A stretch of DNA of 64,000 nt. It comes from Hyalella azteca (lineage: Eukaryota; Arthropoda; Malacostraca; Amphipoda; Hyalellidae). A model generated the notes under the pieces. It saw only the letters and a list, made by a program, of their open reading frames with translations. It ran no database searches and had not been told where the DNA came from. The stretch spans positions 45,121 through 109,120 of the forward strand of contig NW_025947505.1 in the NCBI RefSeq assembly GCF_000764305.2. The letters run 5' to 3'. Shown here in pieces: positions 1 through 64,000 of the stretch; within the stretch, counting starts at the first letter, position 1, and every line of letters starts with the position of its first letter. A program made the translations under genes and the position numbers.

Positions 1-864
1 GTCTTATTAGCTAATAGTGTCAACGTCATCAAAGACTTATATCTCGTGTCTTACTTATTTAGCACTCTAAATTCTCTTCATTCTGTACGGTAACAAAAGT
101 TTACTTTCTACATGCACTTTCATGTTGTGAGTTCGTGAGGTAACGGCACATTCCCGAATGCCGCTAGGCGTATTATTTGTGAGTGTGAGCTTAGTTGGCC
201 GCTGTGGAAGTGGCGTGATCACCTGGAACGCTGTATAGGTTGTCACGTCTCACTCAAATGCCAGTCTCGAGAAAGCTTTTCTCTTTCGACAATTACATGT
301 GGAAGGTGACGATCGAATGCCGGGTCGCTTCAATAATTGCTCTGTTAAGAAATCACTTCAAAGTCATTTGAAGTATTTTGAATCAAAGTTGTAACGTTCG
401 TCGTTGCGTAAAACTGAATTACAAGAGGTGTAAAACGTATCTCTGGATGTGGGTTGAAATTTTTAATTGTAAAATTTTCATTGCTATTCTGTATGCGTTC
501 CTTGTATTGTTATTGTGATTAAACGCAATGAATATTCATTCATATTAAGCCATTCCTTAACTTGGCTACCGTAATTCAGCTCTGCCAATGACATTGTGTC
601 CGCGACTTTCAAATTCCGGCGATGCAAACAATTGCATGCTTGCCTGCGTGCCAAAAAATTTACTTTTTCCAACTAGTTTTCTCTGTGATTTGTTCAGCGG
701 AAATTAAAAAAAAAAAGAAATGTGATGCCTTTAAGGAAGGCTAATTTTTGGACGAGAGCTCATTTTAAACTTAAATAAATTATCGAACTCATTTGACCTT
801 AAGTTGAATCGTGCGAACTGCAGCTGACATTTGACTCGACATCACACAAGGCCTCGACGAAACA
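1..864. other. intergenic, no gene seen
   Basis: AT-rich DNA. The only open frame of note is a 62-codon minus-strand frame without splice-site or composition support. I see no RNA gene, no clear promoter and no tandem repeat. Confidence 0.5.
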
Positions 865-1170
865 AGTTATAATTAGGAGGTTGTGACAAATTCTAGTTTT
901 TCCACACAAGCTAAAATTGGGGTTGTGGGAAGTTATAAGTTGTACATTAGAAGTTATAATTGGAAGGTTGGAACAGGTTATAAATTGTACAATACATGTT
1001 TTAAATGGGAAGTTGTGACTATAATTATAAGTTGTGGGTAGTGACAAGTTGTAGGTTGTACAAGACAAGTTATAATTTGAAGATTTGACCACTTCTAAGT
1101 TCTACAAGTAAAGTTATAATCGGAAGGTTGTGACAAATTTTATGTTGCACAAGATAAGATATATTCTTTG
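865..1170. repeat. degenerate tandem repeat, GTTATAA/GGTTGTG type
   Basis: Blocks such as GTTATAATTGGAAGGTTG and AAGTTATAAGTTGTACA recur every 50 bases or so with many changes. This looks like an old, decayed minisatellite. A 97-codon minus-strand open frame over it is a by-product of the repeat. Confidence 0.55.
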
Positions 1171-1619
1171 TGTTCACTATACGATCGCAGACATAATTTT
1201 GGAGTTTATGCGACGTGAATTATGACGATAATTGATTAATTTTGTGCGGCACGAATTTATTACATTAGCAATGCTTTTAGTTCTTCAAGCGAATAGCGAC
1301 TTCAAACCACCACTGAGCAAGTTTTTGTTTGTTTAGTCGAGTCTATTTATTTGTATATAAAGAGGCAGGTTTGTCTTTTTCTACGCAGAACGATTGAAAA
1401 CTCGTTTTTTATTATTTTAATAATTCATTACATATATTTTAATGATAATCTTAGCTATTGCCTAAATTAACGATCATGCTAATGGTTTAATGTGAAATGC
1501 AGCCTCTATTGGCTGTGGAATTAACGGTACGAAGGCTGAGCTCCTTTGCGTAGACGCGGCGTCGCTGGCGAGCCTCAAACCTGTTCCAGGCTCGGCAGGC
1601 TCTCAAGGGCACAGCAAGA

Positions 1620-1912
1620 TCACCATTTCACTGCCTCAACTTTACGCTAACCTTCTGCGCTAGAAGCTCAAAGTCATTAAAAAGTTCATTAATGCACTGT
1701 CTCAACTTTACGTCAACGTTCTGGGCTCCAAGCTTAAAGTCATTAACCAGCTCACCATTTCAATGCCTCACCTGCCTCAGCTTTACGCTTAAGTCCAGCT
1801 TTCCAAGCTTAAAGATAATAACCAACGCACCATTTCACTGCCTCACTTGCCAATGTTTTACTGCAGCGATCGGCGCTCCCATTTCCCAATAACCAGTTCA
1901 CTATTTCACTGG
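1620..1912. repeat. degenerate ~75-80 bp tandem repeat
   Basis: About four units, each carrying a CACCATTTCACTGCCTCA-like segment, then CTTTACG, an AAGCTTAAAG-like segment and ATAACCAG. Units differ by substitutions and small indels. No coding signal. Confidence 0.55.
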
Positions 1913-2485
1913 CTTACAAGACACTGTAATTAATTACGACATAATAATGTATCAGCCAATGTCCGCTCGTAGAGCTTGTAATTTCTGCAGCATTTTCAAT
2001 AAAATACGAATATAAGCTTTTGCGAATTATTATCCAATTGATGAAGTAATCCAGTCAATCACACTATTTGTTATCTTCGAAGTTACATCATAATTTACAT
2101 CCATAGCTATACTACTACTGTAATTATATAAGATCATCGTGAATGTCATTATGCAGGATCACTGCTCACGTCATTATACGTGTTGGTCCGAATGTTTTAT
2201 GCTGTTAGGGTCCGACTAAGGTGGCCTTGCAAGTCTTCAGTTATCCAGAACATCATAAGACGACAAAAAAGGTGTGACGAACGTAGTTTTCTGTGCAGAG
2301 AGAAAACCATCCCAAGTGTGGGAATATAATTTTAAATTGATGCGGAGGTTCAATTGTTCATGATAGTTACCTTACTCAGGTATTGCATTAATATTCAACG
2401 CACTCGTAGATGTGTGAACTGGATAACTGGAAGTTAATTAATTTGGAGTGATAATTACTCAAAGTTTAATTGCATTTCAAGGCGC

Positions 2486-2945
2486 CAGCGTCAGTGTAGT
2501 GCATCATACGGCGTTAGTGTAGTGCATAACACGGTGTCAGTGTAGTGCATCATACGGCGTTAGTGTAGTGCATCACACGGCGTCAGTGTAGTGCATCCCA
2601 CGGCGTCAGTGTAGTGCATCATACGGCGTCAGTGTAGTGCATCATTCGGTGTCAGTGTAGTGCATCACACGGCGTCAGTGTAGTGCATCACACGGCGTCA
2701 GTGTAGTGCATCATTCGGTGTCAGTGTAGTGCATCACACGGCGTCAGTGTAGTGCATCACACGGCGTCAGTGTAGTGCATCACACGGCGTCAGTGTAGTG
2801 CATCACACGGCGTCAGTGTAGTGCATCATACGTCGTCAGTGTAGTGCATCACACGGCGTCAGTGTAGTGCATCACATGGCGTCAGTGTAGTGCATCACAC
2901 GGCTTCGGTGCAGTGCATTATACGGCGTCAGTGTAGTTCAAACTA
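2486..2945. repeat. 23-bp minisatellite, about 20 copies
   Basis: The unit is GTCAGTGTAGTGCATCACACGGC. I count about 20 copies of the core AGTGTAGTGCAT, the last two degenerate. Variants (CATAC, CATTC, CACAC) are interspersed, which suggests local homogenisation. The array ends about 320 bp before the start codon of the first GPCR gene, so it may lie in that gene's promoter or leader. Confidence 0.93.
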
Positions 2946-3032
2946 TGTTAATCATCTTAGTACTGTATTAGATTTTTTTTTATCATCTCAGTACGGTGTT
3001 CCAGATGTTTTAATCATCTTATTTTATGTTTC

Positions 3033-3267
3033 AGATGGCGGTCGACGGTTCGCCTTATTAGTTATAAATTAAAAATTTATCGTACAAACTTTTACTTATA
3101 TTAAATCATGTGCAAATTAAAATGTGTGTTATTCTCTTAGAATGAAACTAAGATATGGTTGTAACAGTTGCGTCTTCCTGGATACGTTCTATTCTCCGTG
3201 ACTTCGACTGGAGACAAAATCTTCTGGTGGACGAGGCGCCCCCAACATGAGTTACTGAGAGACAAAG
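3033..3267 (+). promoter_or_regulatory. leader region of GPCR gene 1 with short upstream ORFs
   Basis: The sequence before the start codon has several acceptor-like sites (pyrimidine tract plus TTTCAG near 3033, TCTTAG near 3140, GTAACAG near 3166), so one or more 5' UTR exons may join here. An eight-codon upstream ORF starts at 3034. A three-codon ORF (ATG AGT TAC TGA, 3247-3258) sits in frame just before the main ATG. The in-frame TGA shows that the coding region cannot extend upstream within this exon. No convincing TATA box was found. Confidence 0.35.
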
Positions 3268-6200
3268 ATGGTCAGAAGCAGAGTTTCGCTGCTGTTAACT
3301 TTATTCCTCGTAGGGCTCCCAAACTCTGGCACCACTGCCAATGGAGCTAATCGTTTCTTAGGCCGCGGGTCGGGTATACCCGCCGTTCACAAATGTTGTC
3401 CTCGGGATCAAGCGCTGCTAAGTGGCCGAGGATGTATCAGGTCTTCGAGTCCTCCGTCCGCTTATCTCACTCATCTACAGAATACCATGTCGGTGAGGGT
3501 GGGCTTCCCAGTACCTCGCAATACCACATGCACCATGATGATGCTCAGGAGAGACATTAAGCATGTGGCCACATGGTGGATCAGTCGAGTTGGTCTATTG
3601 GCCGTCGAGGCACCTCAGGGAGAATTAGCCATTCACAATTACTGCCTTGACGACCTTGTTGATCCTGTGACTAACGCGGCTTCTCCTTCAGCTGTCACTT
3701 GTGTTCATGAACTCAATGGTGAACTGCAGCTTCCTCTTTCTTCTTTCCGGAGTAAGACGGTTGGTAAATGTTGCGCAAGAGACCAACATTTCTCCCACGT
3801 GAACCGCACATGCCAGACTGGGGCAGAAGGAATCCCCGATTGGGAAGTGCCAGTTCCTGGAGCCGATAACGAAACCCAACTCGGCTACACTGGTTTCCCC
3901 AGTTGTTCTTCAGGAAAGTATTCAACTTACTACTTCGAGAACAACACCAAGGAACACGTCAGACTTTCCGCGAACTTGAGTCTACTCATCGTGCGAATGA
4001 ATGGACATTGTGTCGAGAGAGAAAGTACTGTGAGCCTCAAAGATTATTGTTTTGACTATGAATGGGATGGAAAACGGGAAGCCAAACCTTTGGCCGTAGT
4101 TTGCCTCGAGCCTGACGATGTTCTTGATCTGCTCGAGGTGGAGCAACAGCCTGCTCTGCTTGTGCTGCTTTCGCTTTCCTGTATCGCCCTCATTCTCACC
4201 CTCATCTTCCTGGTCGCCCTTCAAGCAAAAGGCTTCGTCCAGCACGAATCCCAGGTAAGAGTTGGCGCAAACGATCTCAGTCTTACCATATTATTATTAT
4301 TAATAAACGTTCGTCAAGAACATGAATGCTGTACCTCAACCAATATTTTTGCTGCAAACTATCACACAGGGTCGGCATTGTAAAATTTTTCTCATGTGGT
4401 GCAACTATATACCAAAAACTATGATACTTCTATCGGTCACTGTTTTCACAACGAACGTTGCTTATAAGCTCACTGAAAGATGTTTATGACATCGAACAGC
4501 TCGGAGAAAATACATATGTTGAATAAATAATATATATGACTGTGTTATATTTACTATTACAGATCTCAAAAACAATTGAGATATTAGGCTGATCACATTT
4601 TGCGCTTCATATTTTCTTCAATACGTGAATATCTTCGTTTTTTACAATAAGTTGTAATTCTTTTATTTTCTGTCTCGTGATTAACTCCAGGTGTGAAGGA
4701 TATTTTCATTCAACAGTTTAGATCAAAATCTAAATATTTTAAATTTATCAAGATCACAATCCTCGTATTCATTTTAATTTTCAAATTTCATATCATAATT
4801 CTCTTGAATTACTCTGGCAATTTTTATATTCTAGTCATGGCAACGAATTTTCTAATTTTAATTCGTAAACGTTGCCTGCCTCATTTCCATTCAAATCGCT
4901 TTCTCTTCAATTCTTGTAATCACATGACATCTTCGAATTGTTTATCTCATGGCAAATATTTCATTGTAAAATCTTTGAATTATTTCATTCTCTACCTCAT
5001 GACACCCATCAATTGTGATTCTCTCAAGGCAGATTTATCATTTCAAGATCTGTAATTCATCTTTATTCTCTTCCTAATCGCGCTGATGCTTGGTGTAAGT
5101 TTCATCCGGATTACGAATGTTTTTCTGTTCAGACGGACCTACTGGCGCCGCGCACTCACATTACCTACGTGGTCGCGATGCTGCTCAGCTTCTTCGTTTT
5201 TGCTGCGGCCAGTGGGCTGGATGCACACGAACGTTCGTCCCTCTGCAAGGCTACGGGTGAGCTTACACTTTTACTTTCGTATTAACTCTGACTGTCGATT
5301 ATTAATTATTTTTTCATTTACCTTATCATCCCGATTTGTTTTTCTGTTGTATAAGTTATTCGTTTATCCCGCCTGAACCTTCTCTATCAACTCAGTCAGC
5401 CTCCCCTTCTTTCTTTTCTGGTTATTCGTCGCGCATATTTTTTTTTCTAATTCGTGATTGTATGTTTCCAATCTGCCTTTTTGCTTACGATGTGGACTAG
5501 CAAGAAATTCGGATGTACACTCAAGGCAAAAGTAATTGTAACCGCCACGTTTACTAACAAGGAATACATATGTACACTGGAATAGTCCAAGCACAAATAA
5601 TTGTAATCGCTCCGTGGACTAGCAAGAAATACGGAGGTACACTCTAATGCACAAATAATATTCTACTTGCGTCCTGCCATGAACAATAAGGTCTCACCGT
5701 CCGGTTCAGCGTCAGGATATTTGCCATATACGTAACCATTGCATCCATTCAAAAAGTTTTTTCAGATTTTCATTATAACAGATTTTATCAAAATCTAATC
5801 TGATGAAATAAGAGACAAACTGTTCGAATTTATGGTGAGTCTTATACTCTAGAAATTGTATGCCCACTTTCTAAATTTTCAGTCAGAAATCAAATTATTT
5901 TCGAGAACTCTGATGAAAGTGAATTAATCTGGTTTGTTGCAGGTGGATTTTTAATGTTCTTCATCCTCGCCGGCTTCCACTGGAACACAGCCCTCTGCAT
6001 CGAGTCGTTGCTCATCATCATGTGAGTTGAGGAGACACTGGCAGCGATGATCAAGTCCTAAGTTACAAGTTAAATATTTTGACATGAACGTAATCTACTC
6101 CTTAATTATTTATGCACAGCATAATTAGCTCTAAATAATTCATTTTTCAATGATGATATAAAGCAAGACTAGGTACGTATATACTAGCTCATATTAGATG

Positions 6201-9200
6201 ATCTCCTCGTCTTAAATTGGAATTCATTTGCAAAATGCCATTGCTGGTTAATACTATAACATGTAGGTATCCTGTCACCCTATAATACCGTCACTAACTT
6301 AAGAGTTATTTTGCAATTTAAAGTTATTTTGAAGCGCGGTAAATTTTTTCCTAACTAAGGGACAGATTTAGTTTTTTTTCAATGGTCAATATCTAAACGC
6401 TGTACAACCTATCACTGAAGAACGTGATCTCTTCTCAGTTGAATTTGAGAAGTTCAACACCTTCGTCAGTGTTGGGCATCGTCAGGAATAAAATTACTGC
6501 ACGTTACTTTTTGCTACTTTGAGTCGAACGTACCGACAATGCGTGTCTTCAGGAGGTACGGAGTGACAGGCTGGGCTCGTTACGCCGTCCACTGCTGCTG
6601 GGCGTGGGGTATGTTCAGGCATTTATAATATTGTTTGTTCAGGAGGTACGGAGTGACAGGCTGGGCTCGTTACGCCCTCCACTGCTGCTGGGCGTGGGGT
6701 ATGTTCAGGCTTCTATAATATTGTTTGTTCAGGAGGTACGGAGTGACAGGCTGGGCACGTTACGCGGTCCACTGCTGCTGGGCGTGGGTATGTTCAGGCA
6801 TTTATAATATTGTTTGTTCAGGAGGTACGGAGTGACAGGCTGGGCTCGTTATGCCCTCCACTGCTGCTGGGCGTGGGGTATCCCCGCTGCTATCACGTTC
6901 GTTGCCATGAGCCTGGATGCTCACAGCGACAACTTGTCATGCAGTGCCATACTGCCCAGGATTGGAAAATTCAAGTGCTTCTTTTCAGGTGATCTTTATT
7001 ACTTGACTTCATGGCAATTTGTTGACAGAATAAACTCTTAGAATATCTGCAAATTAAAATATTTTTAAGCAAGGAAAATGCTGAGATTGATTACTAGTGT
7101 CAATGATATTTATTTTTCATATTTTTAATCGATTTTGGTTATTTAATTGATAGTGTTATTAGTTACTGACTAATATAAAGATATCACTAAGTGGAATTTT
7201 ATTGTTTTTCAGTCGTACTCAATTTGTTTTATAATTATCGTGTATGTTAGCCCGGAGTTGGTTGGGAGCTTACGTGGTAAGGAAACACGGCAAAGGAGGG
7301 TAACGCAAAGTGCTGATGGGTAATGCCGAGTATCAGGGATTACAAGATGTTTTAGTTTATCCCAGCCCAAAACCCAAATCCAGCTAGGCAGGGTAACCCG
7401 AGGTATCAACACAACTCAGTGCAGAATAGCAACCCAGTTTGGAGTTAATTCGAACTACCATCCTGACTAGGCATTGCACGGTAACGCAGTTACTATAATT
7501 GTGTATCCCGCGGCAGGGTATCTAGGTATCAACGTGACTCCATATAGCAGGGCAACTTAGTTTGGCTGGATAGCCCAGTTTGATAGGGTTACTCGACAAA
7601 ATTGGCCAAAATTCGACCCTGAGACTAAGAAAGGCTTCCGATTGGCCAAAATGCGAACCGACCGACTTGCTTAAATATAGACCAGATAAGATCGACGCCA
7701 CGAACACGCGAGTTCTTCCCCATCATCATATAAACTTGATATTTATTACAGACCCGGACGCCTACATGCTGTACTTGTACATGCCGATATTTGCGACGTT
7801 GGTGGTGAATCTGGTGACGTTATGGGCTGGTCGACGCATCCGCCTTATGCGTCTGCGTAGACTTGAGCTCGGCGCCAAGCATCACCACAAGCGTCACGCT
7901 TCTTCTGGTAATAGTTAGCACACAGTTTCATTGAAGAAAATGTTGTGTAAATTGTTCCACTAATTTAATGCGTCATAAATCAACGAATCAGAAAGATTAT
8001 ATGCTCTCAAGTTCCCTAAAGGTGTCTAAACGTAAGGAATATTGCATTATTGTCATCAAGCTCTTCAGAGGTATTCTGACTCTTAAATGACTAGATTTAA
8101 ATGTAATCTTATCATATCAATGGTTGTGAAATGTTGAATTTCTGCTTCTATTGTTTATCTTTTTAAAAAATAATTTTGCCGTAAATTTTTTTTTATTATT
8201 ATATGGTACAATATTGAGGACGGTGTCAGCTGTATAAATTTTCAGTCCAAGTATAAAGAGTTCACTTCAGTAATTTTTGTCCGCTATGTGACGATAAATA
8301 TCAGTATATTGGAAATGCCAATGATCTGGGCCTATACATTCAAAAAAAGTTAAGAGATCGTAAGTTCAATAGCCAATCATTGACGGCCTTTCAAGCAAAA
8401 TCCACCAATCATAGAGAAGAAAATAGAGCGTAAGTATTACGTTCACTTAGCGAATTTTGAAAGTATGGCCCCTGAACAAAAACATTAACATATAAAATTA
8501 AATGAAGCCGAGAATATATAACATAGGCTGGGATAATGTTGTGCAGGAGGCTCCGGTAACGGCAAGAACGGCACCCTGGAGGGGGACATCTCGGCTCCCG
8601 ACCTGCAGCGGCGGGCGCTAGGCCCCGCGTACTCCAGCACCAAGGGCAGCAACTCGTCCATCGCACGCTTCGGGCTCAGCTCCAGAGAAACTCTGAAACT
8701 GTAAATGAATTTAATTTTTACAGATTATTATGCCTCTATATGACGTAGCGTTAGCTCTTAAATTTACTGTACAGCAAAATGGAAACTCTGAAACTGTAAA
8801 TGAATTTATTTTTTTACATATTATAATGCCTCTACATGACGTATCGTTAGCTCTTAGGTTTACTGTACCGTAAAATTAATTTCAATATTGTTTCGGTAAA
8901 TATGATTAGTTAGCTAATTGGTTGATTTTAAATATTTTTCGATGAGCGTACGGGGATTTGCGCATTCAATTTATCATGCTGAATAATTTAAAAAAAAAAA
9001 AAAAACAATCAAACGTTCTATAAAAATTTGAGAATTTTCATAGGTACCCACGATATTTTCCGATAGTTTACCATTTGTTCCATGCCTTCTGAATTAAAGG
9101 ATTCTATGTACAACATAATATCTTCAACAGGTGGTTGGAGGCTGTTTGCCTGGCCTTGTGGTCAGCCGTAACCGTGACGTTGGAAGTGATTGGATTTACG

Positions 9201-10688
9201 GTGATGGGTTATGGATTATCGCGAGGCGATCAATGGCACCAGTCTCTTTGGTACATCCCTACAGCCGTCAACGCTCTAAGAGGCTTGGGTGTGTTCCTCA
9301 TCTTAGTCATCCTACCCAAAGAGAGTCGCAGCTACGCCGCTGAGCTCATTTCTGCTGCATGGGAAAAATGCGGGGGAAAACCTCTACGTGAACTCTTACC
9401 TTCAACTCGTCGGTCTTCAACGTCCACCAGCACAACTGCCACCACAACTGCAACCGCCAGCCCAGTCGCTCTAGGCGACAAAGAGAGAATTTCTCAATCG
9501 TCTTCGGATACTCCGCTATCATCTCACACGGCGTCGATGAGTGAGCTTCGTGAACTGCCCAACCCTAACGATAACGGTTTCACTCCCACGACTTTGGAGA
9601 CTAATTCAACATCGATTTCAACGAAACCCAAGAGCTTACCCTTGGAAAAGACAATAGACTCTAGGACGCCGAAGAAAACAAATTCCAAAACAGACGAAAA
9701 AGCGACCAACGGTGGTTCCATTTCAAAGAGCGACGAAAATGAGTCTGACCGGAAATCTGACAAATTGAGCAGTGAAAATCCCGATATTTATCATCGAGAT
9801 GAGACAATGAATTGTATGAATAACACCTCTACAGATGCACCTATGACCGACGTAGAACATGGCTGTCTCAATGAGTCTGTTCGAAATATCAGTGAAATTT
9901 ATCCTAAAAGAAATAGCCTTGGCATGCCGGCAAAACCTCCCCGAAAGTCACTAGATTTATCTACTCGTGCGTCTCTGAGTCTCGAAAATGTGTCACAATT
10001 TCCTGGTCGTGGCGACTCGAGGCCTGCTACCCCACCCAAAACTCCTTCTCCAAGTTTAGAAGACGACTGCAATTCAAAGGATCCATGCAGGTATCCTAGT
10101 AAGATCCGGTCTGACTCGGCTCCCGACACTCCTCCTGATTCAGTTCCTCCGTCACCTCCAAAGTCTCCACCACCTCTTGAAGTTTGTGATCAAATTCTTG
10201 AAGTTCTACCTCTGCAAACGGTGGATGAGAGTCACCTTAGCATTTCTGCGACACGCTCAGTAAAAAATGACGATGCAGTAAAATTAAAACCGTCCGAGTA
10301 TTCAGGGATTGCTACCGACGATGCTGGTTCAACCAATATGGATGAAACCGAGAATTATAAAAAGCCTTTGGCACTAGACAATTCCTGTGTTGTTTCACCG
10401 GAGAAAATTAGGAAGAAGGATGATTCTAGGCTGGAATCCTCCGAAAATTCAATGGCTCGAGCGGATGCCAGTACGAATCAAGCAGAGAATCCATCGGCGT
10501 TTTTTAATCAAGCGTCTTATGATGGTGAGGTCCCTGGAAGTGAATTCAGCCTTGACGACAAAATTGAGCGAGAAAAGGCGGACGATTGTGTTGCCAGCAG
10601 AGGCGATAATGACAGTGAACATCATCCTGACGCTGCTGAGGTTGAATCTTGTAAATCTACGTTGAATGTAACCAATATTAGTGCATAA
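3268..10688 (+). CDS. Methuselah-like class B (secretin-type) GPCR, gene 1
   Basis: Seven exons: 3268-4254, 5133-5256, 5943-6021, 6822-6988, 7752-7907, 8547-8700 and 9131-10688. All joins are GT-AG, with phases 0,1,2,1,1,2. The product is 1074 aa. An in-frame TGA 10 bases upstream fixes the start. Residues 1-20 form a signal peptide. The ectodomain has two KCC modules (C43/C44 and C168/C169), NYC and GYTGFP segments and several N-glycosylation sites. Seven TM segments lie near residues 295-319, 339-359, 372-396, 408-428, 456-479, 558-580 and 597-618. Family-typical motifs are FHWNT in TM3, AWGIP in TM4, LYLYMPI in TM5 and NALRG in TM7. The tail of about 455 residues is unusually long, Ser-rich, with proline clusters (PPKTPSPS, PPSPPKSPPP). 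By family it is a plasma-membrane receptor for an unknown ligand. It is paired with a tandem paralogue 14 kb downstream. Confidence 0.9.
4255..5132 (+). other. intron 1 of GPCR gene 1
   Basis: Starts GTAAGA and ends TTCTGTTCAG. It is AT-rich. A 120-codon open frame inside (4693-5055) is low-complexity and hydrophobic, has no acceptor in frame, and is not taken as coding. Confidence 0.8.
5490..5665 (+). repeat. three degenerate ~60 bp repeats in intron 2 of gene 1
   Basis: CTAGCAAGAAAT..CGGA.GTACACT and CACAAATAATTGTAA-like blocks occur about three times with indels. They lie in the intron between the TM2 and TM3 exons. Confidence 0.5.
6550..6818 (+). repeat. three truncated copies of the exon 4 acceptor region, 90-bp period
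   Basis: Copies begin at CAG positions 6550, 6640 and 6730, and the intact exon copy starts at 6819 (periods 90, 90, 89). Each carries the intron end TTGTTTGTTCAG (6550 copy: GTGTCTTCAG) plus the first ~56 bases of the TM4 exon, then diverges at GGGTATGTTCAG where the true exon reads GGGTATCCCC. Reading through copy 1 or 2 meets TAA after 25 codons, and copy 3 is shifted by one base. Each copy therefore has an acceptor and a GTATGT donor-like end, but only the fourth can encode the full exon. Confidence 0.92.
7240..7570 (+). repeat. degenerate repeat in intron 4 of gene 1
   Basis: GCAGGGTAAC/GAGGTATCAAC and CAACCCAGTTTGG-like segments recur two or three times with poor conservation. Noncoding, within the intron before the TM5 exon. 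Confidence 0.35.
8328..8473 (+). mobile_element. MITE copy 1 (about 146 bp)
   Basis: Short element with degenerate terminal inverted repeats: GGGCCTATACATTCAAAAAAAG at the left and the complement of GGGGCCATACTTTCAAAA at the right. A second copy lies in inverse orientation at 61730-61875, with shared interior segments such as CCAATCATTGACGGCCTTTC. It sits in intron 5 of GPCR gene 1. It is too short to encode a transposase. The target duplication is unclear and the superfamily is not assigned. Confidence 0.75.
8687..8880 (+). repeat. 95-bp direct duplication across the exon 6 donor of gene 1
   Basis: The exon end GAAACTCTGAAACT and following intron GTAAATGAATTT are repeated at 8782 after 95 bases, and the flanking intron sequence (ATGCCTCTATATGACGTA) is repeated too. 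The first copy (8687-8700) is the coding end. The second provides an identical donor at 8796. Using it would read TAA at once. Confidence 0.9.
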
Positions 10689-11428
10689 GCGGCATCCTAA
10701 TGTTAATCTAGCTGCTAGCGTTTATGTATACGAGAGTTGCAACTGTAGTTGCGATTTTCATTTAATTATACAGATAATTGAAGTTAATGGTTCATAACAG
10801 TCATGAATATTATTGTAATAATATTTTATTTGTCTTTGAAAATTTGAACTGACCTGCTGCTAAAAGTGAAGGTATCATAGCTATTATTCAAATGTGTCAT
10901 AAAATATGGAGTTGGTATATAAAACTGGAGCAGTCCGGGTTTCAAACAAGACATCTCTTGGAGATGCCATAATTCTCGCAGAACACTTTGAATTTCCTGC
11001 CACAAGTCCACACTATTTGCCTCATATCACTAACATGAACACTAACACTATCATTTAACACTAGCAGTTAAAATTTAATAATTTAATTATCTAAGGAGTT
11101 ATGGAGCACGAAATAAGTTTATTTTTTATAGTCGTCAGTTAGTCTGTCGCATTAAGAACTCAGAACAGGGCGGGTTGTTCAGTGCCTTGCCTTTCGTGCT
11201 CTCAGGGTAACTTTGGAAGAGGATTGGGACTGGCGAGACTGGATTGAGTTGACCCATTTTAAAAATATTTCAAAAATCCTTACAGCAGAGAATCCTTGCT
11301 GCCTTATGCTCGTTTATGTGTAAAAATTTAAATTTCCGCGTAATTTTACATTGAACTGTCAGATGATTCTATCGGTTTGCATTGAATAAAAAGTCCCGCG
11401 TTATTGAATTTTTGGAGTTAAATAATAG
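10689..11428 (+). other. 3' UTR and downstream flank of GPCR gene 1
   Basis: AT-rich sequence after the TAA stop. The first clear AATAAA is at 11385-11390, about 700 bases downstream, and is the best polyadenylation candidate. No other gene is seen. Confidence 0.4.
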
Positions 11429-11490
11429 CATTTTATGATGCCAACCGACAGATTCCCAGACGTTTTATGATGCCAACCGACAGATTTCCG
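11429..11490. repeat. 30-bp direct duplication
   Basis: TTTTATGATGCCAACCGACAG occurs twice in succession, followed by TTCC or TTTCC. Noncoding. Confidence 0.8.
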
Positions 11491-13246
11491 CTACGTTTTC
11501 ATTAAAATTCATTTTTACATTCAAATGCAATTCTGGTCCTACTAAATATTATCCGTAACCGATCAACAGAAAAAGTGTGCATTTCATCGGGTTTTATTTC
11601 AGGCTTTAATTTAAAAGACATTTGATAATGCCGCCCCGCAATCTTTAAAAGACAGACATTTGTACCATATTATATTATCTGTAGATAATACCCTAAGTTA
11701 TATCATGATTTCTATCTGTTTTACAGTGCGTGGTGTGAGACTGTACATAGGCCGTGTACATCGTGTCATAATTTCTGTACATTCTTCTAGTTTTATCCTG
11801 GGAAATTTTTATCTTTTAAATGCGAGTTCATACGTGCTTTTCTCGAAATTCAAATTGTTTTCTAGAATAAATTAGGTCGTTAATTCTGTTGTTGCTTTCA
11901 AAATTTTCGCTTCCAACTGACAATTTTTTTGATCAATTTTCTGGATCTATTCATTTTACAATTTCGCATTGTTTGTTTTGGATTCATATCTTCGGCGTCC
12001 ATTTTTTAATTTATGTTTTTTATTGGTTTCATTCACGAAATTTATTGTACTAAGTGCGAGAATAGAAGAATTGATATTTATTACATTGATTTATGTTCAG
12101 GGTTTGTGTTGAGAGCGTTCAGAAGTACAAATAAATTTTGTACGATGTTTGCAGCGACTGAATATTATGTATTAATATATTACTTGAGCTTCCAGCGTTT
12201 TATTCGTCACAATAATTAAATATAATATTTATTTGAAGAATGTTTGGAACAAACTTGGTTGATTAAAAACGAGATATGAACAGTTTCAATAATTTAAACC
12301 ATAGTGTGAGCAAACAATTGCGCGCTTATACTTGTTTGTACAATATAGGTGTTCGAGTGTCACAAAACGTTTAAAATTATAACTATTTTATTATAATTTG
12401 TATTTGTAAATTATAGCGATTCAATTATAATTTGTATTTGTAAATTATAACTATTCCACGATTACGTGCATATACTTGTTTATGCAATGTTAGTGTTCGA
12501 GTGTCACAAAATTATTTGAATTATAACTGATTTATCAATTTGCTTTTTGATCATTGGAGAATTCCTTAAATAATTTACATAGTTTGAAAGGAAATGTAGC
12601 GAAACCACACTTGATGGGCTCTGTTCAACAGCCATTAATCAATCTCTGTTTAACCAATCAAACTGTTGAACAGCCTCTGTTCAACAGCGTGTTTAGTTGA
12701 CGCGAAGGTGGTATGACATGAGCCTATGTGCAGATCCCAGAAGATATATCTGATATTCGTAGTAGCATCCTGACGTAAACGTCATCAAGATTGCCTCAAA
12801 ATTTGTTCATGTACCAAACGAAACGATAAATGAATTGTATTCCCAATTTTTGTTTCTGCTCTGTCTCGGAAAACCTTTCCTTCTGAATATCTTTTCTCTC
12901 GTGAAAACATCCCACATCTGAAAACCCTTCGACAAAATTCTCATGTTCATTAAGACTAGCGTCGAGAGAACAATTAAAAAATATATATTTTAAACGCGTT
13001 TTCTTTCACATTCTGATATCTGCACCCCAAAGTAGATAAAAACTTTGAGACCGATTTATTCGAAGTTGATCGCTCAGTCTGAATTTGTTTTAGATAAATA
13101 TCTCAAAACACAAAGAAATCCGTAACTCACGCCACATTTCCTTTGAATCTCTATACAAATTCTGGAAACCCCATATTAGAAAATTGATTAATGACAATTG
13201 CTGAGCCTGAGAAGTTCTGCCAATCCAGTATCAAGACAGAGATATC
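11491..13246. repeat. intergenic AT-rich DNA with a duplicated ~58 bp block
   Basis: A block with TATACTTGTTTRTRCAAT and GTGTTCGAGTGTCACAAAA occurs at about 12328-12384 and again at 12471-12528. Between them, ATAATTTGTATTTGTAAATT is doubled. Around 12610-12690 the segment CTGTTCAACAG is repeated in both orientations. The rest holds no gene that I can support. Confidence 0.5.
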
Positions 13247-13520
13247 GCATACATGTAACATTCTAGGGACGGAAGAAAGCTTCCATACATGTAACATTCT
13301 AGGGACGGAAGAAAGCTTCCATGCATGTAACAGCCTAGGGACGGAAGAAAGCTTCCATACATGTAACAGCCTAGGGACGGAAGAAAGCTTCCATACATGT
13401 AACAGCCTAGGGACGGAAAAAAGCTTCCTTACATGTAACAGCCTAGGAACGGAAGAAAGCTTTCATGCATGTAACAGCCTAGGGACGGAAGAAAGCTTCC
13501 ATGAATGGCACATTCTCGGG
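13247..13520. repeat. 36-bp minisatellite, seven copies plus a partial
   Basis: The unit is ACATGTAACAGCCTAGGGAC followed by GGAAGAAAGCTTCCAT. Each unit holds three palindromic hexamers (ACATGT, CCTAGG, AAGCTT). Because 36 is a multiple of three, a 120-codon plus-strand frame stays open with a 12-residue repeat (CNSLGTEESFHT). It has no signal peptide, splice support or partner exon, so I treat it as noncoding. Confidence 0.93.
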
Positions 13521-13559
13521 AGAACCAATGCAAAGAGTGAGGGGATTCTTTAACGATAG

Positions 13560-15990
13560 TTATGCGTCTTACAACGCCTCCCGTTTACACAATAAGAGAC
13601 GCGCTTGTATTTCGGACTGTACCAGGTGTGTATCCGAGTTTCTTTCAACCTTCATACAATCTAATTCCTAAAGAATATTTAAAAGGATTTTAGAAAAGGA
13701 TAGAGGTTGCCGCTAGAAACCTAATTTTCCTGATAGTGAAGTGACATCAGCATAATTTGGCTTTAAAATTTTCTCCATGTTGATTGTAAAATTGTTCAGT
13801 ACAGCGTTGCCTGTAGGTTGTGCGTTGGTTTGACTGCATGCGTAAGATTTGAATCAAGACTACTCACCCAGACATACGATAAACCATGCCCGTGCGAGTT
13901 GTATTGACATAACGAGATTGTATGTTAGGAATACAGTCATTTATATATGAAGGTGTAACTCGTTATCACAATTATTATCATTATTACTAGTCATCACTGT
14001 GACTCCGAAAAAATGTCTAAAAAATTCTTGGAGAATACGTCTTAAGATGTAGGATCATGCGAGTTCCACGTCCATAATCAACAGCGTTTGCTTTAGAACC
14101 TGTTTTGAGGGCTGAATCAATAGGTTAGGAGAATTTTTTATAAAAAATCATAACTGGCTTACATACGCCAGCTTGTTTGCGAGTTTTGCGTACAGAATAT
14201 TTCTTAACGATTATGGTATTGTATGGTAACATTTATTAAATAATATAACAAGATTGGATCATATTAATGAAAACCTAATTCCAAATAAAAAAACAATTAA
14301 AATAAAATTAAATCCAAAATGCAGCCAGATGCCACAGCTATAACGTAAGAATGATCTGGTCATGCCACCAGTAATGACTGCCGTTAACTTTGAAGAGGCA
14401 CTTGAATCTTGTTTCCCATAAAACTCACTTAAAAAGAATTCGAAACTCTGCGCAGCGCAAGATCACTTCAAGGTCTAGATGCCTGCGTGCCTAAACAAGG
14501 TCAGACTGCGCTACGTCAGAGCTCTCAGACCACTCAAGGACCTCAAGGTAATCTCTTCACTTTGAAATAAGCAGCGTATCAGGTTACATCACACTTAAAT
14601 AATTGAAATAATTATATCACGCTCTCAATGGAAGACAGAAAACAAACAGTTGATTCTGTTTTTGAATGAAATGCGATGCCGTTATATTGAACAGGGATTA
14701 CTGCTCCATTATATTATACAAACAAAGAAGCCGAAAATATTTAAATGTGAAGTACAGTTGAAAATAGATATTTTTGATGATAAGAAGTCAAAAATAAATT
14801 GTATTTTCCTCTTCAGCAAAGTTTAAATGAAAGATTTAGCCACTAAATGTAGCTCACGCTGAATTTTTTCTACATTTTGTGCATCTAAAATTCATACATT
14901 GAGAGCTCGAGATCGAATGAAGCTCTGTTGCCATGAGATAAAATCTGTGCAACGGCGTAAACCAAATTTCCTATGTATGTCGCATTAATGTACAGAAAAA
15001 AATGAAATACATTTCGAAAAGGTTCACGATGATGAATTTTCGTGAGTTATTTATACATATGTTTTCGTTTGCAGAAAGGGAACAATTATTGTTCGCGAGG
15101 TAAGAGCGGCCATTGAGCCCCCAGCATGGTTTTTGGGGTTTAGTTATTGAATAACAAACAAGCCCTAATCGACGTAAAAAAGTTGAGAATAGTTTCAAGC
15201 ATTTTCTCAACTCAATCTTCTTGAGCACAGATTTGCACTCACGATAGAACTTACGTTGAACTTAAAAATCTTGGGCTATTCAGCTCTTGGCGCCATGTGG
15301 GTTGAGGCGGTCGCTGGGTGTGGTCAGTTTGCGGCAGGAGTGATGAAGCATTCCGCCGTCAGAGGTCAAGCTTCGCGATTCCATGCAAAAAGACGATAGA
15401 TAACGAATTTAACTGTGTCGATTTTAAGAGAAGAAATAGTTCGAACCAATCGTTGGTAGATATAAGACAATGAACCAATTTGAACCAATCCTTGCCTTTG
15501 AAAAATTTGCAGGATAGTTCACTTTACCACGGCAGGAAATACACAAATAAGCATAACTGTGTTTTGTTATAATAATATAGTTGTGTCAGCTTGACGGATT
15601 AGGCCATGATTGGCTCTTTGCTGATTCATGCCATTGTAATTTTTTACAGCTAGCTGGTGCTCGAAACCACAACAATCTGTTCAAATCTTGGTGATCCTAT
15701 CCACACGGATGCAGTGCAATTATAGTTCTATAAACAATTTGATTACAATTTTAAATATAGTTTGAACACAAGACACATCAGAGAAGCGAAAAAAGTGAGC
15801 TAAAGCTCCAGTGGATCATGCAACGCAGGAATGGCATGCGCATAGTGAGCGTTCACATCAAGGATTGGTATCTACGAAGCGTTGAGGTCTCCGTTGATAG
15901 AATGTGTCTGTTGTACCTAACGCTAAATTAAGGGTAACTGGAATTCCGCTGGTGTTTGTGAATAATTTATAATAGGGTTGGATTTGGATA
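13560..15990. other. intergenic, no gene supported
   Basis: AT-rich. A short GC-richer patch near 14470-14550 can be read as about 23 codons before a GTAATC donor-like site, and a 36-codon ORF lies near 15295-15403. Neither has a partner exon. No repeats of note. Confidence 0.4.
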
Positions 15991-16009
15991 ATTTGTGAAA
16001 GTAATTATT

Positions 16010-16102
16010 ATTTATTCAATTAATAATAATTATTAATATTAATAATTAAATATTAATAATTATTAATTAATTATTAATAATTAATAATATTAATAATTAT
16101 TC
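16010..16102. repeat. ATTAATAATT-rich low-complexity palindromic tract
   Basis: About 90 bases made almost only of TTAATAATTATTAAT permutations, able to fold on itself. Confidence 0.85.
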
Positions 16103-16985
16103 ACCCACTCGCAGTCAAGTCACAGAAATATGATCTCAACTGCCAGAGGCTAGAAGCTCGAGTATGTGGCCCAATGACGTTTGGGTAACAAAAAACAGCT
16201 AACAAGTATATATTTTTGAATTTACCTGCGCATCTTTTATGCCGTAATTTAAATTCTTTAACGAAGGTAGAAAATCATGGTCAAGATTATAAGATTACAT
16301 ACGAGCTATTATGCTTCAAGACCAACTCCCAATACCCCATTAGATGACGCTGGGCTTCTCACGGTACACCTCGCGTCTCCAGAGCAAAATCGTGACCTTT
16401 TTTCTCGTGATTCAGGTTTGCTGCATTCATTGCTTCCTTGAAGTCTTCACACGGAACCTGACCGACAGCAGTGCACGGGACCTTCATTAGATGCACATTT
16501 CGATCACCAGTGCTGAGGTGAAAAATAATACCTTAACGAATTACTTTAAATTAAATATATTAATGAAAAAAGTATTTCTTCTGCTGAACACGTTATACAC
16601 CAATGATTCTTGACTATGTATCAAGTTAGAGGATTAAGCTTGTATTTGAGTTTTTTGATGAAATAATTTACCAAGACTAATTTAGAAATTTCAATAAATA
16701 TGACACCCACATGAAGGAATTGTAGAGATGAGAACTATGCGATGCCCTAGCAATGTACAAAACATGTCGTTAAGTGACAAAGTTTAGAAAAGCTGCGGTC
16801 CGCAAAGTTTATTCTAGATTATTGATCGCCAATTTTTTTTTCTGTCGTGAAAATTTTCAATATGTGAATTTCATGGTCATATAGTTCCTAAGAATTTGCT
16901 AACACGAGCTTCTTAACAAGACACTCGCAGATCCGGAACTCATCGCACTGACCTTGCCCCTTGCGTCGAAGCTGGCCTCACTTCC
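16103..16985. other. intergenic, no gene supported
   Basis: One stretch after GTGATTCAG (16422) reads as 24 residues with several Cys and then stops. It could be an orphan 3' exon, but nothing joins to it. Otherwise AT-rich and featureless. Confidence 0.35.
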
Positions 16986-17280
16986 TATCGTAAACGCAAA
17001 TGTTCATTCCTTCCTTCGCGCCAACGAACAGAAGTTTGAGTACAAAACTCAGTTAAATGAGCTGAGTTTACGCCATTATTCTGTCGTAATTCTTAGTTAC
17101 TGGTGGTGCCGACCTAGGATCGTTTGATTACGTATTATCGTACACGCAAATGTTCATTCTTTCCTTCGCGCCAACGAACAGAACTCAGTTAAATGAGCTG
17201 AGTTCACGACATTCTTCTGTCGTAATTCTTAGTTACTGATGATGCCGACCTAGGATCGTTTGATTATGTATTGTTAATCG
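16986..17280. repeat. tandem duplication of ~130-155 bp
   Basis: The segment with CGCAAATGTTCATTC, TTCGCGCCAACGAACAGAA, CAGTTAAATGAGCTGAGTT and CCGACCTAGGATCGTTTGAT occurs twice. The second copy starts near 17148 and lacks about 20 bases. Noncoding. Confidence 0.88.
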
Positions 17281-18068
17281 TTGAGTTGATTTTGGTCGGA
17301 ACTGCATGTGGCTCTCGTATAATTTTTCTCACTGCGAACATTTCGAAATTTCGCTTGAAAATTATTTGAGTTGAAACCGTCACCATGATTTGAGTGAAGT
17401 TAATCGAAATAAATCTAGGAATTCTTTTTTGTCTCAAGAAGCTTTCATCATCGATGGAAGTTAATCACATAGCAGGATTAAGTTTACCAATTTAGAGGGT
17501 TATTATTCAGGAATTAATTGATCTAATAGTAAAAGTAAAAATTATTTAAGTAGCTACATGTCCAAGATCTTCGAATTTTCTTCCCATTTTTTTTGAAGCT
17601 CATTGTAGATTGAATTTTTCGCTTTTACTCTGTTGCAAAATAAAGATACAAAAAACCGCATAACACTTTGAATATTATGCATAAGCAAAGTAAATCAAAA
17701 GCATGAATGAAAAGCAATTGCTGCAATAAAAACATGCCCTACGAAAATTAAACCCAATTTCCAAACCCGTTTAACATTGTCGTAAGAGGATGCGTCAGGA
17801 CTCATCACTTAGACAAGATTCTTCGAACTGAAGATTACAGCCTCGCACTCATGATATTGTGTCAGTTCTTTATCTAAAAAATTGTCGCCTTGATGGCAGA
17901 GTAATTTGAGCTCCATGACATAAAGGCCACATTAGGCGCAGTGTCCAAAAAACACATGTGTTTTTTCTCAAATTCTTCCACAAACAACCTTTTGGTAAAA
18001 AAAAACGGGACATTTTGTGCATCCTCCAATGACATAAAATTGACTCGAGTATCTTAAAATTTCCCAGT
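17281..18068. other. intergenic, nothing recognised
   Basis: AT-rich with short homopolymer runs. No open frame over 60 codons and no repeat. Confidence 0.4.
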
Positions 18069-18237
18069 ACCCTCTCCCGGAATTATACCCGCCACCCGAC
18101 CTCTCTTACACGGGTTGCGGGTGCCCACGCACCCTCTCCCGGAATTTTACCCGCCACCCGTCCTCTCTTACACGGGTTGCGGGTGCCCACGCACCCTCTC
18201 CCGGAATTTTACCCGCCACCCGTCCTCTCTTACACGG
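18069..18237. repeat. 62-bp tandem repeat, three copies, GC-rich
   Basis: Units start at 18069, 18131 and 18193 with ACCCTCTCCCGGAATT, then ACCCGCCACCCG and CTCTCTTACACGG. The run is followed by a GC-rich patch to about 18345 that could be a transcribed leader. Long frames are open on both strands over the repeat, so they are not evidence of coding. Confidence 0.9.
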
Positions 18238-18369
18238 ATGCTCGAGCGGCACACACAAGGTCGACAGGCCCAGCGACGCCAGGTAGTGCAGAGGCGTTCG
18301 CTGTGCCGAGAGATGCAGTGTAGTGCTCTGTACCGCGACGAGCTCTGAACTTACCTTTCTATAGTGCAA

Positions 18370-19769
18370 AAAAATATGTGGATCAACTGCCCACGCGCGT
18401 ATTGTGTCGCAAGGAGTGATTCAAGTTTAGAGGTGATATGAAAATGCTTGCTAATGTTTATCGATGAAATTTTTTCATAGTGTACACAATTTGATCCAAA
18501 TGTTTCTGGATTTTCGCACAGTCAAAATAGACTGGCATGTGCTTCTGATTCGGTCAGCGTCTATCGTGAGTGTTACGTGAATCTAGTGCATGATGCAAAA
18601 ATGGTTCATAAACATTGTAATTATGTCTAAATGCGATCAAACTCGGCATATGCGTGTTTTATTATACAGAAACCGGCAATGATTTACCTATTCTGGACAC
18701 CATGATTTGCTGCGATTGTGCGATTTAAATGTTAATAATGAATTGAAGCGTACTATTGCCCGTTTTCACGAGCGTTTAATGTCACGAGGAAAACCATAGG
18801 TATTCATGAGGAATTTTACCTAATGTAAATTTTGTGCGTGATTTTTTCTACTAAAATGAGAAGAATTCCAGTTTATGGAGAATATTACATTCAGTTCATA
18901 CCAGAAATAAAGTTCATAAAGAAATAAATAATAAACACCCTTAATTTAAAGTAGTTATATTTATTTCTGGCTATTCCTTACGAGAAGAAGAAGAAGAAAA
19001 AGTTGCTTCCTTGTGCATTCTGAAGAATTGCGATAACCGATAACCGAATAATACGATAACTAAATTTTCTGCCTTCAAGCTTTAAATCTAAGAAATTTAG
19101 TACACTCACACCCTCTAAAATGGCACGTTAGTTTTCGATTCACAAAATTATTGCGACATTTAGTAAAAAAATGTGAGAGTGGTTATTCGGGAATTCTTTC
19201 ATTGCCAACACAATGTTGTTGCTCTGATATTTGATATTTTAGTTACAGATTTAAATTAAATCGTGCCAGAACATTTTCACTCTCACCAATTACTGCAGAC
19301 GTTAACTTAATCGCATTTCGGACAGACAATGGCCATTATGAATCTTTTCGAAATGTTATGAAGCGATGCAATTACAGACTTAATTTGAAAATGAGGAAAC
19401 TTCTACTCTAAAAAATGCCAAGATCTGAAGATTTTTCGTTACTTATTATTGAAAAAAAACTTCCTAATTGAATAATTTTTAGCCGTTTTCATCAATTTCA
19501 AATTATAGCACGTTGTTAAAATCACACCTTTTTCTTCTTGCAAGAAACATCATTAGTATCAATGCACAGAAGTGAAAAATCCTTTCAAGTTTGAAGATTT
19601 ATTACAAATGCCCTCATATGATGCGTGAAAATTTGTAAAGGAAGAGTTATGACACATGCTGCTATCATATAAGTCATTTGAAGGGATGTCATCTCAAACA
19701 AATGTCATCTCATGGTTAATTAAGAAAAAATCGATGTGTCAATTTTTATAAATTATTTCTTGTTATGAA
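18370..19769. other. intergenic, nothing recognised
   Basis: AT-rich, no frame above 60 codons, no tandem repeat. A short AAGAAGAAGAAGAAG purine run lies near 18980. Confidence 0.4.
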
Positions 19770-19869
19770 CGAGGTCTAATTGCAAACGTTATCTTATCAC
19801 GAACGTTGTCTTATTACAAACGTGATTTCAGTATAAACGTTGATTAATCACTATATAACTTGGTACATA
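19770..19869. repeat. left part of a CAAACGTT short-period repeat array
   Basis: CGTTATCTTATCACGAACGTTGTCTTATTACAAACG-type units of about 20 bp. The same family resumes at 21645, on the far side of the inserted DNA element. Confidence 0.8.
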
Positions 19870-21642
19870 GGGCAACATGGGGCAGCGCCCCCCCCTTTTT
19901 TAAACTAAATTTTTGATGAAGTTTTAATTGATACGAGGTGGTTCTTTGTTTTGTTTAAAGGGGCAACCAATGAGGAACGTATGATGTGAATAAGGCGCCT
20001 ATAGAGTTATTCAATTTTTAATGAAACACTATCTTGTAAAAAGTGTCAAAATGGGCCCATTGCCCCACCCCTGGGGCTATGGTTAGTTAGTTTAGTTTAG
20101 TGGCCACATGTTTACTAGCGCTTCAGCTATTTAGCTACCTCGCACCGAAAGTCATGTTGAACATCACCGAAGAGGTGGAAGGTCTCAAATTATCAAAAGT
20201 TTCTCAAATCGAAATTGGTCATCACCCACAAGGGGTGGAAGGTCTCAGATGTCCAGCCCGCTGAAGCTGGCTCGAAAGAAGCAGCGTTAGCATCTCAAAG
20301 AAACGAAGTGACAAGGAGGGACAGGTGAAAAGCAACAGAAACGAAGACACTCGAACAAGAGGTCGCTTGCACGGGACGTTGGCCGCCCGCACGAGAGAGA
20401 CAGAGAAGGGAAATATAAGGAATCCTACCTACATAATAACTTAACCCCACAACTGAGATCTGCAGTCAGACACAGCGAGCTCAGCGGTGGGGCGCTCAGG
20501 AACAATCCCCCTAGGAGCGCGAAATCCCATAGGGCTTTTGACGCGCACAGACACACGTCAGAAGTCCCCCTTGAGGGGCTGGGGCAATGGGCCCATGGGC
20601 TTGGGGCAAGGCGCCCACCCTTGGTCCCTTTACCGCAATTACATAATTTTCGTTTAAAAATGATAAAACAACACTTTACAATTAAAAATAAGAAAAAAAT
20701 GTATTAGAAAATATGACATTCATTCATTTATTAACAACTCAAAAAATCATATCCTTACCATGAAAAAAATATACCCTTGGCTTTAAAAATCTATCACTGA
20801 CGTGAAGATAAATATTTCATTAACATAAAATATATATCCTTGACTTGAAAAATATATCCTTGCGATAAAAAAATTCGTCCTTGACTAGAAAAAATATATT
20901 TAGTTGATCAAAAAAAAAGCTTCGTTCCAGTTTCGTCCATAATCCAGATATAATGTGCAGAAAATTCGTACCTAATCGTGATTTCAGCTAACATCATAAA
21001 AACTCTCATCAACTTTTGGCTCATTGGTGTTGACTGAAATCAACTTTTGGCAAGGCAAGAGTCAATAACTCGATAAGGGGTCATAAATACGCATAACTAG
21101 AAACTAAACCTGCTGCCTTGAGGCGGTAAATAGAAAAATCATGAAATATGAAGTGTGATTGGTAATTCAAAAGCTAGTTATAGTTTTGAAAAGGTCATCG
21201 AGACAAATCGAATGATGTATAACCCAAGACTTCCCCATGGGCGCTTTGCCCCGTGACACGTGTGGGCCCGTTGCCCCACTAGGTATCCTTTCAATTTACA
21301 TCGTGTCAACATTTTATTTTAAAAGCGAATAGTCTAAACTTGATCTCAAAATTATCCCTATCGATATTACTTCCAGAATATAATTCACAGTAATTTCAAA
21401 AGCTTCATCTACAGTAATCGATAACAGTTTTATTTAGCAGCAAAAAAACCTTTATCTGGGCTGAAACAGTTATCCACAAATATCTTTATAACGCAAACAC
21501 TTAGCAAAACGTAAATCCGTACACTTCACCCCAGTGAAACTGTCGACCGGCGGTAGAGAGCACGGACCAATATCTGCAATACTTAGCGAGAAACCCGCTA
21601 TGGGCCCATGACCCGCAGTGGGCTCGCTGCCCCATGTTACCC
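19870..21642. mobile_element. TA-flanked DNA element with terminal inverted repeats (non-autonomous)
   Basis: The left end GGGCAACATGGGGCAGCG and the right end CGCTGCCCCATGTTACCC are inverted repeats differing at one base. Both are flanked outside by TA (19868-19869 and 21643-21644), as expected for a TA target duplication. Length is 1773 bp with no transposase frame. Inside are secondary inverted motifs (TGGGCCCATTGCCCC at about 20053 and its complement near 20585), a GC-rich block of about 500 bp, and AT-rich ATATCCTTGACTTGAAAA repeats near 20740-20910. TA targeting suggests the Tc1/mariner group, but the ends do not name a family I know. Confidence 0.78.
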
Positions 21643-21644
21643 TA

Positions 21645-21855
21645 CGTTGTTTCATTATAAACGTTCTCTTATCACAAACATTGTCTTATCACAAACGTTG
21701 TTTTATCATAAACGCTGTCTAATCACAAACGTTTTCGTATCACAAACATTGTCTTATTATAAACGTTATTTTATTATAATCGTTATTTTATTATAAACGG
21801 ATTCTTATAAACGGATTCAAACGGATTTTATTATAAACGGATTCAAACGTTGTTT
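21645..21855. repeat. right part of the CAAACGTT repeat array
   Basis: About ten units of the type CGTTNTCTTATCACAAA, ending in ATTATAAACGGATTC copies. Continuous with 19770-19869 if the DNA element is removed. Confidence 0.88.
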
Positions 21856-22569
21856 ACTTCGTTGGCAATGATATGTCTGCAAATAAGAAGCTATCTAATT
21901 GATATTTTTGATGGGGTGATTATTGCTGGGTTCATTAATTACAAAATCTACAATTGATTCTATAATCACGTATAAGGCAACCGTTGCCTATATTCGAGCA
22001 CGTTTGGGATTCGGCTATATATATGACTCAGCGATAATGAGCCCGCAGAGACCGATTTCTCCATCAGCGAGTCCGTAAACTTTTCCGTTAAACTCCCGGG
22101 TCATCGGAATGTTTATACAAATCGATTAAATCATGAACGTTGAAATGATATTTTTTTTGTATACTGGCTGATCATGAATATGACTTGAAACGATGCAGAA
22201 CTACGTACAATCACCAATAAAATGATATCATCTTGTGTATCAGAATGGATTGGGAGTCTTTAATCCACTATGCACCTATATATTTTGTAAAAAGCAAAAC
22301 TTGTATTTATTGGCCGAAAATGCTAATTTGTAACTTTTAAAACCAATTCTTACCAGCCCACGGGCAACTAAGAAAATGTTTTTCATTTGCAATATTTAAT
22401 AAGTATATCAAATTTGATTAATAAACATTCATGCACGTTTAAAACTGTATAAAAATCTTGAGCTGCATGGATGCTAAGATGGTTCCCACAATTTCTTAAT
22501 TCAGGGAATTGAAAGGCGATCATGTTTCCTTTAACCTGCTGATATCGTCCCAGTTTGAATTGCAAGCAA
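21856..22569. other. intergenic, nothing recognised
   Basis: AT-rich sequence without frames of interest or repeats. Confidence 0.4.
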
Positions 22570-22822
22570 GGTCATCAACGGCCAAGTGTTGGCCGGTTAA
22601 TGGCCTGCGATACGTACGACGGTGATTTCTTCAATATTCAGCTGGTACACGCTGGTCATCAACGGCCAACCGTTGGCCGGTTAATGGCCAGCGATATGTA
22701 CGACGGTAATTTTGTCAATATTCAGCTGGTACACGCTGGTCATCAACGGCCAACTGTTGGCCGTTTAATGGCCTGCGATACGCACGGCGGTAGTTAAAAT
22801 ATTCAGCAGGCGCACGCTGCTT
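22570..22822. repeat. 84-bp tandem repeat, three copies, with palindromic core
   Basis: Units start at 22570, 22654 and 22738. Each holds the near-perfect palindrome CGGCCAACNGTTGGCCG, a second half-site ATGGCC, and ATATTCAGCTGGTACACGCT. The period is 28 codons, so a frame stays open by chance. The same orientation is kept in all three. Confidence 0.93.
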
Positions 22823-22927
22823 CGACGAGTTGAGGCGCGTGAGCTGCGAACGAGCAATAAGGAAGCGAGTTCAAGCTTCACGGTCATTACCGCTGCTCGC
22901 GGCATGTCGGACAGCAGCATTGTTTCA

Positions 22928-23380
22928 TCTTAACGCTATTGAATTTGTTCGATGTGGTCTTACATTCCTTATTTTTCTTCTTAACGCTATTGAATTTGTG
23001 CAATGTGGTTTTACATTCCTTATTTTTCCTCTTAACGCTAGTGAAATCGTTCTATGTAGTCTTGCATTCCTGTTTTTTCTTCTTAACGCTAACGAATTTG
23101 TTCGATGTGGTCTTATATTCCTTTTTTATCCTCTTAACGCTAATGAATTCGTCCTATGTGGTCTTATATTACTTATTTTTCCTCTTAACGCTAACGAATT
23201 TGTTCGATGCAGTCTTACATTTATTTTTCCTCTTAACGCTAGTGAATTCGTTCTATGTGGTCTTACATTACTTATTTTTCTTCTTAATGCTAGTGAATTC
23301 GTTTTATGTAGTCTTACATTCCTAATTTTTCCTCTTAATGTAGTGAATTTGATTTATGTAGTCTTACATTTTTCGTTATT
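22928..23380. repeat. 51-bp minisatellite, nine copies
   Basis: The unit reads TCTTAACGCTANTGAATTTG, then TTCGATGTGGTCTTACATTC and CTTATTTTTC. The 51-base period is 17 codons, so two plus-strand frames (185 and 128 codons) stay open and give hydrophobic 17-residue repeats. Both being open argues that neither is selected. Confidence 0.93.
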
Positions 23381-23387
23381 TCCGTAG

Positions 23388-24630
23388 CCCTATCATGTGG
23401 ACGTTGGATTAAAATATGACTGATGTATCAATCACAGAAATATCATTGCAAGCCTAGCCATATTTTTTTCTGAGACCATGAATTGCGAGACAAATTTAAA
23501 TATGGACGAAATTGTTTTGTGTAGTTCCGTGAAATTGTTGGAATTCGAAGCATATGCTTTCCCAGGATTTTTTTACACCCATAAAATACACACATGAGGT
23601 CCCTTGAATTAGAAATGAAAAGCGTAAAGATATTTGTTGAGCCACAAGGCCCAGCAATTTTCAAAATGAAATTGTATTTTCAATCGGACTATTTTGCCCT
23701 GTCTCTTCCATAGAGCACCTCACGTATTGTATACAGCTTTGATTTTTCCTAAACTTCTCCACAAATGACGCCAGTAAACGTTATTACGGTAAGCATGTCT
23801 TCGCTTGCTGGAGATAATTGAAGGTTCTAAATACTTGATGAACAAAAATACTTGTAATTTACACAACACTTCTTTGCAATCTGGTTGAAATTCGATGTCT
23901 TTGACGACCAATTCACACTTGCAGTTTTTAGATCGTCTTTCGTGAATTATATTAGACAAGCCTCCCTTAAAATGAACAGCTAATGACTATGGACCAAAAT
24001 TCAAAACAATTAAATTTAATGTGTGACATAATAATACGTGGACGAATATGTGCGAGTACACTGTCGAAAAGTTTACTCAGATATCCTCTAACATATATAT
24101 TTTTTTCTAACATATAGGCCTTTGCCGAAATTAATTATAAACTACAATTCATTTATGTGCAGCTAGCTGACTATTATCACTTTTGGTCCAGATACATCGA
24201 GTAGGGATCGAAGAAAAAATTGGCAATACAATTTCGCCTTAAACTTCAACGCTAAGTGTTTCGTTCTTCATTTAATCATCTCGGGAATACTTATATTCAA
24301 TGTAAGGAACAGAGCTGAATAACCAATTACAAAATAGAGATTCCAAATAGCGTGCAGTGATTACCTAACGTTTGAGTAAATGTGAAAACTTTCGTTGAAG
24401 TATGACCCGGCTCCCGACCTGTTTCCAGAGTTAAGTAATAAAATAACAGTTAAGTAAGTTTTTGCGTGTAATGTTCAACAACATTTACAGATTAGAGGAT
24501 CGGTTATTGAAAAAACATTACAGTTGCATTACAATTCTATTAACAAGGTATAAGATTTATTTATCGTTAAACATTTCTCAAATGCCGCTCGTTCAGCCAT
24601 GCGAGACATACTTTGGCTTCAGGTTGTTCA
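23388..24630. other. intergenic upstream of GPCR gene 2
   Basis: AT-rich. No exon or repeat supported. Minus-strand frames of 73-79 codons lack splice or composition support. Confidence 0.4.
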
Positions 24631-24635
24631 GAAAG

Positions 24636-24763
24636 TATATAAATAAAATACCCAATTCTACCATTCAAGTTATTCATGAATCTCTATTACAGGTGCGAAA
24701 TTATATCAGAAGGATGTTTCAAATTGAGTAGGAAGAAGTGAAAACATAATATATATACACAAA
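24636..24763 (+). promoter_or_regulatory. candidate TATA promoter and 5' UTR of GPCR gene 2
   Basis: TATATAAATA at 24636-24645 lies about 120 bases before the start codon. Transcription would be expected to start near 24665-24672, giving a leader of about 95 bases. An upstream non-coding exon would make this TATA irrelevant. Support is motif and spacing only. Confidence 0.35.
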
Positions 24764-27700
24764 ATGAAAAATATAAAACGTGTCTTATTACTTATATGTT
24801 TTTTAGTAGCTGGAAATGATTCGCTGAAAATTGATTTTAAATCTAACCTTTTGAATGCAGACGATGAAGTGAACTCAGGAAATGGAAATTTTGACGGAAA
24901 ATCCGATACAAACCGTCAGTTATCAGAACAAGCGGCTAACAAAGTAGACTTTAATGTCAACGCAACAAACTCATTCACATATGCAAATGACACAGAATCA
25001 TTTGGTAAAGAATTACCACAGATCGAGATTGCGAATAAATTTAGCAGTGAGAATTCAGAAAACATCCAGGCAGATGTAAATGTTTCTGTAATAGCAGAAC
25101 TAAATGTGACTCCAGCGTACGAAACATTTGAATCATCAGTCGAAAACTCGAAGCACCATGTCAACGCAGAGAAGCACCCCCTCAAAAATATAGCAGCAAA
25201 TGTTAGAAAAATAGAATCGGCTTTGACGGGACCTGAAATTCACTCGGGAGATTCAGCGGATCAAAGTGTGACGTTTTTTAAGACGGTTACGGGCCTGAGC
25301 CCTGACTCGGCAAGTCTTGGAATAGATTACGACGACGGAGAAAACAATCAAAGCTTTGTGGCCAGCAGCACGAGTGCGCCAGCCACAGGAGATGAAGGCA
25401 ATACAAGCGAACAGAGCCTTGAGGGCGGAGTGCCTTTACTACCGACCGAAACACCTTTAATTAAATTAGCGATGTCAGAAAATAATTTCGATAGAGAATT
25501 CAGTAATAATGAGAGTTCACAAGTTCAACAAACTTTTTGGATCAACGATTATACAAATATTTCTTCAAGCGATAGGCAGGCCAGCGGAGCTTCGGAAAAA
25601 ACAACTAAACACGAAAATTACCTGCAAGAGTCGAAAAGCAGTTTAGATGCAGCCAATGGGGACAGGGAGAGTCGCATAGGAGGGCTTCATTTGGGAGCTG
25701 AAAGTGAGGTATATGCTTCTTCGGTCGCCACTGAGGCCATTCCAATTGTAGAGACGACCTCAAGCGAATACGAGCTTGAATATCTCGTAGGCACCCGGGT
25801 TTCCGAAAGAGTCAGCACCGATAGATTTGATGAGACTGAATTAAATACCCGTAAGCCAACGTTGGAAACACAAGTTGATGGCTCCATAGACATTCAGGAA
25901 GAATTAGCAGACAACGTGCATGTTGATAGAGGAGACACACGAGCACCGTCGTTAGCAATGGAAGTTATAAACTCGAATCCAATACGCAGTAAACCTATAG
26001 AAGGAAGATCATTGGCTTTCCACAAAAAAGACGATGAACGCTCTTTAAAACCAAACGTTGAAGGTTCAACTTTACCCTCCATCGAGGATACGACGGTCTT
26101 TATGGTTCAAAAAATCTCTGGGAAGTCTCCGTTCAAACATTCGAGCGAACAAATGCTCCAAACAAGCAACATTGTCTCGAACAGTTCACAAGTATTGCCC
26201 CTCAATGAAACCAAAACCTCAAACATCAATGCAACTGAAATTTTCTTCCAGTTACTGAGAGAAAATCAGCTTCTCAAAACTCTTGTGTACCATTTACATG
26301 CCAAAGTATCACGGAACGAATTGGAAGCGAAACTAAATTCTTCTGTACCTCAGGATGCCCTATTTGGACTTAGCGATAAAGCTCACTCGGAACAAGATTT
26401 CAATGCTCAAATTCGGCAGAGAAATGAATCCTTTGAAACAACTACTTACAAAAGCAAACATTTAACAAATTTACATGAAACTTCCACTGAATCATTAAAA
26501 AGTTACTCTAAGAGTTTGCCCGACCTTGATTCCCAAAAAGAAGGTGGTCTACTCTCCGACATGGAGAACTCTACCGTAGAATCTACGTCTGAAGCACCAC
26601 AGACCGAGGATGAGTATGAAGATTTCGTCGACGGGGGTGATTCATTGTATAATTCTACTTCAATTTATAATGCTACAGTAGTTATCCCTAAGCACGTAGT
26701 GTATAGTGACCCTGAGCCTCTACCTTATGATGGAGATGAAATTTCATTCCAATTAAACGAAAATCATGTGCCAGCCATCCGCAAATGTTGTTCTGCAACA
26801 CAGTTTTTCAGTTTAGAAAGTCAAAGTTGCCTGGATACTTCAGAAGAGACTCAATTCGAATACTATACGCGCGAACTAATGCTTGGTAACCAGTCAGTAA
26901 GCATTGAACTTATTTATGGTCGTCAAAGTGCCTGTCCTTTAACCGGTAAGCCTCCAAAAATCCAAGTTGGAATTTCCAATTACACTCATTTACTGGACAT
27001 GGGCTCCTTGTATGACGTCTCGCTGGCGACACATTTTGATGAAGAATCCTATTGTTTAGAAATGGTCGGACAAGATGTCCCAACAGCTGTTTTAACTGCA
27101 GCTTTTTGCATTGAAGAGGAGCACGATACCCCTACTTCTATGGTCCGCAAATGCTGCCCTCTGGACCACTATTTTGATGCAAGTCAGAGAGTATGCATAC
27201 CCAATGAAGAAAACATGCCAGGAGTTCAAGATTTGGTGCGAGAGTTTTCGGGCTCTTTCACCGATTCGACGTCAGTAGTGACCGCCATTTTAACTTGCAA
27301 GTCTGGTATCTCCGATCTTCTCAGTTCCAGCGAGGCTTATTTAAATTCTGTTGACCAGCTTTGTATAAAAAGCAGTGGTCCTTGTTACCCCAGTAGCCTT
27401 TACTGCATCGAATACGTTCAAGAACAAGATGGATTTCATACACAACCGATGGCGGCTTACTGCCCTCTCAGTTCATTCAAGAAGTGCTGCCCTCCTCACC
27501 AAATACTCGAGAACAATATGTGCAAGGATTCAGATGACCCTCTCTCACCGTACCTGACACAATTAATGGCTACTTTGCACACACAAACTGGATTCCCTTT
27601 TGACACGAGCGACGTGTGCGTTCACCTGCTATTGAATTCTCTAAACGTTCGTTGGTGGGTCACAAACTCTGGATATCTCTCAATTGACTCTGGTCGAAAT

Positions 27701-30700
27701 CAGATGCTTACAAGGAACTATTGCATTGATGATTCTGTAGAGAATGAACAAGTTATCACGATTGCTCACGTTTGCACTGAAGAACTAAAGCAATCTGTGT
27801 CTTTGCCGTTATCCGTTTTTGACCGAGGAACAGTTGGTAAATGCTGTCCTTTCGAGTCTCACTTGTCACCCATAGAAAGGGATTGCAGTCCTGGCAAAAG
27901 CGTACATATCCTTGATGAGGATCCACTACTTGCAGTAGTCAATATCACAAAGTTGGGGTATACCGGCTTCCCTCATTGCGAATCCGGCCAGTATCATTTG
28001 TACAACTTTGACCCAAATTCAGGAGACCATGTTGTTTTTAAATCCGATTCACAACTCTATGTCGTGAGCATGGATGGCCGATGTGTCGAAAAAGAAACTG
28101 CTTTGGATAACGTGGAATTTTGCTTAGATTACGGCTGGGATGCCGAGGAGCCCGAACTGGCGTCTGCAGTAGTATGCGCACCCCCTGAAACTTCCAACAA
28201 ATATCATTCGGAAAAATATAACCTCACGTCAGCTCTGCTGGCAGTCTCCTGTTGTAGCCTCCTCATAGCCCTGGTCAGCCTCGTCTGCATGCGCGTGCGA
28301 AGAGGACTGGTCACCGTTAAGAAGGTAATAATATTTGCTTCTTATTTAATTTACTGATAAAGTTCTCTATAATGTCTGGGTTGTTTTGGCACTTAACTTT
28401 TCCTACTTTCAATATAATTTCTTTCCATGAAACATTTGAATTTTACTTTTATTTTCTACAGGTAAAAATAAACAATCGATTTGCATACCAATTGAGTAGC
28501 TGAAAGCATGTACGCGATCGACTTGAAAATGGCCTGAAAAGAGAGAACAGTACTTCAAATATCAAAATATCACCCATTTGTCACTGTATTGTAAAAGTGT
28601 ATTTCAGTGTCCAATTCTGTTCATCATTCTGATTTAAGAAGTAACATACGCGTGCTTGTGTCTAACGCATGTTTACATGTAGATATAGATAATAAATTCA
28701 ACAGAACTAAAAATTCCTTGAACATTGCCACTGACGTCTTGTATATTACTAAAAAATACGCATGTATTACGCAATGTACGCCGGAATGTTTCAAATGCCG
28801 CATTATAATGGAGTTTATCGTATTTCAAGCTTATATTTCCTATCATAATGTATTCGATTGAATAAATTATTTTATCATATCCCACACGCGTGCAGATGAA
28901 CACATTGGCGGGCAGGATTCTGATCTCGTACGTGAGCGCCAACTTCGCGGGATTCCTCGCGCTTGCGATCTCAATGCACGTCGAGGCGAAGGAAGGCGCC
29001 TCAGTGTGCATGGCGCTGTGTGAGTACATAATAAACAGTGTTATTATTGTATCAAGTCCTTCAGTGTATATGGCGCTGTGTGAGTACATCATAAACAGTG
29101 CTATTATTGTAACAAGCGCTGCAGTATATATGGCGCTGTGTGAGTACACAATAAACAGTGTTATCATTGTAACAAGCGCTGCAGTGTATTTGGCGCTGTG
29201 TGAGTACATCATAAACGGTGTCATTATTGTAGCAAGCGCTTCGATGAGCAAGGCGCTGTGTGAGTACATCATAAACAGTGTCATTATTGTAGCAAGCGCT
29301 TCGATGAGCAAGGCGCTGTGTGAGTACATAATAAACAGTGTCATTATTGTAGCAAGCGCTTCAATGAGCAAGGCGCTATGTGAGTACATCACAAATAGTG
29401 TCGATCATTATTGTAGCAAGCGTTTCAATGTACATGGCACTCAATACGACTACACAATACACAGTGTTATTATTTTGGGTATTTGACTTGAAGGTGGTAT
29501 GGAGTGACCGGGACTTTAAAGATTCCACTGAAACATAGGCATGATTTGATAGGAAGGTAATAAAATGAGATGTTGGAAGCATAGTGAACTAGTCATTATG
29601 CTAATTATTTGTATAATTTGTATTTATGCAACAATAATAGATTATAATACATGATGGGAAATTTGGGCTGAAAATAATCGTTCTTTAAATATTTTGTCTT
29701 TATTTTAAAGGGCAATATCACTTAAATCTTTTACGGAATTATAGCTTTCCTGAAACTAAAGAACGTTTTTGAACACACATGAAACTATGTACCATCGAGT
29801 CACGCGTGTTCATGACCACGGAACACAAAATAATAAAACGAATGCAGGCTTAAATATGACACGGAACATAAAATAATATACTAACGAGTCACGCTTGTCC
29901 ATGTCCACCGTAAATGAAACATAGCTCTTAGTCATGTTCGGTCATGACTACGGAACGTGATCGCAAATATGGCTGCTGTCCAGGATATCATCGGATTGTA
30001 AATCCCGTTGAAAAATATATTCAGAAGAATATGGGTTTCGGCAGCTGGATTTTTTCAAAGTAACAATCTTTGCTTACACATAAATTGACTTGTTTGAAAT
30101 TCACATGGGCTAGATTAAAAAAAAAACATTGCAAGTTCTGAATTTTGCGCAGCGAAAATAATTTTTCCTTGGCAGTTGGGAAATTCGGGCGTTGATTTAC
30201 CGAATCAGCAATTCAAGAGCATTAACTTATGTGATTTTCTTTTCAATTGGCCACAAGCTAGATGTCATAGGAATATAAAATTTTTAAATAGTTGAAATTA
30301 AAATAATTTCTTCCGCGACTACCGTGCCGCACTGTATTTTGTATTTTTCCGCAATCATGTTAAAATAAAAGAAAACTAGCTATAGGGTTGCATTCTGACA
30401 ATTATGGATGAAATAAAAGATGTTGAATTCAGTAATTTAGAAATAGCAAGTAGAATATTGTACCAAACCTAATAAACCGGCTTCTTTTTCGTAAATTTCA
30501 GCTGGAATCGTGCAGTTTTTCTTGCTGGCTGCCTTCTTCTGGAACACCTCCATCTGTTCAGAGTCACTCTTCCTCACTCTGTGAGTGTTCGTTTTTCAGT
30601 TTTCGAAAACTCATCATCTTGCAACTTTTAGTGGCTTAAAACTTTCGGAAATAGAACAAAAATACTGGGAGATTGCACGTTGTCTTTTTCAATTAATTTT

Positions 30701-33700
30701 ATTTAGTGTGTACCCTAAATCTATTATTATATGACCTATATCACAAATTGTTTTAGAAAAAAAATCGGAAAAAACTGGCATTTTCTGCATTAACTGCATT
30801 GCTTAAATAGAAAAAATATTTAAAGCTGTTTTCGACGTTAAGCTTGTTTACCTGCATTTCAAAATATCACAATGTGCCACATTTTGAACTGCAAAGTCAT
30901 GGTGACTCGGATATTTTCATCAAACGCGACTTGAGTTGAATGTCATGCAGGCTGATGCACCACAAACCGTGTTTAAAAACAGGCTTTTATTTACTTGTGA
31001 TTCAAATACTTAACTAATTCGTTTAATATTTGATTGGGCAATGGCCTTCGAATTTGTTGAATTGTAAATACGAAATTAAATTCATCAATAAAAATTTGTA
31101 GCTGAAAATATTGTACATGAAATTTTTTTCGAATTATAATATCAATGGACATTATCCGATTTGTATCAATGATATATCTACTTGGCTGCTCAAAACTCAA
31201 TTTGAATTATAACCTCCCACTGGCGCTAAAATAATAGTTTTTTAATCAGGTTTACAATAAAACTGCTTATTTATAATAATGAATGAAAATATTTATAATA
31301 ATACTTTATTATTGTTAGACAAATATTTCGTTATATAACTACAAAGAATTTACACTTTTTAACCGGCAGTCGCGTAAGAGTGTCTGAAGGCCGTCGGCTG
31401 CTGTACCACAGCTTGTGGGCCTGGGGACTGCCAGCCGTCATCACCATCGTCGCCCTAACCCTCGACTCTGTCAGAGACCGCCTGCCTTGCGGCACCATAA
31501 CGCTCAGGGTCGGCCACGTCAAGTGCATCTTCTCAGGTTAGTATGTTGGAACATCAGCCGCCTGCTCTGCGGCACCATAACGCTCAGGGTCGGTCACGTC
31601 AAGTGCATCTTCTCAGGTTAGTATGTTGGAACATCAGCCGCCTGCCCCTCTTCACTATAACGGTCAGGGTCGGTCACGTCAAGTGCATCTTCTCAGGTTA
31701 GTATGTTGGAACATCAGCCGCCTGCCCTGTGGCACCATAACGCTCAGGGTCGGTCACGTCAAGTGCATTTTCTCAGGTTAGTATATTGGAACATCAGCCG
31801 CCTGCTCTGTGGCACCATAACTCTCAGGGTCGGTCACGTCAAGTGCATCTTCTCAGGTTAGTATGTTGGAACATCAGCCGCCTGCCCTGTGGCACCATAA
31901 CGCTCAGGGTCGGTCACGTCAAGTGCATTTTCTCAGGTTAGTATATTGGAACATCAGCCGCCTGCCCTGAGGCACCATAACGCACTGTGTTGGTCATGCC
32001 AAGTGCATTTCCTCTGGTTAGGATGTTAGAACATCACAAGCGTCGTTTCGTGCAACACGCTGTACAGAAAAAACTTTAGAGCGTCATCTCTGGTTAGTTT
32101 GTCGGAACATCCTTTTGGATGTTACGTGCAACAAACTTTGCAAATAACGATTGTAACGACGATAACTGTGATTCATTGTGTAATGAGTGCTCCAAGCGTA
32201 ATTATTCTATGTTTTGCAATATAAATGTAACTTACCAATAACAATAATTGCATTTGAAAGAATAACAAGCATGTCGTTTTGGGCGAACTTTTTATTAAAC
32301 ACCACATTTATTTAAGTATCGCGGGAGTTTTTGATATTTTGCGGCGTGAAAGAAAACTACAAGAGTTTATATTCTCAAACGTTTATTCCCTCGTTTACAG
32401 ACTCGGACGCAACGCTGATCTACTTCTACGGCCCCATAGCGATGACCCTTGTGGCCAACACGGTGCTGCTGCTCTCCGCCAAGCAAGCTCGCTTCGCTAA
32501 ACTCCAGCGACTAGAAATGGGACCCAGCAAACCCCCCAGCAACAGTAAAGCTAGACTTGCAATTTTTATATACTGAATATTAGCACATTTGAGATGATTC
32601 TTCATCTGATTTAGTATGTTATAATATTAACATAGTAGTAATACAACATAAATTTACATCATTCAGAGATGAAAATTCACTTATTTACGGGAACAAGTAG
32701 GTATATTGATGCCTCATAGAAATGTCATTTATATTCAACTATAAAGTAATAAATTTAAATTATTATATTTCTACGTACGTTTAAAAATTAATGTCTGAAG
32801 ATTAAATTTTTGTTTGGTTTAGTTTTTTCATTAATAGTATTTTACCACGTTTTTCTTAATTTCGCTTTGTCTCTGTCTGTCTGTCGTCAAAAATTCGAAC
32901 CTTAATTTCTAAGCACCTCTGAAGATCCTCGAAACTTGAAATTTGGCATGCAGAAGAAATAAGTTGAAAAAAATTATTTTTTAAATTTAAAATTAATAAG
33001 TTTAAAAAATATATAAAAAACCCTAAAAATTTACGGTTGAGAATCGAGTTAATTGTAGAACATCTAGAGTTGCCAACCCTAGAAAATGATTTGAATTGCT
33101 AAAATTGCTAAACTAAAAAGTAGAAAATAAACAAATATAAAAAACATTTTTAAAAACCGCGTTTATCTGGTGGTTACAAAACTAAAAACAATAAAGGAAA
33201 ACAAATAAAAAAAAAAATATTCAAAAAACCAGGTTTTCTTAACTGACAAAAAAGAAAAACTCTTACATAACATTCAACATAACTTTAATGTTAGGTTCTG
33301 TTCTAACCGTTGAGGCAAGAGGTTCCTTGTGCTAAGCTCCCATGACAGTAGCCGGCTTCGGCCGGCTGCTACGTCATCCTTTTTAGAACTATCTAGAATC
33401 TTTCTCGAACTTTGAAAATGCCGTACTGTCCCGCTCCGAGGCGTTGAGCCGGCGGATGCCATGGTACGACCAGCTAAAGTGAAGTGTCACTCCTGAAGTT
33501 GCCAAATTCGTTATTTTTGTGCTCCACTGAAGTTGCTGAATTCGTTATTTTTGTGCTCCCCCGAAGTTGCCAAATTTCGTTACAAAAATTTTAAGATGCC
33601 CCCATGTATGGTTAGTACCCCCGGGTTCGTGGTTAGTGCCCCCAGGTGAGTGGTTAGTGTCCCCAGGTAGTGGTTAGTGTCCCCAGGAGAGTGGTTAGTG

Positions 33701-36560
33701 TCCCCAGGTGAGTGGTTAGTGTCCCCAGGTAGTGGTTAGTGTCCCCAGGTGAGTGGTTAGTGTCCCCAGGCGAGTGGTTAGTGTCCCCAGGTGAGTGGTT
33801 AGTGTCCCCAGGTAGAGGTTAGTGTCCCCAGGTGAGTGGCTAGTGTCCCCAGGTGAGTGGCTAGTGTCCCCAGGTAGTAGTTAGTGTCCCCAGGTAGTGG
33901 TTAGTGTCCCCAGGTATGGAGTGGGGCTTTCTGCCCTGGAGTGGGGCTTTCTGCCCTGGAGTGGGGCTTTCTGCCCTGGAGTGGGGCTGTCTGCCCTGGA
34001 GTGGTGCTCTCCGCCCCGGTGTGGTCTCCACTTTGGTGGCCCCGTTCTGCAACTCTTCAGCCATTGAGAAATCTTGAGTTATTTTTTTTTTCAATGCACC
34101 CAATTTTGTACAAGAAAACATAATTCAGTCAAGATCCTTCAACTGTTCTGACATGGGGCCGCATTGAACCAGTCTTCAGAGGCTCCCATAAATTCCAATT
34201 AAAGAAAGAACTTTAATGTTATGTAAGAGTTAATGTTTTTCTTTTTTGTCCGTTAAGAAAACGTGTTTTTTTAAAGTTTTTTATTTATTTATTTTATTTA
34301 TTGCTTCCTTTAAGGCCAATACATAATGTATAATAAACCAATATTAGTCACTGTGTCAGTTCCATTCATGCAATAAATTGTGATGTTATTATGCGAAGTC
34401 TAACTGCTACAAAAATCGTTAGCTGTATTTGTCATGCATAACAGAACATGCATTGATTACGATTTAATGACATGAGAAAGTGTGGTTTGGAGTGAATGAA
34501 TATTTATGTGTTTATTGAAGGTTCAGTAGCTTATCCATGTGTCATTGAGTCGGAACTAAGAACCATAATAGAGAACGGCAGCTACTGATGGAGCAACGGA
34601 TGCCTAGAATTTCAACCGATACTATTACAGTTAACAGTTATCTATTAAATCATGTCGGCAGTGCATTGAACTGATATAAATTGCCAAAATCACGAAATAA
34701 TTCACTCAGTTGTTTAATAGCAATATAACCCCAGGCAGGCTTAACTGGTGTTGCACGTGGAAGAACATGGCTGTCTAATTCGTCGATCTGTTATAATCAT
34801 TGCATTTGCTCTAAATTTTGTTAATTAAAGAAATACCTATTGAAACTCAAATGCGACATGAAACCAATAATTGATTAAAGGCAGTACAATTAATTTGAAT
34901 CTTTGAATGAAATTTAAGAATTCAAAATTAGTTCTTAAATTTAACTTCATTATTTTGCAGAGTTTCTTGATTCCATTACCAAAAATAATAGTTCAGCCAA
35001 AGTATTAACCCATATAAATTTAAGCGAACAAGCTTTAAACATAAACACAATACCCGCACCAAATACCTATCTAAAATATATTATAAAGCAGAATTTAAAT
35101 ATTTTTTCATTCTCATCAGAGGGTTCAGTCGTGACCAGCCCCGAGGGCAAGAGCATGAAGTCTACCATCAGCAAGGCTCCTAGCGCTGGACATAGTGGCC
35201 TCCGCACGCACCAGAATAGAAACTTGTAAGTCCACCAAGAGTTTAAAAGCAGAGAAAACGTCAAGTAGACTCACCATAGCAATCTTCCATTCTTTGTACT
35301 ATTTTCATTCGAAACTAGTAGGTTAACTCGGCGTTGTCCGGACAAGATTTTCCCAACAATTAACGAATTTCGTGTTTCCGAATACCATCACCCTGAATTT
35401 CATCATCGTGAATCATGCCTTTTCGAAACCCGTTCTTCCAAACCATGTCTTAATGAGATTAGTTAAGACCTTTAAAACTAAAATACGCTAGAGAAAGGTA
35501 GATGTGCTTCGACCCAAAATTTGCATGGAAATTCGATTTTCTTCCCGTTGTAAACTTAACGGGTTTAAGTTTCCATTCATCCAAAAAAAATCACACTTAC
35601 CAAAGGAAAAAGTACTTTTAAATTTTTTAATCTAACAATTCCACAATCAGTTTTGACGTCTCATTAAATATTCTGACGCGATAAGTATCATGAATAGGTG
35701 TCTTAACACACGCGCAAAATTGGCGACTTACAAATACACAAGATTCGACAAAAGTATATATGAATAAATCGGATCCTCCATAGCAGATGATACGGTTTGC
35801 TCATTTCAAAACATATAAATTTCGATGTTTCAGTGTAGAGTTTCAAGTTTTAATTTTGTGCAGGTGGTCGGAGTCGGTACGACTGGTGCTGTGGTCAGGC
35901 CTGACGTGGGTACTAGAGGTCATAGGCTTTATAGTTCCGCGGTATATTTCTCTGCAGCAGGAGCGCTGGCATGACTACCTTTGGTACTTACCAGCTTCCA
36001 TAAACTCTCTTAGAGGATTCGGAATTTTTTTCATCCTCGTCATGACTACAGAAATGAGGAGCAAAATACTCAGAGCCATTGGAACATTCAAAGGAACATC
36101 TTCATCAATTTGGAAATCAGAAAGATCCCAACCACCGAGAAATAATAACTCATACCAAGCAAGTGGTGACGGTATCTCGATGACCACGCAATCATCAAAG
36201 TATCCGGTGCGCAATGTCAACAAACAAAGAAATATGTCCGTTGCAACCACAGTAACCAATATTACTCATTTACATCCATCACCTCATGACTCGGAGGAAA
36301 CCACAGTCCGACCCAGACTTGTTCACTCAATAAGTCAGATGGAAAGAAGGGAGTCGACCACTTCTTCAAATTTTTCTGCTGGCGATGAAGAGGTAGAAAA
36401 TGAAGATATCAGTAGACGGCGTCGGTCTTCCGCTGCACCGATATCTCTGCCGAGCGTGGATGAGGAAGATGATGATTTCATCGAGACGTCTCTGTCCACT
36501 GTAGCGCTACCAAAGGACTCGCCGACAGATTCTGTTTTTGGTCGAGATTCCGAAGCATGA
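24764..36560 (+). CDS. Methuselah-like class B (secretin-type) GPCR, gene 2, with giant ectodomain
   Basis: Seven exons: 24764-28324, 28896-29019, 30502-30580, 31370-31536, 32401-32544, 35120-35225 and 35864-36560. Phases are 0,1,2,1,1,2, as in gene 1. The product is 1625 aa. An in-frame TGA at 24725 fixes the start. After a signal peptide comes a stalk of about 640 residues rich in Ser, Thr, Asn and acidic residues with many N-glycosylation sites. Then come four KCC modules (C675/676, C797/798, C908/909, C1027/1028), where gene 1 has two, and the GYTGFP segment. TM1 is near 1156-1178 and the other six follow in exons 2-7. Family motifs are FFWNT in TM3, AWGLP in TM4, LIYFYGPI in TM5 and NSLRG in TM7. 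The tail of about 170 residues is Ser-rich and acidic. By family it is a cell-surface receptor whose ligand cannot be told from sequence. Confidence 0.92.
29001..29440 (+). repeat. 60-bp tandem repeat carrying the exon 2 donor, seven copies plus a decayed one
   Basis: GCGCTGTGTGAGTACATMAT recurs every 60 bases, with donors at 29020, 29080, 29140, 29200, 29260, 29320 and 29380. The reading frame of exon 2 is open from 28896 to beyond 29440. Each unit would encode 20 residues like CEYIINSVIIVTSAAVYMAL, and each donor leaves the same phase 1. The first donor gives an exon of 124 nt, matching gene 1, so it is the ancestral one. Confidence 0.95.
31477..32036 (+). repeat. 80-bp tandem repeat carrying the exon 4 donor, seven copies
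   Basis: The unit contains CCGCCTGCCCTGNGGCACCA, CACGTCAAGTGCATCTTC and TCAGGTTAGTATGTTGGAAC. The coding exon ends at 31536 in the first unit. Donor-like TCAG/GTTAGT follows at 31616, 31696, 31776, 31856 and 31936, and the seventh copy is decayed (TCTGGTTAGG). A partial eighth lies near 32085. Reading past the first donor meets TAG in frame, so only the first supports the full receptor. Confidence 0.95.
33611..33915. repeat. ~20-bp minisatellite, about 15 copies
   Basis: The unit is GTGGTTAGTGTCCCCAGGTGA with 18-21 base variants (AGGTAGTG, AGGCGAGTG). Every unit carries CCCCAGGT, a donor-like string. Lies within the inverted-repeat element. Confidence 0.92.
33916..34020. repeat. 20-bp minisatellite, five copies
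   Basis: The unit GGAGTGGGGCTTTCTGCCCT directly follows the previous array. The last copy is degenerate. Confidence 0.92.
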
Positions 36561-36660
36561 ATGATATGATGGTCGTTTAACAACGATACTTGTGATGAGT
36601 GTTATGTATTATTTATAAATATTTATGAAAGTGTGAATATAAAGTGTAGAAGTCAGTCAT
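36561..36660 (+). terminator. 3' UTR and candidate poly(A) signal of GPCR gene 2
   Basis: The variant hexamer AATATA at 36636-36641 lies about 75 bases after the TGA stop. No perfect AATAAA occurs nearby. Support is by motif only. Confidence 0.3.
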
Positions 36661-37520
36661 ACTTATTTCTTTCCTCTCGCAAAATGTGCGTCATTTTTTA
36701 CTAGCGTGTCGTTGTGGATTCATTAGCACAGATTCTGTCTTGGCACACATTTGGCAGGCAGGATTAACAGATGTTGCTGTATGAAATTGAGTATTTTTCA
36801 TTTGGAAAAGGAACTGTGCACAAAAATTTTAAATGCCGTTCAAAATTATGGGCGTTGGAAAGGTAGGGGTGAAAACACGTTCACTCGACTAGAAGTCATA
36901 TAGGTATCTGATTTAGCACGCCACTTTTGTACAAATATCTACTTATCCAGGGACGGGTACGAAACTGGAGTGCGCACACGACTTACGAGAAATGAAGGGG
37001 AAATAATGAAGTTCGAAAGAGCACCGGAATTCTTTACAGTCTGATCGGCTTGATCATGATCAAATTTTCAAGTGTAGTACGTGATAATTTTGAGTCCCAT
37101 AGCTTATAGAAATTACAGTCATGTTAATTTATTTTTAGATGTAGACCTAGATATTCATCAGCGCACACGATTCATGTCTTTTTCGATGCAACCAACAATC
37201 ATCCTAGGCAATCAATTAATATGTGACCTTTGTGTCATTATAGAACTAAAGACGATCCTAAACATTCATAAGGATATCATCGTAATGAAAGATTATTTTC
37301 CTCAGCGGTCCCTTTCAGTTACGGCCACGGTAAGTGACATGGCTGACCCATCTTCTCATGCTCGTATCTGAGTCATGACTGTTCAAAGAGCTGACCATAT
37401 TAACATATTGAATCATAATAAGGAATATATACAGTTGGAGCTATTATAATGTCGTTTATGCCATCCACAGAGGTGCTTGGGTTACAGACAGAGTGACAGA
37501 GTGAGTAATTTCCTCGAGAA
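36661..37520. other. intergenic, no gene supported
   Basis: A 96-codon plus-strand frame (37081-37371) has no splice or family support. No repeats until the 18-bp array. Confidence 0.4.
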
Positions 37521-37721
37521 AAGTGGTATATGCTGGTAGGGTGGTATAAGGTGGTAGGGTGGTATAAGGTGGTAGGGAGGTATACGGTGGTAGAATGGTA
37601 TACGGTATTAGGGTGGTATACGATGGTGAGGAGGTATACGGTGGTAGGGTGGTATACGGTGGTGAGAAGGTATATGTAGGTAGGGTGGTATACGGTGGTA
37701 GGGTGGTATCCGGTGGTTGGG
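37521..37721. repeat. 18-bp minisatellite, about 11 copies
   Basis: The unit is GTGGTAGGGTGGTATACG with variants. The period is a multiple of three and frames on both strands stay open. It abuts the 5' end of the truncated LINE. Confidence 0.9.
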
Positions 37722-39420
37722 TTGAAGTAGGGCCTCTGAAAAATACCGATATCCCAATTGGAGACGACCAGGGCATGTGCAAACTGCTAGGAGCGCAGTT
37801 CGAAGAAGAATTCAGCAAATCTCGATAAAAACAGGAGAACGAAACTGGAGGCATTCAAGAACTTCTAAGGGGGCCGGTGCTGATGAACTTTGAGTTTGAA
37901 ACACCGGATCTTGAGAGGAGCATCCAAGAATTATCGGTTTATTCGGCTCCCGGGCCAGATGGGGTCACTGCACTGTTACTGAAAAAATGTGTCGGTACAC
38001 TAAAGGTCCCTCTGACTTTGCTCTAGAAAACATCATTAAGAGAAAGAAACATTCCTAGTGATCTAAAATTCAGGCTAATAACCCCAATCTACAAAGGAAG
38101 TGAGCGAGATAAATCCCAAAATTACAGGCCGTTTACATTAATATCACACGTAATCAAAATATTTGAGAAGGTTGTTGCAGTACATGAAGGAAGCTGACCT
38201 TTTCAACAGAAGGCAACAAGGTATTAAACGAAATCGCTCTGTTTGTCTCAGTTACTGGAACATCACCACCAAATCCTGGACATGCTGGTGGAGGGGGCCG
38301 GGTGAACGTGGTGTATTTGGACTTCGCAAAGCGTTTGACAAAGTTGATCATGGAGTGCTCTTCAGAAAATTAAGTCTACTGGGGGTCGGAGGTGAGTTTC
38401 TGGCATATTTCGACAGCTTCCTAACAGAAAGACTACAAGCTGTTGTTTTTGGAGGCTCGAGATCGAGCGATGCTAGGGTGAAGAGTGGAGTACCACAGGG
38501 AACGGTATTAGGCCCAATCCTCTTCCTCGTTCACATTGCCGACATAGATGCGGGAGTGAATCCCGCCACTGCATCGTCATTCGCGGACGACACCAGGATA
38601 CTAATGACCATCAGGGGGACTGCGAGAGCTTGCAAGACAGGAGGGACTGTGATAGCTTGCAAAAGACCTCTCTGCATTATATGAATGGGCCCAAGCGAAC
38701 AACATGCAGTTCAACGGGACCAAGTTTGAAGTATTGAGATACAGAGGTAGCGGAAGGGTGGAATAAGATAAGCGGAACCGATGATCACACTCTTTAGAGC
38801 CATTGTAATACCAATCTTTGAATGCTGCTGCCAGCTCTGGACCCCGTTCACACTCGACGTTGTGCGGCAACTGGAAGGGGTCCTACGAACCTTCACATCC
38901 AGGATCAGAGGGATAGAGGAGTTGAACTACTGGGAGAAGTTGAAGCGCCTGGGTCTGTACTCACTGCAGAGGAGACGGGAGAAGTATGTCATTCTGTACG
39001 CATGGAAAATTATACCCAGAATGACACCATACCTCGAGAGCGAGACCTTCAGGATTGTTAAATTTCATAACGAGAGAAGGGGGAGACTGTGCAAGATCCC
39101 CTCCTACGTAACAGATCTGCGGCCATATTTTCAATCCCTGCGGGAAGGATCACTTTCTGTGGCAGGCGGAGGCTGTTCAACGTCCTACCAAAGGATCTAA
39201 TAGAGGGGGAATTCACCCTGGAGACCTTCAAGAGACGACTTGACGTGTTCCTGGCATAATCACTGATCGACCTCCCCTGCAACACTACCAGCGGCGAGAG
39301 CAAGCAACAACATCGAGCATCAGAGGGCCCAAATGAGTGCCGATGCGTGAAAGCCAGAGGCGGCGATCCATCTTGACCTGTCAATGTAGCCATGAGATTC
39401 AAGTAAATTGCTGATCTTCA
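37722..39420 (+). pseudogene. broken non-LTR retrotransposon (LINE), reverse transcriptase region
   Basis: Reading in changing frames gives the linker before the RT domain (GPLKNTDIP at 37727), APGPDGV (37950), NYRPFT (38122), AFDKVDH (38330), SGVPQGTVLGP (38487) and FADDT, the catalytic metal-binding box (38580). It ends with the C-terminal region typical of such elements (CCCQLWTPFT, YSLQRRREKY). A one-base deletion near 38325, an in-frame TAG near 38024 and other shifts make it inactive. The endonuclease half is missing. The family looks Jockey/CR1-like, but I cannot assign the clade. Confidence 0.88.
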
Positions 39421-39679
39421 AGCGCTCTAAATATCCATACTAGAATCACTTGAAAAACGGTAAAGTTAAGCAGGAAAGAAAAAAATTCTGGTATTTCATG
39501 TGCATGAAAAAAACATTCCCCTAACTTCTTTTGAGACGTTATAAATGATTATTATAGTTTTGTCTCGCAAAATTCCGGCTATTTTATCGCTCCAGTGGAA
39601 TAATGATAACTTTTTAAATAATGGCTTTTGTGAAAATTTATCTAAATGAAACTTTTAGATCTCAAAAAGTTTCAACTTC

Positions 39680-40340
39680 ACTTGTGTGACCGGAAACACC
39701 GCCGCGAAGTTAAAATAGTTATTAGTAGCGTGCCGACTTGACGGTGACTTGCGTATTGGTTTTAACACAAGAGCTAAAGAGTCGCTCTTTGGTCCGGCTC
39801 TAAATTCCCTTGCGTTTGGAGAGAGGAGGAATAAACACGAGGAACTTTTCTTAATATATTGGTGATCTTCGGGCGATACACAATTCCTCTGTACAAGGCA
39901 CACAATTTATTATGTCCAAAAGCTCCGGGAAACAGAGTCTCAGCCTTAGGGATACAACGTCGAAGAATCCTAATAAACCACTGAGGACCACAAAAGCGGA
40001 CAGCAAGGATACGGGTACGAGCCGCACCACAAAACTGACAACCTTACAGGAGTGGACAGCAAGGATACGGGTACGAGCCGATGCGATTTGAACGGCTGTT
40101 AACCGCCCAACGCAGCCAAAACCTGGAACTATCCAAGAACTCCACCTATGCCGTTGTTAGTCCGTTAGTGGAACTCATTAAGAGTTATGCCCAGAACTGC
40201 GGTGGAGTTTATTCTTGGAAGCCCAAATTTGGCTCTGCCTCATTCGAGTCAAAACCGTGTCACCCCAACCCAGCACCACTGAGAACACAACTTCCGAGTG
40301 CCCGCAACGAGAACGAGGGGGTAACTCGGCCAAAATGAGC
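39680..40340 (+). mobile_element. possible LTR-retrotransposon 5' end (LTR plus start of gag-like ORF)
   Basis: A segment starting TGTGTGACCGG contains AATAAA (39829), then TTGGTGATCTTCGGG, which resembles primer-binding regions of BEL/Pao-type elements, and an ATG at 39912 opening a Ser/Thr/Lys-rich frame of about 55 codons. GACAGCAAGGATACGGGTAC is repeated at 39989 and 40053. No second LTR was found, so this is a weak call. Confidence 0.3.
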
Positions 40341-43300
40341 TTAGTTCAACACCCCGTTTACAATGTACAAAACAGACTGTAAACACTTCCTAAGTGCAAA
40401 AAAAAATAGATAATATAATATAATACAATAAAGTCAACATATTTGTAATCATTTGGCAATCTAATCACAGTTAAAAATATAATAATCTTAAACTAATTCC
40501 AAAGATACCAAACTCTCCAGCGTTCACGACTACTTAGCGCGCGTTATAACGAGGTTAGGAGCAGCTCGACCAATCACGTTGGAGCTACACCTTGTCTCGT
40601 TCCAAGACACTAAATCTTACAAACACCACAGCTAGACAAGATTCCATATTACGGTCACGAACTAAATATACGCATTGCTTGGTCATAAAATAAATACCTT
40701 CAACCATTATTGAGTCATATTGTAACGTAATAGATAATATCAAGACTCGAATCTCTTAATGAAGTTGATCTTCCAAGTCCAGCCAATACTACGCTCTCAA
40801 AAAAATTATTTCATAAAATTCGGGTTCCGTAACGTGTATCAAGGGTCAAACTCGCGAAAAAATTTTACTCTATGATTTTCAAACTGGTTCCAGAGTTAAT
40901 AACTTGTCTGGCAAAGTAGCGCGTTGGTAGTTCAATTTCAACGCTACAATTCTCGGTTCTCAAAAACTCTTAGTTTCTTTAATATTCATAATTTTGTGCG
41001 AAATCATGGCTTTACATGACTACCTTAAAATATTCACCGCACATTCCCGTTCACTTTACGATCACTTTGGTCATAGTTTACCGGGAATCATGGCTTTCAC
41101 TGGCTATGATCAAATATCACGTTGCAAGTGGAATAATTGCAAGTTATTTCGATTATTTTTATTTATAACATGATATATATAGTCAGAAGCGCATTATAGT
41201 GGGCATCACGTATACAGTTGTCTTTATCAAGATATGCAACTGATCCATTTCTCAAATTAAAGATCTCTTTCACGCGATTACTTTAATATAGGTTTTGACC
41301 TAAAACTACGCCACACAAAGTGGCATATAGCATAATACTTATTTTTTCACATTTTATAGCTTTTGTCCCTCTATTCCCGCTTTGGTGGGATTACACATGT
41401 ACCATATTGAAGATATTTTTCTTGCAAACTTTGTGGTGTGATGTGGTGCCACTAGTAAAGTGATGAAGTAAGAGGTGACACAGATTGGCCAGATAGAGGA
41501 ATGAGAAACGGAAAAGGCAGCAGGAGATGCAGTTAGGCGCATAGCACATAGTTAGGTTGTTTGGGTTAATGTGGTTAGGTTTGGGTTGGGGGATGAGAGG
41601 GAACCCGTCAGGGCTTCTGTTTATTTCTATTGGGGAAGGAGGTGTAAATTTGTGGTTGGGATTTACAGTATGAGTTGAAATAAAATTTAGTATCTATTAA
41701 TCCACTATGTACCTGCACTCATTTTTTTCAATGGTGATTTAATGGTGCGGTGATTACGGTGGTGATGATGATGCGTGCAGCGTGAGAAATTAGTACGTTC
41801 TCATCGTCAATCAATCTGTATATAGACTAGGTACTAGGTTTACTAGGGACTAGGTTTAGCGAGGTACTAGGGACTAGGTTTAGCGTATCTCAAAGTTCAT
41901 TTCTAGAATCAGTAACACATGTTCAGGTCCCATTCGCTGCAAGTGAAAACCGTATTCAAAATATAATTGATGCATTTTCAAGTTGGAGTGTAATTTAGTC
42001 ATTGTGACGAACTGATCTTGAATCCCCGAATAGCCAATCGCGTCACCGCGTAAGTTCGGATGGTCTAATTGCCACGTCCACCAATGACCGGAAACTAAAT
42101 GCAACTTCCCTATCGGCCTGATAAGCGAAAGTTTGGACCGAGCGGATAGATAACACAAACAAGCTTTCTTAAATTTGTTAGAAATAGTAGCAATAAATAC
42201 AATAGAAATAGAAGCAAAGAAATGAAAGCAAATCACAACTAACGATTTTTACAGAGGTGCGGCATATGAATTAAGCGAACTAACAAATTAAATGCGTAGG
42301 AAGCTAAAGTGCGAGGAGAGCAAGATGAGAGGAGAGAGCTAGAGCATGGAGATCTGAGAATAACGTACGATCCTACAACAGAAACCAAAAGTAAATACCT
42401 ACAAACAATAAATCAATATAATTACACAAATCACGATATTTCACCATGTAGTCATATTTCAATTTCACCACTATCGCACGCAACTCACCCTGGCATCTGA
42501 GACAAAATCCTATAAGAAAGGAACCAGTATGCAGGTCGGGATCGGCATCGTATCTGATGGCTGTAAACAATTCAGCGTCCACATCAGAGCCGGTCCTACT
42601 TAATCTCTGTGGTCTAACGGCAAGTAGTGGAAATCTGCATTAGCCTTCATTACAGTCATTAAACTCTCGAATATGTCATCTAATATAGTCATTCCTAAGC
42701 AGTGCGATAACTGATCACCTCCAACGATCAATTACTTATAAATCCTTTCAATCAACCTGTTTCTGTAGTTTTTGGTTTGAATGAATGCCATGTAAATTAC
42801 TTTTTGTTCTATTAAATTCATTCATCAAATCTATTGAGAAGTTAGACTTGATTTTATTCTTACAGGTTCCAAAGTATTTTATTTCAAATTGAATGCTCAT
42901 AATTTAAATGCTACTTCAACCAAATCGAGTGAATCAATTCATTATTTTCTCCACTGGGAAATTGCGGCATACAATATTACTGTATTCGCGGGGATCATTA
43001 AGATCAATTCGTAATTTTGAGTCTCGATCTCAATTTCTAAAGCTGCAGAACCTTCAACTATTCGTCCCATATTTCTATCGTCCAACTTCCCACTCCTCAA
43101 ACTGATTTCTATTATTTCCTTAAAATTATCTCTCATGATTACAATGTACTACCGCACTGACGAATAATACCTCAGGTTAGGGTTTTTTACTAAAATTATC
43201 TAGTATATTTTGTGTGAAATATGTGATCTGATAACCCGCGCTAAATTTGACCGTTCTTAAATTAAATTCATTTCTTCAACAGTATTATTCCGTTATCCTG

Positions 43301-43345
43301 CTCCGTCTACTGGCTGGCTTACCTTCTTTATTTGGGAGCGCAGCC
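40341..43345. other. intergenic, no gene supported
   Basis: AT-rich. Small local repeat of ACTAGGTTTAGCGAGGTACT near 41826-41886. A 118-codon minus-strand frame (41880-42236) lacks family or splice support. Confidence 0.4.
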
Positions 43346-43460
43346 GTCCACCAATTTTGTGCACCAATAAGCCCTGAATCAAACTCCGGACATCCACCAA
43401 TCAGTCGTGAATCACTCGGCTTTGTCCTCCTCCGGCCTTGCATAAAACCTGCCGTGCACC
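43346..43460 (+). promoter_or_regulatory. CCAAT cluster with TATA-like box
   Basis: Three CCAAT boxes (43351, 43364, 43397) are followed by GCATAAAACC at about 43440 in a GC-rich patch. The spacing of 45 bases from the last CCAAT to CATAAAA resembles an RNA polymerase II core promoter on the plus strand. The downstream gene is not identified. It could serve the cysteine-rich gene seen at 53.95 kb, or it could be part of a transposon. Confidence 0.3.
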
Positions 43461-43519
43461 AGCGGATCGAATCACCCGCAGACCGCGGATCGAATCTGAC
43501 TTCCGGGCATCGTTAAATT

Positions 43520-46155
43520 ACGCATTTTACGTTCACCGCATCTGAGGCTAGGCTTCAGATAGCATAGTTCTGTTCCAAAATTTACCGTCCTTCGACGAGT
43601 GTCCGTTCGACCGAGGGCTGGTTCGACGCACGGCCTAGATATAATTGTCCAGGAGTGTTGAAGGCTACGTTCTGGAAGGCAGGAATCATGATGTTCCATT
43701 ACATCCAGGAAAGTGGTGGTCTTCGGCAGGCGACCCCTTTATTTTCCTTACATCAACCTGTATTTTCCGGACAAGCTACCAACCACCGACCTGCAACCTT
43801 TTGGAACGTTTTTATTTGCATCCTAATTGGGATTCGGCTGTTGAAACGGAGAGTTTTCAAAAATTTAGAAGTACTTCAATTTGCATTTCTCACTGATCAA
43901 ATTCCTAAACTTGGTGAATTTAGGACATAGCCATTCTATTGCGATGAAAGAATAATTCTACGTGCTTTGCTAGGCTCCGGTCATGGTTTGGCGGGTGATA
44001 TGGACAAATTTTTCGAAGTTTTTTAACTTCGAAAATGATGAATAGCTTTGGCTATATGCAACTTTGAGATCCAAAAATTTTGCTAAATTCATTATTTATC
44101 ACGGCGAACACAAATAAACAAACATCGAATGTAAATTCGAGGAGTGAAAATTTGTTGTGGGTTTTTCGTTTCCAAGTAAAACCATTAAAATATTTCCGAA
44201 GAGCTTTTTTCGCTTCGAATGAGACCTCGGTCATCTTTCTGCGTAAAAAAAAACCATCAAATTGTTGATGTTTAAAAATGTGCATTCCCTAAAGCCAGCG
44301 GTATCTACACAAATACCGGTGGAATTAGACGAGGTTCGTTCGCGTTCGCAATGATCATTCTCCATTCACTTGCGAATAAGAAGTGATCTTACATTTTACA
44401 GAAACAGATACAGATCTTACATTTTTTTGTTGTTCTGTGTCTAACTAAAAGTGACGCTATAGAGAAATTATTTATTGGCGAGAATCCGACTTAGCTAGTA
44501 GCTACCTTAGATATTGTGTTGAACTTGTAATAATTTAATTTACCTATAGTAATTTATTTATATATGTGGGTAATTTCACTATGAATGGGTTTAAAAATGC
44601 GAAAGATTACTCACAGGGTTAAAAAATCGCTGGCGATACTACTTTTGACGATAAATGCTGTGACAAAAGACCACGTACTTTATCATGATGTTTTCACCTC
44701 GCCTAGAGCAGGGGCAATGATCTGAGTACCATAAACAATGTGTCGGCAAAAAAAAGATACATTGAATACAGAACAATGACCGTAAAATGCATGATACATC
44801 AATTAAGCATCATGACATCCTGACTTATATGGCCTAATGATTGGTCATGATATGGACTAATATGACCTCCTGACTTGTTTCGGTTATAGAATCAAATTCG
44901 GTCGTAACTTAACTTTCACTGAAAACTAACATTCATTGCATGTTCAGTGAATTTCTGCCAAAAGCCATGCATCCAAGTGATTCATAAGCCATCCTACTAG
45001 GTTATTGTAAAAATTACACCTGCGGCTAGAGCCATGATCATGGCTTTGTCATCGCAACGGGAATGTCTCGTAAAGGGAAGCTGTGACCCTTGGTGCCGTA
45101 GGTTATAAAATTTTCAACCTATAGCGAAAGTTATTATACCGTTATAATCAGCGTCGCAAGAGCTTTCTTAACGGGCCAAGCTTTCTATTGTTGACGTTCA
45201 TTTGAGTTTTTGAGACCGGCCAGTTTCGTTCGTTTGCATTGACTAAAGATCGTAGTTTAAGTGAATATGCTTGACTGTATTAAACCAAGTAAGATTAACT
45301 TAGGTCAATAATATGCAGTTAACAGTTGTTCGATCAAATCAGCACCACAAACTCTGATTATTATTTGTTTGCGGCTTCATAATTCATACTGCCGCCATAG
45401 TTTCCAGCAAGACCGATTAAAGCATCTTGTTGTCGTACGAGGTTCACGCATGTTTTAATAAACTATCGCATACAATTTACGTATCCCATACTGTTCATAT
45501 CAACTCACTTTCCGACCACGTAGCTCTAAGCTCATGATTGGGTTTTCGTGCTCCTCACCTTATTTTTTATACCTAGAAATCTTAAGTACTCCATATCCGC
45601 ACATAATTATGACGATTACTCTTAACCTGCGTATGAATAATTAACTATTAATTTGTAGAATATAACAGGACTACTGACAAACTCAAAGTTGAACACCTTA
45701 GTCGTTCCGCAGCTTTCAAGTTGTTAACTGCTGCACGAGCCGCCATTGCTGTCCAAAATTTTGGCTTGAACCTAATTTTAAGTTTAGATTTCAAGGTTGT
45801 AGTTTGACTTCGAATAAATATTTTCTTGTCACGCTTCAAATATAGTCCACCATTTGCACATTGAACCGGACGCTCTAAAATGAAATAACTTACCCTGTTT
45901 GTCGCAGTAACGAGACTTCTAGACCTGTGACGATTCCGGCTCAAATGCATGAACCAAGTTTGATTGGTTGACTGAAAATTTTCCGACCATAAGGCATTTT
46001 CATCTTTTAAATATACGAATCAATTATGTACTTGAAAATCTTACTAAATTAAGACAGGTCAGTAGCTTATGAGTGGACGGAATGCGACACATCTTGCACC
46101 GAATGTTGTTTGACCCCGTAATGCAGTCTTCGAAAGCGCATGCTGGCGCACAATG
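43520..46155. other. intergenic or intronic, no gene supported
   Basis: AT-rich. Frames of 60-100 codons on both strands have no coding character. No tandem repeats. Confidence 0.4.
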
Positions 46156-46156
46156 G

Positions 46157-46272
46157 TAAAAAATATAACTCGGTACTCACTGCAGTGAATGACAGAGAGC
46201 GCACTTTCGACGTCGACTTGACGAGCACAATAGGGCATTTTTTCATAAATGAGAAAATGCGCTTAAAAGTGA
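46157..46272 (+). repeat. dispersed repeat, copy 1
   Basis: AAAAAATATAACTCGGTACT-CACTGCAGTGA, ending ATGAGAAAATGCGC. The same element recurs at 49110-49265 in the same orientation. Likely a short mobile element. This copy has lost the internal left inverted repeat seen in copy 2. Confidence 0.7.
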
Positions 46273-46854
46273 AACGCGCTTCTTCAAGATTTCTAGTAAA
46301 TTTTTGTTGCCAAAACATGAGGGGGCGAATTACTTGAAAGTACCGTGTAATGACCGTCAAGCAACAGAAGAATGTCTTTCCGCCGATGACGGTAGAAATT
46401 GAAAAAGATTATATTTTCCATAAATTGGTAGTGCAGATTATTCACTCCAAAGAATTAATTTCATGTCAACATTAAAGAAAGTTGCGTGCATCCCACAGTG
46501 ACTTGCCAATCTATGCAGGCATTAGATAACATGTTACAATTTTAAAGCTTGATAGTTGCCCGCGTTCAGCGATGAGGGATCAACGACATCTAATCTCTAA
46601 TCTAATCAACGACATCTAATCTAATCTTAATTCTAAATAGACTCGTGCGAACTTATGAAAGGAATGAAGAAAATCTCTAGGATTCCTCAGGTCGAATTCT
46701 AAAAACCGTTCAGCATTTAATCCTAATATCAGCTGTGCACTGAAAGTTGGAACTCAACAGTCTCCTAGAACTTTTTCGCAATGCGTACATTGGGAATTCA
46801 AATTTAAAAACGAGTTCCTGAGACAAGATTGATGAGCAAATTAAAAAATTTAGA

Positions 46855-47263
46855 CAGATCAGTGAATTGAAAGGGGGAAAAGAAACGCATTTGAAGAAAA
46901 ATTATTCGAAGAATTCAACACAAGGAAACTACCAAAACATGAGCCTTCCAATTTCAAGTTCTCAAAAAAGTGCCAGGCTCTACAAGAGATGTTTGCTTCT
47001 GTCAAGCAAGCAAAATTATTCAAATTAAAACCACGAAATTTTAGCGAAAAAAAAAATTGCACCGATACACAGAAGCACCTCAAAATGAGGACTACTTCAA
47101 CAGCACCATGTTAGAATTTGAAGTAACTACAGGTTTTATTTTAGTTATCAATTGTGAAGAACATATTTCAGAACATGAACATGAGCATCACTTGACTAGT
47201 AAAAGAGCCAAGATAGCACCAGTTCAACAACAGCAAGGTTTCAACGTTTCCTTCAGCGTCCGT
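46855..47263 (+). pseudogene. coding-like fragment, origin unknown
   Basis: From about 46866 a plus-strand frame reads as a charged, protein-like segment (FEEKLFEEFNTRKLPKHEPS, then CQALQEMFASVKQAKL). A second frame continues from 47057 with an EHEHEHH patch and stops at 47266. A poly-A run at 47045 may have shifted the frame. No family is recognised. It could be a decayed transposon ORF or one exon of an unseen gene. Confidence 0.3.
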
Positions 47264-48100
47264 TGAAGTATTAGCAAGTAATTTTTTTTGCAAAATGCCT
47301 TAAAGCAGCAGTATATATTAGCCTTGCTATAGTATCCCGGACTGTACCCCTGAATCACTCACAGATATCACTTCGAGGCGTGTGCTGCAATTTTTGCCTA
47401 GATCGAAATATTTTCAAACAGGAATGACGCTAATTTCACTAATTCTTTGCTTCTGCCATAACCCTCACCAACCCATGGGTGCTTTCCTCAACCTTCAGTA
47501 ACAACATGTTCAAGGATGCATTATATAGGGGAGAAAATTGGTACAGTGTTAGGATGCATACTACCACATTGGGTTTTAAACACGTTCATTGTGCATACGT
47601 AGCATAATTAACAGTAAATGAAACGGTACGAGGCATGGTAAAACAGAAATCGAGTACGAGACATACTGTGACGTGTCACGTGGCTAGTACGCAGCACGCA
47701 CGAATGGTAGGTACATTATGTGTGCTATTGGCTTCGGAACAACCCACGAAGCCTTTTCAATAGGCCATCAGTGTGATAACTAGTCTCAGTAAGCATTTGA
47801 AAGTTGTTCTGGCCGCCATTACTTTCCCGGTGTGCACGCACCTTGAAAGACCATACTGGTTTTCAGCGAGACCTGCATCAAAGAACAATTATCCGGCACA
47901 TACAAATTTTATGCACAAATAACAAAACTTTGGGAGTGGTCAATGATCGCAACTGTCGTCATTAACCTCCTTGCAGTTTTCCATATGTAACAATAACGTA
48001 GATTGATTGCATACAACTTTCTGTTATACTGTTGTTCATGCTTCCGACGATTCCGATATCAGAATTCAAATTCAGAAAGACACCCATCATCATAAGAAAA
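47264..48100. other. intergenic, no gene supported
   Basis: No exon supported. This region is downstream of the minus-strand gene that ends at 48106. No perfect minus-strand AATAAA was found near that stop. Confidence 0.35.
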
Positions 48101-48105
48101 TCTGC

Positions 48106-51100
48106 CTAATCTGAATCACTTTCATTGTTGAGAATTTTTCTCTTCTTTGACTCTTTTTCGACTCCAGATGTTTGAGGATCCAGTATTTCTTCAGCCTTGG
48201 CTAAAATTTCTTGAGTTACTACTACTGCATCTATGTCAACTCTCTGTCGTTTTTTGTCATCAACCATAATTTTGGAAGTGAGGCTCTGACAGTCGCTGAT
48301 AATCTTTTGCTGATCATCTTTCTCTTCGCTCCAAACCCAGCGACCCTTAAAAACAACGAAGATATTATGAATAATATATTTTAAAAATGGCTGTGGGGAG
48401 ATACTGGATTAGCTAAAAAGCTTCTAGATTAATAAAAATAATTTTCTATCTTCAACACATCAATGAAAACAGGACAACTTTTACATAAACTTTTAAACGT
48501 GTTAAATTTTAGAACAACCTTTCTGGGCACTCCATTTCCATCCAATGGAGCAGGGGGTTGAAGCAGTTCTTGAGCATCTTCATTAGAAATTTTGGATGTC
48601 CCCACTTGTTCCTGTGAAGAATTTCTTCTCAAAAAGTCTTTCAACCATTCTGGAACTTCAGCTTCAGGACGAACGTTAGATTTCATTGTCATTTTCCCTG
48701 AAAAATTTCTAATCATAAAGTCTTTGAACCATTCCGGTGTAGGGCTCCAAATTGGATCTCTGTCTTCTGTTGATGTCGAAATTTCTCCCTTGTAAGAAGG
48801 GTTTGGAATCTTGTGAAACTTGGCATATGCCACCAACCACCCAAATACCTGCAAAGCCGTTTCTCCATGCCCAATGAACATTATGCCTCTGACGAAAGTC
48901 GCCAGCTTGGCCTCAATATTCTTTGATAATTCAGCTTCCATGCTGTTGGTTCCTGGATAAAAATAGCAAATTTATCTTTATTATCAAATTCTCTTGAAAC
49001 AAGCATGCTAAAATGCTAGCAAGGATTAGAGGAATTGATAAAAAAATTCTAATTCATCTTGATATGCTGGAAATGATAGATGACTAAAACATCTCGATTT
49101 TGAGGGTAAATGCAAAAAAATATAACTCAGTACTCACTGCAGTGAGGGACAGAGTGCGCATTTTCTCATCAACAAAAACGTGAAGTCACGGACGGACAGA
49201 CGGACGGACATGTCGAGCACAATAGGGAATTTTTTCCATTAATGAGAAAATGCGCTAAAAAGAGTGACTGATATAGCTCTACCTCATCCATTAGGTTTAT
49301 CTTAGTTTCTTTTTTGAAACCTGGCACTAAAGATATGGCTGTTCAAGCATGTATAGATACCACCTACTACCACTTTTTGCATCAGGACATTACATGGACC
49401 TGTAATTTCATTCTTAGTGGGAGACTAGTAAGGCACTGCAACACTCTGTAAAAAGCGTTTGATTGAAATTTCATTTATATTTATTCAATGAATTCAGCTC
49501 AAAAGATGCCAAACTCTTTTCTACTGAAATGATAATTCAGTGTTATGTAGAATTTTGGTTTGAACAGAACTAGCTTGATACAGTTTTATTTTCAGGTCTA
49601 GAATTGGCATTTGGCTATTTTGGTGCTGAATGAAAAAGTGCAAGTGATTTTTCAAGCTTGCAAGCAAATTTAGTATATAATGACAAGCCGAATGCCAAAA
49701 TTTCTAATTATACAGTGGGTGCAAAACGTATCAGACACAAAGAAAAAAACTTAATTTTATTAAAGCTTATTCAACAAAATAACAAAAGTAGGTATTCTAA
49801 TGTCACAAGGAATTTAAAAGCAAATAAAATGCCAAGTAAATTCACCATATCGATACTGGAAATGTTTTCAATATCGATTTGGTGAATTTGCTTTGCTTTC
49901 CTTTGCTTTTAAATTCCTTGTGAACTTGCGACATAAGCTGACTGATAATATAAATACTATTCAAAAGTAAATTTACATGTGAAATGGAAATATCGTATCA
50001 AAGCAACAATATCTGCAAGAAAGAATTCCGCTCTCGGTCACCAAGAAAAATCCCTTTCTTTAAGGAAATTCACGTAAAGAACTGCCGGAACTTTACTAAA
50101 GAACAAGTGAGTAGACCTTCAAGCTTTTGGAATAAAATATTATGGTCAGATGAAAATAAAATATAGTTATTTGGTCAGAAGTGTCAGTCGTGTTTGGAGA
50201 CAGAAGAACTCTGCGTTTCACCCAAAGAATACTATACAAACAGTGAAGTTCGGAGGTGGCAGCATAATGCTCTGGGGTTGTTTATTTCCTGCAGGGCCTG
50301 GAAAATTGGAAATCATAGAAGGAAGGATGAACTCTAAGAATAATCAGGGCATTTTTGAGATGTCTCGTGAAATCAGCCAAAAAATCACACCTTCCTCGAG
50401 GTTGGATGTTCCAACAAGACAATGACCCTAAGCATGCTCCAGGGCAACTTTTGCATGGTTTAAGGAGAGGGACATTGGAATGACCAAGCCAATCACCTGA
50501 CTTTAATCCGATTGAAAATGACGCGGGAGTTGAAATTGAGGGTACAGGAGAGAGGTCCATGAAATCTTATGCAATCGAAAGAAATATCCAAGACAGAGTG
50601 GGCTAAAAGTCCTATTAGCATATGTGTTAATCTTGTGAACAAGTATTCCAATCGGTTAGAAGCAGTTTAGTTGCCAAAGGTCACTTTGTCTGTGACAAAG
50701 TATTGAGTAAATTTGTTTATTATGTGTTGGATAGTTTTCGAACCAAGACTTGCAAAATTGCAATTATCAACTCAACATTTAATGATATTGTTTTGATATG
50801 ATATATATACTTCAAAGTAAATTTGCATTAGAATAGTGTTTATGTAATTTTGTTGAATAAGCTTTAATTAAATACTAATGCTTTTCCTTGGTGTCCAATT
50901 TTTTCTGCAGCCACTGTATATGCCGTCTACAACTAATTGTATAAACTGCAGTTACAATTCTTAGGAACATGTCGAGCACTCAATCAAAAATTGACATCAG
51001 AAGCACAAAAAAACTGCCAAAATCAAAGATTTCATCCTCTACAAAAACAAGAGAATCAAACGCCAGGTTATGAAAAATAGTTCCTTATAAAATGTGCCTG

Positions 51101-51635
51101 GAACATAAAATTAGTGTATAATTTGTTTTTCAATAGAATAAGGTTGCAAAATTATTCAATGCACAAGACAACACTGATTCAATAAATACCTTAAGATGCC
51201 TTCTCAAACAACACATATATACCAAAAAGAAAACACATGAGAAAGGCTCATAAGAGCATAACATGCATGACAGTGGGACTCTAGCTTTAATCTAGGACGA
51301 CTCCATAGCAACAAATTAACTTCATAGTAATCAACTTTTAGTTTTGAGTTCTATCCATAATAATTATGGTCCAATAACCTTCATTCTACTCAAAAGTATA
51401 ATCTCTATCACATACATTGTAATATTATAATCAAATGCCCATTTAAACTTCATTTTTAAACTTTGTAATCCCACCGATAGTCTAATTTGCATAAATAATA
51501 AAAAATTAAGGAAAATTGTGAACAAGTATTACTCTCTCTTGTCCATCCAACTAAACTTGCAATCAAGAACTTCTGCCCAATGATGCCAATGAATAAAAAA
51601 CACATGTTTATATACATTAGTAGCTTACCTTCCAT
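48106..51635 (-). CDS. unrecognised three-exon gene, 226-aa predicted protein
   Basis: Minus-strand exons: 51635-51629 (ATG GAA G), 48952-48519 and 48345-48106. The joins are G|GTAAGC to TTTTATCCAG|GA (phase 1) and AAG|GTTGTT to TTTTTAAG|GG (phase 0). The second donor is weak. The start is in good context (AAGATGG). The reading frame runs unbroken to TAG. The protein has a mixed N-terminal region (7-56) and two similar segments 28 residues apart (PEWFKDF at 75-81, PEWLKDF at 103-109). It also has a charged, helix-prone C-terminal region from 148 and a KKRK basic patch before an acidic SDSD end, suggesting a nuclear protein. Intron 1 (about 2.7 kb) holds a Tc1-like relic. I do not recognise the family. 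Confidence 0.6.
49110..49265 (+). repeat. dispersed repeat, copy 2, with internal inverted repeat
   Basis: Shares ATATAACTCAGTACTCACTG and ATGAGAAAATGCGC with 46157-46272. GCGCATTTTCTCAT at about 49156 and ATGAGAAAATGCGC at about 49241 form an inverted repeat around a short GACGGACGGACA-rich spacer. Lies in intron 1 of the minus-strand gene. Confidence 0.75.
49713..50916 (+). mobile_element. Tc1-like transposon relic
   Basis: The ends CAGTGGGTGCAAAA and the complement of CAGTGGCTGCAGAAAA are flanked by TA (49711-49712, 50917-50918). Subterminal inverted repeats (TTAAAGCTTATTCAACAAAA) follow. Length is 1204 bp. The interior, in broken frames from about 50025, matches the catalytic half of Tc1-family transposases: SRSPRK, SFWNKILWSDEN, GGGSIMLWGC and, after a shift, FQQDNDPKH. 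Several stops and shifts occur (TAG at 50165 and others). The N-terminal DNA-binding half is absent and replaced by a long hairpin. Not functional. Confidence 0.93.
49804..49922. repeat. long imperfect hairpin inside the Tc1-like relic
   Basis: CACAAGGAATTTAAAAGCAAA at the left is mirrored by TTTGCTTTTAAATTCCTTGTG at the right, and AATTCACCATATCGATA by TATCGATTTGGTGAATT. Arms are about 50 bases with a loop of about 15. It occupies the place of the transposase N-terminus. Confidence 0.88.
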
Positions 51636-51699
51636 CTTCAGAACTTCCTCTCAGTTTGCTCACAGAATTTGAATGATATGACAACTAGTTTTGAATTAC

Positions 51700-53950
51700 T
51701 TTGCTGCTTCTGTCAGTCAATTTATTAGTGTTAACTAACTGAACATATTTGGCTAAATTTACTTCTGAAAATGTCATTGTTTCTCAACATTTTACACACT
51801 ATTCAAAAATTATACACATATATACACACTTAAAACATTATAAACTTTAAAAATTAATTTTTGACGAGGGTCATCCATTGAAAGTTATCCTATGAATGTA
51901 TCCTATTTCCATTCAAAAATAGAGTAAATGCTCATGCAAATAACATCATAGCAATGCATAACATTATCCAAATGTCAGATGCCTGGTGGAAAGTGCCTAA
52001 ATTATATACTATTCATTTATCTCATTTATAGGAAAAATGACCTAAATTATAAACAGATTGAAAGGGTTTTCTTTATCTTCTATCTTTAAAACTACAGCAT
52101 GATATGGCAATTATGATGGAGGTTTAAACTGATGTTACACACAGTGTATACAGTATACCTATATACATATATTATTTCTTAACTAAAACAATTATTTAAA
52201 AAATTAAAGAAGTGCAATTTTCAAATCACGAACAAAGTACAAGAAATCTAAGGAATTAAAAAAAAAAATTACTAATATTATGGCATCAACTTGTCATTAG
52301 GAGACATTGGCTAGTTTTTTTATTTGCTATTCATGTGACAAGGTCTGAAACTGAAAGATAATGCCAGTTACCAGACAAATTACCCATAATACCCCAGTTA
52401 AATTAATCTTATAGCCCCAATCAAAGTATGTTTTAGGAAATAGCCCAGTAGTATTCAACTTGTATTTTACTAACCTGAAGAAAACATATTACTAATATAT
52501 AATAATACCAACCTAAATAAATAACTAAATATAATTATCTTGCTCTATGAAAAACATTTTGCAAAATATGGCTCAAAACAAGTGAAAGTTGACCATTTAT
52601 TGTCTCTGAAATGCCATGATATCTTGGTGGCAATTGGAAAACAATCATGGACTACAGCACTTCAAGATGAAGTTAGAAACATAGGTACCAATTGATATAG
52701 ACAGCAGATATATACTGATCCATACAAAGTTCATTGCTTGGGATCAGGCTAGCAATTCTACATGCACAATCATTTAATGTCAAGATGGTTGATAGTGAAC
52801 TGAAAAATATGCCAATATCTTGCATAAAAAGGGTGTCAGCAGTATACAACGGTTTGTATTCATCTCAAATTTTTGAATTGTGGAATAGAATCAAGATTGC
52901 AATCAACAAGTATCTGGCTTACTGTCAATGAATATTGGATTGGAAAACCCAACCTATATAATAAAATCTCAGCTCCAAAATTATATTTCGAGTGAATTTG
53001 AAATATTGTGCCTCATAACTAGCATATTTTTACTCATCTAAAATTTGAAATATGTTTTTCAAGCAGCTAACTTGTTCAACAAGTGGTGAAAGCCACAAAA
53101 TTTCAGTAAAAGTACCAGTTTTTCTATCCATATTAGTGGTTCAAACATCTAAATTTGGATTTAAAATATGTGAAACTTGTTAATATCCAAGTCAAATTTA
53201 TTTATAGGATAACAACATAATTCAAGTGGGACAGCACCAACCATATTCATTCCATATTTCAGATTACATGAAAGGACAAAAAATAATCAACTAATTGTTT
53301 CTCGCATTCAGTTGGCACTGAAAAGTTACAATAATTGAAATTCTGCATTTATTTCAAGGCTTGTTAACTTTTTCAATTAGATAATGACAAGTAAGGTTTT
53401 TCCTCGTCAATGTTGCACTTGACCAACGATACTTTTTACCCTTTAATGGAAAGCATAGATATAAGTAGAAATTTATATTACCAATTCCAGAACAAAAAGT
53501 AATAATAAGATGGAACAACTTGCACAATTTTTTAAATTGCATATTGGAGAACTGAATAACTTGAAAAACAATTTATAAAATTAGATAAAAAATGTACATT
53601 TCATTTAAGCATATTATAAAGGGTAAGTACATAATTTTTTAATAAGATTTTATAACACTGTCTTACATAGTTGGATAGATATTGCTACATCCATCTTTTT
53701 AAAAATGCAGAGAGAGCATTAATTTTGCTGTTCAAGTTAAAATTTGCATTAAAATGCTTCAATTATAATTGATGGCTTGGTAGAAGGTAATAGGTATTAT
53801 GCAAGGAACAATGGTCAGATTTTTGATAATTGGCAGAGTGCCAGAGACATGATATTGATATCTTAGCCTCTTACAGGCTGGAATTCTATGATATTGCATA
53901 AAATGCATCATTTTTGTGAAGATGCATTCATGCATAATCATCTCCATTCT
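51700..53950. other. AT-rich, no gene supported
   Basis: No exon or repeat supported. Might be an intron of the plus-strand cysteine-rich gene, whose upstream exons I could not find. Confidence 0.4.
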
Positions 53951-53954
53951 CCAG

Positions 53955-56900
53955 ACTGTCATTGCTTGAGATGTCATCCACTCCAGAGTGAGTCCAGAAC
54001 CCAGACAGTGATTTGTCAGTGGGATTGTGATGTCAACCACTCTTCCAGGTGTTTTTGCCAGGGACTAACGCCACAGCCTCACAGGTGAGGCAAACTCATT
54101 GCCTACTTTTGGAGTTTCTTTGGCAACATCCCACGGACCCAGTGGCGACCCACTATACCCAGTATCAGTATGAATTGGAGAATGAAAGAGAAGTAATTAT
54201 TTAAAACAGGATTTTACATTACAAATCTTTCATTACAAAAACAAAGGCAGAAGACCCTGAGGTAAAATAGTTCAGGCTAACAATAAGGATTAAAGAACTT
54301 CTGCATGGGCATGAGTGCCCACCACTTGCAAGAACTGGTGTAAAGACAGTGTGTAATGAGATACCCTAAGCAAGAGGTGAGTAGGGCCGGTAGGGTATGT
54401 TTAGTAAAAATGAATTCAGTTAAAATATGGGTTGCAGTGCCAGCTGAAAGGCTTTCAGCTGGCACTTCAAAAGTTCAACTTGCAGAGTTCCCAACTTGAT
54501 GCAGACATTTTGAAATCGAAGTTCTAACTTCCGAAGTTCTAATTGCAACTGGAGTATAATGAACAACTTAACAAGAGCAAGAACGGTAAGAAATTTATCC
54601 ACGAAATTATAACGTTTGAAAGTTGCTCACGGACCTCACGGTACCCGGGCCGGTAGACCGGTAAGTAGGAATAACGTAGCAACTAAGAAGACTAACGAAC
54701 CAGTAATGCGGGCCTGTGGCTAGGCTGTGAGTGTGAGCATCCAGACCGACCGCCATCATCATGATTCTTGAATATTATGTGGGCTGACTGGGCTCCACCA
54801 ATCATCACGTCGTCACTATTTTCCACTTCACCCGCCGATGCAGCATACTGTAAAGCCGTTAACCAACGCGACATGTAGAAACCGTTGGCCAACGCGACAT
54901 GGAGACAGAACTTAGGTACTTACTTGGTTTAGATACGGCGCATCACCGACGACGGTATTAGCCGCGGTCAGCGCCCGTGGAGACAGAGGAGAAAAGGAAG
55001 ATTCTGGAATCTGGAGGCCATCAATGCCACATGAGATGCCACTTGCGGAAAACCCGCTATAGAATATATACTAATTTAAAAAAGCTACCGGCATAATTTA
55101 ATGTGAAACATTTCACATTTAAATAATTTTAGTAATTAAATAATTTTACATTACTTTTAAGTAACGAGTAATTAATAAATTTTACAGTAACTCTAAAATG
55201 CAAGTTTCAATTTTAAAGGAAAATACAGAAAAATATCTTATATTACTCGAATATTTAATAAATTAGTAGTTCCTGAGGCCTCGCAGAAGTGGCGAGGTAT
55301 ATTGTACCTACTTTTAAGTCGCGTGACACAGCGCATTCAACTGAGCGTGGCAGCATTCCATAGTCCACATAGGTAATAGCTGGCCCTAAGCTCCATCGAT
55401 AGATCCCCTTGCCTGTTTCCTGTACCTCTGCTGACCATCGGCGCACCCATTCCTGGTTGATGAGGGTTTTTATGGTACAGTTCCATCCTCAAAGCACACT
55501 TGAGACCTTGCTGTACGATTATTTGAATGTGCCATATTGGCTACTTTGTCTGCAACCTCATTCCCGTGGATACCACTGTGACCCCGTATCCAACAGAGCA
55601 CCACCTTGTCAAGTCCTTTGATCAGCATCAACTTGTGGATCTTAAACACAAATGTGCGATGGGAGCGTCCAGATGTAGAGGTTAGAATATGCAGGGCAGT
55701 CCTTGAATCCGTCAAAATTAAAACAGGCTCTTCCTTCAGAAGTGTATCTTCAATGGCCAGCTGCATGGCCATGAGTATGGCAAACAGTTCAGCGACGAGT
55801 GCACCGTGTGCACTCGTCGGAGCAACCAGCCAGTTGCCAACTGAGTTGATGGTACAAAGAATCCAGCAGCAACTGACCCATCAACAGACTTTGAGCCGTC
55901 TGTGTATATTTGGAAGTGTTTTGGTAGCGCTTCCTCCAAAAGTCCGTGAAGCAGTTCTGAATGGATTGATCTGACATGTTATTTAAGAAATTGTCCTTGA
56001 CATTGAGAAGAATACTTGAGGCAAGATCTACTTGAGGTGGGATTGGGCTTAACATGGGCGAAGCAGCACGTCGAGGGAGAGTAATACCCAGCTTGTGGAA
56101 GCTTTCACGGGCTCTGATGACAAAAGGTGTGTTGCTGTAGGTTCCCTGGTCAGTGAATCCCAAAATGTTTGGTACAGAGTCACCTGCAGGCATGTACAGA
56201 TATCTGATGACTCATTTTATGAAAAGGTACAGGAAACGAAGTTCCAGGGGTGCAACAAAGCTTTCAACTTGTAGAGAAACTATTGGAGTGGTACGGCGGG
56301 CTCCTTGGATGTATCGAAGAGCAGAGTTTTGCATAGTTTCAAGTGCCTTCATCAAAGACTTGGAGATGTCCCAGGAAATTGTGGAGCCATACTCCATCTT
56401 GCTTCTGATAAAGGCGACATAAATTTTGCGCAACAATTGTCGAGATGCACCCCACTTCACAGAGCCGAGCGCTCGAAGCACCTGCACTCGTTTCAAACAG
56501 GCAGTGCGAGTTACCCTGATGTGCTCCCGGAATGTAAGGTGTGGAGAATCAAAGTAGATTCCCAGCACCTTTTGGCAGGCCACATACTGTATATTTCTAT
56601 TGCAGACTTTGAGTGTGGTTGCAGGGGCAGTACGATGTGATGTAAATATCTGGTAGGTACACTTAGCTGGGTTAAGCAGAAACTGACAGCGATTGCACCA
56701 TTCACTAATCTCATCGAGGCACTGCTGCATGCGATCTCGAGCCTCAGCCATTGATAGTCCATTTACAAATAATGTTATGTCATCTGCATACCCCACAAGC
56801 GTGACATGTGAAGAGCGTGGAAGGTCATGCAGCATCACGTTGAAGAGTGTTGGGGAGAGCACAGCCCCCTGTGGTACCCCTACTCTCATGGGTTGAGACA

Positions 56901-59239
56901 TAGATTTTGAGTTTCCAACCCGTACCTGGACAGACCGGTTTTGAAAATAGCTGTACAGCCAAGCCAGCATCTGATCTCCCACTCCAATGCGGTGCAATTT
57001 AAAAAGTAGTCCATCAGGCCAAACACTGTCGAATGCTTCCTCTATGTCCAAATATACCACCAGGCAGTACTCATGACTAGTTCGGGCAGAGGTGATAACA
57101 TTTTTCAGCAGGTGCAAAGCGTCAATAGAACTTTTGCCTTTACGAAAGCCAAGATGCAGGGAAGGTATCACATTTTTACTCTCCAGAGCATACTCCAGGC
57201 GACGCAAAACCATGCGCTCCAGGAGCTTACCCATGCAAGGTAGGAGAGTAATGGGACGGTATACAGTTGGCTGTTCCAGAGACTTCCCTGTTTTGGTATT
57301 GGGATAATAGTTCCCTGTTTCCATGCGTCTGGAACAAGCCCAGGAATCCAGCTGGTGTTTAGAAGAGAGAGTAACTCTCTCTTGCACAACAAAGTGGCCT
57401 TTTTTGAAGAAGATGTTCATTATTTAATCATGACCCGGGACTGTATTTTTAAGTGTTTTCAGAGCCAATGAAAGTTCATTTTCTGTAAATGGTACACAGT
57501 TATAAAATTTTAGGCTTGATATGGCTTTGATGACTTCTGAAACTGCAGCTTCACCAGTGAAATTTCAAAATAGAAGCGGACAAATGAGTCTCAATCAAGT
57601 AGATGTACATTCAGGATAGCCTTTGAAGTGCTACTAAACATGAACTAATGGGATTTTTCGGCATGCCTTATACATGTAACCTCACTCTAACAGGGATGAG
57701 CAGAGGAAGTGCAGCTATAAAAATCTAACGCATTACTGGAGCGAAAAAGACTGCGCGTGCTACTGCTTTCCCGACGACAACTGCAGCACCGGTCAACGAT
57801 ACGACCACAATCTCTGCAGGTGAGACCAGAAGGACTCACGTCGCGGGAATGATAACTACATCTCTAGGTGAGAGGAAGTAGGATCAGGTCTTCAGAACAG
57901 ATCGCTGGTAGTTTTGCCACGACAGAAAAGCTGAACACAACATCTGCAAGTTAGACGATGAAGGGTACAGTCTACCTGACAGTAGATCACTCTTGCAGGT
58001 GAGACTGAGAGAATAGAACTATTTACGACAGTTGATCCCACCTGTAGAACGGCTTATAGGTAGGACTAACTGCGGGACCTGGTGGTTCCAGAAGACCTCT
58101 GAGGAATGATCTCATTTGATGCATTCATAATTAGCAATTCAAGTTCTGATACAACCACTATAAATTCCAATTCATGGACAGAATTTCACTTAAACAATGC
58201 TGTTTTCTAGCATGCGTTCGAAACATAAATTCGATAGTTAGTAGAGAAGAGTGCCACAGACCACTTGTGAGGGGTAAGGTACTCTTAGAATACATTCATA
58301 TTCTGCTCTCACAAATTTGTAGGTAATGGCTGGTTAGAAGTAAAGCAACACGTTTTGTGAGAAAGAATGCTAAACTCGAGTTGAATTGGAGCTATTTATT
58401 TGTTCGCGTTCATTAGTTAAATAATTTTTTGGCCTCTTAGCCATGAAGTGCGAAGATTTAAGAAGACGATGATCTAATTTCTATGATTTACAGTGATTTA
58501 TCTTTTTAGACTTATTCAAACATATTACATCTAAAACTTCAGGAAGCAAACATGGTTTTCAAAAAAAGTCGATAGGACACATTGATTTTTGTTTGAGTTT
58601 TCCTCCGCCGAAATCTGTATTTGTGTCACATATGACATATCTGTTGTAAACCTTGACGGAATCACTCTTAATTATTTCTTGTTACAGATGCACGCATGTG
58701 AACTTTGCGGCTCGATTACGACTCTCTGAACTCCCATCGTTCGCTACCGGTGAGTCAAACCAGAGCAGATTTTCAACAGCGATAATTAACAACAGATTAA
58801 ATGTTGTCGATAACAACAGATTAAATAAATCGACAGGTGATTAAGGAATTATTCTAACCATAGTTATCAAACTAAAAAATTATAGATTCCATACATGTTT
58901 ACAAAGCTAACTCGGATACGATTCGCATCTATGACTTAGAATAACAAAGGTTTAAATGACAGCATACAATCGTAACTTGGCTCGTGAGACTTGACGTGTC
59001 ATGAACACGTGGAAAATACATACTCAGAGGACCCAACCTCAAGTTAATCAACTCAGTTCGTCTATTAACAAACATTGGTAGTATTGCATTGAGTGCTTAT
59101 AAACTTTTGATATTAATTTAAATTTACAAATTTTAATTTAAATATTTAAGTCCATAATACAGCCAAATAAAGTTAACTAAAATTCCCAGGTCTGGACCGC
59201 AGGCCTGCCACTCGAGTGCCCATCACGTTCGGAGGGTGA
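53955..59239 (+). CDS. 3' exons of a cysteine-rich secreted-type protein, PDGF/VEGF-factor-like C-terminus (partial)
   Basis: Four exons: 53955-54084, 57694-57819, 58688-58749 and 59190-59239 (stop TGA). Donors are CACAG|GTGAGG, TGCAG|GTGAGA and ACCG|GTGAGT. Acceptors are CATTCTCCAG, CTCTAACAG, TTGTTACAG and ATTCCCAG. Phases agree at every join (2,2,1). Exon 1 gives CHCLRC and ICQWDC..RCFC. Exon 2 gives a Cys array with Trp (HYWSEKDCACYCF, then C, GQRYDHNLC), completed by the next exon to CRC. This CXCXC arrangement is the silk-type (BR3P) repeat seen at the C-terminus of VEGF-C/D and insect Pvf proteins. The cystine-knot exons should lie upstream and were not found, so the PDGF/VEGF identity is inference. 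Any secreted protein with such repeats remains possible. Confidence 0.6.
55255..57575 (-). pseudogene. non-LTR retrotransposon with reverse transcriptase and RNase H, degenerate
   Basis: A minus-strand frame of 402 codons (57420-56212) reads through the RT core: YRPITLLPCMGKLLERMVL, LGFRKGKSSIDAL, YLDIEEAFDSVW, GVPQGAVLSPTLFN and the catalytic box YADDITLF. Downstream, in shifted frames, are RNase H motifs: YTDGSK (about 55900), LILTDSRTAL (55720) and WIRGHSGIHGNEVAD (55590). An RNase H domain after the RT points to the I-type group of LINEs. A frameshift near 57290 joins further RT sequence up to about 57575. The endonuclease is missing and at least three shifts are needed. It lies antisense in the intron of the cysteine-rich gene. 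Confidence 0.93.
57800..58060 (+). repeat. degenerate repeats of an exon donor sequence
   Basis: ATCTCTGCAGGTGAGACC at the true exon end (57810) is echoed by ATCTCTAGGTGAGAG (57860), ATCTGCAAGTTAGAC (57942) and CTCTTGCAGGTGAGACTG (57990), at irregular spacing of about 50 and 80 bases. Flanking sequence is poorly conserved, so this is an old or partly chance repeat. Confidence 0.45.
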
Positions 59240-61729
59240 AGCGCGACGCTCGTTCACTTCCCTGCGGATTTGTTTTGTTCTGACCAACTTACAGATATAA
59301 GCAAATTATTTTCAATCAACAGCGCTTGTAGCCTTCTATGAGACCTGAATTGCAACATTATTTTCTATAATTAAATTCTGAAGTTAAACACACTCGTGAC
59401 AAACGAGTACTTTCTGGGCATCGATATTTTAAAAATTTAGTACCTAAATATTGCAATGACTTTAGAGTGACGTATCAGTAAGCAAAATTTTTATCGTTTT
59501 ATCTATGAATAAGGAAAGCGGTCGGCCGTTAGTGTCGTTCAAAGCAGCTGGACACATGGCTTCTATTATTATCCCAGCCGCAAGCAAAATAATGTTAATT
59601 GGAAGAATCATTTCTAACTGCGCTGACTCACCAATTATAAGATATATATACTCATTGCGATAAAGGACTCATTAAAAACTACCATATCAAAATTCTAAAT
59701 TATAAATCTCACATTGTCTTTAACAATTTCCAATAACAGCCGTTGATTTTGCATGGACGGTCATCGTAAAACTAAAATTTGGTCAATATAGAGTTTTTTA
59801 TTATTATAGACAAAAGATTTATATCATGTTGACGTTTGCAGACGACTTGCAATAAGTAAGAAATAACTCGACGGTGAGCTCGCAACATTAAGAATATTGC
59901 CGTTAATTTTAACGTGAATTACACAGCCTTTCGTCAACAAACGTTATACGAAGTTGGATTATTTTGTATGCAAATGGTAGCGTTAAACTTAGGAATATAA
60001 AATTTTTATGAAACCTATGTATTTTTATATCATTTTAGCTTTGATACTCCTTCAGTTATCATGTTATCGAGAGGAACAATGTACAATATTCATTTAATAT
60101 AGGTTGTAAATAAATGACGCTTTGCAGAAACACGGCTACTTCAATCATCCCTAATGATTATCTTCGATTTTCACGAGTTGAAATTGCGTATAGTGGATAA
60201 TTAAAATATTCCCAGATCCGATAAAAATCTTGATAAAGGTGAAGTTGGAGGTCAAATCTAACCGATGAGAAAATCTCGACGATTTGAAGTCCTATTTTAT
60301 ATTTTGCGACTTCGTTTGAATTATTGGTATGAAACATTTTTAAAATTATAAGAGTGCTAAAGTGCTCCTGAAAAAGAAGTGAAATTAATAAAGAGAGAAA
60401 AAAATTGCCGCTCTTTTTCCCGTTTATTGTCTTTCAAATAACGTAAGGAAGAAAATATTGTGGAAATTTTGCATTGCGATAACTACGCCACCGTTAATTT
60501 GTGATGAAATATCCGTGTTTTGTTTTCAAATGTGACTGATGGCGATTAATAAGATTCTAATCAAATTTAAGAATACTCGTATTATGTATTAGATGTTTGT
60601 GATTGTGATTAATAATGTATGTTAGATACTGCTGATGGCTGTCTACTTTTGTCATATTTTAATTTTTTAATTAAAAATTACTTCTATCAAAACGTCAATG
60701 TGGATTCGCTGTACCTGGTTCGTTGTTCCCCACCCCAACCGTAGAGCCAGCAATGTATTTTTATTGAAGGAATAAAGTCATTTTCGCTCCAGAAGTAGAG
60801 TCATCATCCAGTCAGGATTTCTTACTTTTCCGTACACCTTTTCTGTCGTGTTAGTAGAAACGGTGCTGTTTCTGTTCCCTCCCAATAATTTCTTTCATCA
60901 ATTACACAGTTGATCATTTTCATTGCCGTCAAGTCGCCATGAGATGATAACGTATCGTTTTTTTAACCTCAAGCCAGTTGGCCATTCGAGAAAATTTATA
61001 CTATTGCTTTGAACATTAATCATTTGAGAAAAATGCACTCCAAATGAATTTTTATTCATTTGCTCGCATATGAAATTTCATTCAACGAAAAAATGGATGA
61101 ATATATTTAAATCTTGTCATTTTTTTGTTGAGACTAGTAGCTCTACATCGATTCTAACGAAAATTTGATGACAACGGAACAACTTCTTGCGTCGTGCGAA
61201 ATATTGTAATATGTTAATCAATATTGTTTAAGATGCACGAATAAACACAATTATTCTACAAAACAACATGAGGCAAAATTTAAATCTATCATGTAAATTA
61301 AGCAAACTTTTTACGGTGTACGAGTAAGTTCCAAACTAAGTCATACTGCCTAAATATTGACTCACTTTCTGCACGTAGCACGTGCAGAAAGAATGCACGT
61401 GCATTCTGGGTCAGAATGACATGCACATTGGCGAGAAGTGCATCGCTATTTATACAAAGTTTGCTCATTTGTCTGGGTGTCTACCACGTACCAATTAAAC
61501 GCGGTCTTCCTCGCCAAATGAGAGTAGATAACGATTTTTACATTATAATTCAATGTATAAGAACCTTGCTGAAAATTGTCATTGTGTGTATGTGGTTTTT
61601 GATGAGGCCTTAAGCATCGACGCTTGACCATCGGTGCTTATTGGAATGAAATTCAGATTTTCAATTGATAGCTGAATGGACGAAATGGCTTACTTCACTA
61701 TCCACACAAATGTAACTTCGGCGAGAACT
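59240..61729 (+). other. 3' UTR or downstream flank of the cysteine-rich gene
   Basis: After the TGA the sequence is AT-rich without frames of note. AATAAA at 60771 lies in a slightly GC-richer patch and is a possible polyadenylation signal, implying a 3' UTR of about 1.5 kb. No repeats were found. Confidence 0.35.
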
Positions 61730-61875
61730 GGGGCCATACTTTCAAAACTGGTTAAGTGAACTTAAATACTTACGCTCTATTTTCTTGTCTATGATTGGTG
61801 GATTTTACTTGAAAGGCCGTCAATGATTGGCTGATGAACTTACGATCTCGTAACTTTTTTTGAGAGTATTGGCCC
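61730..61875 (-). mobile_element. MITE copy 2 (about 146 bp)
   Basis: Inverse-orientation copy of the element at 8328-8473. Ends are GGGGCCATACTTTCAAAA and the complement of GGGCCAATACTCTCAAAAAA. Its terminal inverted repeats are better preserved than in copy 1. Confidence 0.78.
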
Positions 61876-62727
61876 AGATTGGTATGTAATAGTGGGGCTA
61901 CAAGGAATAACAGACTTGGCATTTAAAGAATGTGAACTACAATTTAACCTAAAGATTTAAGTCAGACATTCACATGCTGTTAGATAGTCCGTAATGAAGA
62001 CAGTAAAAATATACACAGAAGTTTAATTTTGTTGGTTATTAAATATCAAAATAAAAATTTAACTTTATCTCAAAAGATGAACCGATGAGATTAAATCAAG
62101 TGGTCAATATGTAATTTTCACATTTTCTTTCGATCACGACTCACCAATTCGTTTATATAAACTGTCACAAGTTTTTAAATCAAAATTATTGCACAATTAA
62201 ATTGGTCTACGTAAAAAATTTGTATTTTGTCGCATTAATATAACATCGAAACAAAATGAAGAAATAAAATCACTGCGAATACCGTTCTTGAACTAAAACA
62301 AGAAGTCTCGCCGCCCGAACACTGACAAATTTCGTTGCGTATAATAATATAATAATAATACTGAAACTCGTGAGCACATGCCACGCATTTGTGAAAGATT
62401 TAAGAATACAACTATCAACTTTGGAACATAAATTGGTAATACGACAAGTGTTAGTCATTAGAGAAAATACGCTTACTACGTAATAAAATTATATACACCT
62501 GTCGATCACTGTTATTCATAAAAAACTTCACAACGCATCGTCCTTAGGCACTTTAGGTACTTTAGAACGTAAAACTGCCTTCGACGTTTATATCCACCAA
62601 GTTTTGAACCCAAAAAAAGAGAACAAGATACGCGGTAAACTTCCAAACTAAATAGCCAAATCTTAATTACTGGCGAAATTCTAGACGAAACATTTTTAAA
62701 AAGGTGTAATATTAATAATGTCATAGA
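61876..62727. other. no gene supported
   Basis: AT-rich. A 62-codon minus-strand frame has no support. May be intronic to the minus-strand gene whose exons lie at 62.73-63.44 kb. Confidence 0.35.
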
Positions 62728-63439
62728 TCTCGAGGCGGGGCAGATGGCGATGGAGCTGCTGGTTGGAGGGTAAACTACTCTATGCGCCTCGGAGTCCGGG
62801 GCGAAGCCCTTAAAGTAAAGATCCTCAAGCTTCATTTGCTCGGGGTCGATTTCTTCCGTGTGTTTAGGAGTGTCGATACCTGCACATCATGGATTACAAT
62901 AATTGCATCATGTAATAGAGATCAAGTTTGAAATCACAGCATCAGTTTTATGTGTATCTGGTGCTGAACCTTCACTTAGTTTCTTATTTTACAAATGCGT
63001 TTGAGTAACCACAAACTTTAAGTAAATTTAGACCAACTTTTTACACTTTATAATATATTAGTAAATTATTGAAAAGTAAAAATTAGAACTTTATGAACAT
63101 GAGTTAATAACTGCAGGCTCTAGTTAATGACTACTCATACTTTCAGTCACTTAAAGACTAGCATGCTTTCCGCACCACGCTAACGCACGTATATCACAAT
63201 TATTATTTATCAACCCATCAAATAATTTCTTCTTTTACAAATCACAATTCTATTCAATTGCGCTGTAAGTTTTGATTTTATGCTCATTATTAACAATGCT
63301 ATCGTTGCTTAGTATAAATAAAAGTAATGGATTAATATACCTCGTCCGTCGGCGTGATGTGGCGAGTCTGCGGGCGGCAGGGAGTGGGAGGGCGCGCAAG
63401 TTTGTCGAGCTGCTCGTCGTGACTGTCGATGAAAGTAGT
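62728..63439 (-). CDS. two probable exons of an unrecognised minus-strand gene (partial)
   Basis: Exon 63439-63341 has acceptor CATTGTTCCAG and donor GACGAG|GTATAT (99 nt). The next starts at 62879 after GATGTGCAG and reads IDTPKHTEEIDPEQMKLEDL, then YFKGFAPDSEAHRVVYPPTS, to about 62728. Both are GC-rich islands in AT-rich DNA. The second exon is clearly protein-like. The phase-consistent frame of the first exon gives an Arg/His/Pro-rich segment, while its phase-0 frame (FIDSHDEQLDKLARPPTPC) looks more protein-like but would not join in frame. No good donor or stop was found for the second exon. Family unknown. The gene extends beyond what can be seen. Confidence 0.45.
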
Positions 63440-63927
63440 CTGGAACAATGCCTTTGCTTCAACTCTAATGATTCAAGGTGAACAAAGCGGAGCTGCTTGA
63501 GTTCAATTATATTACATAATTTTCTGGCGGTAAACATAATTTTGGGTTTGCAATACAGTAACGACTCGATGGATTGTACCCATGGTTCAAACATGGATTG
63601 TACCGAAGCTGCTCCACCGCGACAGTGGCTCAACGGTTGTGCCAGAGGAGCGGGACAAACTTCCCTTACAGAGTGTATTGATAATAAATACTCACATTCC
63701 AAATTTCAAGCAGATTCCTTCAGTATGGAAGGAGTTATGAGTGATTCGGTTGAGCGAAAAGCTAGGTTGAGTGTGTGAATCAGCAGACGAGTTCGTAGGC
63801 AGGTTCGGAGTATGAAAGAAATTATGGTTTTGCTACGCATACAGCGCCGCGCTATATAGCGACACTCTGCACAGTGCAAATTCAGCGCCGTGCTGATATC
63901 CAGCGCGTTTAGGGCGCGATAGAATGA
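63440..63927. other. no gene supported
   Basis: Opposing 93- and 150-codon frames overlap here, neither with support. ATGGATTGTACC is repeated at about 63569 and 63593. GCGC-rich CAGCGCCG motifs lie near 63845-63920. Confidence 0.35.
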
Positions 63928-64000
63928 GGCAGTGCAGTGTCGTGTATTGCATGAAGTTGTATGCAGCAGTGCAGTGTCGTGTATTGCATGAAGTTGTATG
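63928..64000. repeat. 36-37 bp tandem repeat running off the window end
   Basis: GCAGTGCAGTGTCGTGTATT followed by GCATGAAGTTGTAT occurs twice up to the last base, so the window cuts an array of unknown length. The core resembles the AGTGTAGTGCAT core at 2.5 kb. Confidence 0.85.

Follow-up and report, generated by a model that had tools for sequence, protein, structure and literature searches.

Tandemly repeated exon–intron boundaries in two Methuselah-like receptor genes of Hyalella azteca

In the amphipod Hyalella azteca, exon 2 of a Methuselah-like receptor gene runs into a series of closely similar 5' splice sites set 60 nt apart, which raises the question of whether the gene produces receptors of graded length or carries a repeat that leaves with the intron. 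The first-pass annotation of this locus proposed a built-in ladder for length variants, and named decoy or neutral copies as the alternative. We analysed the window, i.e., the whole stretch of 64,000 nt, which holds two Methuselah-like receptor genes. It is highly likely that the series is a 60-nt minisatellite lying across the exon 2/intron 2 junction, of which the first donor is predicted to be used, and that it is mostly silent.

The two receptor genes and the array at exon 2

Both genes lie on the forward strand and have seven coding exons. Gene 1 (LOC108667208; 3268..10688) encodes 1074 aa, and gene 2 (LOC108667210; 24764..36560) encodes 1625 aa. Gene models using the exon-side copy of each repeated splice site were made from splice signals and the comparison between gene 1 and gene 2, before the protein search. 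The spliced models agree with the NCBI proteins of LOC108667208 (P0001) and LOC108667210 (P0005) at every letter, the gene 1 match having 100% identity. Since the gene 2 model spliced at the first donor equals the NCBI protein letter for letter, the database protein, itself a prediction, uses donor 1. The Methuselah N-terminal domain (PF06652) scored 28.5 bits in gene 2, against a cut-off of 21.5, and 18.9 bits in gene 1, just under the cut-off; a precomputed PF00002 annotation is present for both P0001 and P0005. The protein search found relatives with 78-80% identity in Trinorchestia longiramus; those from decapods, krill and isopods were more distant.

Exon 2 of gene 2 (28896..29019, forward strand) is 124 nt long, extends from TM2 to the top of TM3 and is ended by donor 1. 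It is followed by exon 3 (30502..30580, forward strand; 79 nt, TM3) and exon 4 (31370..31536, forward strand; 167 nt), whose end is copy 1 of a second array, array B. As the first-pass annotation had stated, the first donor gives the 124-nt exon of the family, and the same length is found in exon 2 of gene 1 (5133-5256). Only use of the exon-side copies gives the two paralogues the same lengths for exons 2, 3 and 4 (124, 79 and 167 nt). Elsewhere in the window, retroelement fragments with reverse transcriptase (PF00078) were seen at 38154-38681 (forward strand) and 56212-57420 (reverse strand).

The array at exon 2, array A, was placed by TRF at 28996..29438 on the forward strand, with a 60-nt period, 7.3 copies and 87% matches. 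Its unit combines 24 nt of the end of exon 2 with 36 nt of the start of intron 2. With up to one mismatch allowed, the donor motif starts at 29016, 29076, 29136, 29196, 29256, 29316 and 29376; shuffled sequence is expected to give 0.18 matches, and seven were reached in none of 100 shuffles. The first-pass annotation counted seven copies of a motif with CTGT before the splice point. Six of these stand, as the 12-mer CTGTGTGAGTAC is exact at six donors, but the seventh is CTATGTGAGTAC, with one change, so that donor 7 (29376) reads CTAT/GTGAGTAC (the slash marks the splice point). Donor 1 (29017..29025, forward strand; TGT/GTGAGT) is the site behind the NCBI protein. Donors 2-7 (29077..29385, forward strand) have the first base of the GT at 29080, 29140, 29200, 29260, 29320 and 29380, and the local sequence of donor 7 is TAT/GTGAGT. 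A decayed eighth copy that has lost the GT was recognized by eye at 29420..29479 (forward strand, ends approximate), part of which (29451-29474) is detected by BLAST, and a 4-nt insertion, GATC, lies by eye between donor 7 and this copy. Any two copies are separated by between 1 and 15 differences over the 60 positions, copies 5 and 6 by a single one.

When donors 1-7 were each joined to exon 3 at 30502, the frame stayed open in phase 1, and the products were 1625, 1645, 1665, 1685, 1705, 1725 and 1745 aa. Motif count, TRF and translation thus confirmed seven donors at exact 60-nt spacing in one open frame, and the 20 residues that each donor step was said to add. Read on the other strand, array A is likewise open (28673-29404, 243 aa), showing that in-phase open units alone yield long frames.

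Sister arrays at other splice junctions

A scan of the 24 junctions of the two genes for local duplicates found arrays at four of them, i.e., array A and three further arrays, B, C and D, all on the forward strand. Array B (31478..32036) has an 80-nt unit in seven copies plus a decayed remnant and covers the donor of gene 2 exon 4; its unit consists of 59 nt of the exon end and 21 nt of the intron start. Array C (6548..6881) has a 90-nt unit in four copies at the acceptor of gene 1 exon 4. Array D (8687..8876) has a unit of ~95 nt in two copies at the donor of gene 1 exon 6 (8700/8701). In arrays B and C, each unit consists of an exon piece and a stretch of 21 nt (B) or 34 nt (C) that starts with GT and ends with AG; in array C, inspection by eye did not show this 34-nt stretch in the outer flanks.

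In arrays B, C and D the one copy of those tested that gives a full protein lies on the exon side, being the first in the donor arrays and the last in the acceptor array. Shifting the splice site to an extra copy truncated the protein in 6/6, 3/3 and 1/1 cases, respectively; in this test of shifted sites, the eighth-donor entries for arrays A and B were set by fixed steps and do not represent aligned donors. Donors 2-7 of array B each truncate the protein (1311 aa), as does the second donor of array D. In array C the full protein comes from the last acceptor (exon start 6822), and acceptors 1-3 truncate it. Within array B, copies 4 and 6 are identical, and the edge copy has 13-19 differences over 80 positions. 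The edge copies are the most decayed in both arrays A and B, as in ordinary minisatellites. The paralogues differ in which junctions bear arrays, suggesting that the arrays probably arose separately after gene 1 and gene 2 split.

Short-read assemblies can mis-count tandem copies, and either the copy number or the arrays themselves might have come from misassembly. Repeat numbers of lancelet PGBD5 are indeed unequal between two assemblies, according to the available text of PMC3902484. However, the array A copies differ from each other at the positions given above, the four arrays have different units and decayed edge copies, and gene 1 and gene 2 are both intact, which makes an artefact of assembly barely credible.

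A splice-junction hot spot for duplication was considered and is not claimed, as the junctions are not clearly above other noncoding DNA (6-7%, P 0.06-0.08). Local duplicates were present at 4/24 junctions, compared, for matched single positions, with 104/1500 in introns without arrays A-D (P 0.08), 92/1500 in intergenic DNA (P 0.06), 150/1000 in all introns (P 0.50) and 140/1500 in all noncoding DNA (P 0.18). The junction rate was above that of coding DNA (15/600, P 0.003), a class that may include exon ends within arrays. Of the 26 merged TRF arrays, four lay on the 24 junctions, against 1.48 expected for arrays placed at random over the whole window (P 0.055), and placement within the two genes only gave P values of 0.046 to 0.078. 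For units of at least 30, 44 and 55 nt the placement P values were 0.018, 0.009 and 0.0017, with cuts chosen after the arrays had been seen; four of the seven arrays with units of at least 55 nt were on junctions. Given the small sample, these duplicate rates are what neutral duplication of boundaries with exon-side splicing would give.

Other tandem arrays were observed in and near gene 2. One in intron 5 (33600-33916) contains six perfect donor-consensus motifs, CAGGTGAGT, and the real donor of exon 5 (32544, ACA/GTAAAG) has the lowest score among the 12 donors. Two arrays upstream of the gene, at 22570-22792 (84-nt unit) and 22923-23370 (51-nt unit), are on no coding junction of gene 1 or gene 2.

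Use of the repeated donors

Production of a ladder would mean that several of the seven donors of array A are used, and that the receptors gain from 0 to 6 units of 20 residues each at the top of TM3. Every one of the seven is in frame and open to a full-length product, and array A is alone among the four arrays in being both in frame and open, as a ladder requires; the sister arrays B-D are incapable of working in this way. The probability that a given frame is open in a 60-nt unit taken at random from noncoding DNA of the window is 0.31 (0.38 for the intronic part alone), and the probability that a period is divisible by three is 1/3. The in-frame open array is thus only a mild point in favour of a ladder; by our reasoning, chance could well give rise to such an array. 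Donors 1-6 are identical, and on a small matrix built from the other 11 donors donor 7 scored above donor 1 (7.8 vs. 5.9). However, four further GT sites in intron 2 (29556, 29997, 30230 and 30358) also outscored donor 1, so that the matrix decides little.

The place of the insert bears on what longer receptors would be like. The first-pass annotation put it in extracellular loop 1; sequence alignment places it near there, four residues past a conserved Cys, but at the ECL1/TM3 border and not in the loop proper. This Cys at the top of TM3, which presumably has a role in a disulfide, occupies the position in all 19 aligned rows that have a residue there and is missing from all six extra copies, which have Tyr or Ser instead. 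Inserts of 20 residues at the start of TM3 would probably disturb the receptor fold.

Proteins from databases also speak against a ladder. The alignment comprised 20 of the 25 proteins found (P0004, P0012, P0023, P0024 and P0025 were left out), and two of its rows, P0021 and P0022, lack one side of the array A junction; none of the 18 homologues covering the site shows an insert. The 90% cluster of the gene 2 protein has one database sequence. No longer isoform was present among the 7993 scored candidates sharing most words with the gene 2 protein. The repeat unit was found in none of 7999 scored candidate proteins, again chosen as those with most words in common, a query that is blind to full-length isoforms since the scored candidates were only 313-997 aa long.

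Published experiments suggest how tandem donors are chosen. In a designed library assayed in human cells, the first of two identical consensus donors was predominantly used, and the same library showed no order effect for acceptors, as far as the available part of that paper goes (PMC6783452). Such a first-donor rule would fit arrays A, B and D, and the last acceptor of array C would be used without a rule of this kind. The built-in ladder of length variants therefore finds no support in the donor-1 protein of NCBI, the insert-free homologues, the loss of the Cys, the sister arrays or the first-donor precedent, and we consider it quite improbable. Of the two readings offered by the first-pass annotation, decoy or neutral copies are favoured.

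Splicing might instead be leaky, with intron 2 removed mostly from donor 1 and measurably from later donors. The receptors would then be graded in length by 20 residues at a time, the additions lying at the top of TM3, and the ladder would differ from animal to animal or between cell lineages, since the array is a minisatellite. Donor duplications in OCT1 can leak, at 38-52% in minigenes vs. 0.3-0.6% in liver in the accessible text of that study. Intronic minisatellites of C. elegans have been linked to alternative splicing in the part of PMC4039745 that was available, so such repeats can matter. We regard leaky use of the array A donors as unlikely.

Variation among the copies was compared between the exonic and intronic pieces of the units. 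In array A (seven copies, 4-nt insertion removed), 13/24 exon-derived and 9/36 intron-derived columns are variable. The corresponding values for array B are 20/59 exonic and 4/21 intronic columns, or 12/59 and 1/21 without the edge copy. Exonic columns vary more than intronic ones in both arrays, and by this measure no special constraint on the exonic pieces is indicated. On the other side stands the pN/pS of copies 1-6 of array A in the receptor frame, 0.47, which comes from 21 distinct changes, 13 of them nonsynonymous and 8 synonymous.

The least variable part of the array A unit is the donor core with its flanks, an observation that would suit a ladder and also a selected decoy or buffer, in which the additional donors would keep U1 snRNP close to the true site and make intron 2 splicing more faithful or faster while being unused themselves. 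The longest low-variation run, which includes the donor, spans 17 columns (permutation P 0.024, chosen post hoc), and the donor 9-mer is variable at 1/9 positions vs. 21/51 elsewhere in the unit (P 0.084). This conservation is weak and was picked post hoc; moreover, array C repeats an acceptor, not a donor, and edge copies decay. A selected role as decoys is hence very doubtful.

We return to the mostly silent minisatellite. Slippage or unequal exchange would have duplicated the boundary and then spread the copies. A duplication within the exon would change the protein and be purged, and one that carries the donor would leave its additional copies in the intron, where they would be tolerated. 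If the first of equal tandem donors is chosen, the extra copies are intronic, and this is why boundary duplication would be tolerated. Splicing at the exon-side donor 1 would let the other six donors leave with the intron, so that the receptor would be unchanged.

Relation to known boundary duplications

Minisatellite-like duplications of exon-intron boundaries, both 5' and 3', have been described in amphioxus as 'mirages' (PMC3087553), and the examples in the available sections of the literature include the globins BflGb6 and BflGb9, Adh3, TnC and PGBD5 (PMC3087553, PMC3902484). According to the same sections, the authors found regular splicing to be kept, based on Adh3 data and globin RT-PCR, noted length instability, and suggested for the globins that the repeats could serve as cryptic splice sites (PMC3087553). 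PGBD5 of lancelets has a 60-bp unit that overlaps exon 3 and adjoins a 5' splice site, and its copy number is 2 or 7 according to which assembly is used; as described in the part available, this is a close likeness to array A (PMC3902484). Most PGBD5 splice sites are predictions, and the authors disregarded an annotation in which the adjacent 108-bp repeats served as an exon, again in the text available (PMC3902484).

Like arrays A-D, mirages are tandem units, part exon and part intron, that contain a splice signal, and here donors (A, B, D) and an acceptor (C) are affected. Near-identical inner copies with decayed edges, and the involvement of more than one junction and gene, are also shared. 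Unlike the amphioxus mirages, the present arrays belong to an arthropod, occur at 4/24 junctions of two Methuselah-like receptor genes and are known here from one assembly. Haplotype or RT-PCR data exist for Adh3 and the globins, whereas in Hyalella the comparison is with database protein models that use the exon-side copies.

Two other known systems resemble the arrays in part. Intron gain by tandem duplication, represented in the accessible part of PMC4974935 by the Rogers model, potato RdRp and fission yeast 24-bp AGGT repeats, likewise multiplies splice signals by duplicating a boundary or AGGT in tandem. However, no new intron was seen here; exons 2-4 have the same lengths in gene 1 and gene 2, and all that the additional copies do is extend introns already present. 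Tandem alternative donors are short-distance 5' splice sites competing on one exon, with an enriched, transcript-supported class 3-6 nt apart, as given in the available text of PMC2423196. Array A similarly has several 5' splice sites at one exon, but they are 60 nt apart and alike by duplication.

Among the matches listed in searches of the open-access literature there was no arthropod mirage, and in the available part of PMC3152781 words for splicing and boundaries were not found. Array A is most likely a silent repeat of the mirage kind, in a phylum that is new for such repeats as far as the literature searched shows. The occurrence of four mirages in two genes suggests that such repeats may be common in the Hyalella azteca genome.
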